Position numbers and translations under genes: made by a program. A stretch of 64,000 nt of DNA, from contig CP076040.1 in assembly GCA_014529675.2 (NCBI GenBank), positions 1,984,001 through 2,048,000 on the forward strand. Reading direction: 5' to 3'. The notes beneath the pieces are model-generated. The model saw only the letters and a list, made by a program, of their open reading frames with translations. It was not told where the DNA came from and searched no databases. Shown here piece by piece: positions 1-64,000 of the stretch. Source of the DNA: Opitutia bacterium ISCC 52. GTDB lineage: Bacteria > Verrucomicrobiota > Verrucomicrobiia > Opitutales > UBA2995. Every line of letters starts with the position of its first letter. The stretch's first letter is position 1.

Positions 1-1
1 T

Positions 2-394
2 TATAAATTTGTCATTTCACCTGGTCCTTTAGTTGGGCCGGACAAAGCCGGCAAAAAAGACAACCACGGCAACGATGTATTTTTCACTGAAGGACAGGAA
101 CTACGTGATTTTCTCAGCGTTCAAAAGAACACCTTTGTGATTTGTGGTGATCGGCACTGGCAGTATATGTCTAAAGATCCTAAGACGGGGCTTATGGAAC
201 TCGGCTCCGGAGCAATAAATGACCAGCATAACTACGGCGGCAATCCAGGGAAAGTTCCTGAGTATCACCAGTATTTTAGCGGGAAAGGTGGATTTCTTGG
301 AATCACGGTCGAAGGCGGGCAGGCCAAGGCGCAATGGTTTACGGCTGATTACAGTGCCGAAAAGCCCAAAGTTCTGTTTACGCAACCGCTTTGA
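2..394 (+). CDS. PhoD-like alkaline phosphatase, C-terminal part (5' end outside window)
   Basis: The reading frame is open from the left edge and ends with TGA at 392-394; about 130 residues are visible. The segment GDRHWQYMS matches the C-terminal 'GDRHW' metal-ligand motif of PhoD-like metallophosphatases, preceded by SPGPLVGPD, a typical late segment of that family. PhoD proteins are secreted phosphodiesterases/phosphatases using Fe/Ca, usually 450-550 residues, so roughly three quarters of the gene lies upstream. An internal ATG at 137 would remove the motif's upstream context and is not the true start. The family call is good; the substrate cannot be told from this fragment. Confidence 0.75.
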   Translation, partial: YKFVISPGPLVGPDKAGKKDNHGNDVFFTEGQELRDFLSVQKNTFVICGDRHWQYMSKDPKTGLMELGSGAINDQHNYGGNPGKVPEYHQYFSGKGGFLGITVEGGQAKAQWFTADYSAEKPKVLFTQPL

Positions 395-493
395 AAAAGA
401 ATGGATACTCTTGGTTGATTCACTGTCTCTAAGTAGTTCATATTTTCGTCAGTCACGTATATCAGTAATCGGTTTAAAATCACCCTCTCTGCT

Positions 494-2449
494 TTGATCG
501 TAGCCGCATGTGGAGGAGTTATTGTTTTCTCCCTTCAACGTGCCGGTAATAAAGTAAACAAAGATCGGCCGAGTTTGGATGAAATTCCTCCGCCCGTGGA
601 AGTTGCCATGGCGAGGCCACAGGAGCTAATGGCTGCTGAGGCAGAACCGGTTATTGAACCGATTGGCGAAATTACGATGAATCTGATTGAGGTTGGGCAT
701 CATCATGTAGCACTGAAATGGGACGACAATGAACGATGGGGTTTTCCCTGGCTTATTCAACGATCCACAAAGTCTGAATTTATAAATCCCACCCAACTAA
801 AATTTAATCAAGCAGCGGATAATACGGATGCAGGTACTTTCCGCTGGCTTGGGATTAATGCCGATAATTATGTGGATATTGATGGCTTGGAGGAGGAGAC
901 TGTTTATTATTACCGAGTAGCTTCGGTAACGAACATGTCCGCGTATCGGAAAAATGGCGACGCCCCTCAGTTTTCAGCTTGGCGATACGGTGAGGTGACA
1001 ACCAAGGCGCTTCCGGAAAAGAGAAAGCAAGTATATGATGTGACCTCTGAAAAATACGGAGCCATTCCAGACGATGGTTTAAATGATTACCCTGCAGTGT
1101 TGGCCGCATACAATGATGCCAGAAAGTCAAAGGGAGGTATGATCTATTTACCGGCTGGTAAGTACGACTTCTGGCCTGAGCATGAGGATATCGAAATTAA
1201 AGAGGGAATCCCCACCATCCGACATGGCAAACGTATACAAAATGCTCTGTTTAATGTAACGGCAGACAACATTACATTTGCTGGCGATGTAGATGCTCAG
1301 GGCGAGCCAAGCACCTTTATTGAATTATTTTTTTGGGGAAAGGTTCCACTGACAAGCTGGTTGGAAGAGGTCAATCGAGACGGATTCGTCGAGAATGCTC
1401 GGAGGTATCATATGTTTGTTTTGGATGACGTAGAAAATTTTACCTTACGTAATCTTGATATCAACGGTGGGGCTGTCCCTGTTCATACCGGAAAAGAATG
1501 GTATTCATTGGATGATAAGCGCTACCAGTGGGATATCTCTCACAAGTTGATTGCTACCTGGGACTCTTCGCAGTCAAAAAACGTTGTTGTCGACAATGTA
1601 GATACGCGGAACTGGCGCGGTGAGGTTTATTATAATGGAGGCGGTTCTCAAAAATTCCTGCTTAAAGATGGATCCGTCTCACAAACGAACTCGTCAATGG
1701 TATCAGGATCCTTTGACCTGGAATTGGTTAATATGACCATTCGTGATTCGGCGAACTCGGGTATCGAATCAGCACTTTTTAGTGGTCAAAAAACTCCAAT
1801 GTCCCGTCATTATTACAACCAAAATCATATCGCCAGAGGATGTACTTTTATTGGTCTCGATCAATCGGAAGCAGGTGTCATGAAAGACCTCCCGGGAGCA
1901 AAGAAAGCGTTCAATGGATGGCTTGTATTTAATTCGGAGGGTACCTATCAGACCGTTACGGATTGTGAGTTCAAAGACCATATCTACGCTGCCTATGGAC
2001 CTTGGTACGAAAGTAGAAACGCGTTCCTTTATAATTCTAAGTTTTATGACCCTGCTCCTGGAGCATCTCATGTATTCTTTACGTGGACCTCTGCTCAGGG
2101 GCAATATCGCCTAAAAGGTGGGTTTAGCGAAGTGATGTGGTTGGACAATGAGTTGGTCTTGAGTAAGGGGCTTAAGAATCATCAACCCGTATTTTATTCC
2201 CAAGTGGGCGGGGCTGCGAAAGGAAATGAATCACCTTGGATTTGGGAAGGATTTCACATTCGCAATGTATCGAGTTCGCCCATACGCGTAAATAGATTCT
2301 GGGTGGATACCTGGGGCTTAGGCGAGGGCCGACAGTTTGCTTACTTTGAAGACTTCACGAAGGATGATTCTATCTCCTTCGACGCTGGATATCTCCAAAA
2401 CTTGAACGCTAGAAAAATACATCCCAATTACATCAATTTCTTTGAGTAA
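494..2449 (+). CDS. Secreted or anchored right-handed beta-helix protein with FnIII-like and pectate-lyase-3-like domains
   Basis: A 651-residue protein. Residues about 50-170 resemble a fibronectin type III module (paired strands ending in VYYYRVASVTN). From about residue 180 the segment YGAIPDDGLND followed by a GGMIYLPAGKYDF strand is the classic start of the pectate-lyase-3/GH28-like right-handed beta-helix, and the rest has the repetitive Asn/Gly strands of such helices. The family includes polysaccharide lyases and glycosidases acting on anionic sugars; the exact substrate is unknown. The first usable start in this frame is TTG at 494, but the frame is open back to 437 and encodes NRFKITLSALIVAACG just before and after it, a signal-anchor that TTG would cut in half. 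The true start may be a non-standard codon (ATC at 461) or a mutated ATG. Confident on fold, unsure of start. Confidence 0.75.
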   Translation: MIVAACGGVIVFSLQRAGNKVNKDRPSLDEIPPPVEVAMARPQELMAAEAEPVIEPIGEITMNLIEVGHHHVALKWDDNERWGFPWLIQRSTKSEFINPTQLKFNQAADNTDAGTFRWLGINADNYVDIDGLEEETVYYYRVASVTNMSAYRKNGDAPQFSAWRYGEVTTKALPEKRKQVYDVTSEKYGAIPDDGLNDYPAVLAAYNDARKSKGGMIYLPAGKYDFWPEHEDIEIKEGIPTIRHGKRIQNALFNVTADNITFAGDVDAQGEPSTFIELFFWGKVPLTSWLEEVNRDGFVENARRYHMFVLDDVENFTLRNLDINGGAVPVHTGKEWYSLDDKRYQWDISHKLIATWDSSQSKNVVVDNVDTRNWRGEVYYNGGGSQKFLLKDGSVSQTNSSMVSGSFDLELVNMTIRDSANSGIESALFSGQKTPMSRHYYNQNHIARGCTFIGLDQSEAGVMKDLPGAKKAFNGWLVFNSEGTYQTVTDCEFKDHIYAAYGPWYESRNAFLYNSKFYDPAPGASHVFFTWTSAQGQYRLKGGFSEVMWLDNELVLSKGLKNHQPVFYSQVGGAAKGNESPWIWEGFHIRNVSSSPIRVNRFWVDTWGLGEGRQFAYFEDFTKDDSISFDAGYLQNLNARKIHPNYINFFE

Positions 2450-2490
2450 TAATCTCCCTGCTGATCCTTTCCTATCTCCCTTGTTGGGTT

Positions 2491-3622
2491 ACATGAAATA
2501 CAATACGTTTATATCTATCGCCTGCCTGCTTATCTATATTTGCGGGATTAATCAATTAAAGGGGCATGGTGATCATTCAGCTCCATTGCATGGAAAAGAC
2601 GAAGCCCATGCTCATGGTTTGGTCTTGGGGCATAACGACTAAAATATGAAGTAGACCTTCATTGGGGGAAAGCGGATCCCTCGGTTGCACCGGTTATCAA
2701 CGCGCATGCCATAGCGGAAAGTCGCGAAGGGCAGATCTATGTTGTTACAGATCATCCTTGGAATGCCTTTGTTGTCTTTGAGAAAGATGGCACCTTTGTG
2801 CGCTCATTCGGGAAGGGCCTGGTTGGCGGTCACGGTCTGGAGTTTTTTGAAAAGGCCGGTGAGGAGTATTTAATCCACGTCGATTGTGGCTGGCACTTCG
2901 AAGCTGAAGGCTGGAATGCCACACCGAACAATGGGCGGGTGACGATCATGAAAACGGATGGCACCATTATGAAGGCATTGCCTACGCCTTTTGAGATGGG
3001 AATCGGTGAACCTGGTGCTAGGCAGTTCATGCCCTGTGATGTTGCGGTGACACCTCAAGGCACGATTCTGATCGCTGATGGCTATGCTACCGATTTCGTG
3101 TTTGAAATGACCATGGAAGGTGAACTCGTGCGTCGTTGGGGCGGCCGAAAAGAAGGGGATCCAGGACATCTGACCAATGCGCATGGGATTTCCATTGATA
3201 TGTCGAATCCCGGACAGCCGCTTGTGTGGGTGCCTTCGCGCAATGAAAACAAGCTTAAGGCTTTCACCCTGGAAGGCGAGTACGTCGAAACCTTGAATCT
3301 TCCCGGTGCCCACGCTGGACAACTATTTTTCAAGGACGACAAAGTTTACACTGCTGTATGCTGGTCAAAGGAAAACGGTACTGGTGAGCGACAGAAGGAG
3401 TCGGGATTCCTGATCATCATGGATCGCAAAACAAAGAAAGTCCTCAGCGCTCCTGGCGGAAACAAACCTGTTTATAAAAACGGACAACTCCAACCGCTCT
3501 ACCAAACCCTTCCTACTTTTTATCACGGGCATGATCTCTATGTGGACAGTGAAAGCGCCATCTACCTCGGTGAATGGAATGCTTATCGTCGCTATCCGAC
3601 GAAACTGACGCCGGTGGAGTAG
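2491..3622 (+). pseudogene. Secreted NHL/6-bladed beta-propeller protein, broken by a frameshift
   Basis: An ATG at 2491 starts a signal peptide (MKYNTFISIACLLIYICG) followed by a His-rich stretch (GHGDHSAPLHGKDEAHAHG), then TAA at 2640. Homologous-looking sequence continues at once in another frame (KYEVDLHWGKADPSVAPV from 2642) through a propeller of about 320 residues ending at 3622 with repeated blades such as MPCDVAVTPQGTILIADGY and NAHGISIDMSNPGQP. Adding one base near 2638-2641 would restore one protein of about 377 residues. NHL-type propellers of this kind resemble peptidyl-amidoglycolate lyase-like and other extracellular propellers; no function can be fixed. A later in-frame ATG at 2798 could make a truncated protein lacking a signal peptide. 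Sequencing error is possible, as it is a single shift. Confidence 0.7.
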
Positions 3623-3634
3623 GGGCAGTCTTTT

Positions 3635-3660
3635 TGTAGGAGCAAGTTGCGTGCGTGACC
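3635..3660 (+). repeat. REP-like element, TGTAGGAGC type
   Basis: Starts with TGTAGGAGCAAGTTGC, the same core (TGTAGGAGC) as the perfect inverted pair at 10942-11111. It lies in the 238-base gap between the propeller pseudogene and the PSD1 gene. TAGGAGC-type intergenic palindromes are common in many Gram-negative genomes. The rest of the gap (3661-3860) has no feature I can support. Confidence 0.4.
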
Positions 3661-3860
3661 TCCGGGGTGACACCGTCGATCCTTGCTTTTCTTCTGTATT
3701 CGGACCGCTCGGCGATCGGTCCCTACCTCTTACTCGGTTTCATTTTCTGTCTGAAGGTAGGGCGCTATCGCCGAAAGCGCCGTTTCAATTGATCAGCAAC
3801 AAGCCGTCCAATTATCCTCGACAGATAGATACTCTCACGCTTTTTTAGCAGGTGTTCTCA

Positions 3861-6716
3861 ATGTTTGCCCCTGCGAAGAAATCGTCTGCCTTTATTTTTT
3901 CGAGCCTCTGGGTGCTTGTAGGCTTGGCCTTGCCCCTTGCTGCGTCACCCGAGCAGGAACAGTTTGAGAAAAAAATCCGTCCTCTTTTGCTGGGAAAATG
4001 TATCGAATGCCATGGTCAGGATCAGCAAGCTGGCGGATTGCGTTTGGATAGCAAGGAGGGGTGGCTAACCGGTGGCGCAACAGGTCCAGCTGTTCAAGCA
4101 TCTGACGCAGAAGGAAGTTTGTTGCTTCAGGTGTTATCCGATGACTCACATAAAGCCATTGCTCTTTCCAAAAATGAGATCCACGAGCTTAAGCTTTGGA
4201 TACAAGCGGGTGCATTTGATCCTAGGGTAAATACGAATAACTGGCAGAACCTTCCCAACGCTGACCGGGCAAAAGGTCATTGGTCGTTTAAAGCTGTTCA
4301 AAAATCCACTCCGGCAACCTTAACAGAGAGTGATTGGGCCAGGTCGACTATCGATCAGTTCATAGTAGCAGCTCAAAAAGAGGCCGGCCTAAACCCGGTG
4401 GCCGATGCGAGCAAGGAACAGTTAGTACGACGCATCTATTTTGCCCTCATCGGACTGCCTCCAACCCCCGAGCAGATTGATGCATTCGTCAATGATTCTA
4501 GGCCCGATGTATTTGAGCGCGTCGTCGATGAACTCCTGGCTTCTCCTCATTTTGGTGAACGCTGGGGACGTCATTGGTTGGACGTCGCTCGTTTTGCGGA
4601 GTCGAGTGGGGGAGGCAGGACTTTATTGTTCAAGGATGCCTGGCGTTTTCGTGATTATGTGATCAAAGCCTTTAATGACGACATGCCTTTTGATCAGCTC
4701 ATAAGGGAACAATTAGCTGGAGATTTGCTTCCTTACGAGGATCCAAAACAGCGAAGCCGCCAATTGACTGCGACCGCCTTTCTCGCTTTGGGCCCGACCA
4801 ACTACGAGCAACAAGATAAGCAGCTTCTTCGATACGATGTCATCGACGAGCAGATCGATACCATTGGGAAGGCGTTTATGGGAATGACGCTGGGTTGCGC
4901 TCGTTGTCATGACCATAAATTCGATCCTGTACCGACCTCTGATTACTACGCCTTGGCCGGTATTTTTAAAAGTACACGTACTTTGTTCAATTATACGGAC
5001 AATGTAGCGCGTTGGGTCGCTACGCCACTGCCTTTGGAGGGACAGGCAGCTAAGGAAATGGCTGAAGCGGAAATGCTATCGAAACAGCTTACGCCTAAGC
5101 TTACTTTTAAAAAGAATGAGCAGAAGCTATGTAATCAACATACGGTGAATGTTCCATCTCCAGGTCTTCCAAAGTCCAGCCGATCCTTTCCAGGAATCAT
5201 TTTGGATGAGCGTTCAGCCGAGGTCGAAGGCGATTGGTTGTTCTCGCAGTTCTTTCAAAACTACATCGGTGAAGGCTACTACCACGATGGGGATTCCAGT
5301 AAAGGTGAAGCTTCGCTGACATTTAGGCCTAAGATTCCAATCCCTGGTCTTTATGATATTCGTATCGCCTATTCACCGGCTGCAACGAGGTCGAGTAAAA
5401 CCCCGATTACCATCCGACATGCAGGTGGTGAGACCGAGGTACTGATGGATCAACGGGACCCTTTAACGGAGTATGGGCGATTTCGCTCCATCGGGCAGTT
5501 TGAATTGGAGCCTGGTGACCACAATTTCCTGCGTATCACCAATAAGGATACCGATGGTTACGTGGTGGTGGATGCTGTGCAATGGTTCTTGATCGATGAC
5601 ACTGATCCTGAAAGTCCAGAGAGCAAGCAATACTATGCTGATTTAAAGAATGAAATCGTGGCCTTGGAGAAAGAGCTTAAGCCCATTAGCGCGAAACTGA
5701 AGTCTAGGCCTTTGGCCATGACTGTGAAGGAAGATCCTGAGCCAACAGATTCAGCGATTCGCATTCGTGGTATTCAAAGCCGCAAGGGTGAGGTCGTTCC
5801 ACGTGGATTTTTACAAGTGGCTACCCTCGGAGAAGCACCTTCGATACCCGACACTACTAGCGGTCGCTTGGAATTAGCAGAGTGGATGGTAAGCCCCGAC
5901 AACCCCCTTACTTCGCGGGTCATTGCCAATCGGATATGGACGTGGCTTTTTGGCGCGGGTCTTGTGCGAAGCGTAGACAACTTTGGCACGACCGGCGAAT
6001 CGCCCTCACACCCGGAATTGCTCGATTACTTGGCTGCACGCGTTCATGACAATGATTGGTCCATTAAGGCGATGGTGCGAGAGATTGTTCTCTCAAGAAC
6101 TTGGCAGCTTTCGACGTTACCCGATGAAGAGGCCGTTAAATTAGACCCCGATAATCGTCTCCTTTTGTATTATCCACGAAGACGTCTCGATGCGGAGCAA
6201 TTGCGTGATGCCATTCTCGCAGTGAATGGAAACCTAGATCTCACCATGTTTGGCCCCAACATCGATGGAGCGGGTGAAATTAATGCCAACAATACTGCCG
6301 CTCAGAACGTAGAGTACAACTACGTATTCAAAGATACCCGACGGAGTGTGTATACACCGGCATTTCGGGTAAAAAGACACGAGCTGTTTGAGCTCTTTGA
6401 TTTTGGAAATATCAATTTTTCTCTCGGTCAAAGAAACGTGAGCACCGTCGCGCTTCAGGCACTTTATCTATTGAATAATCCATTTGTTCTAGAACAATCA
6501 AGGGACGCGGCCAAGAACCTGCTTAAACAGGAGAAAGATCCTGAAGGCCGCTTAAACACAGCATTTCTTCAAACGCTTGGCCGAACACCTTCTGCTCAAG
6601 AACGGACTTTGATTAGTGGATACCTTCAGGATGGACTTTCCAGTGAATCTGTTGAAGAATGGTCTTCTGTATTTCAAACTCTATTTGGAACGATTGATTT
6701 TAGATACCTCCAATGA
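3861..6716 (+). CDS. PSD1 and planctomycete cytochrome C domain protein (PSCyt1-DUF1549-DUF1553)
   Basis: A 951-residue exported protein. A hydrophobic signal (FIFSSLWVLVGLALPLAAS) precedes a PSCyt1 module with CIECH at residues 47-51, then DUF1549/PSCyt2 (about 150-370; FGERWGRHWLDVARFAES) with a second CARCH at 346-350, and C-terminal DUF1553/PSD1 (about 655-945; NPLTSRVIANRIWTWLFG). Between them, about 440-580, lies an inserted beta-sandwich ending DGYVVVDAVQW that resembles golvesin/Xly-type carbohydrate-binding domains. Such proteins are typical of Planctomycetes and Verrucomicrobia and are thought to act in extracytoplasmic redox or polymer breakdown; biochemistry is unproven. ATG 3861 is preferred over GTG 3852 because AGGTG lies just upstream. 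The downstream DUF1501 gene overlaps by ATGA, so the pair is one operon. Confidence 0.9.
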   Translation: MFAPAKKSSAFIFSSLWVLVGLALPLAASPEQEQFEKKIRPLLLGKCIECHGQDQQAGGLRLDSKEGWLTGGATGPAVQASDAEGSLLLQVLSDDSHKAIALSKNEIHELKLWIQAGAFDPRVNTNNWQNLPNADRAKGHWSFKAVQKSTPATLTESDWARSTIDQFIVAAQKEAGLNPVADASKEQLVRRIYFALIGLPPTPEQIDAFVNDSRPDVFERVVDELLASPHFGERWGRHWLDVARFAESSGGGRTLLFKDAWRFRDYVIKAFNDDMPFDQLIREQLAGDLLPYEDPKQRSRQLTATAFLALGPTNYEQQDKQLLRYDVIDEQIDTIGKAFMGMTLGCARCHDHKFDPVPTSDYYALAGIFKSTRTLFNYTDNVARWVATPLPLEGQAAKEMAEAEMLSKQLTPKLTFKKNEQKLCNQHTVNVPSPGLPKSSRSFPGIILDERSAEVEGDWLFSQFFQNYIGEGYYHDGDSSKGEASLTFRPKIPIPGLYDIRIAYSPAATRSSKTPITIRHAGGETEVLMDQRDPLTEYGRFRSIGQFELEPGDHNFLRITNKDTDGYVVVDAVQWFLIDDTDPESPESKQYYADLKNEIVALEKELKPISAKLKSRPLAMTVKEDPEPTDSAIRIRGIQSRKGEVVPRGFLQVATLGEAPSIPDTTSGRLELAEWMVSPDNPLTSRVIANRIWTWLFGAGLVRSVDNFGTTGESPSHPELLDYLAARVHDNDWSIKAMVREIVLSRTWQLSTLPDEEAVKLDPDNRLLLYYPRRRLDAEQLRDAILAVNGNLDLTMFGPNIDGAGEINANNTAAQNVEYNYVFKDTRRSVYTPAFRVKRHELFELFDFGNINFSLGQRNVSTVALQALYLLNNPFVLEQSRDAAKNLLKQEKDPEGRLNTAFLQTLGRTPSAQERTLISGYLQDGLSSESVEEWSSVFQTLFGTIDFRYLQ

Positions 6717-8143
6717 ATAACTGTCCGCAACCCATGTCACGCCGCAATGCCTTGAAAAATTTGGCATGCGGTTTTGGCTACATGGCAGCCGCGGGAATCG
6801 CTCAACAAGCTGCTGCTGCTTCGGTTCCGAATCCGCTAGCGGCAAAGATTCCTCATCTGGTTCCAAAAGCCAAGCGAGTCATTTTCTTGTTCATGGCAGG
6901 TGGGGTCAGTCAGGTTGATAGTTACGATTACAAGCCACGATTAGCCAAAGATCATGGCCGCATGCTCGACTTCACTGACCAGCGAATTCTGGCCAAGACA
7001 GGCATGGGTTCCAATCAGCGGGTGATGCAATCTCTTTGGGACTTCAAGCAACGTGGTCAAAATGGTGCTTGGGTATCTGATCTGTTTCCTGAGATGGCGA
7101 AGCACACGGATGATAGCTGTATCATTCGTTCCATGCATACCGAAGGGGTGGCTCACGGTCCAGCGACGCTCTTTATGCATACGGGCTCCCTGAATTTTAT
7201 TCGTCCGTCTGTCGGGGCCTGGGTCAATTACGGTCTGGGAACTGAAAACGAAGACCTTCCAGGGTTTGTCAGCTTAAGTCCGGCTATGGGAAATGGTGGA
7301 CCTCGCAATTACGGCAACGCCTTTCTCCCAGCTGTTTATCAAGGCACCGCACTGGGACGTGCAGGGATGAAAGCAAGCGATCTCGGTATCAATAATTTGC
7401 AGAATGCCTCGATGAGTCCTGATCAGCAGCGCAAGCAGTTTGACCTTCTGCAGGCCATGAACCACGAGCAGTGTCAGAACCAACCAGTCAACACGGAGCT
7501 TGAAGCCGTTATCAATTCTTACGAGCTAGCTTGGCGAATGCAGGCGAATGCACCGGAGGTGCTTGATCTTTCCAAAGAGTCTGAGGCAACCAAGAAACTT
7601 TATGGTATCGATGAGAAGCATACCGACAACTACGGTCGTCAATGCCTCATGGCTCGTCGTATGGCCGAATCAGGCGTACGTTTCATCCAAGTTAACTACG
7701 CAGACAACTCCAATAACCCAGCTTGGGATCAGCACAATGACATGCCTGAGCACAAGGAGCATGCCATGGCGGTGGATAAGCCCATTTCGGGGCTCCTAAC
7801 TGATTTGAAGCAGCGAGGTCTCCTTGAAGATACACTCGTCTGGTGGGGGGGAGAATTTGGACGTACCCCTTACGCCCAAAAGAATGGCGATGGACGCGAC
7901 CACAATCCAACTGGCTTTACAATTTGGCTGGCTGGAGGTGGCGTTCGACCTGGTATGGTTTACGGTTCCACCGACGAGTTTGGTCAATACGCCGTGGAGA
8001 ATCCCGTTCACATGCACGATTTACACGCCACCATTCTACATTTGCTAGGTATGGATCACGAGCGACTGACCTACCGCCACGAAGGTCGAGACTTCCGTCT
8101 TACCGATGTATTTGGTAATGTGGTACATGATATAATTGCGTGA
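6713..8143 (+). CDS. DUF1501 domain protein, Tat-exported, sulfatase/phosphatase fold
   Basis: A 476-residue protein whose ATG overlaps the TGA of the PSD1 gene (ATGA at 6713), so the two are translationally coupled. The N-terminus has a twin-arginine signal, SRRNALKNLACGFGYMAAAG. DUF1501 proteins belong to the alkaline-phosphatase/sulfatase superfamily; visible family segments are FLFMAGGVSQVDSYDYKP near residue 58, WWGGEFGRTPYAQ near 380, and a late HDLHATILHLLGMDH. DUF1501 genes almost always sit beside DUF1549/DUF1553 genes, as here, which suggests a shared extracytoplasmic complex. The reaction is not known; sulfatase-like hydrolysis is a fold-based inference. ATG at 6734 is a possible alternative start just before the RR motif. 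Confidence 0.9.
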   Translation: MNNCPQPMSRRNALKNLACGFGYMAAAGIAQQAAAASVPNPLAAKIPHLVPKAKRVIFLFMAGGVSQVDSYDYKPRLAKDHGRMLDFTDQRILAKTGMGSNQRVMQSLWDFKQRGQNGAWVSDLFPEMAKHTDDSCIIRSMHTEGVAHGPATLFMHTGSLNFIRPSVGAWVNYGLGTENEDLPGFVSLSPAMGNGGPRNYGNAFLPAVYQGTALGRAGMKASDLGINNLQNASMSPDQQRKQFDLLQAMNHEQCQNQPVNTELEAVINSYELAWRMQANAPEVLDLSKESEATKKLYGIDEKHTDNYGRQCLMARRMAESGVRFIQVNYADNSNNPAWDQHNDMPEHKEHAMAVDKPISGLLTDLKQRGLLEDTLVWWGGEFGRTPYAQKNGDGRDHNPTGFTIWLAGGGVRPGMVYGSTDEFGQYAVENPVHMHDLHATILHLLGMDHERLTYRHEGRDFRLTDVFGNVVHDIIA

Positions 8144-8244
8144 TAGAATTTTAGATCGTTTATCTACGCTTAATGATATAGTATCAGGCTTCCCAGCCAG
8201 TGTTTATTTGTTGCGGTTACAAAGGCTAGGAACCCTGTGCTACA

Positions 8245-8991
8245 CTAAATTTCCTCCAGTCGGGTGAGTATTTCTTTCGTAGTTTTCTTTATCTTATTAA
8301 GAGTGCTGGCGTTCGCGATTCTTAAGATATGAAAAGTTTCAAATGTTGCGTAAACTTCTTTGTCGTAAATGATTTCAAAAAATTCCTCCTCTGACAGAGC
8401 GTATCTGGGTGGATTAAAGTGCGTGGAGGTCCTTATGGTTCCACTTAAGCTACCGAACTTTTTTCGCAGCTGTGGTTGTTGAAGCAGCAAACGCTGATCT
8501 CGAAATACTCGAGAAAGGTCATTCCAAATTCGGAGGTGGCTTTCGAGCCTAGCGATTAAATTGATGAATACAGAATCCTTGATAAGACCAATCTCGCCGG
8601 TTGATTGAGCTGAATTTAAAGTACCAAGAACGGGCTGATATTCGATTGTTTTTAGTGCAGCTTCAATTATGGTCCTTAGTTCTTTGGCACTGAGGTCTGT
8701 ATGATTGCTACCAGCGGCCTCAAGAAATTCTTCAAACTTGGTTGTGATAGTTTCTAGTTGTTCCAATGTTTAACTGGTTCCTTCGAAAGTTAGAGCAAAA
8801 TCCCGTTTAAGATTCCCTATCACTTCCAAGCGCTGTTGCTCCTGCTTTCGCCCTTCATTCCAGTTGTTGATCTGCAAGGCGATGAGAATGCCCACCACGA
8901 CGAGGAAAATTTCCCCGATAGCGTAGAGGAGGTATCGCCCTGCCTTTTGCTTGAGTTCCATATGGCGTAGGTAGCGGAGAATAAATGGCAC
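8245..8991 (-). pseudogene. DUF6090 family membrane protein, interrupted by one in-frame stop
   Basis: The N-terminal part (8991 down to 8770, GTG start) has the family hallmark LLYAIGEIFLVVVGILIAL followed by QINNWNE, a single membrane helix. TAA at 8770-8772 stops it, but the same frame continues as TLEQLETITTKFEEFL and runs about 174 more residues to 8245. Joined, the product is about 248 residues, close to the usual DUF6090 length of around 240-250. A single nonsense change (or read error) therefore explains the break. DUF6090 proteins are uncharacterised small inner-membrane proteins, often in multiple copies in marine Bacteroidota and Verrucomicrobiota. Gaps 8144-8244 and 8992-9396 flank it. 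Confidence 0.75.
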
Positions 8992-9396
8992 TTTTATAAG
9001 AGTTCCGAGCGAAGCGACAAGACCGGGCTGCGAAGCAGAACCTGAACAACATATTTAGAGGCTGATGGCGGAAGGATGAAGGCTTAAACTAAGCATCTTG
9101 CATCCGTAGGAGTATCTGAATGTGGGAAATTAAACAGAAGATAACCAAGGTAAAAAAGTTAAATTTTTCATTCTATGACTGATTCTTATTAAACCACATC
9201 AGCGAAAATAAGCGCAGATTAGCGGTTAAAAGTACGTCGCTGCTGGCTCCTCCGTTTTCTCCGTTTCCTTCTGTTCAAATAAAACGCCCCTGTTAGCCCT
9301 CCATCACTGAGCCTCAAAAACAAAGATTGGCTAGGCCATATAAACTGTTTTAATCCTCGCTCATAATCCAACGAACTGACTTTAAAGAATACACTC
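8992..9396. other. Intergenic region without a supported gene
   Basis: About 400 bases between the DUF6090 remnant and the LarA-like gene. I see no gene. Around 9196-9228 there is TCAGCGAAAATAAGCGCAGA then TTAGCGGTTAAAAG, similar in wording to CATTTGCGTTCATCTGCGGT then TAAATTG at 11051-11077; it may be a decayed copy of a dispersed repeat, but two loose matches are weak evidence. Confidence 0.3.
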
Positions 9397-10668
9397 ATGT
9401 CTCAATACCCAGATATTTTTCGTGTCCGCCAAACCTTTGAACGCCCTCTTGTTGAGGATATTGCTGCTGAAGTAGATGCTCAGCTATCGAGCCTCACTTT
9501 AGGTAAAAAAATTCAACCTGGCGAAACGGTAGCGATCACCGCGGGTAGCCGCGGCATCGCCAACATCCATTTGGTGATCAAGGGCATTGTGGATCATGTG
9601 AAAAGCTTGGGCGGCAGCCCATTCATTGTTCCGGCTATGGGAAGTCATGGGGGTGGAACGCCAGAAGGACAGCGCGGTATCATTGAGGGCTACGGTATTA
9701 CCGAAGATTTTTGTGGCTGCCCCATCAAGGCTAGCATGGAGACGATCATTGTTTGCGAAGCTGCTGAAGGGTTTCCGGTTCACTTTGATAAACATGCCTC
9801 TGAGGCGGATCACGTAATTGTATGTGGTCGGGTGAAGCCTCATACCAATTTCTTTGGTGATATCCAAAGCGGGCTCATGAAAATGATGCTTATCGGTCTT
9901 GGTAAGCACAACGGTGCCAAGATCTATCATCGTGCGATTAAGGACTTTGAATTCGGTCAGATTGTACGAAGCGTAGGGCGCGAAGTGCTCGCTAAATGCA
10001 GTGTAGTGGCTGGACTGGCCATTGTTGAAAACGCCTATGATGAAACGGGTAAGCTGCAAGCGGTCGCCCCGGAAGATTTTGAAGAAGAGGAGAAAGAACT
10101 ATTGGCATTGGCAAGAAGTTGGCTGCCTCGTCTTCCTTTCGACCAGATCGATTTACTGTTGATCGACCAAATCGGGAAAAACATCAGTGGAACCGGTTTT
10201 GATACCAATGTAGTGGGTAGAAAAGACGGCTATCATAAATCAGGTCCAAAAGAGATTCCACAAACCCGTTTGATTGGCATGCGTGGTTTAACTGAAGAAA
10301 CTCATGGGAATGGATGTGGAGTCGGTAATGTTGAGTTTTCGCTCACAAGAGCGATTGATCAGATAGACCTGAAGATTACGCGCATCAATTGTTTGACGGG
10401 CGGAGAAGCCGCTGGAGCAGCGATTCCCATCCATTATCCGACAGACAGCGAAGTACTCGATAACGCTCTACCTCTCATCGGATTGACCGATCCTGAAAAT
10501 GCCAAGCTGATGTGGATTCAGGATACGCTTCATGTATCGGAGCTGGAATGTTCGGTCGCCTATCTGGATGAAGCTCGGGAGAGAAATAATTTGGAAATTA
10601 TAGTGGAGCCACGACCGTTGCCATTGGACGAGCATGGAATGCTTCCAGAAGTAAAATCCCTTGGTTAG
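9397..10668 (+). CDS. LarA-like (lactate racemase superfamily, Lar_N/DUF2088) protein
   Basis: A 423-residue cytoplasmic protein without signal peptide. The N-terminal half has a Rossmann-like segment with VAITAGSRGIANIH and VPAMGSHGGGTPEGQ, then KPHTNFFGDIQSGLMKMM and GLGKHNGAK. These match the LarA superfamily, whose characterised members use a nickel-pincer cofactor for racemisation or epimerisation of 2-hydroxyacids; many paralogues with other substrates exist. The His and Lys in HTNFFGD and GLGKHNGAK are the likely cofactor-proximal residues, by comparison from memory. No larB, larC or larE cofactor genes are in this window, so nickel dependence cannot be tested here. It is followed directly by a sulfatase remnant. 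Family confident, substrate unknown. Confidence 0.7.
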   Translation: MSQYPDIFRVRQTFERPLVEDIAAEVDAQLSSLTLGKKIQPGETVAITAGSRGIANIHLVIKGIVDHVKSLGGSPFIVPAMGSHGGGTPEGQRGIIEGYGITEDFCGCPIKASMETIIVCEAAEGFPVHFDKHASEADHVIVCGRVKPHTNFFGDIQSGLMKMMLIGLGKHNGAKIYHRAIKDFEFGQIVRSVGREVLAKCSVVAGLAIVENAYDETGKLQAVAPEDFEEEEKELLALARSWLPRLPFDQIDLLLIDQIGKNISGTGFDTNVVGRKDGYHKSGPKEIPQTRLIGMRGLTEETHGNGCGVGNVEFSLTRAIDQIDLKITRINCLTGGEAAGAAIPIHYPTDSEVLDNALPLIGLTDPENAKLMWIQDTLHVSELECSVAYLDEARERNNLEIIVEPRPLPLDEHGMLPEVKSLG

Positions 10669-10669
10669 A

Positions 10670-10939
10670 GCCCCATGGTCCTTTATTCAGTTTAGTATTG
10701 GAACTACTCAATCTAGTTGGTTGGCGGCTATCACAGATCGCTATAAACTGGTAATCGGTATAAACGAAATGCCCTGGCTGATTGACCTAGAAAAGGATCC
10801 GAATGAGCTGACGAACTATTACTCGGAAGCGAGCTATAAATCGGTTGTGAGTAAACTTACGGTTGAGTTGAAGGAATGGCTCACCCTGACAAACGATCCT
10901 GGATTAGAGGATCCTGATCTTGTGCGTTGGTTGGAGTAA
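10670..10939 (+). pseudogene. Sulfatase C-terminal remnant
   Basis: About 88 residues read AAITDRYKLVIGINEMPW then LIDLEKDPNELTNYY, the typical C-terminal end of type I sulfatases, closing with TAA at 10937-10939. Nothing upstream encodes the catalytic domain: the LarA-like gene ends at 10668. A TTG at 10661 could open the frame but gives no sulfatase start. The fragment is best read as the tail of a sulfatase of about 450-500 residues whose front was deleted, perhaps when the LarA-like gene arrived. Confidence 0.65.
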
Positions 10940-10941
10940 AA

Positions 10942-11111
10942 TGTAGGAGCTGCTTTAGCTGCGACTTTATGTAATCATAAAAACACAACCGAAGTGTTGC
11001 CGGCATGAATACTGGAATACAAAGTTACAAAATTCTGAGTTATCTGAGTCCATTTGCGTTCATCTGCGGTTAAATTGATTTCTCAGATTCGCAGCTAAAG
11101 CAGCTCCTACA
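10942..11111. repeat. Perfect 23-bp inverted repeat pair (REPIN-like)
   Basis: Bases 10942-10964 (starting TGTAGGAGCTGCTTTAGC) are exactly reverse-complementary, 23 of 23, to 11089-11111, with 124 bases between. The arms contain the TAGGAGC core seen at 3635. Two REP-type arms in opposite orientation around a short spacer are the layout of a REPIN, elements normally mobilised by a RAYT (REP-associated tyrosine transposase). No such transposase gene is in the window. The spacer holds no ORF. The gap between the sulfatase remnant and the DUF3604 gene is fully covered by this element. Confidence 0.7.
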
Positions 11112-11178
11112 AATTAATTGCTGAACGCATAAAATAAGAAAGCTTGTCAGTCCTGGTAAATATTCTGATGCTGATGGG

Positions 11179-13743
11179 GTGACAGCGACACGGTTACTTC
11201 TCTTTGCCTTTTTATCTGCGATTTTCTTGGACGATTCGTTATCGGCTCAGATGGCCAACCAGGATTACTTAACTCCTGAGTTGCGACAACAGGTTGAGCA
11301 GTTGAAGCAATCTATTCAGCAAAATCCAACCACTCCACGAACCTACACACCGCGAGCCAGAATTTTATGGGACTGGTCCAATGCTTATGCGCTTTCAGGG
11401 GGATTTCTGCCAGTGAATCTCACGACCGCCGTTCGGCCGGTGCTTCCTACAGTTCCATCAAGAAGGAATGCAACGGCAATAGACTACTACGTGAAGGAAC
11501 TTACTTTAGTAGATGAGGAGCCCGATGCGCTTGGAGAAGTGGTGGCTGATCTAGGCCCCTTCGAAGCCAGGACTTATGTAACGTTTAAACAGGAATTTCA
11601 TGTCGGATCAAAGCCGATTGAGAAAGGTGGAGGGATTCTGGTCGCCAGGCACTTCATGCCAGGATACGGTCCTTACCAAGTGGATGATCCTTCTGGTGAT
11701 AACTATATCTCGATAAGCAGTTCGAATCCGGACGTATCCTTTCAGAATGCTGGTTTCCCGATGAGCGGAATGCATGGAGCCTTTCGCGGTACGGCCCCGG
11801 CGCTTATTTTTAGAGTGGAAAAAGGAACTCTGAATCCAGGGGATGTGGTTACGGTTACCTATGGTGATCGATCAGGAGGAGGTCGTGGCTTACTGATGGG
11901 GAGCGCTTCAACGGATTTCTTACCGGTTCCTTTGTATGTCGATTTCGATGGCAGTGATCATTGTTACGCTTTGCCGATTCAACCTATTGCTGTGAGTGGA
12001 TCGGAGATCGCAGGCGTTCATGTGTTTGCTCCTTCTGTGGTTCGACCGGGTGAAACCTTTGATATTTCGGTTAGGGCTCAGGATTTATTCTACAACCGTG
12101 CCAAGGGACCCATTCCAGGATTTAAGGTCTACGCTAACGGCAAGTTATGGCAAACGGTCAGTGCTTCGGACCAGGCGATCACGGTGATTGCGAATCAGGC
12201 ATTCGAAAAGGCCGGTGTCTATCATGTCACTGCAGTTTCGGAGGATGGATCTATTGAAGGGGCCGGGAATCCGATACTCGTTTCCGAGACAGCCACCAAA
12301 ATTGCTTGGGGAGACACCCATGGTCATTCCGGGTTTGCTGAAGGGATAGGTACGCCGGATCGATTTATGGAATGGGCCAAGGAGGATGCTCGGCTGGAGT
12401 TTGTAACCCATTCGGAGCACGATATCTGGATGGATGATTTTGAGTGGAACGAGCTGGTAGCCAACGTAAAGGACTATTCGGAGCCAGGACGGTTCGTGGC
12501 TTACCTCGGCTATGAGTGGACGACTCAAAATCGATTCGGTGGTCATCACAATGTGCTGTTTAGAACGCCCGACAATAATTTCCGGATCCCCAACCAGATC
12601 TATCCAACGCTTTCCAGTCTATACCAAGGGCTGCGCGAGAACTTCTCGATGAAAGACGTATTGGTAATTCCTCATGCACACCAGGCAGGAGATTATCGTC
12701 AGAGTGATCCTGAGTTGCAGACCTTGGTTGAAATAATGTCCAAGCACGGCACCTTTGAATGGTTTGGTCGTATGTATTTGAATCATGGGCACGAAGTCGG
12801 GTTTATTGCGGCGAGCGATGATCACCTGAGTCAACCAGGTTATACCGCTCCGTCAGGTAACTATCATTCTCAGCGAGGTGGTTTGGCCGCAGTCTTAACG
12901 AATGATCAATCACGCGATGGTATTTTTGATGCTATGAAGTCATTGCAGGCGTATGCGACCAGTGGTGATAAAATTATTCTCGATGTCTCAATAAATAATC
13001 AGGGCATGGGACAGCGGATTCCCTTTCAGAAAAATAGAAAGATCGAAGGCAAGGTCATCGGAACGGTACCCATCAGCTCGATTACGGTTGTCAAAAACGA
13101 CGAAGAAATTTGGCACAAAGATTACCTAACGGTTAAGTCGGGCAACTTTGTGGATGAGGAAGAATTCTACATTACCTTTTCCAGCGAATCCTTTCCTATG
13201 CACCCGCAAGATAATCCGCGAGGAACACGTGGATGGAATGGCCGTTTGGAAATAGAAGGGGCAGATATTCTTTCCTTTGAAGGAAGCGATTTCCTTCATC
13301 CGGAGGTGAGTAATCTGGAGCGGGATCCTGACAAAATGAATGCGCTATTATTCGCCACGGGAACGCGGGGTGATACCAGTTCTATAAAATTGAAGCTAGC
13401 GAACATCCAACGCGGTGCGCAGGTGAAGCTGAGTTTCAATCCTGCTAGAGAGCAGGGGAGTCCAACTCGATTTCGACCCGCCGCCAGAATTGGTAGAGCC
13501 TCGGTTACTTTGTCTTTCGATGACCTGAAAAAAGGCCAAGCCCGCAAAGCGATTCCTTTGGATGTCTATCGGGATCGAGTAACCTTTCGACGGGTCATTA
13601 ACACAGGTGAAAAGGTCGTTGAATTTGCTCTGGCCGACGAAAGCCAAATGCAAGGTGATTATTACTACGTCCGTGTCGTTCAGGCCAACGATGCCATGGC
13701 TTGGTCGAGTCCCATCTGGGTGGGGGGAGTGGCGACTCGGTGA
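11179..13743 (+). CDS. Secreted DUF3604 protein (PHP-like metal hydrolase fold)
   Basis: An 854-residue protein with a GTG start and signal peptide (LLLFAFLSAIFLDDSLSA). N-terminal beta-rich regions of about 370 residues precede the DUF3604 domain, which opens with WGDTHGHSGFAEGIGTP near residue 377 and continues with FVTHSEHDIWMDD near 408: the paired HxH and HSEHD are the expected metal ligands of this PHP-related family. Other family segments include VIPHAHQAG and FIAASDDHLSQPG. Family members are exported and common in marine Verrucomicrobia, Bacteroidota and Proteobacteria; no reaction is firmly established. Its TGA directly abuts the stop codon of the convergent esterase gene, with zero bases between. 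Confidence 0.85.
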   Translation: MTATRLLLFAFLSAIFLDDSLSAQMANQDYLTPELRQQVEQLKQSIQQNPTTPRTYTPRARILWDWSNAYALSGGFLPVNLTTAVRPVLPTVPSRRNATAIDYYVKELTLVDEEPDALGEVVADLGPFEARTYVTFKQEFHVGSKPIEKGGGILVARHFMPGYGPYQVDDPSGDNYISISSSNPDVSFQNAGFPMSGMHGAFRGTAPALIFRVEKGTLNPGDVVTVTYGDRSGGGRGLLMGSASTDFLPVPLYVDFDGSDHCYALPIQPIAVSGSEIAGVHVFAPSVVRPGETFDISVRAQDLFYNRAKGPIPGFKVYANGKLWQTVSASDQAITVIANQAFEKAGVYHVTAVSEDGSIEGAGNPILVSETATKIAWGDTHGHSGFAEGIGTPDRFMEWAKEDARLEFVTHSEHDIWMDDFEWNELVANVKDYSEPGRFVAYLGYEWTTQNRFGGHHNVLFRTPDNNFRIPNQIYPTLSSLYQGLRENFSMKDVLVIPHAHQAGDYRQSDPELQTLVEIMSKHGTFEWFGRMYLNHGHEVGFIAASDDHLSQPGYTAPSGNYHSQRGGLAAVLTNDQSRDGIFDAMKSLQAYATSGDKIILDVSINNQGMGQRIPFQKNRKIEGKVIGTVPISSITVVKNDEEIWHKDYLTVKSGNFVDEEEFYITFSSESFPMHPQDNPRGTRGWNGRLEIEGADILSFEGSDFLHPEVSNLERDPDKMNALLFATGTRGDTSSIKLKLANIQRGAQVKLSFNPAREQGSPTRFRPAARIGRASVTLSFDDLKKGQARKAIPLDVYRDRVTFRRVINTGEKVVEFALADESQMQGDYYYVRVVQANDAMAWSSPIWVGGVATR

Positions 13744-14658
13744 TCACTTAATCCTCTGCCTAAATAACCAATCCCATACACTAGGTGTAGGATCACAGCG
13801 ATCGCTGCTCATGTGGGTGATGTAACCTTTTTCCTGGTTATCACCTTTGTAGTAGAAAGCAAAATTGCTGGCGTTGTGTTTCACGTCTTTGAGGATGGTG
13901 AACTTCATATTCCCATTCTGTTTCTTCATTTTCTCGAAAATAGAGCTGGAAAAATCAAACGGCACGACGGGATCAACGTCGCCGTGAAAGGCCCAAATGG
14001 GTGTGCTTTTTAACGCGCTCATATTTTTGAAAGGCATTAACCCGCCGGCACTTGGAATAGCTGCGGCAAATTTATTGGGTTCCGCCCAAATAGCATTCCA
14101 GGCTCCTATGCCACCCAAAGAATGTCCCATGACGTAAATACGTTTGGTATCGATGGAATAATCACGGGCGATTTGCTCTATAAGAAGGAAGGCCATGGTT
14201 AGGCTTCCAGTTGATACCGCATCTGACGAATAGCGTCCGCTTTCAAAAAGTGCTTTCCATCCCGGTGAAAAGTTTCTGATCTCCTCTGTAGAAAATTTGG
14301 GAATCTTCTCATTAAAAAGAGCCCAGGAACTCCTCGATTGAGGAGCAACTACTACACAGGGATATTTTTTACGCCATGACTGATCGACAAAGACTTCAGT
14401 CCAATTACGCATTTGAGATTCGTTGTCATCTCCAACGCCACCAGCTCCGTGAAGGTTGAGAATGAGAGGGTATTTCTGCTTAGGGTCATAATTATCCGGT
14501 AGGAGAAATCTATAGGGCATTCCTTTGAAATCAAGGGCCTCATAAGTATTAAGAACTTCAGGAGGAATACCTGCACCTTTATTGCCTGCCCGATTCTGGG
14601 CGAAGGTGATGGATGCTGAAAGTAGTATAAAGAGTAGGAGCCTAAGTAAGAGTTTCAT
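13744..14658 (-). CDS. Secreted alpha/beta-hydrolase, PHB depolymerase/feruloyl esterase-like
   Basis: A 304-residue protein with a clear signal peptide (LLLRLLLFILLSASITFA). It has the oxyanion segment NLHGAGG (about 68-74), nucleophile elbow GHSLGG with Ser180, acid Asp in HGDVD (227 or 229) and His261 in DVKHNAS, all in the right order for a serine hydrolase. Such secreted esterases release acyl groups from plant or algal polysaccharides or degrade polyesters. It starts 11 bases after the stop of the M20 amidohydrolase gene on the same strand, so the two are probably co-transcribed. Its stop abuts that of the DUF3604 gene on the other strand. Confidence 0.85.
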   Translation of the reverse strand: MKLLLRLLLFILLSASITFAQNRAGNKGAGIPPEVLNTYEALDFKGMPYRFLLPDNYDPKQKYPLILNLHGAGGVGDDNESQMRNWTEVFVDQSWRKKYPCVVVAPQSRSSWALFNEKIPKFSTEEIRNFSPGWKALFESGRYSSDAVSTGSLTMAFLLIEQIARDYSIDTKRIYVMGHSLGGIGAWNAIWAEPNKFAAAIPSAGGLMPFKNMSALKSTPIWAFHGDVDPVVPFDFSSSIFEKMKKQNGNMKFTILKDVKHNASNFAFYYKGDNQEKGYITHMSSDRCDPTPSVWDWLFRQRIK

Positions 14659-14669
14659 GCTTGAATATT

Positions 14670-16112
14670 TTATTTACGGTAATCGAGTGGGGGATCGCGG
14701 TCCCCTAAGAGTGGGTAGTAATCAAAGTCTTGGCCGCGAGCCATGTTCCATTCTTTTCGGGCTGCTTTAATAAGTTTTGGATTCTGATAAAGATCTGCTG
14801 CGGTCATTGCCAAGGTTTTGGCCGCATTGATCATGCCTTTGTGAGCTATGCTGGTTCCTCCTGCAGCTACTGCCTGCCAGGTATGGGCTGAGGTGCCCGG
14901 AACCCAGGTAGCGGTTCTTAGTCCTGCTGTAGGGACCAACCAACTTACATCTCCTACGTCAGTTGAACCTCGACCGTGGTTTAGTTTTAATTCTGCAAGC
15001 TGTTTTTCTGCTCCAACCGATTGTTCCGGTTGTACCAGGGTTTTGTAGAGTTTTTCAGCAAATGCGGTTTCTTCCTTGGAATAGTGGACGCCGCCTACTT
15101 TAAGCAGGTTATCGTGCATCATGGACGCTAAAGTTTCGTTGGGGAGTAAGTTGTAGTTTCCATGAATTACCTCGTAGTCCATTTCAGTGCCCGTTCCCTT
15201 TGCGGCTCCTTCAGCTGTCAAGACGAGTCGCTCAAATAACTCTCTGACCACATGATAGTCGGGATGTCGGATGTAATAAAATACTTCAGCAAATTCTGGA
15301 ACGATATTGGGAGCCTCGCCGCCTTTGGTAATCACATAATGAATACGTGTTGTTTCCGGTACGTGTTCACGCATGAGGTTGGCCATGTAGTTCATCGCTT
15401 CAACTCCGTCCAGTGCGGACTTGCCTTTATGGGGTGCGCCAGCTGCATGAGCGGCGACACCGTAAAATCGGAATTTTGCTGACTTGTTTGCCAGAGATGT
15501 TGCTGCAGAAGCATTGTTGGATGAACTGGGATGCCAATGTAGCATGATATCGATATCGTCGTAGAGACCGGCTCTACCCATATAAACTTTTCCTGAACCA
15601 CCTTCCTCCGCGGGGGTCCCGTAGAGTCGAATGGTTCCCTTTAGTTCTCCGGTTTGAATCTGTTCTTTAATCGCAACCGCTGCTGCAAGTGAAGCGGCGC
15701 CAAACAGATGGTGTCCGCATGCATGGCCTGCAGCTCCATCAATACGTGGGTCGCGTTCTGTAGTAGCTGTTTGAGATAAGCCGGGTAGGGCATCAAATTC
15801 AGCCATGATACCTATGACAGGTTTCCCGCTGCCGTATGTAGCCACAAATGCAGTGGGTATGTCGGCAACTCCTTGTTTGATTGAAAATCCAGATTCCTCC
15901 GCAGCTTTCTGAAGGAGTTGGGAGCTTTCCGTTTCGAGGTATCCGACTTCAGCCAACTCCCATATTTTGTGAGCGATTTCTGCATATTTCTCTGAAGATT
16001 GATCAATTGATAATTGCAGTTGGCTCTTCAGTTTATCTGTATCCCCTAAAACGGGATATGCAAAGGATCCAACAAATAGTGAAACTACAACGATAAGCGA
16101 TTTTAAGGGCAT
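14670..16112 (-). CDS. Secreted M20-family amidohydrolase (AbgB/carboxypeptidase-like)
   Basis: A 480-residue metalloamidase. A signal peptide (SLIVVVSLFVGSFAYPVLG) leads a catalytic domain with AEFDALP (104-110), the metal-binding GHACGHH (129-135) and catalytic/metal PAEEGGSGK (Glu169-Glu170), then a dimerisation domain with GVAAHAAGAPHKGKSALD. The closest characterised relatives in architecture are p-aminobenzoyl-glutamate hydrolase subunit B and N-acyl amino acid amidohydrolases, zinc or manganese enzymes that cleave acyl-amino acid bonds. Export is unusual for AbgB proper and points to scavenging of acylated amino acids outside the cytoplasm. It is the upstream gene of a probable two-gene operon with the esterase. 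Confidence 0.85.
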   Translation of the reverse strand: MPLKSLIVVVSLFVGSFAYPVLGDTDKLKSQLQLSIDQSSEKYAEIAHKIWELAEVGYLETESSQLLQKAAEESGFSIKQGVADIPTAFVATYGSGKPVIGIMAEFDALPGLSQTATTERDPRIDGAAGHACGHHLFGAASLAAAVAIKEQIQTGELKGTIRLYGTPAEEGGSGKVYMGRAGLYDDIDIMLHWHPSSSNNASAATSLANKSAKFRFYGVAAHAAGAPHKGKSALDGVEAMNYMANLMREHVPETTRIHYVITKGGEAPNIVPEFAEVFYYIRHPDYHVVRELFERLVLTAEGAAKGTGTEMDYEVIHGNYNLLPNETLASMMHDNLLKVGGVHYSKEETAFAEKLYKTLVQPEQSVGAEKQLAELKLNHGRGSTDVGDVSWLVPTAGLRTATWVPGTSAHTWQAVAAGGTSIAHKGMINAAKTLAMTAADLYQNPKLIKAARKEWNMARGQDFDYYPLLGDRDPPLDYRK

Positions 16113-16219
16113 AGTTGATATGATAGAATTTATGAAACTCTAACTATGATGGTAATCGTAGATGGGGGCAATATTGGAAATTCAATTGCCTTCTATAAAA
16201 TCACCAGGTTTTTGAGCTT

Positions 16220-17497
16220 CTAGCTGAGTTGATAGAAGCTTTGCTCAACTTGACCCATATCTGAATACGTGATTCCCGGTCTAGGATCTCGAGTATTCGT
16301 TTTATTCATCTTTTTTGAGAATGGATCTGGGATAAAACTTTCCGCTGTTTTTTCGGGATTGTTTAAATAACCTCTCCCAACTAAACTGCCTCCGGTCAGC
16401 AATTCGCCGGGTGAACCGTCTGTGACGATTTTCATTTTGTCATTTACGATATAGAGTTGGGTGTCGTTTAGAGCTTTTCCGATTGGCAAAGAATTGCTTT
16501 CGGTTTGCGGAATCTCATCTGCGATTTGGAAGGTCGCAACGCCGACGGTGGTTTCGGTGGGTCCATAGTGATTGAATATTTCACACCCAGCGGCGGCTTC
16601 TTTCCAGGCAACTACCCATTCTCGCTTGGAGGATTCTCCTCCGAGAGTTAGCACTTGCGTTGGGAGTACCTGTCCTGGGTTTAGGTCTCCTTGCAGGGTA
16701 GCCAACAAAGAGGGGACTATCTTCAGGGTGTCTGGTTGATATGTCTCTAGGTATTCGACAAACCTTTGAGAATTGGTTGTTTGCTCTTCTGAGAGAATAT
16801 GCAGGGCTCCTCGAGTTGTCAGTGCTGAGAAAATGGGTCCATTGCCGGCGTCTGCTGCAATGGAAGATGCAAGTGCATGAATCTAAGGACTCCTCACTGA
16901 CAACCTGTCGCAAAGGGCATAAATATATGAGACTATATTCCTGTGTTCTATGCAGGCTCCTTTGGGGTTACCTGTAGATCCACTTGTGTAGATGATGTAG
17001 GCAAGATTGTTTGGGGTTACTTGTTGACATTCAGTTTTCCCATCGACCTCCACTTGTACAGGTAAGTTTAGTAAATCTATTTTTGTTTCGATAGACTCAA
17101 ACTTGGAAAGATGTGGAGTCGTTGTTATTCCTATATCGGAGTCTAGATCCTTCAGAATGTAATCGATTCTTGATTGTGGAAATTTTGGATCAATGGGTGC
17201 ATAAGCTGCCCCCGACTTTAGGATGCCATAGATCCCAGCAATCATTTCAAGTGAGCGGTCTAAACAAATTGGGATGATTATTTCGGGACCTGCCCCCTGT
17301 TTTAGCAAATTGGAAGAAAGGATCGATGCCCTGGTTTCAAGCTCCTGGTAAGTAAGCGAAGACCCCTCATAAAGCACAGCAATAGAATCTGGGTGCTGTC
17401 TGCTTGCTTTGGCAATTAACTCATGTAGGCAGCAATCAGAGTATTCACTCCTCAGTCCCTCTAAAATCTCAGAAAGCTTAATTGTTTTTCCAGCCAT
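16220..17497 (-). pseudogene. NRPS adenylation domain gene, broken by an amber codon and truncated
   Basis: From ATG 17497 the protein reads as an amino-acid adenylation domain: LTYQELETRAS, then IIYTSGSTGNPKGACIEHRN (core A3). TAG at 16883-16885 interrupts it, and the same frame resumes as IAADAGNGPIFSALTTRGAL, LTLGGESSKREW, then NHYGPTETTVG (core A5), ending TAA at 16220. After A5 the expected A6-A8 cores degrade (YTGDL-like region reads YSDMGQVEQ) and the gene stops, so A8-A10 and any carrier domain are missing. The residual length is about 425 codons. The signature is of a once functional A domain, probably with carrier domain, now lost. No other NRPS, PKS or phosphopantetheinyl transferase gene lies nearby. 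Confidence 0.8.
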
Positions 17498-17532
17498 ATC
17501 CTATGGTTTTCGATCCGAAAAAAAGTATAGCT

Positions 17533-18711
17533 TTAGAAGGGCATAAATTCGAGTTCGAAGACACGATCCACAATCCAAAGTGAGGCAATGACCCCAATGA
17601 CGGCTGATCCCAGTCGTAATTTTATGGGCTGGTAAAATGCCTGTTTTCGCAGCAAGAAAATAAGAGGGAAGAAGGCAACTGCAATGGCTAGTTGTCCGAT
17701 CTCGACTCCTATGTTAAAGCTGAATAATGCGATTGCGAGGGTTCCAGTCGGTAGCTCCAGGTCTGCCAATACATTGGCAAACCCAAATCCATGAATGAAG
17801 CCGAATCCCAGTGCAACTGCCCAAACTCGATCACTTACCATGGGGTATATGTTGTTGAGCGCAGCTAATACGACCGAGAGTGCAATGACTGCCTCTACCC
17901 ATTTAGAAGGGAGCGTGACAATGTCTAGGGTAGCTAGGGTCAGGGTAACAGAGTGAGCGATGGTGAATGCTGTGACTACTTTTAGTACGTTATAGAAAGC
18001 AGCTTTAAAATTTAGAACAGGAACCCATTTCCCTTTTTCCAATCTCAAAACGGATGGCAAAAGGAGGGCGATAAGAAATAGGATATGGTCAATACCAATC
18101 CAGATATGCCAAACTCCTTCAATTGTGAATACAATGAATTGTTCGAAAGCGCTTTCTGCTGGTTTCCAGGAATTATTATCCAGAGAAATAATACCAACCT
18201 TCGATTCTTCGGCTAACTCGAGTTCAATGTTAATCGTATGTTGCGGATCGAATTTGAAGTATTCGCTGAAGGTGACCCTTAAGGCATCTACATTTACTGG
18301 TCCCGTAGTGAAAGGGATCATGGTGTGGACTCCATCTTCGGTCGTTACTTGTTCGGGCGAGGAAGTCGTAAAGGGAACTTCGGCTCCGTCCGATTCTATC
18401 TTCAAGAAAGGAAGCTTGGTTATGCCTCGGCTACTTTTATCAAAAACGGCGTTGTCTCCAAGTGTTTGGAGCAGAGTGTCTTCAAGCATCAAATCAATGG
18501 ATACCACATCTACATTTGCTACATGGAATTCTCCCTTGAAAGTAGAGTTTTCTTGATGTTCCAGGACAAGAGAACTGTTGCCGGGTTGATGAGCAAAAAG
18601 GCAATTGCCCGAAAAGAGAATGCCGACGAGTAGAAGAGGGCTTGATAATGCTGAACATCTAATCCTAGAGAATGTCCTGCTGAATTTGGTATTTAGTTTC
18701 GTGTTCCACAT
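17533..18711 (-). CDS. HupE/UreJ-like membrane protein with periplasmic N-terminal domain
   Basis: A 392-residue protein: N-terminal signal (SSPLLLVGILFSGNCLFA), about 150 residues of periplasmic beta-rich domain, then six or so membrane helices. The helices carry the HupE/UreJ_2 hallmarks GVWHIWIGIDHILFLIAL, FTIAHSVTLTLA and GFGFIHGFGFA, with conserved His and Asp residues suited to metal binding. HupE/UreJ proteins are linked to nickel or cobalt uptake, but this long variant is not characterised. ATG 18711 is preferred; TTG at 18720 would add three residues. It starts about 18 bases after a DUF4198 gene, a domain itself associated with Co/Ni uptake, so the two likely form one unit. Confidence 0.8.
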   Translation of the reverse strand: MWNTKLNTKFSRTFSRIRCSALSSPLLLVGILFSGNCLFAHQPGNSSLVLEHQENSTFKGEFHVANVDVVSIDLMLEDTLLQTLGDNAVFDKSSRGITKLPFLKIESDGAEVPFTTSSPEQVTTEDGVHTMIPFTTGPVNVDALRVTFSEYFKFDPQHTINIELELAEESKVGIISLDNNSWKPAESAFEQFIVFTIEGVWHIWIGIDHILFLIALLLPSVLRLEKGKWVPVLNFKAAFYNVLKVVTAFTIAHSVTLTLATLDIVTLPSKWVEAVIALSVVLAALNNIYPMVSDRVWAVALGFGFIHGFGFANVLADLELPTGTLAIALFSFNIGVEIGQLAIAVAFFPLIFLLRKQAFYQPIKLRLGSAVIGVIASLWIVDRVFELEFMPF

Positions 18712-18729
18712 TTTTCGCAATGGTATTTG

Positions 18730-19611
18730 TTAATTGATTTCGAACGTCAGAGATCCCCACAAGGATAATACGTTCAAATCTTGGTTCTCTGATGTTGGCT
18801 CGAGAAAAATTGTGTTTGCCCACCAAATCCCTGAGTCCGTTACTGGGAATTCGATAATCCCTGCATCGTTGGTTTTGTATACTGTAATCAAGTCCATACT
18901 TTTCTTCAATGCTCCCGGTTTTCTGCTAACAAGGATCGATTGGTTCTGTAGGGGGATGCCAAGGTGAAGGGCTTGTAATTTAAGTGTATCGCCTTTTTTG
19001 GTACGTGATGGATGCATTAAAGGTACGATTTCTATTCGCTGACCTATGGGTTGTGTAACGTTTTCAGTGTATTCGTCACCTACTTGAATGATCGTTTTTG
19101 CGATTTTCGTATAGCCCTCGACGATTATATCTGAAGGCTCGTTGAAGCCCAGCACTTCAGCTGACAGATCTGAGTGAGCCTCGGTTGTTATGTACTTATT
19201 GAATGCTTCGTAATCCTGAGCAATGCGCTCTTGCTTGAAGTCTATACCCACAATCAGCGTTCCTGCATTTTGGGGAGTAAATGAGAATGAGCTGGTATCT
19301 CTTAAATCTGTTCCGCCTAGTTTAGAGGCCACGCGTTCTTTGAATCTCCAGATCTTTGACGTACTGTTGGTGCTATTCCAATCGCTATAATCTACGTCGT
19401 AAGTGCCGTTCGCCGAGTGATATTTGAGTTTATCAACCGTCGTGATAGGCTGAGGAAATACGCTCCGATCGAAAGTACCCGTAACCACAGTCATACCCAA
19501 AGCTTCCCCGGGTTCAATTTTGTGTTTATCGGGGCGAAGGAAAGTTTCGTGGGCTTGGAGCGAATTAATCCATATGCTGACGAATAGTAGTATATGAGTA
19601 GACCTTAGCAT
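18730..19611 (-). CDS. DUF4198 periplasmic protein (paralogue 1)
   Basis: A 293-residue exported protein; signal HILLFVSIWINSLQA followed by HETFLRPDKHKIEPGE, the standard DUF4198 mature N-terminus (His-Glu then LRP). Domain features include TVVTGTFDRSVFP, AKTIIQVGDEYTENVTQPIG, and C-terminal WWANTIFLEP. DUF4198 proteins are annotated as periplasmic components of Co2+/Ni2+ uptake; direct proof is lacking. It lies just upstream of the HupE/UreJ gene and is a clear paralogue of the protein at 19991-20875, with the same length and the shared AKTIIQ..YTENVTQP/HSEQVTQP region. Confidence 0.8.
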   Translation of the reverse strand: MLRSTHILLFVSIWINSLQAHETFLRPDKHKIEPGEALGMTVVTGTFDRSVFPQPITTVDKLKYHSANGTYDVDYSDWNSTNSTSKIWRFKERVASKLGGTDLRDTSSFSFTPQNAGTLIVGIDFKQERIAQDYEAFNKYITTEAHSDLSAEVLGFNEPSDIIVEGYTKIAKTIIQVGDEYTENVTQPIGQRIEIVPLMHPSRTKKGDTLKLQALHLGIPLQNQSILVSRKPGALKKSMDLITVYKTNDAGIIEFPVTDSGIWWANTIFLEPTSENQDLNVLSLWGSLTFEIN

Positions 19612-19990
19612 ATGTGGTTATTGGAAGTGTTTCCTGATGATGGGTAAAACGGACATCACATCTTCATTAAAATGCTGTAAGAAGACTTATGGCAGAAGTT
19701 TACTATATTTTGGGCGATTCAATTAATCAGGTATCCCCCTACAGATCTATAGAGTAAACCATATATCTGATTCAAAATTGATTCGCAGCCATTAAATGAT
19801 GGAATTTGGCTAAAAATCTTCTAAGCATCTCATCTAGAGCATGATATTCGATTAAATTGTCTTATTAGTTTGTTTGGGTGAAACTTGTAACTTCAAATAC
19901 ACTAAAGCCTGCGATTCAGGTATCGGGCCCAGGTGGAGTTCCCCACCTGTATAGGAGCTGAGACGTCGTCGAATCAGCTTTATTGGAATT
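19612..19990. other. Intergenic gap between the two DUF4198 genes
   Basis: No ORF I would support. The end near 19930-19979 holds two inverted repeats described separately; the rest is AT-rich with no clear signal. The gap lies downstream of the 19991 gene and upstream of the 19611 start, so it should contain the promoter of the 18730-19611/17533 pair, which I cannot place. Confidence 0.4.
19930..19979 (-). repeat. Two adjacent hairpins downstream of DUF4198 paralogue 2
   Basis: CAGGTGG (19930-19936) pairs with CCACCTG (19943-19949), and AGCTGA (19956-19961) pairs with TCAGCT (19974-19979). They lie 11 bases past the stop of the minus-strand gene at 19991. No T-run follows, so they are better read as a REP-like or mRNA-stabilising element than a terminator. 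The intervening TAGGAGC core matches the repeats at 3635 and 10942. Confidence 0.35.
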
Positions 19991-20875
19991 CTAAAGCACC
20001 TCGAAGGTCAACGAACCCCAGAACGAGTTAAAGTCCATTGTATCTTCCTCAGGAGCAGGCTGAAGGTGGATGAATTTGAGCCAGTATACAGTAGATTGGG
20101 TCACCGGCAGCTCGATAACTCCTGAGGCGTTCGAAGTTAGTATGACCCGGTCTCCATCCGTTTTTTCGTCACTGTCCTGTAATCTGCCAGCTGCAACGGT
20201 TTGCCCTTCAACTGCATGTCCATCGATAAGTATCTTGAATCTTAGAATATCGCCAGGTTTAGCATCAAAAGGATTTGTCAGGGGGACAATTTCGGCCTTT
20301 TGGCCTAGTGGCTGAGTGACTTGCTCTGAGTGCCTGTTGCCAGCCTGAATGATGGTCTTTGCGTTTTTGATGTAACGCTCTCTTACCAAGTCATCTTCAT
20401 CGATTATCCCGTAGTCGGCTAAGTTGATTTCGCAATAAGCTTCCGTTTTGAGGTAGTTCAAAAACTCTTCTGGTTCCATCGCTATTCTCGATGGATGTAG
20501 GGAAACTCCAAGAGACCAAGTTCCATGGGTCGGGAATTCTGCGTCGAATGAATTGGTGTGTTTGAGGTTAATTGAATTCGATTCTAAAAACCTGCGCCAA
20601 AAGCTCGTTTCAGATTTTGTTTCGTCCCAAGTGTCTTTTGAGTTTGAAGTGACGTCAGATGCTCCTTTGATAAGAATCTCCTCAACAATTCTGGCGGATA
20701 TCGGGTTGATGCTCTCGGCAAAAGAACCGTTTAGTACCATGACCTTTAATGGATCGTTCGGCTTTGCCTGGTAAGATTCCGGTCTGAGGAATAGATCATG
20801 CCCCATGAGGACTTGGCTTCCAGCAATCATGAAGAGCGAAGAAATGAAGAATGGGTGCGTGGGATGAAATGGCAT
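19991..20875 (-). CDS. DUF4198 periplasmic protein (paralogue 2)
   Basis: A 294-residue exported protein. Signal FFISSLFMIAGSQVLMG precedes HDLFLRPESYQAKPND, the expected mature start. It has MVLNGSFAESINP, AKTIIQAGNRHSEQVTQPLG and C-terminal VYWLKFIHLQP in the same places as paralogue 1, so the two arose by duplication and have diverged well. As a DUF4198 protein it is a candidate periplasmic metal-uptake component; the role is inferred from family annotation only. It is transcribed divergently from the M1 peptidase, 119 bases away, where both promoters should lie. Confidence 0.8.
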   Translation of the reverse strand: MPFHPTHPFFISSLFMIAGSQVLMGHDLFLRPESYQAKPNDPLKVMVLNGSFAESINPISARIVEEILIKGASDVTSNSKDTWDETKSETSFWRRFLESNSINLKHTNSFDAEFPTHGTWSLGVSLHPSRIAMEPEEFLNYLKTEAYCEINLADYGIIDEDDLVRERYIKNAKTIIQAGNRHSEQVTQPLGQKAEIVPLTNPFDAKPGDILRFKILIDGHAVEGQTVAAGRLQDSDEKTDGDRVILTSNASGVIELPVTQSTVYWLKFIHLQPAPEEDTMDFNSFWGSLTFEVL

Positions 20876-20994
20876 ACGGAGCGTGATATTTCCTGTGGAT
20901 TTAGGTCGAAATCAAAGGCGAGATTGGGATAAATTGACTTTTTAGGGTCATTTAGAAAAGTTTCGCTGCCAACTTCAAATGCCTTCTATTATCA

Positions 20995-23334
20995 ATGTCA
21001 GTTCCATCACAACTTCTCAGGGCTAGATTCCTTACCTTTCTCTTTCTCAGCATTTTCGTATCTAATTCGCTTGGTAAGCAAGCGGAGTTGTTTGAACAAT
21101 TAGGTGAAATGCTACCAACTCCCAATGAATCAAGATTAGCATCTGGAGCGCCCGGGCCTGCCTATTGGCAGCAGGAAGCAAACTACAAGATCCTTGTTGA
21201 GCTCGATGAGCAGAATCACCGTATTCATGGATCGGAGACGATAGAGTATACCAATCATTCTCCGCACACGCTGAGTTACATCTGGGTGCAATTGGACCAG
21301 AATGCACTGGCTGTAGATTCAATTCGTCAGCGAAGTATGCAGGCTCCCAATATGGAGTCTGTTGCCGGTAAACCCGCCGAATTAGAGTATGAAGGTTTTA
21401 GGGAGTTTCTCTATAATCAGCAATTTGAAGGTGGGTATGAACTGAAATCCGTAAGCGGAGTGAATGGCGAAAGCCTGGATTACTCGGTCGTTGGCACTAA
21501 CATGCGGATCGATTTGGAGAATGATCTAACTCCAGGAGCTTCTTTTGCTTTTAACATTGAGTGGTCATTTTCGATTGTAGACGAAGCGCTCGATTTCCGG
21601 CATGGAAAACGAAAGCTGAAAAACGGGGAGCATGTTTATCACCTTGCCCAATGGTATCCGAGAGTCTGCGCCTATTACGACCAGCAAGGTTGGCAGGTAA
21701 AGCCCTACATAAAGCAGGGTGAGTTTGCTTTGGAGTTTGGTGACTTCGAAGTAGAAATTACGGTTCCGAGTGATTACATCGTCGCTGCCACTGGAGAATT
21801 GGCGAATGCTTCAGAGGTATTGAGCGCCTCTATGCTGGATCGTTTGGAATACGCTGGAGATAGCTCTCGTACGGTTGATATCGTGACCGCGAAAGAAGCG
21901 GAAGAAAAGATCGGCGATAAGCCGCGCTCTCAAAAAACCTGGAAGTTCGTCGCAAAGAATGTGAGGGATTTTGCTTTTGGTGCATCTCGTGCCTATCAAT
22001 GGGATGCCATGGGGGTAGACGTGGATGGAAAAACAGTGATGGCGATGAGTGTATACCCTGCCGAAGCCGTTCCCATTTGGAAGCGTTATTCTACTGAAGC
22101 GGTAGCGCACACACTCCGTGTCTATTCTGAAATTGTATTTCCCTATCCCTATCCGGTGGCCTGGTCTGCCTGGGGTCCTGAAGGAGGCATGGAATATCCG
22201 ATGATTTCCTTCCAAACGTCACGGGATATAGACGGCAAGGGAACTTATCCAGAAGGTCACCGCAATTATGTAATCTCAGTCATTATTCATGAAGTTGGGC
22301 ACAATTGGTTTCCCATGATCGTAAATAATGATGAACGGAATTGGATGTGGATGGATGAGGGTTTGAATAGCTATGTCGATTATCGGGCTGGCAATTTAAT
22401 GGATAAGCGACTTCAGGAGAGTAATCTTCTGGGAGATCGTAGAACCGTCCGGACCATGGCTGGCTCCGATGACCCCATCATTATGGTCTCGGCTGATTTG
22501 CAAACGTCTCGAGGATTCCAATCCTACTCTAAGCCATCCTTGGGATTGCATTTACTACGTGAGAGTATTCTGGGACATGAACTCTTTGACTTTGCTTTTC
22601 AGGAATATGGCCGACGCTGGGCCTTTAAGCGTCCGACTCCTGCCGATTTCTTTCGCACGATGGAAGATGCCAGTGGTGTGGATCTGGATTGGTTTTGGCG
22701 TGGTTGGTTTTATGGAAATGATCATGTCGATATGGAGCTTGAATCGGTGAATGTTTATCGGCTCGACGATGGGAACCCGAAAACAAGTAAGCAGTTAAGC
22801 AAGGAAGAAGAGGAAGCCATACCTGATACTCCCTACGAACGCTTCCTTGCTGAAATAGATACTGTGGCCGATAAGCACAGTCATCTTCAGGATTGGTATT
22901 CAACCTACGACAAATTTGAGGCTACAGGTGCGGAAATTGGAAGCTACGAAAAGACCATCGAGAAGCTAGAGGATTGGCAGAAGGAGTTGCTAGATTTCGC
23001 TGACCTAGCCTACGTCATCTCCGTGCGAAACAAGGGTGGAATGGTCATGCCATTGGTTTTTGATATCGAGTTCCAAAAGGGAGATTCCCGCAGGCTTGAG
23101 GTGCCTGTCGAGGTCTGGCGTTATGATGATGAGGTGGTTAAGATACCTTTCCTGTCTGACAAGGAGGTCGTTCGTATGACTCTGGACCGGGATAACGCAT
23201 TTGCGGACGCCAACTTGAAAAACAATCAATATCCACCAGAAATCGAAGAGGGTAGGTATTTGCTCAAGAAAAAGAAAAAGCCCCTAAACCCCATGCGACT
23301 GGAGCTATATCCGGCTGAAGATAAGGAGGACTGA
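20995..23334 (+). CDS. Secreted M1-family zinc metallopeptidase
   Basis: A 779-residue protein with signal FLTFLFLSIFVSNSLG. The N-terminal beta-sandwich (about 60-280) is followed by the thermolysin-like catalytic domain: GGMEYPMISF (the GAMEN-like substrate loop), zinc motif HEVGHNWF (His432, Glu433, His436) and third ligand Glu455 in WMDEGLNSY, with exactly 18 residues between His436 and Glu455 as in gluzincins. A late charged region with KKKKK ends the protein. M1 peptidases remove N-terminal residues from peptides; this exported subtype is common in Bacteroidota and Verrucomicrobia and is annotated simply as M1 metallopeptidase. It is divergent to DUF4198 paralogue 2 and followed by DUF4399. 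Confidence 0.88.
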   Translation: MSVPSQLLRARFLTFLFLSIFVSNSLGKQAELFEQLGEMLPTPNESRLASGAPGPAYWQQEANYKILVELDEQNHRIHGSETIEYTNHSPHTLSYIWVQLDQNALAVDSIRQRSMQAPNMESVAGKPAELEYEGFREFLYNQQFEGGYELKSVSGVNGESLDYSVVGTNMRIDLENDLTPGASFAFNIEWSFSIVDEALDFRHGKRKLKNGEHVYHLAQWYPRVCAYYDQQGWQVKPYIKQGEFALEFGDFEVEITVPSDYIVAATGELANASEVLSASMLDRLEYAGDSSRTVDIVTAKEAEEKIGDKPRSQKTWKFVAKNVRDFAFGASRAYQWDAMGVDVDGKTVMAMSVYPAEAVPIWKRYSTEAVAHTLRVYSEIVFPYPYPVAWSAWGPEGGMEYPMISFQTSRDIDGKGTYPEGHRNYVISVIIHEVGHNWFPMIVNNDERNWMWMDEGLNSYVDYRAGNLMDKRLQESNLLGDRRTVRTMAGSDDPIIMVSADLQTSRGFQSYSKPSLGLHLLRESILGHELFDFAFQEYGRRWAFKRPTPADFFRTMEDASGVDLDWFWRGWFYGNDHVDMELESVNVYRLDDGNPKTSKQLSKEEEEAIPDTPYERFLAEIDTVADKHSHLQDWYSTYDKFEATGAEIGSYEKTIEKLEDWQKELLDFADLAYVISVRNKGGMVMPLVFDIEFQKGDSRRLEVPVEVWRYDDEVVKIPFLSDKEVVRMTLDRDNAFADANLKNNQYPPEIEEGRYLLKKKKKPLNPMRLELYPAEDKED

Positions 23335-23417
23335 TGAGGTTCTTAGTTTTTCTAGTTTGCTTTCAAAACTAAGGAACATATGCTCCAAAGTAGAATCAAT
23401 CTTTCTAAATACATTTT

Positions 23418-23840
23418 ATGAAACTACTAAGTGCTATCCTTCTACTCGCGTTTTCAACTTCAGTTTTTGCTGCCGACTTGCCAAAAACTCCCTCACCAAA
23501 AGGAGCTAAGGTGTATTTTATCGGCCTTAAAGACGGTAAGTCAGTTAAAGAGAAATTGACAGTACGCTTTGGCTTAAAAGGCATGGGTATTGCTCCAGCT
23601 GGTATCGATCTTCCAGATACGGGTCATCATCACCTGCTTATCGACATGGATGAGCTCCCTGACTTCAATTTGCCTTTGGCAGCATCTGAAAACCTCGTGC
23701 ATTTTGGAAAAGGCCAGACTGAAACCGTTTTGGAATTATCTCCAGGTAAGCATACGCTTCAGCTGGTATTTGCCGATAAGATCCATTTGCCTCACAACCC
23801 ACCTGTGATGTCGGAAAAGATTACTATCCACGTAAAGTAG
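23418..23840 (+). CDS. DUF4399 family exported protein
   Basis: A 140-residue protein: signal LSAILLLAFSTSVFA, then an immunoglobulin-like small domain with KVYFIGLKDG, PDTGHHHLLID (HHH at about 71-73) and GKHTLQLVFADKIHLPHNPPV. This is the DUF4399 domain in full. The clustered His residues could bind metal, which would suit the metal-uptake-like genes to the left, but that is inference. The following gap 23841-23999 has no feature I can support. Confidence 0.8.
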   Translation: MKLLSAILLLAFSTSVFAADLPKTPSPKGAKVYFIGLKDGKSVKEKLTVRFGLKGMGIAPAGIDLPDTGHHHLLIDMDELPDFNLPLAASENLVHFGKGQTETVLELSPGKHTLQLVFADKIHLPHNPPVMSEKITIHVK

Positions 23841-23999
23841 GATAGTTTTGGACAAACATCCCCTCAACTCAAGGTTCGCAAAGTCTTTGGATTAGACTTC
23901 TGGATTGAAGTCCATTGGCTCCTTCAGCTTGTTGCACGGCAGCTCAATTTTTTTAAGCGTTTGGGCGAATGGTATTTTCGGTCGGCCGAATTCTGGGTT

Positions 24000-25220
24000 T
24001 TAGTTCCTTGCAGTTGATCTTCGGGCTAGCAGTAAGCAGGCTGTGCCAGCAGCAATGACAAATACGGCTACGTAGGCCGATTGGTTCGGCTGTAGCACAC
24101 TTAGTAACCAATAAGCTGATACAGGAGCTAAAATACCTCGTAAACCGTTGAGCAGTGAAAACGCGCTGATGTAGTCTGCGATGGTGTGCTTGGGAACAAC
24201 CTTAGTAATCCATAAGTGATTGTGGACTTTCTGCGCGCCCATCGAGAGGCCAAAAATAGCCATCGCCAAAAGCATGATCCAATAATTGGTAGTGAAGAAA
24301 AAGAGCAGGGTGCTAACGATCATGAGTCCACCCATGATGGCCTGAGTTGATTCCAGGCGAAAATGATCAAATAGCCTTCCCCAAGTCCGACTACTTATCA
24401 AAGCAACGGTCATCGGAAGTATAGCAAATAACCAGGTGATCTGGCTGTTAGTTAAGTTTATTCCATATATTTCATTTGCCAGGTACTCCATTCGAATGGG
24501 GAGCATTATGTAGTTTCCCAATTCCAGTAATGACCAGAGAAGCGAAAGCTTGGCAAAATGTGTGTTTTTCCAGAACAGCTGAACCGTGTGGTAGGGGAAA
24601 CGGCTTTTAGGTCGTCTCAATCTAGGGGATGGTAAATTGAAGTAACAAAATGCAACCAGATAATAAGCGGCTGCAGCTGAAGCCAGAACCCATACGTAAT
24701 TCCTCAAACTGGCATCCATTAGGTAGCCGAAAGACAAAGAGCAGACTAAAAACACTATCCCTCCAATCATGACCGTAGTGCCCACTTTTCTGCCTCGAAT
24801 TTCGGGTCGATAATTCTCGGCGAGAATTCTTGGTAATAGCGTGAAGCCCTGAACCCCAATGATCATCGATATGGTGACTGCGATTACGAAATATTCAGTG
24901 GTTTTAGCAAATACACTAGCGGTAAAACAGACAGCCGTCGTTGAAGTGTAGATGACACAGGCGATATTGCACCTAAGTCTAAAGTAGGAAGCCATCCACA
25001 GGAACACAGGCATTAGAAACATGCCTGCCCATAAGGCTGAAGCGACTATACTTTTTTGAGTGCTGGATGCATCGAACACGCGGATGGCAATGAGTAGAAT
25101 AAAGGTGCTGAAAACAGCATCATTAACACCCGCAGAAATGCCCCGAATCCTGTCCCAGAAATACGTGACTTGCTCTATGTGCTGACGTTTGGCGTCTGGT
25201 GGCCTGGTTTGATCACTCAC
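24000..25220 (-). CDS. Major facilitator superfamily transporter
   Basis: A 406-residue membrane protein with about 12 hydrophobic segments. The N-terminal region NYRPEIRGRKVG and the loop RLRRPKSRFPYHT separate the two six-helix bundles in the usual way. It starts with GTG at 25220 and is divergent from the dehydrogenase at 25362, with 141 bases between. The substrate cannot be told from sequence; the neighbourhood (sugar dehydrogenases) suggests a sugar or sugar-acid carrier, which is only context. Confidence 0.75.
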   Translation of the reverse strand: MSDQTRPPDAKRQHIEQVTYFWDRIRGISAGVNDAVFSTFILLIAIRVFDASSTQKSIVASALWAGMFLMPVFLWMASYFRLRCNIACVIYTSTTAVCFTASVFAKTTEYFVIAVTISMIIGVQGFTLLPRILAENYRPEIRGRKVGTTVMIGGIVFLVCSLSFGYLMDASLRNYVWVLASAAAAYYLVAFCYFNLPSPRLRRPKSRFPYHTVQLFWKNTHFAKLSLLWSLLELGNYIMLPIRMEYLANEIYGINLTNSQITWLFAILPMTVALISSRTWGRLFDHFRLESTQAIMGGLMIVSTLLFFFTTNYWIMLLAMAIFGLSMGAQKVHNHLWITKVVPKHTIADYISAFSLLNGLRGILAPVSAYWLLSVLQPNQSAYVAVFVIAAGTACLLLARRSTARN

Positions 25221-25361
25221 TCGGCTGCCAACAAGTTCGTTTAGAGATCAATTGGCAAACTCAAAAGAACTCGTCCCGTCTGTTAGAATATGCACCATTG
25301 ATTGAAAATTTCCTAATAGTTCTGATTCCTTCGTTAATGTTCTCGCTGTCTTCCTAGATTC

Positions 25362-26783
25362 ATGAAGCGATTAATACTTCTTCTGTTCACATCTTTACCC
25401 GTTATTGGACAAAGCCCAGTAACTGAAAAGAAAAGCTCCGAAATCAACGCCTCTGAGCTGTATCAAACTTATTGTGCATCCTGCCATGGCATCAACATGG
25501 AAGGGGCACAATACTCACCACTCAGAAAGGCGGATTGGCTCTATGGCAGAGATCGGGTTCGGATCTACCGTTCCATCATGAATGGTATTTCGAATTCGGA
25601 TATGATTCCCTGGTCTCAGGTGTTTAATTCTGATCAGGGATATGCACTGACCGATTATATACTGGCCAGTCAGGATCTTTCCCCTGATGTGTCGCGAGCT
25701 TATCCGAAGCATTTAGTGACGACGGATTATGTTGTCAAAGTGGAGCCATTAGCTACGGAAGGATTTACCTCCTCTCCTTGGAGCATTGAATTTATTGACG
25801 AACGAAGGGCTCTGATCAGCCAACGGCGAGGAGGCTTGCTGTGGATGGTAGATGGTGCTTTGAATTCAAAGCCGATTGAGGGGACTCCCAAGCCTCTCCA
25901 GCAAGGGGATGGTGGAATGTATGACATCGCGATCGATCCAGACTATGCTACCAATGGATGGATCTATTTTTCCTATGTTCATTCTTTGGGCGATCCAAAC
26001 ACCCGTGAGGATCCTGCTATGACTCGCGTGGTCCGTGGCAAAATAAAAGATCACAATTGGATGGATGAAGAAGTGATATTTGCTCTTCCGGATTCTGAAC
26101 ATGTGACACGGGGAACTCGGTGGGGAAGTCGCTTGTTATTTGATCGTGACGGATATCTCTATTTCTCAATTGGTGACCTGGGTCGAAATGACGAGGTTCA
26201 AGACCCGACAAAACCAGGTGGTAAAATCTATCGCATTTTCCCTGATGGTTCTATTCCTCCCGACAATCCCTATGTTGGTTATTCGGATGCCATAGAAGCC
26301 ATTTATACCATTGGAAATCGAAATATGCAGGGTATCAATCAGCATCCTGATAACGGAGCCATCTGGGCGACAGAGCACGGTCCAATGGGGGGTGATGAGC
26401 TGAATATCCTTGGGCTCGGCAAGAACTATGGTTGGCCGGTTATTAGTTGGGGAATCAACTACAACGGGAGCAAAGTCACTGAATTGACTGAGTATGAAGG
26501 CATGGAGCAGCCTATCAAGTATTGGACACCTTCACCCGCATTGAGCGCGGTTGAATTTTATACCGGAGATCTTTTCAAAAAATGGAAAAACAATATTCTA
26601 GTCGGCGCTTTGGCATTTGAAGAAATTAAACGCTTACGGGTAGGAGAAACCAAGGTACTGTCCGAAGAAGTGATCTTGAAAACTTACGGCCGTGTTCGTG
26701 ATATTAAAACAGGACCCGACGGCGCTATTTATGTAGTACTGAATAATTCGCATGCCATTCTTCGACTTACACCGGAAATATAG
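25362..26783 (+). CDS. Cytochrome c - PQQ-dependent sugar dehydrogenase fusion (GSDH family)
   Basis: A 473-residue secreted protein. Signal LILLLFTSLPVIGQ precedes a small cytochrome c domain (about 28-105) with CASCH at 38-42 and a distal Met in SNSDMIPW. The rest (about 125-473) is a soluble glucose/sorbosone dehydrogenase propeller with WSIEFIDERRALI, GDGGMYDIAIDPDY, YLYFSIGDLG, WATEHGPMGGDELN and VRDIKTGPDGAIYV. GSDH enzymes oxidise aldose sugars using PQQ; the N-terminal haem gives an on-board electron acceptor, which passes electrons to the respiratory chain. A decayed tandem copy follows immediately. Confidence 0.9.
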   Translation: MKRLILLLFTSLPVIGQSPVTEKKSSEINASELYQTYCASCHGINMEGAQYSPLRKADWLYGRDRVRIYRSIMNGISNSDMIPWSQVFNSDQGYALTDYILASQDLSPDVSRAYPKHLVTTDYVVKVEPLATEGFTSSPWSIEFIDERRALISQRRGGLLWMVDGALNSKPIEGTPKPLQQGDGGMYDIAIDPDYATNGWIYFSYVHSLGDPNTREDPAMTRVVRGKIKDHNWMDEEVIFALPDSEHVTRGTRWGSRLLFDRDGYLYFSIGDLGRNDEVQDPTKPGGKIYRIFPDGSIPPDNPYVGYSDAIEAIYTIGNRNMQGINQHPDNGAIWATEHGPMGGDELNILGLGKNYGWPVISWGINYNGSKVTELTEYEGMEQPIKYWTPSPALSAVEFYTGDLFKKWKNNILVGALAFEEIKRLRVGETKVLSEEVILKTYGRVRDIKTGPDGAIYVVLNNSHAILRLTPEI

Positions 26784-26799
26784 GTATTCATATCTGACC

Positions 26800-28219
26800 G
26801 TGTTTACCAGACTCCTTTCTTCGTTTCCGGTTGTTGCCACTTTGCTCCTTGCTTTTTGCGGCAGATCCTTTGAGCAAGAGTCGTTTTCACCTGAGCAGCT
26901 CTATCAGCTTCACTGTGCAAATTGTCATGGAAAAAAGATGGAATGAGCGCAATCTGCACCACTTATAAAAGATAATTGGCTGTAAGGCAGAGATCGTCCT
27001 CGCATGTTGCGGAACATCATGTATGGAATTCCCAATACAGACATGATTGCCTGGAGTTCGGTCCTTAAAGAAGATGATTGCGAGGCGTTACTTGATTATA
27101 TCATCGCTGCTCAGGAAAAACCACCGACCAACTACCGAGCTTTTCCAAAAACACTCGAGACCAAAGATCATATTATCAAGGTAGAGGTGCTTGTTGAAAC
27201 CTGATTTGACTCAGCTCCCTGGGTATTGAGTTCGTGGACGAACGGCGAGCGTTGATCACGGAACGTCGTGAAGGGCTTCGATGGATGGTGGACGGAGTAA
27301 TGGATGATGTGCCCATTCGGGGAATACCTGTAGCAACCCATTATGGAGATTCAGGGATGTTTGATTTGGCCTTGCACCCTGATTATGAGAAGAATGGATG
27401 GATCTACATTGCCTATGTTCATCCTTTAGATGATCCTGATTCAAGGGAAGCGGCTGCGGCAACGCGGGTTATTCGCGGACGAATAAAAGGACATCAGTGG
27501 GTGGATCAGGAAGCTATTTTTATTGTAACTGTAGAGCTTTATATACAGCCGGGTAGGGGCCATGGGGGAGTCGTTTGCTTTTTGCTAATGATGGGTACTT
27601 ATATTTTTCTATAGGTGATAGCACAAATCTTGATAAGGTTCAGTCGCTGGATAAACCTCAAGGAAAGGCGTTTCGATTGAACCCTGATGGCACAATACCT
27701 GATGGTAATCCCTTTGTTGGGAATCTAGGAGCGCTCAAAGGAATTTTCTCAATTGGCAATCGCAATATTCAAGGCCTAGACCAAAATCCTGTTACCCATG
27801 AAATTTGGGCCACCGAGCATGGGCCTATGGGGGGAGACGAAATGAATATTATTCGCTCGGGCAGAAATTATGGTTGGCCCATTATTTCCCACGGAAAAAG
27901 CTACGATGGAGAACCGTTTCCCATTGAACGGAAAGGCATGGAGCAACCCGTAACGCATTGGACTCCTTCTCCCGGGATTTGTCCTTTGGAATTCTACACG
28001 GGGGAGTTGTTTGGAAAATAGAAACACCAGGCTTTGATAGGAGCTTTGGCTTACGAAGAAATCAAACGGGTGGAAATTCATAACAATCAGGTGGCATTCG
28101 AGGAAGTCCTAATGAAGAATCAAGGTCGTGTCCGTGACATCAAAACCGGGCCGGATGGCGCCATTTACGTACTAACAAATAATCCACATGCAGTACTTCG
28201 GCTAACACCTGAAAATTAG
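26800..28219 (+). pseudogene. Decayed tandem copy of the cytochrome c-GSDH fusion
   Basis: From GTG 26800 the sequence aligns along its whole length with the intact protein at 25362 (CANCHGKKME against CASCHGINME; NGWIYIAYVHPLDDPD against NGWIYFSYVHSLGDPN; WATEHGPMGGDEMNI). It carries four nonsense codons: TGA 26944-26946 and TAA 26983-26985, TGA 27202-27204, TAG 28019-28021 (where the partner has Trp). It also changes frame twice, once near 27220-27235 and once near 27520-27575, so no full product can form. The copy arose by duplication and then decayed. Only short pieces of it are open reading frames. Confidence 0.9.
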
Positions 28220-28279
28220 AGTAGCACCGCCGTCCCGCCTGTGCATTCTTGAAATCCGTTTAATTACTGAATTTTTCAA

Positions 28280-29572
28280 ATGAACAAGTTTCTGACTGTA
28301 TCTACTCTTATATTTATTACTAGCTCTCTCTCCTCTGAGGACTGGCCACAGTGGCGAGGCCAAGATCGTGACGGCACCTGGAAAGAGACTGGTATTGTTG
28401 ACTCTTTTCCCTCCGATCGATTGGAGCCTGTTTGGTCGACACCTGTCGGATCCGGTTATTCAGGGCCTACGGTGAGTAATGGGCGGGTGTATCTCACCAG
28501 TCATTTGGAGGAGCCGGACCAACTTGAGCAAATTCATTGCGTCGATGAGAAAACGGGCAAGGAGATTTGGAAATATGTCTATCCCTGTGTTTACCAAGAT
28601 CTCAGCTATCCGTTGGGTCCCAGGGCGGCAGTAGCCATTCATGATGGGAAGGCCTACGCCTTGGGAGCAATGGGCAACTTTCATTGCTTGGATGCCAGCA
28701 CTGGGGAATTGATCTGGAAGAAGGATTTACTGGAAGAATACGATGCCAACAACCCGGTCTGGGGCATTACTTCTTCGCCACTTATCGATGATCAGAATGT
28801 TTACCTACAAGTGGGTGGGCAGCCAGATGCCTGTATTGTTGCACTTGAAAAAGATACCGGTGAGGAAAGCTGGAGGGCTTTAGATGGTTTGGCTTCTTAT
28901 TCAGCTCCCAAGTTTATTGAGCAAACTGGAAAACGTTTGGTACTTGTTTGGACGGGGGATTGGTTTGCCGCATTAAATCCTGATGATGGCAGTCCAGCAT
29001 GGAAACACGTCTTCGATCGCGCAAAAATGCCTATCAATGTGGCTGATCCCATCTTGGATACAGATAATCAACGCATCTTTCTTTCGTCCTTTTACGACGG
29101 ATCGTATTTCTACCAGCTAAAGGATGATTCCTTTGAAAGTGAATTAATCTGGGAACGTCGCGGGCGAAGTGAAATTAAAACCGATGCACTTCACAGTATT
29201 ATCAGTACATCCGTAATCCGCGGGAATTATGTCTATGGCATTGATAGCTACGGTGAGTTTCGATGTCTCGATCTCACCAACGGTGATCGTGTCTGGAATG
29301 ATCAGACGCTCTTGGAAAAGGGTCGCTGGGCGACAGCATTCCTAGTTCAGAATGGCGAGCGCACGTGGATCTTCACCGAAAAAGGAGAGCTGATTATAGC
29401 CAATTTATCACCTAAGGGTTGGGAGCGCATATCTTCTACCCATCTTATCGAGCCGACTACCTTTCTTCCTCGTCGAAGTGGAAACATCCTTTGGTCTCAT
29501 CCGGCCTACGCAAACAAGCATATCTTTGTCAGGAATGACCAAGAACTCAGGGCATTTGATCTATCAAAATAA
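28280..29572 (+). CDS. Secreted PQQ-like beta-propeller protein
   Basis: A 430-residue protein with signal FLTVSTLIFITSSLSS and mature start DWPQWRGQDRDGTW, the N-terminus shared by many planctomycete/verrucomicrobial PQQ-like proteins. Repeated blades read as in GPTVSNGRVYLTS, GKAYALGAMGNFHCLDASTG and ELIWKKDLL. The fold is that of BamB and alcohol dehydrogenase propellers, but the metal and cofactor residues of true PQQ dehydrogenases are not evident, so it is more likely a binding or structural propeller. Similar proteins lie at 32488 and 50827. Confidence 0.8.
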   Translation: MNKFLTVSTLIFITSSLSSEDWPQWRGQDRDGTWKETGIVDSFPSDRLEPVWSTPVGSGYSGPTVSNGRVYLTSHLEEPDQLEQIHCVDEKTGKEIWKYVYPCVYQDLSYPLGPRAAVAIHDGKAYALGAMGNFHCLDASTGELIWKKDLLEEYDANNPVWGITSSPLIDDQNVYLQVGGQPDACIVALEKDTGEESWRALDGLASYSAPKFIEQTGKRLVLVWTGDWFAALNPDDGSPAWKHVFDRAKMPINVADPILDTDNQRIFLSSFYDGSYFYQLKDDSFESELIWERRGRSEIKTDALHSIISTSVIRGNYVYGIDSYGEFRCLDLTNGDRVWNDQTLLEKGRWATAFLVQNGERTWIFTEKGELIIANLSPKGWERISSTHLIEPTTFLPRRSGNILWSHPAYANKHIFVRNDQELRAFDLSK

Positions 29573-29653
29573 CTCAGTGGATTTCTATTGTGAATAGAGC
29601 TTGGGGTCGATTGATCGACAGTAAGAGTAGCTTTGGGGCTCTTGATTAGATAG

Positions 29654-30466
29654 ATGTCAATCACGGTCGTAATCCCAACATACAATCGGAAGAAGACGCT
29701 TGGGCAGGCCTTGGATTCTTTGATAAATCAAACGCTTCCCCCTGCAGAAATCATCCTTGTTGATGACGGGTCAACTGATGGGACGGCTTATTGGGCGCGA
29801 AAAGAATATCCGCAAATAAAAATACTGGAGCAGGGAAATCAAGGTGTCAGTGCAGCAAGAAATGCTGGTATTCAGGAAGTCACTACGGACTGGATTGCTT
29901 TTCTTGACTCGGATGACCTTTGGATGGCTGAAAAGCTAGAGAGACAGATGGGTGCGCTTGAAGAGTCTCCCGACTACAGAGTTTGCCACACCGAGGAGCA
30001 ATGGGTATATCGAGGAAAGCATAAACCGGTGGCCGCTCCTTATGTTAAACAGGGTGGTTGGATCTTTGAACGATGTTTGCCAGTTTGTGCTATTTCTCCA
30101 TCCACGGTATTGATACATAAAACGGTTTTTGAGGAAGTCGGTTTGTTTGATGAAACACTCCCCGCATGTGAAGACTATGATCTCTGGTTGCGGATCTGCT
30201 CACGGATGCCGGTACTGCTAGTGAAAGAAGCTTTGATTGAAAAGCATGGAGGTCATCAGGATCAACTGTCGTCTCAATGGGGGCTTGATAAGTGGCGCAT
30301 TCAGGCGCTGCAAAAATTACTAGAGGAAGAGCACTTGAATGATGAACAACGTGTGCTAGCTGAGAGGCAACTAAAGCGAAAGTGCCTGATCTATGCGCAG
30401 GGTTTGGAGAAGCATGGAAACAGCGAACAGGCTGATGGGTATAAGGCTATCGCTGCGAAGCTTTAA
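29654..30466 (+). CDS. Glycosyltransferase family 2
   Basis: A 270-residue cytoplasmic GT-A enzyme: VVIPTYNRKKTLGQALDSL, then nucleotide-sugar motif LVDDGST, the metal-binding FLDSDDLW (DxD type) and CEDYDLWLRI acceptor/catalytic region. GT2 enzymes transfer a sugar from an NDP donor to an acceptor in polysaccharide, glycolipid or protein glycosylation; donor and acceptor are unknown here. Its TAA (30464-30466) overlaps the stop codon of the convergent cysK by three bases, so no terminator fits between. Confidence 0.85.
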   Translation: MSITVVIPTYNRKKTLGQALDSLINQTLPPAEIILVDDGSTDGTAYWARKEYPQIKILEQGNQGVSAARNAGIQEVTTDWIAFLDSDDLWMAEKLERQMGALEESPDYRVCHTEEQWVYRGKHKPVAAPYVKQGGWIFERCLPVCAISPSTVLIHKTVFEEVGLFDETLPACEDYDLWLRICSRMPVLLVKEALIEKHGGHQDQLSSQWGLDKWRIQALQKLLEEEHLNDEQRVLAERQLKRKCLIYAQGLEKHGNSEQADGYKAIAAKL

Positions 30467-31485
30467 AGCTCGGCTTTCATTTCTTCTATCATGCCCTGAA
30501 TGGTCAGGTTTTCAGGGGGTAAATCATTTTCTGTCAGCCAATCCTGGTCGAAAAGACGGGACATATATTTCTGTGCGGTATCGCAAAGAATGGTCACGAT
30601 AGTCTGACCGGGGCCTCCGGCCAGGGCGGTCTTTACGGCTCCGCCCACGTTGATGCCAGAAGAAGCGCCTAAGAAGAGTCCTTCCTCATTTATCAGGTGG
30701 CGTAAAATAGCCATCATGTGTCGGTCGTGGCAGCGAAAGGCTTCATCAATGTTTGCGAGGGACACATTGTCGGTAACTCGACCCTGTCCAATGCCTTCGG
30801 CAATTGAATCGCCGTCATCGATATCCAAATGTCCATGTTTGAACCATGACCACATAGAGGCTCCATAAGGATCTACGCACACGGTTTGAACGTTTTCATT
30901 TTGGGACTTCAGATAAGAGCTAACGCCAGCTAGAGTTCCTCCGGTTCCGATAGCCGTGACAAATCCGGTAATGTTTCCCTTTGTCTGATCCCATATTTCA
31001 GGGCCAGTGGTTTTTGCGTGGAACTCAGTATTCGCGGTGTTATCAAACTGATTTGCCCAATAAGCATTATCCGTTTCCTCGGCTACACGTTTGGCGATGT
31101 GATTGTAGTTTCCAGGATCACTAAAAGGGGCCGGAGGTATTGGCCGAACCTCGGCGCCCATATTGCTCAAGAGCTCCATTTTTTCTGGAGACTGAGTGTT
31201 TGGGATAATGATGATCGTGTTGTAGCCTTTCGCATTTCCGACCAAGGTGAGACCTATACCGGTATTGCCGGCCGTTCCTTCTACGATCGTTCCTCCGGGT
31301 TTTAGCAGTCCACGTTTTTCCGCATCTTCTACGATGCCAAGAGCGGCGCGATCCTTAACGGATCCTCCTGGGTTTAGAAACTCTGCTTTGCACAGAATTT
31401 CACAGCCAATGAGTTCAGATAGTTTATTGAGACGGATGAGCGGCGTGTTGCCAATCGTCCCGCAGAAATCAGGTGCTTTATTCAT
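30463..31485 (-). CDS. cysK: Cysteine synthase A-like O-acetylserine sulfhydrylase
   Basis: A 340-residue PLP enzyme of the OASS fold. It carries the PLP lysine in NPGGSVKDRA (Lys44), the phosphate-binding substrate loop EGTAGNTGIGLT and the GTGGT PLP-phosphate loop. It makes cysteine from O-acetylserine and sulfide. ATG at 31485 is chosen over an upstream in-frame start because it restores the family N-terminus (DFCGTIGNTPLIRL); the upstream stretch is Arg/His-rich non-homologous sequence. Its ATG overlaps the TGA of the dapA-like gene (TGA at 31484-31482), giving translational coupling. Confidence 0.8.
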   Translation of the reverse strand: MNKAPDFCGTIGNTPLIRLNKLSELIGCEILCKAEFLNPGGSVKDRAALGIVEDAEKRGLLKPGGTIVEGTAGNTGIGLTLVGNAKGYNTIIIIPNTQSPEKMELLSNMGAEVRPIPPAPFSDPGNYNHIAKRVAEETDNAYWANQFDNTANTEFHAKTTGPEIWDQTKGNITGFVTAIGTGGTLAGVSSYLKSQNENVQTVCVDPYGASMWSWFKHGHLDIDDGDSIAEGIGQGRVTDNVSLANIDEAFRCHDRHMMAILRHLINEEGLFLGASSGINVGGAVKTALAGGPGQTIVTILCDTAQKYMSRLFDQDWLTENDLPPENLTIQGMIEEMKAEL

Positions 31486-32417
31486 TGCGTAATGTTTCTC
31501 GTGTCCAATTCCAGCGCCAGCAGTTCCTTGGCCGCCTTGCCAACGGTATCGTGTGCACTTTTTTCTATGCCGCTTAGCATGGGATAAATGGGGCCCATGT
31601 CTGCGAGACCACATAGTGTGATGGCATCGTGGAGTACTCGAATTGGACTTACGCGTTCGCGCTCATCCTCCATCGGCATGATCATAGAGTGAACCCGGGT
31701 TGCTTCTTCCCAATTCTCCGCTTGGATGGCGCGGAGGAGGTTCATCGAAAGAGTGGGTGCTATGCAAACACAGCCGGACGTGAATGCAGCTAATTTAAAG
31801 GTTTTCAAATGATCAATGGCTGGTCGCTCGCCAAAGCCACTCACAATATTCATAGGACCAATGGTCTGACAGAGTGAATCGAGATAGTCATCTTCCTTGG
31901 GATCATTTCGAGGAACTGCGTATTTAATAGCAGCGAGTAGTCCATCGTCTGACAAACGCTTCAAATCTGAAACACTCAGGTAATTCTCGGTTTTGATGTA
32001 AATGATGATGGGTTTGCCAAGTTGTTCGGAAAATTTGCGAATGCCTGTTGCGATACCAGACGGTGTAGCAGGGAACTGTATCGGCAATACCATGGCAGTT
32101 GGAAACTCTAGCTCCTTGATCACGGGTAACTGGTCCATCATGCCCCCGTAATCTGGTCCGACTGAAGGGATGACCCAGCTATCAAAACCAGCGGCTACAA
32201 TTAGATGCTGCAAAAGGTCTGCTAGTCCGGTCAGGCCAATGTTGTGCATATTGGCATTTCCGCCGTAAAGCAGAGTGGTAACTCCTCCGGCTTCGATATG
32301 CTTGATCAGACTATCATTCTGTTCGTGATTGGGAGAGAGGTCTTCGTGCCAAGCAAGTGGTGGAACAGAAAGCACGGAGCCACTAAGGTCAGATGGAGTA
32401 ACGGGGGTCGTTTTCAT
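31482..32417 (-). CDS. Dihydrodipicolinate synthase-like class I aldolase
   Basis: A 311-residue TIM-barrel protein. GGVTTLLYGGNANMHNIGL is the DapA-family substrate segment, and LLAAIKYAVPRND has the Schiff-base Lys165. The tyrosine at 140 (IIIYIKTEN) is kept, but the Asn-Pro that follow the catalytic Tyr in true DHDPS (YNVP) are replaced by IKTEN, so the substrate is likely not aspartate semialdehyde. Family alternatives include 2-keto-3-deoxy-sugar acid aldolases, neuraminate lyases and other pyruvate aldolases. Coupling to cysK by a 4-base overlap is unusual and may point to a sulfur or serine-related substrate, which is inference. Confidence 0.75.
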   Translation of the reverse strand: MKTTPVTPSDLSGSVLSVPPLAWHEDLSPNHEQNDSLIKHIEAGGVTTLLYGGNANMHNIGLTGLADLLQHLIVAAGFDSWVIPSVGPDYGGMMDQLPVIKELEFPTAMVLPIQFPATPSGIATGIRKFSEQLGKPIIIYIKTENYLSVSDLKRLSDDGLLAAIKYAVPRNDPKEDDYLDSLCQTIGPMNIVSGFGERPAIDHLKTFKLAAFTSGCVCIAPTLSMNLLRAIQAENWEEATRVHSMIMPMEDERERVSPIRVLHDAITLCGLADMGPIYPMLSGIEKSAHDTVGKAAKELLALELDTRNITQ

Positions 32418-32487
32418 GGTTTAGATTCACAAAATCTAGCTGTTGGCTTGCTTGCGAACAATTTCTCATCTTCAGTCAGTTTTGTTT

Positions 32488-33750
32488 ATGAAACGCCTCT
32501 TCCTTCTACTCCTAGGTTTTCTATTTCTACAGTCTAACTTACTCAATGCGTCCACAACTGAGTGGCCAGATTACAGAGGGCCAACGGGCCAAGGTATCTC
32601 CGAGGCCAAGAACCCACCCTTGAGCTGGAATCGGGAAGAGAATGTTTTATGGAAAATAGAGATTCCCGGACGTGGCTGGTCATCCCCGGTTGTTATCGAT
32701 GGAAAGATCATGCTGACTTCCGGGATAGAAGAGCCGGTGGATGGTATGCACGATTTGTTAGTGCTTCAATTGGATGCCGACACGGGAGAAGTGGTTTGGC
32801 AAAAAACCGTGTTGCAGGGAACCGAAGAAGAAGCGGCCGATCGAAATGGTAAGAACAGCTTGGCGAGTCCGACTGTGGTGGTTCATGAGGGCGTTGTTTA
32901 CGCTCACTTTGGGCATATGGGGACCGTCGCATTAAAGTTTGAAATGGGAGAAACGATCTGGAAACAGAAGATTTCGTATACCGCAAAAAATGGAAATGGT
33001 GCTTCCCCGGTAGTAGTGAATGATTTGCTGGTATTTACGACTGATAGTTTTGAAGAACCGGTTGTCACGGCATTACATTTGGCTACGGGTAAAATTGCCT
33101 GGCGCACCGAACGCAGCCACAAGGTGAAAAACAATTTCTCTCACGGTACGCCTCTGGTGATTAATTATCAGGGGGAAACACAGATCATCAGTCCCGGAAG
33201 TGGTATGGTAGGTTCTTACCGTCCCAGTGATGGGAAGGAAATGTGGATCGTGCGCTACAAAATGGGCTTTTCAATGTCCACTCGGCCCATCTTTGTGAAC
33301 AACCACATTTACATGGCCACGGGTTTTGGGCGACCAAGTTTCTACTCTATACGTGTCGATGGAGCAACAGGTGACCTCACGGATACTCATGTCGAGTGGC
33401 AGTATCACAAAAGTATGCCCAAGACACCTTCTCCTAATTATGTGAATGGAACGATCATTACGCTGGAAGATGCTGGACGGCTTCAATGTCTCGATGCCGA
33501 AACAGGAGAACATCTTTGGATGGAATCCTTGAAAGCCACCTTCTCGGCTTCACCCGTTCAGATTGGAAATCGCCTTTACATTATGAGCGAAGAAGGCCGT
33601 TGCTTTGTGGTCGATGTTGACCGGGCGGGAGCCACGATTATTGCCGAAAACGATCTGGAGGAAGAAGCTCTTGCTTCGCCTGCGATCGTCGACGACGCGA
33701 TCTACATTCGCTCACACCCTCACCTCTGGAAAATAAGTAGTTCATTGTGA
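32488..33750 (+). CDS. Secreted PQQ-like beta-propeller protein
   Basis: A 420-residue protein with signal LFLLLLGFLFLQSNLLNA and mature EWPDYRGPTGQGIS. Blades follow the pattern WSSPVVIDGKIMLTSG and GAVYAHFGHMG-like, with eight Trp-rich repeats typical of PQQ propellers. ATG 32488 is chosen since the ATG at 32443 would add 15 residues before the signal. As with the gene at 28280, cofactor ligands of PQQ dehydrogenases are not seen. Its start is divergent from dapA-like, so promoters of both lie in the 70-base gap. Confidence 0.8.
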   Translation: MKRLFLLLLGFLFLQSNLLNASTTEWPDYRGPTGQGISEAKNPPLSWNREENVLWKIEIPGRGWSSPVVIDGKIMLTSGIEEPVDGMHDLLVLQLDADTGEVVWQKTVLQGTEEEAADRNGKNSLASPTVVVHEGVVYAHFGHMGTVALKFEMGETIWKQKISYTAKNGNGASPVVVNDLLVFTTDSFEEPVVTALHLATGKIAWRTERSHKVKNNFSHGTPLVINYQGETQIISPGSGMVGSYRPSDGKEMWIVRYKMGFSMSTRPIFVNNHIYMATGFGRPSFYSIRVDGATGDLTDTHVEWQYHKSMPKTPSPNYVNGTIITLEDAGRLQCLDAETGEHLWMESLKATFSASPVQIGNRLYIMSEEGRCFVVDVDRAGATIIAENDLEEEALASPAIVDDAIYIRSHPHLWKISSSL

Positions 33751-33855
33751 AGTGAGTTTCGTTAGGATTTCCGCTATGCATTGACGTGATGATTCTTGTC
33801 GCTTAGATAGACCGAATTAGCCTTTCATTAATCAAAATCAACCCTGGTTTTTATT

Positions 33856-34764
33856 ATGTCTCTTACTGAAAAAGAAATTACCCCAACAACACATCCTATT
33901 CCTCAGGAAGCCTTTGATTGGTATGATGAATATGCCCATGGCTTCATTGATCGTAGAACGTTTATGGCTCGACTGGCAACGATCTCAACGGGTGCCTTAA
34001 CGATGGGTGTGTTACTTGGGACCTTGATGCCTGACTATCTTGCGGCAGAACAGGTGTCCTTTAACGATCCGGATATTAAGGCCAATTATGTTACTTTTCC
34101 TTCTCCGAAAGGACATCGTGAAGGTCGGGGATACTTGGTAATGCCACGTGAGCTATCAGGCAAAGCTCCTGTAGTTTTGGTGGTGCATGAGAATCGCGGT
34201 TTGAATCCTTATGTTAAGGATGTCGCTCGACGTCTTGCCAAGGACGGGTTTGTCGCCTTGGCTCCGGATGCACTTCACCCAGCAGGTGGATATCCTGGAA
34301 ATGATGATGAGGGCCGCAAACTGCAAAGCGGCTTAGATCGTAGCAAGATTGAGCAGGATTTTATTGCAGCTGCTAAATTTCTTAAAACCCATGATTTGAG
34401 TAATGGAAAATTGGGTGCTGTGGGTTTTTGTTTTGGTGGTTACGTGGTGAACATGCTGGCTGCAACTGTGCCTGATACGCTTAACGCGGGAGTCCCATTC
34501 TATGGCACACCAGCAGCCGAAGAAATCCGGAAGAACATTAAAGCTCCCTTGGTCATTCAGTTGGCTGAACTCGATCGTCGTGTAAATGGAAGTTGGCCAG
34601 AATATGAAGCAGACCTTAAGGAGAATGGAAACGACTACACCATGCATATGTATGAAGGTGCCAATCATGGTTTTCATAATGACTCCACTGGAAGGTATGA
34701 CGAAAAGAATGCGGAATTAGCCTGGAGCCGCACCGTCGCTCATTTTAAAAAGCATTTGGCGTAA
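33856..34764 (+). CDS. Exported dienelactone hydrolase family protein
   Basis: A 302-residue alpha/beta hydrolase. The N-terminus has a twin-arginine-like signal (IDRRTFMARLATISTGALTM) before the catalytic domain with VLVVHENRGLN, the Cys192 nucleophile in GFCFGG, and His in GANHGFHND. Cys rather than Ser as nucleophile is the mark of dienelactone hydrolases, which open cyclic enol-lactones such as those from aromatic degradation; export means the natural substrate is unclear. It is followed 38 bases later by a sulfatase in the same direction. Confidence 0.85.
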   Translation: MSLTEKEITPTTHPIPQEAFDWYDEYAHGFIDRRTFMARLATISTGALTMGVLLGTLMPDYLAAEQVSFNDPDIKANYVTFPSPKGHREGRGYLVMPRELSGKAPVVLVVHENRGLNPYVKDVARRLAKDGFVALAPDALHPAGGYPGNDDEGRKLQSGLDRSKIEQDFIAAAKFLKTHDLSNGKLGAVGFCFGGYVVNMLAATVPDTLNAGVPFYGTPAAEEIRKNIKAPLVIQLAELDRRVNGSWPEYEADLKENGNDYTMHMYEGANHGFHNDSTGRYDEKNAELAWSRTVAHFKKHLA

Positions 34765-34802
34765 GCTTTAAGAATTAGGTGCTTATTTGATGAGGCTGAT
34801 GT

Positions 34803-36251
34803 ATGAAATACAGGTGTATATTTAAGGTCTTCTTGTTAATATTGTTTGCGTTTGGTGCGACTGCAGCCGATCGACCCAACATCCTTCTTATTCTCTCGGA
34901 CGATCACAGCTTCCCTCATTTGGGAGCTTACGGTGACATTAATTGTATTGAGAATAACATCACACCCAATCTCGACGCTTTGGCGAAGGAGGGTATGTTG
35001 TTTAATCGAGCCTATACGGCCTCTCCTCAATGTGCGCCTTCTCGTGCTTCCATCTTTGCGGGTCGATCGCCCATAGGTATTGCTGCAACTCGCTTTGCCC
35101 AACCTGCGCGTTCAGGCACTGTATTTTTCACTGACCTTCTGCGAAAAGGGGGTTACTGGGTTGGCTTAGACGGTAGGCACCAACACCTGGATGGAAGGGG
35201 GGGAGATCTGGACCATGTGACAGATACGCTCATTCAACTTGGAGTACGAGGTGAAGCCTTTGAATCCCGCTTTGATCACTTTGTCCAGATGGCGAGAACA
35301 AAAGGGGATGCCATATGGACCGTAGATGAGAAAATTGAAGCGGCCTTAGATAAGGTTTATGAGGACCAGCCTTTCTTTCTTTATTTCGGATTCAACCAAC
35401 CGCATCGAAGGTGGGGAGAGGATCATGACAATATCGACCCCAACAGCCTTATCCTACCAGACGATTGGCCCGACCTATCTGAAGTAAGACTCGACTATGC
35501 GCGTTATCTAGCTGAAGTGCGGGATTTGGATACTGGGATTGGGTTGGTAGAGCATGTATTGGAGAAACGGGGATTAAAGGAGAATACGGTTGTCATTTTT
35601 ATGGGTGATAATGGGGAGGCCTTGTTGCGTGGAAAAGGTACCGTATTGGATCGCGGAACGCATGTTCCACTCATGGTAAGGTGGCCGGGAAAAATCAAAG
35701 CGGATATTTCCATTGACCATTTGATCAGCGGAATTGATCTTGCCGCCACAATCCTGGATATCGCTGGTGTTGAGAAAGACCCCGGCATGAACGGACAGAG
35801 TTTTGCAAACCTCCTTTTAGACAAGGCATATACTCCACGCGAATATGTGTTTGCAGAAAGAGGATGGCACTTTGGCCCCATTACGAGAATGGACGGATTT
35901 GATCTGTCGCGTTCGGTGATGAATCAAAGATACCTTTTGATCTATAATTCCATTCCTGAACGCAGCTATTCGCCTGTAGACATGCCGAAGAATCCTGTTT
36001 GGTTGAGAATGCAGGCATTGCATGAAGCTGGAGATCTCCCCGATATTCATGAACAACTTTACTTTCAGAAACCTCGACCCATTTTCGAGTTATACGATCT
36101 CGAGAACGACCCGTTTCAACTTAGCAATCTAGCAGGCGATTCGTCTGTAACTGCGATAGAGAAAACATTGCGGATTGAAATGGACAAGTGGATGATCCGT
36201 GAAGGGGATTATTTGCCACTACCCAGTCATGCTCACCAACTGATGAGGTGA
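34803..36251 (+). CDS. Secreted type I sulfatase (heparan N-sulfatase/SGSH-like)
   Basis: A 482-residue exported enzyme; signal VFLLILFAFGATAA. Metal ligands NILLILSDDH and the formylglycine motif CAPSR (Cys77) in SPQCAPSRASIFAGR are intact, as is GDNGEALLRGKGTVLDRGTH near the C-terminal half. The cysteine is converted to formylglycine by a maturase, which is not in this window. The length and motifs fit heparan N-sulfatase-like sulfatases that cleave sulfate from sulfated polysaccharides or glucosamine; exact S1 subfamily cannot be told. GAGG eight bases before ATG is a good ribosome site. It converges on the 36256 gene with only four bases between. Confidence 0.85.
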   Translation: MKYRCIFKVFLLILFAFGATAADRPNILLILSDDHSFPHLGAYGDINCIENNITPNLDALAKEGMLFNRAYTASPQCAPSRASIFAGRSPIGIAATRFAQPARSGTVFFTDLLRKGGYWVGLDGRHQHLDGRGGDLDHVTDTLIQLGVRGEAFESRFDHFVQMARTKGDAIWTVDEKIEAALDKVYEDQPFFLYFGFNQPHRRWGEDHDNIDPNSLILPDDWPDLSEVRLDYARYLAEVRDLDTGIGLVEHVLEKRGLKENTVVIFMGDNGEALLRGKGTVLDRGTHVPLMVRWPGKIKADISIDHLISGIDLAATILDIAGVEKDPGMNGQSFANLLLDKAYTPREYVFAERGWHFGPITRMDGFDLSRSVMNQRYLLIYNSIPERSYSPVDMPKNPVWLRMQALHEAGDLPDIHEQLYFQKPRPIFELYDLENDPFQLSNLAGDSSVTAIEKTLRIEMDKWMIREGDYLPLPSHAHQLMR

Positions 36252-36255
36252 GTGG

Positions 36256-36645
36256 TTAGTCTTTAAATGTTTCTAGCACTGATTCTGTCCAAGCGGCGGC
36301 TGCTTCTAAGTCATTGAAAATACCAAATGGAAATTGAGCGGCATCAGCGGCCTGTTTTTCCAACTCAGCGATTTGGCGCGATGATTCTGATTGAACAATA
36401 ACAGCTATGCATTTGAGAAACTTGTTCTCTTTGTTCGCCATTAGGTATACGCGGGGATCTACAGAATGCGTTTTCTTTCGGTCACCAATATAACCATAAG
36501 GTTTCGTATATTGAGTGCCGATTATTCGATTGATTTCGCGAGCTTCTTCGATACCCACTTCGGCATACAGTTTAGGAACACCGAGAATATAATTTTCATA
36601 CATAGTGAAGCATCCAAACTCCAACTCGTATGTCTTGGCTGACAC
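36256..36645 (-). CDS. Conserved hypothetical protein, STAS/SpoIIAA-like
   Basis: A 129-residue protein starting with GTG (MSAKTYELEFGCFTMYEN). Segments such as TMYENYILGVPKLYAEVG, YIGDRKKTHSVDP and PFGIFNDLEAAAAWTESV resemble a family of small STAS/SEC14-like proteins in Bacteroidota, seen by pattern memory only. I cannot name a function. Convergent with the sulfatase; a 16-bp tandem duplication lies right upstream of its start. Confidence 0.5.
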   Translation of the reverse strand: MSAKTYELEFGCFTMYENYILGVPKLYAEVGIEEAREINRIIGTQYTKPYGYIGDRKKTHSVDPRVYLMANKENKFLKCIAVIVQSESSRQIAELEKQAADAAQFPFGIFNDLEAAAAWTESVLETFKD

Positions 36646-36650
36646 GACCT

Positions 36651-36687
36651 TGCTGACTGAGGATTTTGCTGACTGAGGATTTTGCTA
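36651..36687. repeat. Short tandem duplication before the STAS-like gene
   Basis: TTGCTGACTGAGGATT occurs twice head-to-tail from about 36651, followed by a partial third copy TTGCTAAG. It lies between the start of the 36256-36645 gene and the GT9 gene, so it may sit in the promoter of the former. A simple slipped duplication is the likely origin. Confidence 0.4.
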
Positions 36688-36732
36688 AGGGTATCTAAAA
36701 AGATAACAACTCCTATTCAGGAGTCAATCTTC

Positions 36733-37674
36733 TTAAAGCCTCGCCGATACAGCTTCAAAGACTTGCTCTACGGATATGTCCTTCATTTGGCCGCTCTCCG
36801 CCTGGATATTGCAGTTACGCGGCTCGTCGAGTGGGTAAGCACCATAGGTGTTAATTTTTGTGGGACCAAACAGGGCAATAGTAGGTTTGGCTAAAGCGGC
36901 TGCAATATGCATGGGACCGGTGTCATTCGCAACGACCACGCATGCGTGATTCACTAAGCTGATCATTTCAGGAATAGAGGTTTTTCCTGTGGTATTAAAA
37001 AAGCGACCTCGCCCTTCAAGTTCCTCTGAAGGAATCGGAATGTGGCTGTCCCAGACTACTGATTCGTCTGGTAGCTTATCTAAAATTTTGTGTGTCAATT
37101 CACGGAAATAAGGCCATTCCTTTTCCTTTCCTCGACTGTGTGGGAGTAGAAGTATCGGAGCAGATTTGGACAAGCTTGGCTCAAACGACTCAACGGGTGG
37201 GGTGTTGAAATCGACAGCGGATACAAGTGCGGCCGGTTTTCCCAAAGCTGGAAGAAATTGAAGGAATAAGTCTACTTGGTGAGGTTCCTTTTTTTTAGGC
37301 AAATCAATGATTTTGTTACAGAAAACGCCTGAACCTTCTCGTGCATCTGCACGCCCAATTTTCAGTTTAGACTTTGCAGCCGCGATCATCAGTCCGGTTC
37401 TAAATTGGGCCTGAACATCCAAGACTGCATCGTATTCTTTTTTACGAATTTCCTTCAACAGTTTCCAGAAACCCAAAGGGCCGCCTTTGCGATTGAATGG
37501 GATTAGATGATCGACGGTTTCACATCGCTCTACAATGGCTGCAAAACGATCGCGTACAAGGAAGTCAATTTCCACGTCAGGAAAATGGTCCCGGATCGAC
37601 TGGGTCAACATAAGGGCATGGAGTACGTTGCCCAATGAGGAAGGACGAATGATCAGTATCTTTTTTAAGTCCAC
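36733..37674 (-). CDS. Glycosyltransferase family 9 (heptosyltransferase-like)
   Basis: A 313-residue cytoplasmic enzyme of the GT-B fold. It begins ILIIRPSSLGNVLHALML, the ADP-heptose:LPS heptosyltransferase N-terminus, and has the donor-binding VVANDTGPMHIAAALAKPT near the C-terminus followed by LFGPT. Such enzymes add heptose to lipopolysaccharide inner core; this identifies an LPS-bearing outer membrane. GTG at 37674 is the likely start. The adjacent DUF4254 gene upstream commonly accompanies GT9 genes. Confidence 0.8.
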   Translation of the reverse strand: MDLKKILIIRPSSLGNVLHALMLTQSIRDHFPDVEIDFLVRDRFAAIVERCETVDHLIPFNRKGGPLGFWKLLKEIRKKEYDAVLDVQAQFRTGLMIAAAKSKLKIGRADAREGSGVFCNKIIDLPKKKEPHQVDLFLQFLPALGKPAALVSAVDFNTPPVESFEPSLSKSAPILLLPHSRGKEKEWPYFRELTHKILDKLPDESVVWDSHIPIPSEELEGRGRFFNTTGKTSIPEMISLVNHACVVVANDTGPMHIAAALAKPTIALFGPTKINTYGAYPLDEPRNCNIQAESGQMKDISVEQVFEAVSARL

Positions 37675-37710
37675 GACAGGATGCTTATGAAAATCCTATG
37701 TGCGGTGCAC

Positions 37711-38310
37711 CTAGTCTTCCTTCTTGTATAGCGCCGGATTCAATTCCGGATCATTGTACATTTTGAATTGGAAATATACACGAAAGCCGCGAGATCCATT
37801 TTGGCAGGCTTCTACCAGTTCAGTGAGTGCCGATCGAAGATCTTTAATTTGTTGTTGGATTACGCCTAGCTTGAATCCGCATTTTTCAATGTGATCAGAT
37901 GAGGCATCGGTCCTGTCTGCCTCCTTTTGCATATGGAATTCCTTCAGAGCCATAATAGACAGGCGATCTATGATCGATCCGGGGGTCTCGCTATTCATGG
38001 GAATGCCGTCCCCAAAACGATCACCCAATAAACCAAATAGGTGTTTATCCATCTGCTCTATGAAGTCGTTCCGTTCCTGGTTGTTTTGGTCAATGGCGCG
38101 TTTCGCATGGTAGACAAATTCAAAGCCTTTGTCTTCTCGGCGAGCGTCATCTTCATGATGCCAGAGGGTGAAGTTTCGTTTGTGGTTTTCTTCCACCAGT
38201 TTCATCAGCGGATCACTCGCTGTCACGTCGCAGGGAGTTTCGTGCCAGCGCTCAGTAAGCGCTTTTTGATGGTCAGTAATTGCAGTCGGATTCAATGAAT
38301 CGTCGTTCAT
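37711..38310 (-). CDS. DUF4254 domain protein
   Basis: A 199-residue cytoplasmic protein rich in helices: NHKRNFTLWHHEDDAR, YHAKRAIDQNNQERND, then DRLSIMALKEFHM. It matches DUF4254, whose genes typically flank GT9 heptosyltransferase genes in Bacteroidota and Verrucomicrobia, as here (36 bases upstream). The function is unknown; a role in cell-surface glycan assembly is inferred from neighbours only. Confidence 0.75.
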   Translation of the reverse strand: MNDDSLNPTAITDHQKALTERWHETPCDVTASDPLMKLVEENHKRNFTLWHHEDDARREDKGFEFVYHAKRAIDQNNQERNDFIEQMDKHLFGLLGDRFGDGIPMNSETPGSIIDRLSIMALKEFHMQKEADRTDASSDHIEKCGFKLGVIQQQIKDLRSALTELVEACQNGSRGFRVYFQFKMYNDPELNPALYKKED

Positions 38311-38362
38311 AGTTGGTTAAACGATTTCTTTTTCAACCTGATGTTGTCAGGCAAATGAGTGA

Positions 38363-39013
38363 TTACCAGGGGGCTTTGTCGATACCGAGTTGCTTTAGGG
38401 CTTCAGGTGGTGGGCCATCGAAGGTTTGCATGGCGTAATTTCCTACATAGCCTAGATCTTTCGCGCCAATATCAGTGGTGTAGTATCCGCCCATGGTTAG
38501 GCTTCTGAACTTGGAGAAAAATTGCGCACCGAATTTATACTCGGGAAGTGCGTCTGGCAGATAAGCTATATCATCACAGATTTCCGTAAACTCAGTTCGA
38601 GAAAGTAGATGGAAATCAGTACCAAATCGACGTTGGGACTCACGGTCAATCCAAGCTAGTCCATCAAGGATAATCGTTCGATCCTTCTGATGGTTCTCGT
38701 AAGGAGCACTGATCCATTCATCGAAAAAATCGGGCACACCCACTTCTGAAGCGCTTGGAGATTTGTCTCCGGCTTTGGGTAGAATGATGTCTGCCAATTT
38801 TTTGGTAGTCCGGAGTTGTGCCTCCGTCATGGTGCGTTCCCAAGGTACGTCTCCCTTGATCAGATCTGGATCTGTACCGTAGCCTAGACCAATCGTCTCC
38901 TGAGTTTGTCCCAGTGCTTTGGTATCCAGAAAATGTACAGTAGCTGTGGCTGCAAATATCCATTTGAGTACTGAACGACGATCCATTCGTTTGTGGCTTA
39001 TGTGTTCGTTCAT
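38363..39013 (-). CDS. Gluconate 2-dehydrogenase subunit 3-like protein
   Basis: A 216-residue protein with a twin-arginine signal (MDRRSVLKWIFAATATVHFLD). The domain, with TLADIILPKAGDKSPSASEVGVPDFFDEWIS-type segments (for example SEVGVPDFFDEWIS), is the small partner of membrane-bound GMC sugar dehydrogenases; it is thought to help export and stability of the large FAD subunit. Its ATG (39013) touches the TAG of the GMC gene (39014), so the two are one operon in the order large then small subunit. Confidence 0.8.
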   Translation of the reverse strand: MNEHISHKRMDRRSVLKWIFAATATVHFLDTKALGQTQETIGLGYGTDPDLIKGDVPWERTMTEAQLRTTKKLADIILPKAGDKSPSASEVGVPDFFDEWISAPYENHQKDRTIILDGLAWIDRESQRRFGTDFHLLSRTEFTEICDDIAYLPDALPEYKFGAQFFSKFRSLTMGGYYTTDIGAKDLGYVGNYAMQTFDGPPPEALKQLGIDKAPW

Positions 39014-40816
39014 CTAAATGTTTCCTTTCTTCATTTCTTCCATCATGTAATCACAGGAGCGCCAGGCGATCGCCATAATCGATAGGGTTGGGTTCTTATC
39101 GGCGTTGGAACAGAACGAGGCTCCATCTGTAAGGAATAAGTTTGGCACATCCCAGCTTTGCATAAACTGATTGGTAACCGATTTCTTTTTGTTGTCTCCC
39201 ATGATGGCACCACCCACTTCATGGATGATTTCTCCTGGACGATAGAGGGCCTTTTTACCGGTTGGATCGACTTCACTTGTCACTGTGCCGCCTTGCTCTA
39301 TGATCAATTCGGCAAAGGTTTTGTGCATGTGCGCTGCCTGACGTATTTCATGCTCATGCCACTTCCAATGAAACTTTAGAACCGGGATGCCCCATTTGTC
39401 TTTTAGGGTATTGTCGATGCTCGCATAGCAATCATCGTTGGGGATCATCTCACCGCGACCAGAATAACCGACAAAGGAGCCATAGTAACGTCGCGCATCT
39501 TCCTTAAGCTGTTTCCCGTAGGATCCTTTTGTTAGACTCTCTATATCGCCAAGAGAAGTTGGGCCAGGCTCTCCACGCGTTCCACCGGTCTCGATGTGAT
39601 AACCGCGAGGGAAATCCAGTTTTCCGGCAATCTGTTCTTTGTAGAGCCACCAAGGAGCATAAATGTGTGCTCCTCCTGCACCATCCTCATTGTGAGGAGG
39701 CATATTCTCCAACGCAGGCACATGACCACTTACTCGGGCACCGGTGGTATCCATGATATACTTGCCGAGCAGTCCACTTGAATTTCCGATGCCGTCCGGA
39801 TGATGAAAACTCTGCGAATTCATCATGATCCGAATGGATTCAAGCGAGCTGGCAGCGAGTGCGATGATTCGTCCCTTTACGCTGTAGTCTTTGCCAGTGG
39901 TTTTATCGATAAAATTTACGGCGGTCGCTTTTCCACTGCTGCCCGTTTCAACCACTCGAGCCATCGCATTGGTGATGATATCCAGATTGCCAGTCGCAAG
40001 CGCAGGTGGAATGTGGACCGTCGTTGATTGGTAGTTAGCTTTGATGGAACAGCCGCGTCCACACTTAGTCGCCCAAAAGCAGGCCAGGCGCAGATCCATT
40101 TCCTTAGCTAAGGTTTCTTGAGCTTTGGGATTATTGGGGTGCAACCACTTAGGGATCTTCTTTGAATTCAACCGCTCCGTCATAACCGCACGGTGAATCG
40201 GCACGATGGGGATCCCCAATGATTTGCCGTGCTTCCGGGCAAGCAATTCAGCTGCACGAGCCTTGGGGGGAGGCATCAGCGTTCCGTTGGGTGAGTCGGG
40301 GGTATTTTCTAGGCCTTCGTTGGATCCATAGACTCCGATGAGGGCCTCCACTTTATCATAGTAGGGTGCAACATCTTCGTAAGAGAGTGGCCAGTCAAAG
40401 CCCAGGCCATCCCGAGAATAGGGTTTGAAATCGTAGGGGCCATTACGAAGAGAGATTCTACCCCAGTGGTTCGTGCGACCTCCAAGCATGCGTGCTCTCC
40501 ACCAAAGAAATTCATCTTCTGGCCGATCCTGTGCTTGAGAATAAGGCTCTCCCGGAACCTGCCAACCACCGTCAACCGTTGCATCGAAGTAACCAAATGG
40601 TTTGCCTGGGGTGCTTGCTCCTCGCAAAGGCGCATGCTGATTCGTTTGAAACATGGGAGTTTCAGTTACCGGGTCGTAATCGCGGCCAGCCTCAAGCATA
40701 AGGACTTTTACGCCCTCCATGGCTAAAGTATAGGCTGTTTGTCCGCCAGCAGCACCGGAGCCTACTACAATGACGTCGTATTCAGGTTTCGTTTTACCTG
40801 CGTTGATATGGGGCAT
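39014..40816 (-). CDS. GMC-family FAD oxidoreductase (sugar/polyol dehydrogenase large subunit)
   Basis: A 600-residue flavoprotein. FAD motif DVIVVGSGAAGGQTAY at the start, LEAGRDYDP, RMLGGRTNHWGR, the Cys pair CGRGC and C-terminal GMC_oxred_C segment NLFLTDGASF followed by NPTLSIMAIAWR are all in order. It lacks its own signal peptide, as in gluconate/sorbitol dehydrogenases that are carried out by the Tat signal of the small subunit. It oxidises a sugar, polyol or sugar acid and feeds the chain through a c-type cytochrome, which is not in this operon. It precedes its subunit 3 gene directly. Confidence 0.85.
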   Translation of the reverse strand: MPHINAGKTKPEYDVIVVGSGAAGGQTAYTLAMEGVKVLMLEAGRDYDPVTETPMFQTNQHAPLRGASTPGKPFGYFDATVDGGWQVPGEPYSQAQDRPEDEFLWWRARMLGGRTNHWGRISLRNGPYDFKPYSRDGLGFDWPLSYEDVAPYYDKVEALIGVYGSNEGLENTPDSPNGTLMPPPKARAAELLARKHGKSLGIPIVPIHRAVMTERLNSKKIPKWLHPNNPKAQETLAKEMDLRLACFWATKCGRGCSIKANYQSTTVHIPPALATGNLDIITNAMARVVETGSSGKATAVNFIDKTTGKDYSVKGRIIALAASSLESIRIMMNSQSFHHPDGIGNSSGLLGKYIMDTTGARVSGHVPALENMPPHNEDGAGGAHIYAPWWLYKEQIAGKLDFPRGYHIETGGTRGEPGPTSLGDIESLTKGSYGKQLKEDARRYYGSFVGYSGRGEMIPNDDCYASIDNTLKDKWGIPVLKFHWKWHEHEIRQAAHMHKTFAELIIEQGGTVTSEVDPTGKKALYRPGEIIHEVGGAIMGDNKKKSVTNQFMQSWDVPNLFLTDGASFCSNADKNPTLSIMAIAWRSCDYMMEEMKKGNI

Positions 40817-40878
40817 AAATACTTAAGAATGATGAGTAGTTTAGAAAAGAAAAGATGGTTTGAGAATAATGTGAAGGA

Positions 40879-41226
40879 CTAGCTGCTGACACTGGCTTTT
40901 TCCAAATCAATCCCTTCAATTAATTTGTTACAGTCAGATTTCAAACTGTAGGCGATCGTTTCTAAAATATATCCTGTGTCTTCGATAATATCTAACCAGT
41001 AAATAGCCCTGTGGGCTTCTTTAAGTGCCAAATGCAAGGTTTCTGAATACTCCTCGCTGTTTGACTCCAGTTCGGCTGCTCTAACTAAGGCACCGATGGC
41101 AGTACGACTTTTGAGGACTTCGTTGCTGAGGACGTTCTCGTTTTTTCCATCTCTTAGCTTCTGAGCTAATTTCACAATTCTGACTGCAAAATGATAGCTT
41201 GCTTTTTTAAGCGTTTTTGAAGGCAT
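40879..41226 (-). CDS. Four-helix-bundle protein (23S rRNA IVP family)
   Basis: A 115-residue all-helical protein: FAVRIVKLAQKLRDGKNENVLSNEVLKSRTAIGALVR-type segments such as LSNEVLKSRTAIGALVRAAE and EAHRAIYWLDIIEDTGYI fit the four-helix-bundle family (TIGR02436 type). Members occur within 23S rRNA intervening sequences and alone on chromosomes, or as accessory avd proteins of diversity-generating retroelements; none of those contexts is here (no reverse transcriptase or template repeat). Function unknown. Confidence 0.7.
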   Translation of the reverse strand: MPSKTLKKASYHFAVRIVKLAQKLRDGKNENVLSNEVLKSRTAIGALVRAAELESNSEEYSETLHLALKEAHRAIYWLDIIEDTGYILETIAYSLKSDCNKLIEGIDLEKASVSS

Positions 41227-41284
41227 TGAGTTTTTGTTATATGGTTCTAGAAGAAATGTGCGAAAGTAAGAAATCTATGCAGAG

Positions 41285-42250
41285 TTACTTCCTGCGAAAA
41301 TCAGCATACTTGTCCGCGCGAACTTTGCTCATATCTACCGGGTAGTCCTGGTTTAGGAGTAGTTGTTCCTGAGTAGGTGTAGCGCTGGGCACTCCATTGG
41401 AAGGAATGTCTTTATGTGCGATCCATGCTATGGCATTTAAAACCACCTTTCGAAAATTGTCATCAACCCAGTTGTCGTGGAAATGTCCGCCAGTGAAACC
41501 AAAACCTCGGCTACCGTTGGCATTTTCGGATACCCACATCATATGTTGAAGGTCTCTACGTTTGACAGCCGCACGAGCGTCGGCGGTGGAGTTGTGATGG
41601 TGGTCTTTTTCTGGAATAACATCCAAGGGTGGTACCGCTGAGAGAATCGGAGTCACTCCTTCCATGTTGTCGCGAAAACGCATATTGAAATACCATTCGT
41701 CCTGAATGTGGAAGGGCTCAACTCCGTTTGTTACGGGATGCTCAGGTAGCTTCTTAAAATGAGCTAACCAATGAGGGTTTACCGATTTGCCTAGTTGAAA
41801 ATAGCCCCCCATCCAGCGAAGAAAGCCGTCACCGGGTTCACCGTCTACTGTTTCCACTCCATAGTGGAGGCAACCGACACCCACGCCTTTGTCTGTGAGT
41901 GAATCGATGGTACCAACATGATTGTTAGCCAAGTGTTTCTGGCCGCCATCGCAATAAATGACCACGGCATCAATACCTTCGAGGAGGGACGCATCCATGG
42001 TCCAACCGGGATTGTCCTTGTTGTAGTAAACCTCTGCTTCGATACCTAAGCCACTCTCGTTGAGGGCCTTGGCAAGTAGTACGGAGCCAGCGTTGTGTTC
42101 GTGGTTGTTGTAACCGTGACTCATTTTCCCGGCTACAAATAGAACTTTGGCGGGCTGTGAAGCTTCCTGTTTACCGCAGCCGATTATGACGGAGGTTAGT
42201 ACTAAAAGGCTACTAAGTAGGATCTTGGGTAGACGTGTTGAAGATTGCAT
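41285..42250 (-). CDS. ThuA domain lipoprotein
   Basis: A 321-residue protein whose N-terminus carries a lipobox (SVIIGC at the cleavage Cys). The ThuA/class-I glutamine amidotransferase-like fold appears in FVAGKMSHGYNNHEHNAG, DAVVIYCDGG and GVGVGCLHYGVETV. ThuA domains take part in sugar metabolism (the original ThuA acts with ThuB in trehalose/sucrose 3-keto chemistry), and ThuA-like lipoproteins are common in PVC bacteria, often next to haem proteins. Divergent to another ThuA-like gene at 42477 (226 bases). Confidence 0.75.
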   Translation of the reverse strand: MQSSTRLPKILLSSLLVLTSVIIGCGKQEASQPAKVLFVAGKMSHGYNNHEHNAGSVLLAKALNESGLGIEAEVYYNKDNPGWTMDASLLEGIDAVVIYCDGGQKHLANNHVGTIDSLTDKGVGVGCLHYGVETVDGEPGDGFLRWMGGYFQLGKSVNPHWLAHFKKLPEHPVTNGVEPFHIQDEWYFNMRFRDNMEGVTPILSAVPPLDVIPEKDHHHNSTADARAAVKRRDLQHMMWVSENANGSRGFGFTGGHFHDNWVDDNFRKVVLNAIAWIAHKDIPSNGVPSATPTQEQLLLNQDYPVDMSKVRADKYADFRRK

Positions 42251-42476
42251 AAATATAAGGGCAGTTTCTTTGTTCGACCCGAAGCTAGGAAGTGTATGTC
42301 AGCGCGTCTAGTAATTATTTGTCGAAATGCATCCTTTTTAGTCCCGGGAGCCCCTCCAGTGCATTTGAATGCCTTGGTGGGACATAGAAACCTTGTATAT
42401 TTTGTCCGGGATGAATGATCATGAGAAATGATTTGTCACTGTGGCGAATTCAGATCTGTCTTAACTGCCTATCCTT

Positions 42477-43295
42477 ATGAAAAAGATAATTCTTATTCTA
42501 TCAGTAGCTATAACGATTTGCGGTATCGTTGGCTGTTCAAACTCCTCAAATAATCATCAAGGCAAAAAAGTCACCTTCCTGGTTGGCGAACATGAGTATG
42601 GGACTCCTCAATCCTTACCTAAGTTCGCAGCACAGCATCTTGATCCTTTAGGAATTGAAAGCTCGTTTATCTTCGCTGCTAGCGATGATCGCACATCAGA
42701 AGCCTGTCATACCTTTCAGGGGATAGCTGATGGGTTGGGTTCAGCAGACGTTCTGGTTATAAGTACACGCCGTCGTTATCCTCTGGAGGCCGATATGGCA
42801 AAAATCCGCCAATGGATCGATTCCGGGAAACCGACGATCATGATTCGCACGGCAAGCCATGCATTTGGGGAGCGGACGAAAGGGGAGGGTTATCAAGCTC
42901 CTTCCGGGCATGCTTCTTGGAATACCTTAGATGTGGATGTGCTCGGTGCCAGTTACCAAGGGCATTACCGCGAAAAGGAAGGGGAGAATCGATTGAATGT
43001 TAAGGCCTGGATAGAAGAATCAGCTGCATCGCATCCCATCGTCCAGCAACTTGATTTCTCGGAGCCCTTCATGATCGGGGATAAATTATACGAGTACATC
43101 GAATCCGATCCTGAAATAGAAGTTCTGTTGAGCGCCCGTTACGAGGAAGGGGAACCTGCTCATCCGGTCGCATGGACTAACCCACAAGATGGTAAGCGGG
43201 TATTCTACATGTCCCCTGGAGGTCTGGATGAAATGGCTTTACCGCAAGTTCAGTCGCTCCTGAAGTCTGCCGTAGTATGGGGATTGGATGATTAG
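42477..43295 (+). CDS. ThuA-like lipoprotein
   Basis: A 272-residue protein; signal IILILSVAITICGIVGC with lipobox Cys. It has FLVGEHEYGTP, FIFAASDDR, and DVLVISTRRRYPLEADM, the ThuA-like fold, and MIRTASHAFGER at the position where the fold's nucleophile loop sits. The fold is the same as the gene at 41285 but the sequence is quite different, so it is a divergent member rather than a recent copy. It lies 59 bases upstream of a large PVC-type haem protein, suggesting a shared extracytoplasmic pathway. Confidence 0.65.
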   Translation: MKKIILILSVAITICGIVGCSNSSNNHQGKKVTFLVGEHEYGTPQSLPKFAAQHLDPLGIESSFIFAASDDRTSEACHTFQGIADGLGSADVLVISTRRRYPLEADMAKIRQWIDSGKPTIMIRTASHAFGERTKGEGYQAPSGHASWNTLDVDVLGASYQGHYREKEGENRLNVKAWIEESAASHPIVQQLDFSEPFMIGDKLYEYIESDPEIEVLLSARYEEGEPAHPVAWTNPQDGKRVFYMSPGGLDEMALPQVQSLLKSAVVWGLDD

Positions 43296-43354
43296 AGCTA
43301 GAGGCTTGGTTTCTCCATTGTTTTATTAAAATACATCGGGTTTAATCCCTCCCT

Positions 43355-46300
43355 ATGCTTACCCCAAACTGCTTCTCCCCAAAGTATTACTCTCTGGGTT
43401 TTGTCGCCTTGGCTTTGCTGTCGTCTCAAATGTTGTGGGCTCAAGTGCAACCTGGTCATGAACGACGTGAAAAGGAAGCTGCTGAATCTGGATTTAGTCC
43501 CGAGGAATCTCATGACTATTTGACTCCAGCTGCCGGTTTGGAGATCGACCTGGTCGCGTCGGAGCCAAATATCAAACAACCATCATTCCTTCGGTTCGAT
43601 GAACGCGGTCGGATGTGGATGATTGAGTATCGACAATACCCGCATCCGGCTGGGCTAGAAGTCGTGGCAACAGACGAGTATTGGAGAAACGTATACAAGA
43701 AATACCCCGAGCCTCCGGGGCATCCTGATTTTGTCCCAGGTGCCGATCGAATTACGATACTTGAGGACAGTGACGGAGATGGAGGTTTTGAAAATAACAC
43801 AACGTTTATCGAGGGTCTTAATATGGTCACGGGGCTTGCCTGGGATGCCAACGGAGTTTGGATTCTTCAGCCCCCATTTTTATTATTCTATGAGGACAAA
43901 GATCACGACGACGTAGTTGATGGTCCTCCGGCAGTTCATCTGCGTGGATTCGGTCTTGAGGATTCACACTCCTATGCGAATAGTTTAACCTGGGCCCCGG
44001 ATGGTTGGTTGTATGGTGCGCAAGGCTCAACCGTAACCGCTGCAATCACCGTGGATGGAAGTGATGCTCCACCCATCAAAAGTGTAGGCCAATTGATGTG
44101 GCGTTATCATCCCAAGAATCATGTCTATGAGAAATTCGCTGAAGGGGGTGGTAATATCTGGAGCTGTCAGTTCGATGCAAAGGGACGTTTATTTGCGGGT
44201 GCCAATGAAGGAGGGAAGCTGGGTTATCACTACATGCAAGGCGCCTACAATAAGAAGAACTTTGGCAAGCATGGAGAGTTATCTAATCCACATACCTATG
44301 GCTACTTTTTTGGTGTGGAAGAAGCAGGCTCTCAGCGTGTGACTACGAATTTGATGGTCTATTCAGATAATGCGCTGCCGGACCGCTACCAGAACACCAT
44401 CATTACTGCGAATCCGCTCATCGGGAGAGTGTTAGCTTCACGTCCAGTCAGCAGAGGTCCGACTTTTCATTCTGAGTTAGTGGATGTCATGGTTGATTCG
44501 GAGGACCGCTGGTTTCGACCTGTTTACTCAGAAAGTGGACCAGACGGGGCCGTGTATGTAGCGGATTGGTACGATCAGCAGATTAATCATATGGAAAACT
44601 TTGTCGGCCGGATGAGTCCCTCGGATGGTCGAGTGTATCGTATTCGTTCTGAAGAAGGTTATAAACCAGCCAAGCTAGACCTTAGAACTTCTTCGACCCT
44701 TGAATTGGTAAACTTATTGAAAGACCCCAGGGAATGGTATCGGGAAACGGCGCGTCGATTGATTTATCAGCGGCAGGATGAGAGTGTGCTTCCTGTATTG
44801 AGGGACTTTCTGGAAAATGAAAACGGTCAAACGGCTTTGGAGGCACTCTGGGCGATCAATTTATTAGGTGGCTTTGATAAAGAGATTCGAAAAACGGCAC
44901 TGGCACACACTCATCCTCATGTTCGCAAGTGGGCTGTTCGCTTGATTGGCGATGAGAAGACAGCTGAAGATTGGGAACTCAGCACCATGAGAGATCTGGC
45001 TGCCAGTGACCCCAACATAGAAGTAAGGCAGCAACTTTCTTCGACCGCTAAACGGCTACAGATCAACGGCAGTCTTTCAATCGTCAGAGAGCTAATGAAA
45101 CGAGATGAGGATGCAGAGGATGCATTTATGCCACTCTTAGTTTGGTGGGCATTAGAAGCGTTCATTTCGAATAACCCGGATCAGGTTGTGAGTCTATTTG
45201 AAGGGGGGCGACTCTTCGACGAAGCCATGGTTCAGAATTCTACCCTGGAATTTATCATGCGACGTTTGGCTGCGGAAGGTACGCGGGATTATTTACGCAA
45301 ATGTGCACGTCTTCTAAAGTTGGCTCCAGATCCAGAGAGCAAACGAAATTTGTTGGCTGGATTCGAACAAGCCTATCGCGGCAGATCTATGGTAGGACTT
45401 CCAGATGAACTATTATCTGCCATCGCCACGTCTGGAGGTGGATCACTTGCCATGAGAATTAGGCAAGGAATGAATTCTGCGAGTGAAGAGGCAGAACAAT
45501 TACTCGGAAACCCTTCTGCGAACGAAGATGACTTGCAGCGGGTTATTGAAGCTTTGGGTGAAGTGCCATCTCCTCCATTACTGCCTTCATTGCTTTCGCA
45601 ACTGAATCGAAATAACGATTCTATACGCATCGCAAGCTTGTCGGCGTTGAGGGCGTACAATGATCCTTCTGTTGGAGAATCGATCAGTCACTCATACTCA
45701 GGATTTGAGGGCGAAGTTCAAACCGCTGCTCAAACATTACTTATGAGTCGGACCTCGTGGGCTATCACATGGATCCGGGCCGTGAAACAAGGATCGATTG
45801 CTAGAGATTTAATCCCAACTGATGCTGTCAATGGACTTCGCCGTCTAGGTGATCCTGCGTTAAGCTCACTGGTGGATGAGATCTGGCCAGAAGATAAAAA
45901 CAGCAATGAGGAAGGGGCGGAGGAAATGGATCGCTTAAGAGCCATATTGAGCCAAGGAAAAACTCCTGACAGACATAAGGGACGTGAACTGTATTTGGCT
46001 CGTTGTGGAGCCTGTCATACTTTACACAATGAGGGAGGTGCGATTGGGCCTGAGCTAACCGGGTACCAGCGGAGTGATCTTCATAGCCTGCTTTTGGCTA
46101 TCACCAACCCGAATGCAGAAATTCGTGAAGGCTATGAAAATCACCTGGTTCGAACGAGTGATGGTCAAATTTTGTCTGGATTCATCGTGGACCGTGATGA
46201 ACACGTGGTTGTTTTAAGACCCGTCGGAGGTCAACCCGTTGTTCTAGAGGAATCTAGAATTGAAAGCATGGAAGACGTGGGTTTTTCTCTCATGCCCTCT

Positions 46301-46387
46301 GGACTTCTTATGGGTATGGATGAGCAATCTATTGTGGATATCTTTTCCTATATCCAGGCGCCACAGCCTTTAAACCTTAGGAAGTAG
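43355..46387 (+). CDS. PVC-type haem-binding CxxCH protein with dehydrogenase propeller and HEAT repeats
   Basis: A 1010-residue exported protein. Signal LGFVALALLSSQMLWA, then a sorbosone-dehydrogenase-like propeller (LRFDERGRMWMIEYRQYP, RITILEDSDGDG), then HEAT-like helices (about 460-830), and a C-terminal cytochrome c domain with CGACH at 884-888 and NEGGAIGPELTG, ending with the PVC-specific GQILSGFIVDRDEHVVVL segment. Family proteins are found in Planctomycetes and Verrucomicrobia and are thought to be periplasmic electron-transfer dehydrogenases, with no settled substrate. Same strand as the ThuA-like gene just before it. Confidence 0.9.
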   Translation: MLTPNCFSPKYYSLGFVALALLSSQMLWAQVQPGHERREKEAAESGFSPEESHDYLTPAAGLEIDLVASEPNIKQPSFLRFDERGRMWMIEYRQYPHPAGLEVVATDEYWRNVYKKYPEPPGHPDFVPGADRITILEDSDGDGGFENNTTFIEGLNMVTGLAWDANGVWILQPPFLLFYEDKDHDDVVDGPPAVHLRGFGLEDSHSYANSLTWAPDGWLYGAQGSTVTAAITVDGSDAPPIKSVGQLMWRYHPKNHVYEKFAEGGGNIWSCQFDAKGRLFAGANEGGKLGYHYMQGAYNKKNFGKHGELSNPHTYGYFFGVEEAGSQRVTTNLMVYSDNALPDRYQNTIITANPLIGRVLASRPVSRGPTFHSELVDVMVDSEDRWFRPVYSESGPDGAVYVADWYDQQINHMENFVGRMSPSDGRVYRIRSEEGYKPAKLDLRTSSTLELVNLLKDPREWYRETARRLIYQRQDESVLPVLRDFLENENGQTALEALWAINLLGGFDKEIRKTALAHTHPHVRKWAVRLIGDEKTAEDWELSTMRDLAASDPNIEVRQQLSSTAKRLQINGSLSIVRELMKRDEDAEDAFMPLLVWWALEAFISNNPDQVVSLFEGGRLFDEAMVQNSTLEFIMRRLAAEGTRDYLRKCARLLKLAPDPESKRNLLAGFEQAYRGRSMVGLPDELLSAIATSGGGSLAMRIRQGMNSASEEAEQLLGNPSANEDDLQRVIEALGEVPSPPLLPSLLSQLNRNNDSIRIASLSALRAYNDPSVGESISHSYSGFEGEVQTAAQTLLMSRTSWAITWIRAVKQGSIARDLIPTDAVNGLRRLGDPALSSLVDEIWPEDKNSNEEGAEEMDRLRAILSQGKTPDRHKGRELYLARCGACHTLHNEGGAIGPELTGYQRSDLHSLLLAITNPNAEIREGYENHLVRTSDGQILSGFIVDRDEHVVVLRPVGGQPVVLEESRIESMEDVGFSLMPSGLLMGMDEQSIVDIFSYIQAPQPLNLRK

Positions 46388-46469
46388 ATCCACTCCGATT
46401 TTAGGCGAAATGGTATGAAAATCGCTTCATTTGGCTTGTACAAATTTTCAAACCTCTAACTGATATATT

Positions 46470-46898
46470 ATGAAAAGTTTCTTCAATGAATTCAAAAACT
46501 TCGCCGTCAAAGGCAACATGGTTGATCTCGCTGTTGGTATCATCATTGGTACCGCTTTCAATAATGTGGTAACGACGATCGTGAAGAAGGTCGTGATGCC
46601 TCCACTGTCGATGCTCACGTCGAATGTGAATTTGTCCAATTGGCGATATGTCCTTCAACAGGGCAGCGAAGGAGTTGAAGAAATTGCTATCGGCTACGGA
46701 GAACTACTGGAAGTGTCGGTCGACTTTATGATCATTGCCCTGACTATATTTGTGGTCATCAAAGGGATGAATAACTTGAAGGCCAAAGCCGAGAATCCAA
46801 AAGACAAACAAGTGGTTACCCCGAAGGATATTGAGCTACTCTCCAATATTGAAAGCCTCTTAAAGGAACAGAATTCGTTTCTGAAAAGTAAAAGTTGA
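46470..46898 (+). CDS. mscL: Large-conductance mechanosensitive channel
   Basis: A 142-residue inner-membrane protein. FKNFAVKGNMVDLAVGIIIG is the conserved N-terminal helix and TM1 start, FMIIALTIFVVIKGMN is TM2, and a charged C-terminal bundle follows. MscL forms a homopentameric pore that opens under high membrane tension on osmotic downshock. Length and order match the family. It is a stand-alone gene: an 82-base gap before and 214 bases after, with nothing I can support in the latter. Confidence 0.92.
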   Translation: MKSFFNEFKNFAVKGNMVDLAVGIIIGTAFNNVVTTIVKKVVMPPLSMLTSNVNLSNWRYVLQQGSEGVEEIAIGYGELLEVSVDFMIIALTIFVVIKGMNNLKAKAENPKDKQVVTPKDIELLSNIESLLKEQNSFLKSKS

Positions 46899-47112
46899 GA
46901 ACGGCATAAGTCTCATTCTTAGATTTAATTTCAGTGACTCGAGGGTAGGCGGAAATTTCCGTGCCACGGATGTTTGGTGTATTTGAATAGGCTGTTTAAG
47001 TATTTCGGAGAGCGACCAATGGAAGTTTGCTCTGGACGGTATTGCCTCTCCTGCCTTTCATGAATTCTGCGAATCTCAGGATTCTTGAAATCTCAACCTA
47101 CTAAGCTGTCTC

Positions 47113-48441
47113 ATGTCATCATCTGGATCTAATCCTCGTCTCTTTCTTTGGGCTATAACGTCTGCGCTCGCTGGATTTATCTTTGGCTTTGACACCGTTG
47201 TCATTTCCGGGGCCGAACAAACGATACAGGAGTTATGGGGTCTCAGTGCTGGTATGCATGGCTGGGTTATGAGTATGGCCCTTTGGGGAACGGTTCTAGG
47301 TGCTTTGGTTGGCGGATGGCCAACCGATCGATTTGGTCGTAAGCAAACGCTTATTTGGATTGGTGCTTTATACTTTTTATCTGCGTTAGGATCAGCAATG
47401 GCTCCCGATGCCTATACGCTAATGATCGCCCGTTTCATTGGAGGAATAGGAATTGGCGTATCCACTGTAGCTGCTCCGCTTTATATTGCTGAGATTTCCC
47501 CTGCAGACAAACGTGGACGGCTGGCCGGCATGTTTCAGTTTAACATCGTATTCGGGATTCTTGTAGCCTTTCTCTCGAATTATCTGCTTGGCGGTTTGGG
47601 CGAAAATGCCTGGCGCTGGATGCTCGGTGTGGAGGCTATACCGGCTATCATATACACAGTTATGTGTTTTAGCCTTCCTGAAAGTCCGCGTTGGTTGATC
47701 GGCAAGAAAAATGACCTGGCAGCTGGCACAGAGGTATTGAAAACAATTCACCCTGAATTCACGCCAGAGGAACTGTCGGCGAAGGCAGAAGAGATCGCTG
47801 AGGCGCCTGCTAAGACATCGGCTTCATCTGGATTTTGGAGTGCTCGTTTGAGAGTTCCCATTCTGTTGGCATTTTTCATCGCCTTCTATAATCAGCTATC
47901 CGGGATCAATGCGGTGTTGTATTTCGCACCGCGAATTTTTGAACTGACGGGTCTTGAATCCAAAGCAGCATTACTTCAATCGGTCGGAATTGGGATTACC
48001 AACTTGGTTTTTACCTTTGTAGGACTGTGGCTGATTGATCGGGCAGGTAGGAAGACTTTGCTGATTATTGGATCTTTCGGTTATATTCTATCTTTAGGTC
48101 TTTGTGCTTGGGCGTTTGCGTCTGAAAACTTTGCCATCGTACCAGTCTGTATCTTTGCGTTCATTGCAGCTCATGCCGTTGGGCAAGGGGCAGTCATTTG
48201 GGTGTTTATTGGAGAAATCTTTCCCAATAAGGACCGCGCTCAAGGACAAGCTCTTGGTAGCTCCACGCACTGGATCTTTGCGGCGCTGCTTACATTATTC
48301 TTTCCCAAAATGGTGACTGCATTTTCTCCTTCCATCGTGTTTGGGTTCTTTGCATTTATGATGGTGCTGCAGTTGATCTGGGTAAAAGTTTGGGTTCCGG
48401 AAACAAGAGGAGTTCCACTTGAGAAGATTGAAAAAAGCTAG
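47113..48441 (+). CDS. MFS sugar porter (proton/sugar symporter-like)
   Basis: A 442-residue transporter with 12 membrane spans. Sugar-porter signatures are all present: GFDTVVISGA, DRFGRKQTL in the loop between helices 2 and 3, PLYIAEISPADKRGRL, PESPRWLIGKK after helix 6, QLSGINAVLYFAPRIF in helix 7 and PETRGVPLEKIE at the C-terminus. Such proteins carry pentoses or hexoses with protons. It heads a same-strand cluster with the kinase (45 bases later) and enolase-like gene, so its cargo is probably the substrate of that cluster (inference). Confidence 0.85.
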   Translation: MSSSGSNPRLFLWAITSALAGFIFGFDTVVISGAEQTIQELWGLSAGMHGWVMSMALWGTVLGALVGGWPTDRFGRKQTLIWIGALYFLSALGSAMAPDAYTLMIARFIGGIGIGVSTVAAPLYIAEISPADKRGRLAGMFQFNIVFGILVAFLSNYLLGGLGENAWRWMLGVEAIPAIIYTVMCFSLPESPRWLIGKKNDLAAGTEVLKTIHPEFTPEELSAKAEEIAEAPAKTSASSGFWSARLRVPILLAFFIAFYNQLSGINAVLYFAPRIFELTGLESKAALLQSVGIGITNLVFTFVGLWLIDRAGRKTLLIIGSFGYILSLGLCAWAFASENFAIVPVCIFAFIAAHAVGQGAVIWVFIGEIFPNKDRAQGQALGSSTHWIFAALLTLFFPKMVTAFSPSIVFGFFAFMMVLQLIWVKVWVPETRGVPLEKIEKS

Positions 48442-48486
48442 CCTCTTAACGATCCTGTCTAAATCGTTTGTTTCAAGATTTCTTCA

Positions 48487-49464
48487 ATGAGTGAATCGTT
48501 TATTGATCAGCTTCGAGCAGACGGATTGATAACAGGCAGCTCCGCCACTTTGGAGCCCATGAAGGGAGGCGTCTCTTCTGATATATACTTACTCCGTGAC
48601 GGAGAGCGATCAATGGTTGTAAAGCGTGCCTTGCCAAAACTGAAGGTTGAATCTGATTGGTTTGCAGATGTGACACGGAATGAAACCGAATGGCGGTTCA
48701 TGAAGCACGTTGCCAAAACGAACCCGTCTTCTGTGCCTGAAATCATTTCTACCGGAAAAGATTATTTTGCGATGGAGTATATGGGGGAGGAATTTGCTAA
48801 TTGGAAAGTCTCCATGCTTTGTGGTCGTTTTTCTACCGAATGCGCAAGAATGGCAGGGGTATTTCTTAGTGACGTACATCGTCATTCGAGAGAGAATGAT
48901 GCACTTGCTCAGGAGTTCGATAAGATGGACGCCTTCTGGCAGCTCAGGATTGAGCCTTATTTCATCGCGGCTAGTGAGCAGCATCCGGAATTGGATACCA
49001 TATTCCTAGAAGAATCCGAGAGGTTAGGATCTGCCAATTTGGCTCTGGTTCATGGAGACTTCAGTCCGAAAAACATTCTTGTATCAAAGGATCGTATGGT
49101 AGTCCTGGATTGTGAAGTAGCCAATTACGGTGATCCAGCTTTTGATGTCGCGTTTTTGCTCTCTCATCTGTTTCTGAAAATACTGTATCATAGAAATTAC
49201 TACAAAGAAATGCGATCTTCCGTAAATGCATTTCTTGAAGCCTATGGGGTCTTTAGCTTAGACTTTGAAGCTCGAGCAGGTCGACTGTTGTTATTGTTGC
49301 TGATGGCACGAGTGGATGGGAAATCTCCTGTGGAATATTTAACCGCTGAGTCTTCCAAACTTTACCTCCGGTCATTCGTACGGCTTCAATTGATACAGAA
49401 TTCCAAAGGCCTGGGGGATATTCTCGAAGATTGGGAGTCTGGTATTAAAGCTCTCCGCGTTTAG
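48487..49464 (+). CDS. APH-fold small-molecule kinase
   Basis: A 325-residue protein-kinase-like phosphotransferase. The catalytic loop is HGDFSPKN (His189, Asp191, Asn196) and the Mg-binding LDCE (Asp208) follows, both at the usual spacing; an ATP-binding Lys in MVVKRA sits in the N-lobe. APH-like kinases act on antibiotics, choline, homoserine, sugars and other small hydroxylated molecules. Resistance is unlikely: the gene is locked between a sugar carrier and an enolase homologue (9 bases to the latter), so it probably phosphorylates the imported compound or a derivative. Substrate unknown. Confidence 0.8.
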   Translation: MSESFIDQLRADGLITGSSATLEPMKGGVSSDIYLLRDGERSMVVKRALPKLKVESDWFADVTRNETEWRFMKHVAKTNPSSVPEIISTGKDYFAMEYMGEEFANWKVSMLCGRFSTECARMAGVFLSDVHRHSRENDALAQEFDKMDAFWQLRIEPYFIAASEQHPELDTIFLEESERLGSANLALVHGDFSPKNILVSKDRMVVLDCEVANYGDPAFDVAFLLSHLFLKILYHRNYYKEMRSSVNAFLEAYGVFSLDFEARAGRLLLLLLMARVDGKSPVEYLTAESSKLYLRSFVRLQLIQNSKGLGDILEDWESGIKALRV

Positions 49465-49473
49465 TAATTGTCT

Positions 49474-50751
49474 ATGAAAATTACTTCTCTGAAGGCTTTT
49501 CAGATTTATGATTCTCGTGGGTTTCCTACGGTAGAATGCCACTTAGAGTTGGCGGATGGGAGCTGTGGAGTCGGTATAGTTCCGTCTGGTGCTTCTACTG
49601 GGCAATTTGAAGCCTGGGAATTAAGGGATGGTGATGTGAATCATTTGCAGGGGAAATCAGTTTTAAAGGCGATTTCCAATATCGAGGATGAGATAGCAGC
49701 CGGCATTAAGGGAATGGATGCTTTTAGCCAGGAGGAGGTTGATCAACGCATGATTCTGCTTGATGGAACTGCTAACAAAAGTCGACTGGGAGCCAACGCT
49801 ATCCTGGGTGTCTCCATGGCAGTAGCGAATGCCGCAGCCAATTCTAGTGGGAAACCCTTATTTGACTACCTTGGAAAAGGTGAAGGAACTCTTCTTCCGC
49901 TTCCAGAAATTCAATTGATAGGTGGAGGCGCACATGCTGCATGGCGTACTGATATTCAAGATTTTCTTCTAATGGCGATCGGTGCAAAATCCTATGCTGA
50001 AACGCTGGAAATGACATTCAATGTCTATCATACGGCTGGTCGCTTATTAAAAGAAAAGGGCAACTTGGCTGGGATAGCAGATGAAGGGGGTTACTGGCCC
50101 AGTTTTTCTTCTCATGAAGAAATCTTTTCATTCGTGATAGAAGCCATTGCTGCAGCTGGTTATGAGCCAGGAGTAGATTTAGCTATCTCTTTGGATGTGG
50201 CTGCGAGTGATTTATATAATGAGAAAGCAGGAGTGTATCGTTTGCCGTTGGACAAAGCGGAATATTCGCCCGATGAGTTTATCACTCTACAAATAGGTTG
50301 GTGTGACCGCTTTCCAGTAGTCTCTATTGAAGATCCTCTAGCGGACACTGATTGGAAAGCTTGGAAACGATACAATGAAACCTTGGGGAACCGTCTCCAG
50401 ATTATCGGGGATGATTTATTTACGACGAATACCGGCCGTATCCAGAAAGGAATACAGCAGGGGGTGGCTAATTCGGTTTTGATCAAACTTAACCAAATCG
50501 GGACCGTTTCTGAAACGATTGAAGCTATTCGACAGACTCAGGCAGCGGGTTGGAATCCGGTTGTGAGTGCACGCTCGGGAGAAACTGAGGACGCTTTTAT
50601 TAGTCACCTCGCTGTGGCTACCAATGCTGGGCAGTTGAAAGTGGGATCATTTGCCCGTAGCGAGCGTATGGTCAAATGGAACGAGGTTTTGCGCATTGAA
50701 CATCAACTGGGCGAAAGAGCAGAGTTTAAAGGCGGTTCAATATTACAATAA
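49474..50751 (+). CDS. Enolase homologue with altered active-site loop
   Basis: A 425-residue member of the enolase family proper (PSGASTGQFEAWELRDGD loop intact). By alignment from memory with E. coli/yeast enolase: metal ligands Asp241, Glu286, Asp313 are kept; general acid/base Glu204 and Lys338 are kept; His154 and Lys389 are kept. But the invariant SHRSGE loop reads SARSGE (Ala366 for His), QEF is QDF (Asp163 for Glu), and HAGN is HAAW. These changes touch the substrate phosphate/carboxylate site, so the enzyme may act on another phosphorylated acid. Start ATG 49474 chosen over TTG 49468. No other enolase gene is in the window. Confidence 0.75.
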   Translation: MKITSLKAFQIYDSRGFPTVECHLELADGSCGVGIVPSGASTGQFEAWELRDGDVNHLQGKSVLKAISNIEDEIAAGIKGMDAFSQEEVDQRMILLDGTANKSRLGANAILGVSMAVANAAANSSGKPLFDYLGKGEGTLLPLPEIQLIGGGAHAAWRTDIQDFLLMAIGAKSYAETLEMTFNVYHTAGRLLKEKGNLAGIADEGGYWPSFSSHEEIFSFVIEAIAAAGYEPGVDLAISLDVAASDLYNEKAGVYRLPLDKAEYSPDEFITLQIGWCDRFPVVSIEDPLADTDWKAWKRYNETLGNRLQIIGDDLFTTNTGRIQKGIQQGVANSVLIKLNQIGTVSETIEAIRQTQAAGWNPVVSARSGETEDAFISHLAVATNAGQLKVGSFARSERMVKWNEVLRIEHQLGERAEFKGGSILQ

Positions 50752-50826
50752 AATAGTAGTAACTCCGAATGGGGATTGAAGATTCCGCTCGTCATAGGAG
50801 CCGACTAGTTGATAGGTGTGATTTTA

Positions 50827-52179
50827 ATGAAGTGCTCTGTTTTATTTCTCATCCTGTTGTTAAGTTCATTCTCTGCGGGCTGCAAAAAGCAAACTGAATC
50901 TATAGCCCATAATTGGCCTCAGTTTCGGGGACCCGGAGCCGGTGGCCTCGACACCACGCTTCCTACGCCAGCAAGCTGGGATGTTGAAACTGGTGAAAAT
51001 GTATTATTCCGAACGCCGATTCCGGGCCTCGCTCATTCGGCTCCGATTATTTGGGGCGATCGTGTGTATCTGACAACAGCAGTAGGGCCAGGCGAGGCGG
51101 AACTGAAGATCGGGCTTTATGGGGCCATTGAAGCAGCCGAAGATCAAGGGCACCATGAATGGCGACTGTTGTCGTTGGATCGTCAATCGGGTGAAGTGAT
51201 TTTTGACAAACTGGCTCACGATGGAATTCCCCAAAGTCTACGCCACACAAAAGGAACCCATTGCAATTCAACACCTGCTACTAATGGTGACTACATCGTA
51301 GCCTATCTGGGGTCAGAAGGACTGTTCTGTTTCGATATGGACGGAGAATTGGTTTGGAAGAAAGACCTTGGGAATATGGATGCGGGTTACTTTAAGGTGA
51401 AGACGGCCCAATGGGGTTTTGCTAGCTCGCCCGTAATTCATGATGGCAAGGTGATTGTTCAATGTGACGTTCAGGAAGATGCATTTTTGGCGGTCTTTGA
51501 CATTGAGAATGGTGAAGAGTTGTGGCGCACAGCTCGGAGTGATGTACCCACTTGGAGCACCCCTGCTGTAGTGGATGTTTCGGGTAAGACCCAGATTCTG
51601 GTGAATGGTTGGCATCACATAGGCGCTTATGATTTCAAAACAGGTGAAGAGATCTGGAAACTGGATGGAGGAGGGGATATACCCGTTCCGACACCCATCC
51701 TTGGAGAGGGCATGGCCTACTTCACTAGTGCTCACGGAATCTATCGCCCTATGCGCGGTATCCGATATTCTGCTACGGGAGACATAACGCCTCCCGATAT
51801 ACAAGAAACAAACGATGCGATCGCCTGGGTACATCATCGGCGTGGAAACTACATGCAGACTCCCATCCTGATTGGTGAGAGGCTCTTCGGTTGCGATGAT
51901 CGAGGGACGCTTACCTGTTTTAACGCGCAGGACGGAGCCATCCTTTTTAGTGAGCGCCTGAAAGGAAATGGATTTACTGCTTCACCGGTTTCGGATGGCA
52001 TTCACCTCTACGTTACAAGTGAATTTGGAAAAATCTGGGTGGTGAAAGTAGGGGATGCATATGAGGAAGTCGGGATTTATGAGTTAGGTGACAATTGCCT
52101 GGCTACTCCAGCGATCTCTAATGGAACCTTGTATTTCCGCACTCAGAGCTCTCTGCTGGCAATTGCTGAAAATGGGTAA
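50827..52179 (+). CDS. PQQ-like beta-propeller lipoprotein
   Basis: A 450-residue protein with lipoprotein signal LFLILLLSSFSAGC (lipid-modified Cys in the AGC box) and mature NWPQFRGPGAGGLD. Blades contain SAPIIWGDRVYLTTA, SSPVIHDGKVIVQCDVQED and GAYDFKTGEEIWKLDGG. ATG 50827 follows AGGTG by about ten bases, whereas TTG 50809 has nothing. As in its relatives at 28280 and 32488, ligands for a PQQ dehydrogenase are not evident. Its stop TAATG is shared with the next MFS gene's ATG, so both are coupled. Confidence 0.8.
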   Translation: MKCSVLFLILLLSSFSAGCKKQTESIAHNWPQFRGPGAGGLDTTLPTPASWDVETGENVLFRTPIPGLAHSAPIIWGDRVYLTTAVGPGEAELKIGLYGAIEAAEDQGHHEWRLLSLDRQSGEVIFDKLAHDGIPQSLRHTKGTHCNSTPATNGDYIVAYLGSEGLFCFDMDGELVWKKDLGNMDAGYFKVKTAQWGFASSPVIHDGKVIVQCDVQEDAFLAVFDIENGEELWRTARSDVPTWSTPAVVDVSGKTQILVNGWHHIGAYDFKTGEEIWKLDGGGDIPVPTPILGEGMAYFTSAHGIYRPMRGIRYSATGDITPPDIQETNDAIAWVHHRRGNYMQTPILIGERLFGCDDRGTLTCFNAQDGAILFSERLKGNGFTASPVSDGIHLYVTSEFGKIWVVKVGDAYEEVGIYELGDNCLATPAISNGTLYFRTQSSLLAIAENG

Positions 52180-53462
52180 TGCTTGAAGCATCCGATTCTC
52201 CAGGGGAATTCTCATTTTGGCGGCGATTCTCCATTATGGTCGCACTCGTGATATCGGGTGAATTGATCTTTATCTTACCGTTTGTCCTCGTCCGTATTTT
52301 TCGCCCAACCTACTTGGACGTGTTTGGATTGACGAATGCGGAACTAGGTACGGCTTTCTCTTTATTAGGTATTGTGGCGATGATTGCCTATGTACCGGGG
52401 GGAATCATTGCCGATCGTTTTACGGCACGCCGGCTTATGTCTCTTGCTCTCGTTATTACCGCGTCAGGTGGATTATACTTAAGAACGATTCCCGGTATAG
52501 TGGAGCTACGAATTCTTTATACGTTTTGGGGAGTCTCGACGATGCTCTTATTTTGGGCTGCCATGCTTCGTGCTACTCGGGAGTGTGGAGGTCGTAGCAG
52601 TCAGGGGCGCGCTTTTGGTTTTCTTGATGGAGGCCGTGGGCTCACCGCTGCCAGCTTTGCCAGCGGATCGGTGATTATTTTTTCACTGTTGCTTCCTTCC
52701 GATGCCGGACTGGCGACTTTGAAAGAGCGTACGGCTGCCTTAAAGCAGATCATTACGATATTCACCCTTATGGTATTTCTGGCCGCACTACTGGTATGGA
52801 TTCTGGTTCCCGATCGCATTGCGAGTGATGTCAATAAATCAAGCAATCGATTGAGTCTGGAAGGCATACGCAAGATCCTGCCAATGCCAACCTTGTGGTT
52901 GCTCTCATTGATCGTTGTGAGTGCTTATGTGGGCATGAAAAGCGTGGCCTTCTTTTCTCAATACGCCAGCGATGTGTTTGGCTACGACGACGTAGCCGCG
53001 GCCCATTTGGGAACGGTCTCATTTTGGGTTCGTCCCTTTGCGGCCATCGGTGCTGGATTCATGGGTGATCGGTTTGGAAACTCACGTATGATTGTATTGA
53101 GTTTTCTGGTGGTAATATTGGGTGGCCTTATTTTTGCTTCTAACATCCTCGAGGCTGGAATCTACTGGACGATAGTCGGAACGGTGGTTTTCACCAACAT
53201 CGGGATATATGCCTTGCGGGGGATTTACTTTTCACTCTTCCAAGAGGCCAGAATGCCGATGGTATATACGGGCAGCGCCATTGGACTTATTTCTGTGATT
53301 GGGTATTCACCGGATATATTTTCTGCCTATGTGTTTGGTCTTCTAATTGATAGTTCCCCGGGTGCCTTAGGGTATCAATATGTGTTTGGATTGGTGGCTG
53401 TCTTTGCTCTCATAGGTCTGGTGGCCACTGTTTACTTCCAGAGACTCGTTAAGAGCAAGTAG
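52179..53462 (+). CDS. MFS transporter coupled to the PQQ-like lipoprotein
   Basis: A 427-residue transporter with about 12 spans. Typical MFS features are GGIIADRFTARRLM in the first half and GDRFGNSRMIVLSF in the second. The ATG shares a base with the TAA of the gene before it. It is not close to the sugar-porter family; it looks like a metabolite or anion carrier of another MFS subfamily. The last gene of the cluster; the following 177 bases hold nothing I can support. Confidence 0.75.
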   Translation: MLEASDSPGEFSFWRRFSIMVALVISGELIFILPFVLVRIFRPTYLDVFGLTNAELGTAFSLLGIVAMIAYVPGGIIADRFTARRLMSLALVITASGGLYLRTIPGIVELRILYTFWGVSTMLLFWAAMLRATRECGGRSSQGRAFGFLDGGRGLTAASFASGSVIIFSLLLPSDAGLATLKERTAALKQIITIFTLMVFLAALLVWILVPDRIASDVNKSSNRLSLEGIRKILPMPTLWLLSLIVVSAYVGMKSVAFFSQYASDVFGYDDVAAAHLGTVSFWVRPFAAIGAGFMGDRFGNSRMIVLSFLVVILGGLIFASNILEAGIYWTIVGTVVFTNIGIYALRGIYFSLFQEARMPMVYTGSAIGLISVIGYSPDIFSAYVFGLLIDSSPGALGYQYVFGLVAVFALIGLVATVYFQRLVKSK

Positions 53463-53639
53463 GAGAGGGTGTTGAGCTAATTATTAAGAACTTGTTTATT
53501 TAAATACTTCTTAACCTGCCTGTTACAGGGTGAATGTTCGGGGCATCATTTAATGATGCGTAGAATAATGATCGTCGAATAATCAAATAAAGATTCGAGT
53601 TGCTCCCTCCGAGTTATCTGAGCAGGGTACGTATTCAGA

Positions 53640-54971
53640 ATGTTTAGACGAATCTCCCTTCCTGCGCCCCTCATTTCAACCTGCATTGTTTTCATTGCTT
53701 TCAGCTTCAATATCCTGGCTGCTCAAGCATCCATTCATGCTTATGTTGGGGCGAAACTGTATCCCATTTCATCAGATCCTATTGAGCAGGGTGTCTTGCT
53801 TGTGAAAGATGGACATATACTCGCCGTAGGAACTACGGATGAGATTACCATACCAGATGATGCGGTGATTACGGACGTATCCGGCAAGGTCATAATGCCT
53901 GGCCTGGTTTGCACTCACAGTCATATTGGTCAGGTGAGCGGGGCAGACGCATCCGGTCCCATTCAACCTGAAGTTCGTGCTTATGATTCCATCAATGTAC
54001 GGGATTCGCGAATCGAGAAAGCACGAGCTGGAGGAATTACAACCGCCAATATTATGCCTGGTTCCGGGCATCTTCTCAGCGGTCAAACGATTTATCTCAA
54101 ATTGCGAGACGGCAATTCTGTTGATGATTTAGTGATTCGCACTGTGGACGGTACCATTGCAGGTGGAATCAAAATGGCGAATGGCACCAATCCAAGAAAA
54201 GGTGCACCCTTTCCTGGGACCCGCGCAAAGTCTGCCGCACTTGTTCGGGAACAGTATATTAAGGCTCAAGAATATCAGAAGAAACTCCAAGCTGCTGCGG
54301 ATGATCCTGAGAAAGATCCTCCAGAAAGAGATTTAGGATTGGAGGCCTTGGTGGAGGTGCTCGAAGGCAAGCGAGTCGTGCACCATCATACACATCGGCA
54401 TGATGACATTTTGACGGTGCTTCGATTAAAGGAAGAGTTTGGTTTTCGTTTGGTGCTGCAGCATGTCAGTGAGGCCTGGAAGGTGGCGGATGAAATTGCC
54501 GCTGCTGATGTTCCTTGTTCGATCATTTATTTAGACAGTCCGGGAGGAAAACTGGAGGCCAGGGATATTGATTGGCGGAACGGAGCTGAACTCGAAAAGC
54601 GCGGAGTGGTTACGGGGTTTCATACAGATGATGGCGTTACGGATTCTCGTTGGTTCTTAAGGTCAGCAGGGTTTGCCGTGCGAGCCGGCATGTCAGAAAG
54701 CGGTGCCCTCTATGGCATGACAATGGCTGGAGCGCTTATGCTGGATTTGGATGATCGCATTGGGTCGCTTACGTCAGGAAAAGATGCAGACTTTATTGTC
54801 CTCAACGGAAATCCCCTAAGTGTTTACACGCGTATCGAGCAAACCTGGGTCGAAGGTGAGAAAGTCTTTGATCTATCAGATCCACAAGATCGACTCTGGG
54901 CTAACGGAGGTTACGGAGCGGGTACCCCTAGAACCTTGCAGCTTTGCTGTTATCAGCACTTGGAGAACTAA
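53640..54971 (+). CDS. Secreted imidazolonepropionase-like amidohydrolase, metal site intact
   Basis: A 443-residue amidohydrolase-superfamily TIM barrel. Signal LISTCIVFIAFSFNILAA leads a beta-sandwich and barrel with metal HxH in VCTHSHIG (His93, His95), His in VVHHHTHRH and QHVSEAWK, and Asp in GFHTDD. This is the usual binuclear or mononuclear zinc site of HutI-like and related exported amidohydrolases. They hydrolyse amide or lactam bonds in peptides or cyclic imides; substrate unknown. Followed 3 bases later by a paralogue lacking the ligands, so the two are made together. Confidence 0.85.
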   Translation: MFRRISLPAPLISTCIVFIAFSFNILAAQASIHAYVGAKLYPISSDPIEQGVLLVKDGHILAVGTTDEITIPDDAVITDVSGKVIMPGLVCTHSHIGQVSGADASGPIQPEVRAYDSINVRDSRIEKARAGGITTANIMPGSGHLLSGQTIYLKLRDGNSVDDLVIRTVDGTIAGGIKMANGTNPRKGAPFPGTRAKSAALVREQYIKAQEYQKKLQAAADDPEKDPPERDLGLEALVEVLEGKRVVHHHTHRHDDILTVLRLKEEFGFRLVLQHVSEAWKVADEIAAADVPCSIIYLDSPGGKLEARDIDWRNGAELEKRGVVTGFHTDDGVTDSRWFLRSAGFAVRAGMSESGALYGMTMAGALMLDLDDRIGSLTSGKDADFIVLNGNPLSVYTRIEQTWVEGEKVFDLSDPQDRLWANGGYGAGTPRTLQLCCYQHLEN

Positions 54972-54974
54972 GAG

Positions 54975-56198
54975 ATGAAGTCTAAAAACACATTTATTTG
55001 TATTCTAGTCACCTTCTACTGCATTGCGGGTTCGTTATCAGCCAACCTGGCGGTGAAGGGAGAAACTGTTTATACCATGGCAGATGAGGTGATCAAAGCA
55101 GGTGTTGTTTTGATTGAGGATGGCAAGATATCCCAGATAGGTAGCGCAGATGAGGTAAATATTCCAGATGGTTGGAACACGCTTTCAGCTGCTGTAGTAA
55201 CCCCTGGACTCGTAGACGCTCATACCACTGTGGGGCTTTCTGGGATGCTCAATCAGGCTCATGATCAGGAGCAGGTTGAAAAGTCAGCTCCCATGCAACC
55301 GGAACTCCGTGCCATAGATGCTTACAATGCTCGAGATGAATTGGTCGATTGGGTTAGGAATCTCGCGGTTACAACGGTTCACACGGGCCACGGCCCTGGA
55401 TCCCTCATTTCAGGTCAGACGATGATTCTAAAAACGGATCAGAAAGCCATAGGTGACGACGTAATGGTTCCCTTTGCCATGGTAACTGGATCATTGGGAA
55501 CAGGTGGTATTAACCGTGAAGCCAAGAAGTCGCCAGGGACACGAGCAAAGGCCATTGCGCTGTTGCGAACCGAATTAATCAAAGCCGACGAATACCAGGC
55601 TAAATTAGAAACGGCGGAAGAGGGAAAAGAACCATCGCGGAATCTTAGGCTGGAAGCACTCGTTGATGTTTTGCAGGGAAAGAACCCTTTGCTTCTAACA
55701 GCACATCGGCACCAGGATATTGGCGCGGCGTTACGTTTAGCTGAGGAGTTTGGCTTTAAGCTGATTTTGGATGGTGCCAGTGAAGCGCATCTGATGTTGG
55801 AAGCCATCAAGAAGGCCGATGTGTCTGTAATCGTTCATCCCACCATGATGCGTGCTGGGGGAGATGGAGAGAATATGACTTTAGAGATGGCTGCAATTCT
55901 TGAAAGAGAGGGTATTCCTTTCGCCATACAAAGTGGATTTGAATCTTACGTTCCGAAGACCCGTGTGGTTCTATTTGAAGCAGGAATGGCTGCCGCTTAT
56001 GGCCTACCATTTGAAGCTGCACTGAGCTCTATCACCATAGATGCTGCCCGAATATTGGGTGTGGACGACCGGGTCGGCTCACTTGAGGTCGGAAAGGATG
56101 CAGATTTGGCTCTGTTTGATGGGGACCCGTTTGAATACGTGACTCATTGCACCGCAGTAATTATCAATGGGAAAGTTGTCAGCGAAACGTCCCGATAA
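54975..56198 (+). CDS. Secreted amidohydrolase paralogue with degenerate metal site
   Basis: A 407-residue exported paralogue of the preceding protein (signal TFICILVTFYCIAGSLSA). It aligns along the full barrel (GHGPGSLISGQT against GSGHLLSGQT; SPGTRAKAIALLR against FPGTRAKSAALVR), but the metal ligands are gone: VDAHTTVG (His83-Thr-Thr) for HxH, DGASEA for QHVSEA, and QSGFES for HTDD. Only the AHRH segment is left. It is thus probably a catalytically dead partner that forms a heteromer with the active subunit, as in other pseudoenzyme pairs. Spacing of three bases gives stoichiometric expression. Confidence 0.8.
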   Translation: MKSKNTFICILVTFYCIAGSLSANLAVKGETVYTMADEVIKAGVVLIEDGKISQIGSADEVNIPDGWNTLSAAVVTPGLVDAHTTVGLSGMLNQAHDQEQVEKSAPMQPELRAIDAYNARDELVDWVRNLAVTTVHTGHGPGSLISGQTMILKTDQKAIGDDVMVPFAMVTGSLGTGGINREAKKSPGTRAKAIALLRTELIKADEYQAKLETAEEGKEPSRNLRLEALVDVLQGKNPLLLTAHRHQDIGAALRLAEEFGFKLILDGASEAHLMLEAIKKADVSVIVHPTMMRAGGDGENMTLEMAAILEREGIPFAIQSGFESYVPKTRVVLFEAGMAAAYGLPFEAALSSITIDAARILGVDDRVGSLEVGKDADLALFDGDPFEYVTHCTAVIINGKVVSETSR

Positions 56199-56267
56199 AG
56201 GCTCATTTAATTGATTCATCCTGGATCTCGTCCTCGCAGTTTCAGCTAGGCTAAGAAAAGCGAAAGT

Positions 56268-56336
56268 TTTTACTTGCTGAGAATCACTCCATTCCCAAGT
56301 TCCGATTCTTTGACCACCGGAGAGATGGCAGAGTGG
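56268..56336 (+). repeat. Partial duplicate of the tRNA-Ser promoter region and 5' end
   Basis: Bases 56268-56336 repeat those at 56418-56486, exactly 150 bases downstream, with identical TCCGATTCTTTGACCACC before the tRNA and identical GGAGAGATGGCAGAGTGG of the tRNA 5' end. After this the copy diverges (CCGTTCCGAGG). It has no anticodon stem or 3' half, so it is not a tRNA gene. Confidence 0.7.
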
Positions 56337-56468
56337 CCGTTCCGAGGAGCGAAGTGACGACACAAGCGAAGCGACCATGCGAAAATGAGACCTTCTGCCT
56401 CAATAAAAATTATGACATTTTACTTGCCGAGAATCGGTCTACTCCTAATTTCCGATTCTTTGACCACC

Positions 56469-56557
<89 letters not shown>

Positions 56558-56566
56558 TTTTAAGAG

Positions 56567-56589
56567 ACCTGTGTCTACACAGGTTTTTT
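56567..56589 (+). terminator. Rho-independent terminator after tRNA-Ser
   Basis: ACCTGTG (56567-56573), loop TCTA, CACAGGT (56578-56584), then a run of T to 56589. A clean seven-pair stem with T-tail, directly after the tRNA. Confidence 0.85.
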
Positions 56590-56613
56590 AATGTACAGTA
56601 ATCTAATGTGTTT

Positions 56614-56639
56614 CCCGGGATGAGAACCCCGGGGTTGTT
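56614..56639. other. GC-rich hairpin between tRNA-Ser and the BASS gene
   Basis: CCCGGG (56614-56619) pairs with CCCGGG (56628-56633) around a short loop, then TTGTTTTC. It could be a weak second terminator, but no gene clearly ends here. The rest of 56590-56760 has nothing I can support. Confidence 0.3.
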
Positions 56640-56760
56640 TTCTTGTGGTCATGTCGCTCTTCGTGCCCGGTAGTTCACGAGCAAAGGGAGTACCAAGGGT
56701 TAATCCGACAGCAAAGCGAAAACAGCCAGCCATCCCTCCGTCACAGCGCTTTTATTAAGC

Positions 56761-57636
56761 TCACTTTTTCCCGCTATGCCGAATAATCAGCCATCCATTC
56801 ATGATATGGTGAAACAATATATAAAAGGTCGGCCCCATAGCGATGAAAGGATTCAAGTAGCTAAGTGAAATCCAAATCGTGAGCATGGCATGTTTCTGAC
56901 CCAGCGAGGAGGAAGCTTCCAGATTGAATCGTTTACCTCCTAAAAAGTAACCAAGTGTGTATCCGAGTGCACAGAGTATGAATGAGATAATCGCCACAAA
57001 AAGCAATTGCGTAGAGGATACGTCATTCTGGTTCTTCAAGTAATTCGCTGCAGAAGCCACAGCCAAGATAATGGCCCATATCCAAATAAAGAAGGTATAA
57101 CGTCCGATCTTGCTTATCTGAAGTGCCAATCTGGGTAACAGAAAACGAATCCCAAATGCAATCGTGAGAGGTCCCAGTAATACAAGGAATGTACGACTGG
57201 TGATATGAACCAAGTCGATCGGGATATCTTGGCCGGCCAGAAGGGGGACCGAAAAAGGTATGACGAACGCCATCACCGTATTGGTTAATAGGGTTGAGGT
57301 AGCGGCAAAGGCCACATTGCGATTTATCAACACCATAATGACTGGTGCTGCGATCGCAGTCGGTGTGATTCCGACCATGAATGCGCTCAGTGCCAAATCC
57401 GTTGACCATGACCTCAATATTATAAACGGCACGAAGCCCATGAGAAGATTGGTTCCCAGGATATAAAAGTGAATTCGCGTTAGAGGATTACCTTCCAGGG
57501 GCATTGTCAGGTAGGCCATGAACAATACAAAGATCACGATGTATTGAATCAGAAAGGAGGATTCGCCAATCTCTGAGAAAATGAAGCCTATGATAAAAGC
57601 TCCAAGTAAGCAGAGAGTCCGGGGCAATCCATTCAT
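56761..57636 (-). CDS. Bile acid:sodium symporter (BASS/SBF)-family transporter
   Basis: A 291-residue inner-membrane protein with about nine to ten hydrophobic spans. VGITPTAIAAPVIMVL and the late GQKHAMLTIWISLSYLNPF are family-like, the latter with the conserved polar residues of the crossover region. BASS proteins import organic anions (bile acids, pantothenate, pyruvate, sulfonates) with sodium, while the related ACR3 exports arsenite. No arsenic genes are near, so an organic acid is more likely. Stand-alone; convergent to tRNA-Ser and divergent from the DUF2851 remnant. Confidence 0.75.
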   Translation of the reverse strand: MNGLPRTLCLLGAFIIGFIFSEIGESSFLIQYIVIFVLFMAYLTMPLEGNPLTRIHFYILGTNLLMGFVPFIILRSWSTDLALSAFMVGITPTAIAAPVIMVLINRNVAFAATSTLLTNTVMAFVIPFSVPLLAGQDIPIDLVHITSRTFLVLLGPLTIAFGIRFLLPRLALQISKIGRYTFFIWIWAIILAVASAANYLKNQNDVSSTQLLFVAIISFILCALGYTLGYFLGGKRFNLEASSSLGQKHAMLTIWISLSYLNPFIAMGPTFYILFHHIMNGWLIIRHSGKK

Positions 57637-57761
57637 ACTACTACCAACTGACCCAAAAGGTTATTATTTCCAAGGTGGAAAGTGGGGCAAAGAGATTTAA
57701 TTGGAGTTCCGTTACTGGATACGTGTAAAGTCCTGTTAACTTTCTTAAATTCACGCAGTCG

Positions 57762-58937
57762 TTGAAAACAGAACTAGTTGCAGGAATCCAAGGTGAGTAT
57801 GGACCGATCACTGTTAGTGAACGGTTGGTGCAAAAGATCTGGGCTCGAGGTGAGTTTCGGCAGACCGGTTTGCAGACCCTGGAGGGACGGTCCTTAGAGA
57901 TTGTGGAATGAGGTAATTGGAATTTGTTAGCGGGCCCCGAATTTAAAAACGTAGTTTTGCGCATAGATGGTGAGCTGCTGCATGGGGATGCTGAGCTACA
58001 TTTTTTTGAATCTGATTGGGATGCCCATGGTCATGGGAAGAATCCAGCCTTTGACGATGTAATCTTACATATTCTCGTTTTTCCTCCGAAACCAAGGACA
58101 TCGCCCACGCGCTGCAGTATAGAACACTCATTGTTATTCATAGACCTGCTTCCCCAAGGTTTGGAAAGTTATGCAGAAGAAGAAGTATTGGGTGCTTTAG
58201 CTGATGGAGAAACCACCGCACTTGAGGAGAGGCTCTTAATTCTGCCATTGGAGCAGCGCCAGTAGAAGCTTTTGAAGGCTGCCAAGTCTCGGTGGCTCGG
58301 AAAAGTCGACTATGCTCGCAAACGACTAGAGATTTTGAGTTGGGAAAATGCCTGCCATCAGACGGCTATGGAAATCCTCGGTTACCGCTATAATCGCGCA
58401 GTTATGCTGTTCCTGGCAGGCGATTATACGTTGGAGGCTATACGTTCAGGCTCTCATAGTGTTGAGGATATTTTTAGAGCAGGGAAGGGAAGATGGAAAT
58501 TGTCCGGGAGTAGACCGGCAAATCACCCAAAAATTCGTTTAGACCAGTAATTTGAATGGGTTCTCGCCAGGCCTAATTGGCCTTAAAGCTTGGTCTCATG
58601 GGGAGATGAGCTTCAAGATGCTGAAATGGCACCCTCAGCTACTTGTTCCAGGAGGAGTCTTCAATTGGGGGACAGGAAACGAAACCTGGCAGACAATGTC
58701 CTGGCAAATGCCGTGGGTGGAACGCGCATTGAAAATATGGTTTGTGACGGATTTCTACCCCTTTTGGCAGCTCGTTCCAGAGATGATTATTTCATGCATT
58801 GGTATGATTGGTTTCCAGGGGATGTGCCTTCAGCGCTCAAACAACTGTTTCGTAGGCTGGGTGAGGACAGCTCTGTGCTGGGCCCGCACAGAAATGGCGC
58901 CTATCAGGGGCTCGTCGGATGCCTGCTGGAGAAGTAG
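57762..58937 (+). pseudogene. DUF2851 family gene with four in-frame stop codons
   Basis: From about 57762 one frame encodes a recognisable DUF2851 protein without a single frameshift: GPITVSERLVQKIWARGEF, LLAGPEFKNVVLRIDGELL, ELHFFESDWDAHGHGKNPAF, ENACHQTAMEILGYRYNRA, RWKLSGSRPANHPKIRL, then GGTRIENMVCDGFLPLLAAR. It is interrupted by TGA 57909-57911, TAG 58263-58265, TAA 58548-58550 and TAA 58584-58586 before the natural TAG 58935-58937. No ATG opens the frame. Mixed stop types argue against readthrough. Function of intact DUF2851 is unknown. It lies where rimP often lies, just upstream of nusA. Confidence 0.85.
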
Positions 58938-58985
58938 TCGATTTGCGAGGAAAATTTCAGCAATTTTTCCCGACTTTATGCATAC

Positions 58986-59014
58986 TTGACATGGGATTGG
59001 ACCGGGTCTATCAA
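58986..59014 (+). promoter_or_regulatory. Strong sigma-70-type promoter for nusA
   Basis: TTGACA (58986-58991, full consensus), a 17-base spacer and TATCAA (59009-59014). The expected start site is near 59021, about 65 bases before nusA. It drives the nusA-infB-rbfA-nrnA-like cluster. Confidence 0.75.
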
Positions 59015-59045
59015 TGCTGCCTTTAACACTTTACCAACACTGGGA

Positions 59046-59072
59046 AGTGGGCTTATTAGCCCGCTTTTTTTT
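59046..59072 (+). terminator. Attenuator-like hairpin in the nusA leader
   Basis: AGTGGGCT (59046-59053), loop TATT, AGCCCGCT (59058-59065), then T to 59072: an eight-pair stem with one G-T pair and a strong T-tail. It lies between promoter and the nusA ATG (59088), so it ends or slows transcription inside the leader rather than closing an upstream gene. GTGGGC hairpins with T-tails are common before rimP/nusA operons in many bacteria, where they are thought to take part in NusA feedback; that role here is inference. Confidence 0.75.
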
Positions 59073-59087
59073 ATCACTTTTTTTGAC

Positions 59088-60332
59088 ATGAGTAGCGAAA
59101 TCTTATCCGTCCTGGAATACATGGAGAAGGAAAAAGGCATCAGTCGTGAAGACATGATTGGAGCCATTTCCTTAGCTATCAAAACAGCGGCCGCGAAAGG
59201 CGTAAATGCCGATCAGGAGCTGAAGGTGGAAATCGATCCTAAAACGGGTCATCTCGAAGCTTGGACGCTACTGGAAGTCGTTGATTCAGTCAGCGATTCT
59301 AGAACCCAGATTCATATCGAGAAAGCACGCCTGGTCGACAAGGAGAAAAACCTGGGTGATTTATTCGAAAAACCAATCGATCCAGCTTACCTGGGACGCA
59401 TTGCTGCGCAGACGGCTCGCCAAGCCATTATACAAAAGGTGCGGCAGTTTGAGAAAGAGCGCATTTTTGATGATTACAAAGATTCAATCGGCGATGTGAT
59501 TTCCGGGATCGTGCGTCGACGTGAGCGCAATGATCTAATCATTGACCTGGGAAAAGCTGAAGCACTCTTACCAGCCCGTGAAAAGGTATTCGGTGAAGAC
59601 TATGCACCCGGTGAACGCATCCGCTGCCTGCTTCTAGCCATCGAGCAAACGAATCGTGGCCCTGAGTTAATTCTCACACGCGCACACCCTAAATTTATTC
59701 GCCGTTTGATGGAACTCGAAGTCACCGAGATTACAGACGGAACCGTGGTCATTAAGGCCCTGGCTCGTGAGCCTGGTTATCGCACCAAAATTGCGGTAGC
59801 TAGTAAGGATGCTAAAGTAGATCCAGTAGGTGCTTGTGTCGGAGCTCGTGGAGCTCGCGTCAAAAGCATTGTCCGAGAGCTTGGTGGTGAGAAGATTGAT
59901 ATCATCCGCCATTTCGAAGATCCGGAGGAAATGTTAGCTGAAGCGTTGAAGCCAGCCGTGCCAATCAATGTTCAAATCGATGAGCGCAACAAACGCATTC
60001 ATTTCGAAGTGGCAGATCGTGACCTTTCCGTTGCCATTGGCCGCCGTGGACAAAATGCGCGTTTGACCTCTCGTTTGATGGGATGGCGTCTCGACATCAG
60101 CAAAGAAAAGGTCGCTGGAGGTTTTGAAGACAAGAAAGAGCGGGCGATCGCAGGACTTAATCAAATCCCTGGTATCAGTGATGAGTTGGCCGAACGACTT
60201 GTTGCCGTAGGTCTTGTCAGTCCAGATGCATTTGCCGGAGTAGAAGCCTCTGATCTAGTGGACGCAGAATTTACAGAAGACGAAGCCAATATTATTTTAA
60301 CCAAAGTTAAGGAATTCCTCACACAGGAATAA
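59088..60332 (+). CDS. nusA: Transcription termination/antitermination factor NusA
   Basis: A 414-residue protein. N-terminal RNA-polymerase-binding domain ([19 protein letters not shown]), S1 domain (about 130-200; [20 protein letters not shown]), KH1 and KH2 domains ([37 protein letters not shown]), and a C-terminal helix-hairpin-helix/acidic repeat ([17 protein letters not shown]). NusA binds the elongating polymerase and controls pausing, termination and antitermination. ATG 59088 gives the family N-terminus; an earlier TTG at 58986 lies inside the promoter. rimP, the usual upstream neighbour, is not here. Confidence 0.95.
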
Positions 60333-60378
60333 ATCGTTTTAGGTCCTAACCCTACTGCCCGAGTGGGCGGATAAATCT

Positions 60379-62796
60379 ATGAGTGTAAGAATTCACGAAA
60401 TTGCTAAACAGACCGGAGTCGCCAGTAAGGAGATTATCGAATTACTGAAGGAGCGAGGATACGAAGTATCTACTGCTTCAAGTGGTATCGATCCCATCTC
60501 TGCTGAATCTCTAATTGAAGAGCTAGGCAAAAAAGCGGAACCCGAAGCGGCAAGCGACCCCACTTCAACGGAATCTCCACCGGAGGAGCCGAAGAAACAA
60601 GAAGCTCCTGAATCGCCAACGGCCCCTCCTATAAGCGCATTTGTGCGGTCAAAGGAAGATATCGACCGGGAAAAGGAAGAGAAGCGTCAGGAAGAGGAAA
60701 ATAAAAGAAAATCGGCAGCTACAGCGCCTCCGATTCCGACACCTCCGCCTCCGCCAGCACCTCCGCCATCAGCACCTTCTCCAGCGGCTCCGCCGCCCGT
60801 TACTCCACCCGCTGCGGCTCCTAAAGCTGCACCACCGGCACCAGCTCCCGCAACTCCAGCTGCACCAGTAGCGGTCGCTCCACCTGCCGGCGCACCTCCA
60901 CCTCTTGCTGGACGACCTCCGGCGACTCCCGGTATCGGTGCTCCGCCGCCCCCACTCAATCAACCAGCAGATGAAGAAGCTGCTGAAGAGGGTGAATCAG
61001 CCGCAGAAGCAAGTGATGACATTAAAGTGGTTACAGTGAAGCCACCCATCGTCGTTAAGGAATTTGCCTTAGAGATCGGCCTCAAGCCTTTCAAATTGAT
61101 ATCAGAACTCATGGAGATGGGGATTTTCTCTTCCATGAATCAAAATATTGATGAAGAGGTAGCCGTCAAATTAGCCGAAAGACATGGCTTTCTCCTGGAA
61201 GTAAAACACCGTGGTGAAGAAAAACAACCGGCACCTAAGAAGAAGGTAGTCGAAGTTGATCAAAGTAAGTTCCTCGAACCTCGACCACCGGTTATTTGTA
61301 TTTTGGGTCACGTTGATCACGGAAAGACAACTTTACTGGATCACATCCGAAATGCCAACGTGGTATCTGATGAATTCGGTGGAATTACTCAGCACATCGG
61401 CGCTTACCAAGTGGAGCATGGCGATCAGAAAATCACTTTTCTCGACACTCCCGGCCACGCAGCTTTCTCCAAAATGCGAGAGCGTGGGGCACATGTGACT
61501 GATTTAGCGATTCTGGTTGTAGCTGCTGATGATGGATTTATGCCACAAACTGACGAGGCACTGAAGTTTGCTGAAGACTCTGGCAACCCCATCATTGTAG
61601 CCATCAATAAGATGGACTCCAAGGGAGCTGACATTGATCGCGTTAAGACCCAGATGCAGGAGCGGAATATTGCTCCGGAAGACTGGGGTGGTGAAACCAT
61701 TTCCGTAGCTATTTCAGCCTTAAAAGGTGAAAATGTAGACGATCTTCTGGAGATGATTAATCTTCAGTCTGAAGTCATGGAATTAAAGTCGAGTCCTAAA
61801 GGGCCAGCCTCTGGAACCGTGGTTGAATCACAAATGGAGGTAGGTCGAGGACCTACAGCTACCGTGATCGTGCAGCAAGGAACTCTCAAGGTGGGTGACG
61901 CAATTGTTTGCGGCGAAAGCTTTGCCAAGGTTCGTGCTATGATGGACGACAACGGCAAAAACTTGAAATCAGCACTTCCATCTACTCCTGTGAGAATTAT
62001 GGGCTGGTCAGACACGCCAAGCAGTGGTGATGAGTTTACAGTAGTCAAAAATGAAAAAACTGCCAAGGGTATCGTCGAAGAACGTACTTTAGAGCGAAGA
62101 AGAGGAGCTTCCGTAGAAGAGGAAGAAGAGCCCAAGAAACCTGCGACCATTGAGACTCTTTTTGAAGCCATTGAAAAGACACGTAAGAAAGTCTTTAAGG
62201 TTGTGGTGAAGTGCGACGTGCATGGATCTACTGAAGCGGTCACTGATATCCTAGAGGCCATTCAAAGCGACAAAGTTGACCTGGAAGTTATTACGGCTGA
62301 AGTGGGTGGAATTAGTAAGCAGGATGTGGATCTTGCGAGCACTTCCGATGCAGCGGTAATCGGTTTCAATGTAAAACTTGAAAGCGGTGTAGCTCCCATA
62401 GCTAAACACGCGGGTGTAAACATCATGCAATTTAACATCATCTATGAGATGGTGGATAAAGTGATGGAGGCGATGGCCGATCAGCTTGAGCCAGAATTGA
62501 GTGAAAAGACGGTTGGTTCTGCCGAAGTTAGACAACTATTCCCAGTAGGACGTACCACCGTTGCTGGTTGTTTGGTTTCTGATGGCAAGATTAGCCGGGA
62601 TGCCAAAGCACGAGTGCTTCGCAATGGCACTCAAATATTCAAAGGCAAGATTTCCATGCTCAAACGCTTTAAGGATGACGTTAAAGAGGTGCGTAACGGT
62701 TACGAATGTGGTGTTCAGGTGACTGACTTCGGAGATTTCGAAGAAGGCGACGTTATTGAATGCTTCGAAATCGAGAAGAAGCGTGCATCCCTTTAA
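60379..62796 (+). CDS. infB: Translation initiation factor IF-2
   Basis: An 805-residue GTPase. The N-terminal IF2-N domain (VRIHEIAKQTGVASKEIIELL) is followed by a Pro/Ala-rich linker (about 75-200), a second IF2-N module and the G domain with GHVDHGKTT (310-318), DTPGH (356-360) and NKMD (410-413), then domains II-IV including the fMet-tRNA-binding C-terminus (DFGDFEEGDVIECFE). It brings initiator tRNA to the 30S subunit and promotes subunit joining. 46 bases from nusA, same strand. The linker is rich in P and A (APAPATPAAPVAVAP) and its reverse strand gives a false Gly-rich ORF. Confidence 0.96.
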   Translation: MSVRIHEIAKQTGVASKEIIELLKERGYEVSTASSGIDPISAESLIEELGKKAEPEAASDPTSTESPPEEPKKQEAPESPTAPPISAFVRSKEDIDREKEEKRQEEENKRKSAATAPPIPTPPPPPAPPPSAPSPAAPPPVTPPAAAPKAAPPAPAPATPAAPVAVAPPAGAPPPLAGRPPATPGIGAPPPPLNQPADEEAAEEGESAAEASDDIKVVTVKPPIVVKEFALEIGLKPFKLISELMEMGIFSSMNQNIDEEVAVKLAERHGFLLEVKHRGEEKQPAPKKKVVEVDQSKFLEPRPPVICILGHVDHGKTTLLDHIRNANVVSDEFGGITQHIGAYQVEHGDQKITFLDTPGHAAFSKMRERGAHVTDLAILVVAADDGFMPQTDEALKFAEDSGNPIIVAINKMDSKGADIDRVKTQMQERNIAPEDWGGETISVAISALKGENVDDLLEMINLQSEVMELKSSPKGPASGTVVESQMEVGRGPTATVIVQQGTLKVGDAIVCGESFAKVRAMMDDNGKNLKSALPSTPVRIMGWSDTPSSGDEFTVVKNEKTAKGIVEERTLERRRGASVEEEEEPKKPATIETLFEAIEKTRKKVFKVVVKCDVHGSTEAVTDILEAIQSDKVDLEVITAEVGGISKQDVDLASTSDAAVIGFNVKLESGVAPIAKHAGVNIMQFNIIYEMVDKVMEAMADQLEPELSEKTVGSAEVRQLFPVGRTTVAGCLVSDGKISRDAKARVLRNGTQIFKGKISMLKRFKDDVKEVRNGYECGVQVTDFGDFEEGDVIECFEIEKKRASL

Positions 62797-62835
62797 AGGG
62801 GTGAAGATTCCCAACCCATTCAATCCATAGGCGCC

Positions 62836-63201
62836 ATGGGGCAAAGAAACCTACGTGTAAATGTGCTCGTTCAACAGGAGATTAGCCATCTCTTGCACAC
62901 GAGGTATCGCGGAGACACTGTATACATTACCATAATTGATGTATCGATTTCGCCTGATCTTCGTAATGGCCGTGTTTACTATTCGGTCATTGGCGGAGAA
63001 GAGGAAAAAAAGAAGGCCGAAAAGTTCTTTAGGCAGAATGCCCACGATATTCGTAATCACCTTGGAAAGCGAATCGTGCTTAAGTATCTGCCGCATCTCC
63101 GTTACAATTATGATGAGTCAATTGCACGCGGAGTTGATATCATAGATTTGATGGATGAGGTGGCTGATGAAGGAATTTCTGAAGAATCATCTGACTCATG
63201 A
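62836..63201 (+). CDS. rbfA: Ribosome-binding factor A
   Basis: A 121-residue KH-like protein. RNLRVNVLVQQEISHLL, TIIDVSISPDLRNGRVYYSV and LGKRIVLKYLPHLRYNYDES are the family's three conserved segments. RbfA helps mature the 5' end of 16S rRNA and aids cold adaptation. Its TGA (63199-63201) overlaps the next gene's ATG by two bases. Gap to infB is 39 bases. Confidence 0.94.
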   Translation: MGQRNLRVNVLVQQEISHLLHTRYRGDTVYITIIDVSISPDLRNGRVYYSVIGGEEEKKKAEKFFRQNAHDIRNHLGKRIVLKYLPHLRYNYDESIARGVDIIDLMDEVADEGISEESSDS

Positions 63202-64000
63202 ATTATTACCCAGATACCTCCCCTCAATTTAAGCAGTTGGTTGAGTCTATAAACGGGAAAAAGATTGCTGTCGTTGGACATGTGAGACCGGACGGAGATT
63301 GTATTGGCTCCCAGGTAGCACTCTGCCGAGTTCTCCAGTCACGGGGAATAGAAGCCGTTTGCGTTAATCACGATCCGGTTCCTGCTACACTCAAATTCCT
63401 TGTTGAAAATACAGCCTTTCATCGAGGAACAGAATTTGACCTGGATGGCTGGGATATCATGAGTGTGGATTGTGCGGATGCTAGAAGGACAGGGCCTAGT
63501 GTTGCTCCGCACATGGAACGCACCTTGGGTAATATCGATCATCATATTTCCAATACCCAGTATGGGAAAATGAATTTGATTGAAGGGACTTCTTCCGCAA
63601 CCGGCGAGATATTGGCTGGATTCTTTTTCGACTGTGATTACGAAGTGGATACGGATACAGCAAACGGTCTCTATGTCGGCATTGCTACTGATACAGGGCA
63701 GTTTCGCTTCCCATCGACTACGCGTCATACTTTTGAGATTTCCGGAAAACTGATCGATCGTGGAGTAGATTTAGCGAAAGTAAATTTAGAGCTCTATGAG
63801 CAGGAGAGTTTTGCCAAACTGGAATTACTACAGCGTTTTCTTGAGTCCCTAGAGCTGCATTTTGATGGCCGCGTGTGCGTAGGATTGTTGAAAGACGGCG
63901 TGTACGATGAAGTGGGAGCCAGTACGGAGGATTCAGAAGGTTTGGTCGATTACGCTAGAAGTATAGAAGGCGTCGACATTGGGGTTCTTGTCGAAGAACG
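63198..64000 (+). CDS. nrnA: DHH-family phosphoesterase, NrnA-like (3' end outside window)
   Basis: ATG at 63198 (ATGA with rbfA) opens a frame that runs off the right edge; 267 residues are visible of a usual 310-340. DHH-family motifs are AVVGHVRPDGDCIGS (motif I, His-x-x-x-Asp-x-Asp), SVDCADARRTG (motif II), and NIDHHISN (DHH itself, motif III), followed by GTSSATGEIL and the ATDTGQFRF (motif IV). NrnA degrades short oligoribonucleotides and dephosphorylates pAp. It often follows rbfA in Firmicutes, Bacteroidota and Verrucomicrobiota. Confidence 0.88.
   Translation, partial: MNYYPDTSPQFKQLVESINGKKIAVVGHVRPDGDCIGSQVALCRVLQSRGIEAVCVNHDPVPATLKFLVENTAFHRGTEFDLDGWDIMSVDCADARRTGPSVAPHMERTLGNIDHHISNTQYGKMNLIEGTSSATGEILAGFFFDCDYEVDTDTANGLYVGIATDTGQFRFPSTTRHTFEISGKLIDRGVDLAKVNLELYEQESFAKLELLQRFLESLELHFDGRVCVGLLKDGVYDEVGASTEDSEGLVDYARSIEGVDIGVLVEE

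Follow-up and report, generated by a model that had tools for sequence, protein, structure and literature searches.

In the window (the whole stretch of 64,000 nucleotides that was analysed), the presumed nusA-infB-rbfA operon has a short leader that probably holds a transcription attenuator, at which NusA would promote termination and where, in Opitutales, an upstream helix would compete with the terminator; we put the probability of this reading at about 0.7. Conservation, covariation and specificity for nusA make it very likely that the hairpin in front of the gene is a leader attenuator, and by analogy with known systems NusA is likely to feed back on its own production through this hairpin. 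The sequence-only reading had judged the leader to fit such feedback: its attenuator part is supported by the three lines of evidence just named, while its feedback part leans on the precedents of B. subtilis and of the rimP-leader.

The nusA leader in the window

The nearest named relatives of the NusA protein of this 4.8-Mb genome belong to the Opitutales of the Verrucomicrobiota. The nusA gene (59088-60332; TIGR01953, 369.7 bits against a cut-off of 253.4; NusA_N and KH_5 domains) begins with the ATG at 59088-59090, a start codon backed by the alignment of its relatives from residue 1. Downstream on the same forward strand follow infB (60379-62796; TIGR00487, 709.1 bits, cut-off 424.4) and rbfA (62836-63201; Pfam RBFA, 80.9 bits, cut-off 34.7), and we presume that the three genes form an operon served by the promoter described below. 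The assembly is a single contig of 97.8% completeness. A search with the SSU rRNA family found no 16S gene in this genome; since it was positive in no more than 9 of 14 controls, it may simply have overlooked the gene.

The predicted promoter TTGACA-17-TATCAA occupies 58986-59014 of the forward strand, with TTGACA at 58986-58991 and TATCAA at 59009-59014, and the transcript would start about seven bases past the -10 element, near 59021. The 5' end of the leader, CTTTAACAC, resembles boxA, for which reason a boxA or Nus-complex reading was considered. The core hairpin GTGGGCT/AGCCCGC has its 5' arm, AGTGGGCT, at 59046-59053 and its 3' arm, AGCCCGCT, at 59058-59065, closed by the loop TATT (59054-59057); the stem counts eight pairs, one of them U.G. 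Adding the pairs A45-T66 and G44.T67 gives a stem of ten pairs and -15.1 kcal/mol, with the extended arms GAAGTGGGCT (59044-59053) and AGCCCGCTTT (59058-59067), both defined by sequence and by covariation. The U-tract of eight T (59065-59072) is paired at its start within this extended stem, and a T-run is also found in the relatives. From the T-run to the ATG there are 15 bases, the extended hairpin ending 20 nt 5' of the ATG, and by eye the stretch that separates hairpin and ATG shows no Shine-Dalgarno-like sequence. The other Opitutales nusA leaders inspected by eye likewise have no evident Shine-Dalgarno sequence in this interval. Direct reading of the sequence thus agrees with what had been claimed for this leader, namely a TTGACA-17-TATCAA promoter ahead of nusA and, exactly, an eight-pair GTGGGCT hairpin with a T-tail 15 bases before the ATG, the T-run being eight long.

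Simple scans of the region listed neither element. The terminator scan probably left out the hairpin because its stem pairs into the T-run, and the promoter scan missed TTGACA/TATCAA because it requires T as the final -10 base. Judged by folding alone the hairpin is only moderately unusual, its stability being equalled by 4 of 200 shuffles; what decides that it is more than chance is the comparison with relatives described below.

Upstream of this leader, on the same strand, lies a broken DUF2851 gene which ends about 150 bases upstream. At 57924-58937 of the window DUF2851 is split across several reading frames, perhaps by decay or through a sequencing error, and the close relative L002 has a single open frame of 339 aa which looks like the same protein. 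At ten nusA leaders that were scanned for their nearest long reading frames, nine of these frames received a family assignment. Same-strand neighbours include DUF2851, kdtA, lpxK and glycosyltransferase genes, and among the divergent ones are queC, DNA polymerase III delta', GDPD and transposase genes.

Conservation and covariation of the hairpin

The comparison with related genomes, which the sequence-only reading had proposed, finds the hairpin conserved within the order and beyond it. A first set of 80 leaders was composed of the window and the 79 relatives having upstream sequence among the best 80 of 346 relatives (L025 comes without it). An energy-based script found the T-tailed hairpin in 77 of these 80 Opitutales leaders, and by eye the remaining three (L011, L024 and L065) carry imperfect hairpins. 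All 77 hairpin-bearing leaders have a TTGAC 45-80 nt upstream of the stem. The distance from promoter to stem is 49-64 nt in 71 of them; of the other six, four reflect a nearer chance TTGAC and two measure 72 and 75 nt. Between the end of the hairpin and the ATG there are 14-41 nt. As the promoter motif precedes the hairpin in every case, the hairpin should be transcribed together with nusA, which upholds the earlier claim that the predicted promoter is placed so as to include it.

A wider energy-based script covered 153 leaders, 113 from Opitutales, 20 from other families of the class and 20 from other classes. Terminator-like hairpins were present in 111 of the 113 Opitutales leaders (GGG motif, by the definition used in the script, in 104) and in 18 of the 20 leaders of other classes (GGG motif also in 18). 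Among the 20 leaders from the remaining families of the class the script reported a hairpin in 13, nine of them with GGG, and detected none in seven; the corrected count is 11 of 20, eight with GGG and three variant, because the hairpins of L142 (GGG) and L146, at a distance of about 150 nt from nusA, look like chance and were discounted. Three leaders from these families (L149, L152 and L154) have a different core, GTGGAAAC..GTTTCCAC, and retain the outer GTGG..CCAC. Of the 109 motif-bearing Opitutales leaders, 75 have U.G as their second stem pair, 31 have C-G and three U-A; in other classes U-A occupies this position in 16 of 18.

Sixty further leaders were hand-picked from the best-scoring relatives listed and are not a random sample. 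Sixteen of the 29 loci L090-L118 stand outside the 153-leader count, and by eye all 16 have the hairpin; L083-L089 and L200-L202 were left out of the hairpin analysis. The 129 loci amount to 121 distinct leaders, which are not all independent. A crude regular expression, which is too strict, matched 89 of the 121, the match in L099 being misplaced; the misses that were printed carry the hairpin by eye, although the T-run of L024 is broken and L119 has a variant stem. The counts relied on here are those of the energy-based scripts.

In 34 divergent sequences 96.7% of the cells pair and both sides have changed in six of the eight pairs; none of 500 shuffles was as good on any of five measures. 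A covariance model built from these 34 sequences (R1) was used in genome searches; some of the genomes searched, such as the window's own, G109, G020 and G197, had also supplied training sequences. In the 4.8 Mb of the window's genome the nusA leader is the only R1 match at E<=1, and it is also the single match of the pattern GTGGGN{4,10}CCCRCTTTTT. Genomes other than the window's do have further R1 matches. Two weak matches on the reverse strand of the window, at 24287-24337 (14.5 bits) and 14303-14336 (12.7 bits), are possibly ordinary terminators.

Of the 22 Opitutales genomes in this search, 21 have their best R1 match at nusA, and in the last one, G109, the nusA site is the second-best match. 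Across the class a match at E<=1 is present in 96 of 112 genomes and missing from 16, in a search with stricter filters by which weak matches are lost. Relative to nusA the best matches were placed for 48 genomes, 48 other matching genomes standing outside this count: 40 lie at nusA and eight elsewhere. When 11 of these 40 sites, chosen from among the matches listed and including that of G028, were fetched, nusA followed in all 11.

A predicted upstream helix in Opitutales

When the nascent leader is folded to minimum energy (-8.2 kcal/mol), a further arm, CACTTTACCA at 59027-59036, pairs with 59041-59049. As this second arm overlaps the 5' arm of the terminator, the two helices are mutually exclusive at 59044-59049. 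An upstream arm that pairs with the 5' arm of the terminator, the mark of classical terminator/antiterminator attenuators, is present in Opitutales.

Evidence that the pairing is maintained comes from exchanging arms between leaders. In 23 Opitutales leaders less than 72% alike, which share ancestry, arms paired with their own partners reach -7.96 kcal/mol against -6.43 kcal/mol for swapped arms, a difference attained in none of 20000 permutations. Two mock partners gave no significant effect in the same test (1875 and 5137 of 20000), and a set of 58 less strictly chosen representatives had the same outcome (0 of 5000). Outside the order, 26 leaders gave nothing (10018 of 20000), and an upstream helix common to the whole phylum was rejected for this reason. 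Single leaders are rarely significant: in a duplex test only 12.8% of 109 beat their shuffles at the 5% level.

The variable second base of the stem behaves differently in its two main groups. Leaders with GCGGG have G-C at this position of the predicted fold in 21 of 31 cases, compared with 34% of the swapped combinations, whereas leaders with GTGGG have A-U in 67 of 78, compared with 91%. Since the pairs lie above the swapped rate in the former and below it in the latter, this base, taken by itself, speaks for the pairing in just one of the groups.

In all 109 leaders the terminator exceeds the upstream helix in stability, so that the helix could prevail only if it forms first or is helped. 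Its predicted role in Opitutales is likely that of a transient antiterminator or of a pause hairpin.

Proposed mechanism and comparison with known systems

The course of events that we infer from these elements is the following. RNA polymerase would start near 59021 and traverse a leader of about 67 nt, in which the hairpin at 59044-59067 and the eight U would act as an intrinsic terminator, so that a fraction of the transcripts would end near 59072. NusA would promote both the folding of the hairpin and intrinsic termination, and more NusA would mean less readthrough into nusA. In Opitutales the helix 59027-59036/59041-59049 could form first and compete for the 5' arm of the terminator; it would most likely be a weak antiterminator or a pause-stabilising hairpin and would determine how much readthrough occurs. 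Terminators that depend on NusA tend to be weak. The stem in the window is fairly strong and its U-tract uninterrupted, which counts against a terminator of this kind.

That the hairpin arose by chance is practically negligible as an explanation: simple scans do find terminator- and promoter-like sites in the region to be no commoner than in shuffled sequence, but the conservation, the covariation and the uniqueness of the hairpin in its genome contradict it. Hardly more probable is a terminator which merely ends the upstream gene and is unrelated to nusA. The broken DUF2851 gene runs on the same strand and ends about 150 bases upstream, and DUF2851 also adjoins in L041 and, by eye, in several other loci; however, the predicted promoter sits between this gene and the hairpin, and the hairpin is kept beside divergent queC, DNA polymerase III delta', GDPD and transposase genes as well as beside kdtA and lpxK on the same strand. 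With neighbours so varied, and some of them divergent, the upstream-gene terminator was rejected.

A role after transcription, either in protecting the 5' end or in presenting the start codon by means of the hairpin and its U-run, appears improbable. It would suit the window, where no Shine-Dalgarno-like sequence stands between hairpin and ATG, and hairpins that end only 14-41 nt before the ATG. Against it, the T-run directly 3' of the stem is conserved together with the stem, which neither stability nor presentation of the start site requires, and the distance of the hairpin to the ATG ranges over 14-41 nt, compared with 49-64 nt from promoter to stem in 71 of the 77 leaders. The rival with most weight, still unlikely, is an attenuator that senses a signal other than NusA, be it NusG, polymerase speed, cold, IF2, RbfA or a factor binding the upstream helix. 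All that is visible in the leader is a terminator and a competing helix, the upstream arm of Opitutales could serve another input, and all transcript bands of the corresponding E. coli operon are described in PMC6511841 as increasing upon cold stress. Yet conservation of the hairpin extends much further than that of the upstream arm, the hairpin tracks nusA, and NusA feedback has been reported for the B. subtilis leader (PMC12288461).

For B. subtilis the 2025 review PMC12288461 states that NusA is autoregulated through NusA-stimulated termination in its leader. The likeness lies in an intrinsic terminator between promoter and gene, recognised here by sequence. The feedback is given there as established and is here proposed, and the leader of B. 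subtilis has 180 nt, as quoted in PMC2965389, and precedes rimP (ylxS), compared with about 67 nt directly before nusA in the window.

The closest known relative is the rimP-leader, which Naville and Gautheret (2010; PMC2965389) call the most ubiquitous attenuator and describe as an unusual conserved GGGc..gCCC terminator stem before rimP-nusA-infB operons. What it responds to was left undecided in 2010, with NusA feedback favoured and RimP possible. Our leader shares with it a short GGGc..gCCC terminator hairpin in the leader of an operon with nusA and infB, the stem in the window, GGGCTTATTAGCCC, fitting the conserved form, and a U-stretch straight after the stem, in the window as in its relatives. 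The rimP-leader is placed 4-130 nt ahead of the first gene, to be compared with 20 nt here and 14-41 nt in the 77 leaders, and its motif is reported as specific for the operon, as is consistent with one pattern match and one model match in the window's genome. The difference is in the first gene, which here is nusA and not rimP. Where the general form is described as having no visible antiterminator, the Opitutales form has its competing upstream helix; an antiterminator is described there for the tandem form of some Gammaproteobacteria. The main text of PMC2965389 does not contain Verrucomicrobi*, and our searches of the open-licence literature gave no description of such a leader in Verrucomicrobiota. 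The Rfam family RF01770 (rimP), named for the same kind of leader, exceeded its gathering cut-off of 47 bits in none of 18 genomes and matched neither the nusA leader of the window's genome nor the rest of the window, and over the window, the 18 genomes and 20 loci of relatives no Rfam family of such a leader rose above cut-off.

The protein RimP itself was not detected. RimP_N was found in none of 53 Opitutales genomes and none of 144 genomes of the phylum, in a search positive for 10 of 14 controls, and RimP_C passed its cut-off in none of 77 genomes. Two weak RimP_C matches are unlike RimP, to judge from a reading of the stretches by eye: the frame at L204 has the look of a secreted protein, and the match at L205 runs antisense to a long frame resembling an outer-membrane receptor. 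As RimP was not found in these searches, feedback by RimP is disfavoured in this phylum, and the persistence of the signal where no rimP is found argues for NusA, or at least the nusA operon, as the target.

In E. coli, CTGGGCTTTAGGCCC followed by seven T stands immediately upstream of rimP and has the same core as the hairpin of the window. It is the best R1 match in the two stretches compared, and a weak one (10.9 bits, E 0.17). The metY-rimP-nusA-infB leader of this organism has two successive terminators, one after metY and one before rimP, according to PMC6511841.

What is new with respect to these systems is a hairpin of the rimP-leader type directly before nusA, in a group in which RimP is not detected. 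Such a group constitutes a natural experiment pointing to NusA, and the Opitutales leader, very short, self-contained and provided with a competing helix, is convenient for studying the self-control of a termination factor. We tentatively suggest, at somewhat less than even odds, that the rimP-leader is at root an ancient NusA-sensing leader of nusA, which stays with nusA where there is no rimP, and that in Opitutales it may have become a two-state switch of about 50 nt with a co-evolving arm, whose balance NusA would tip.
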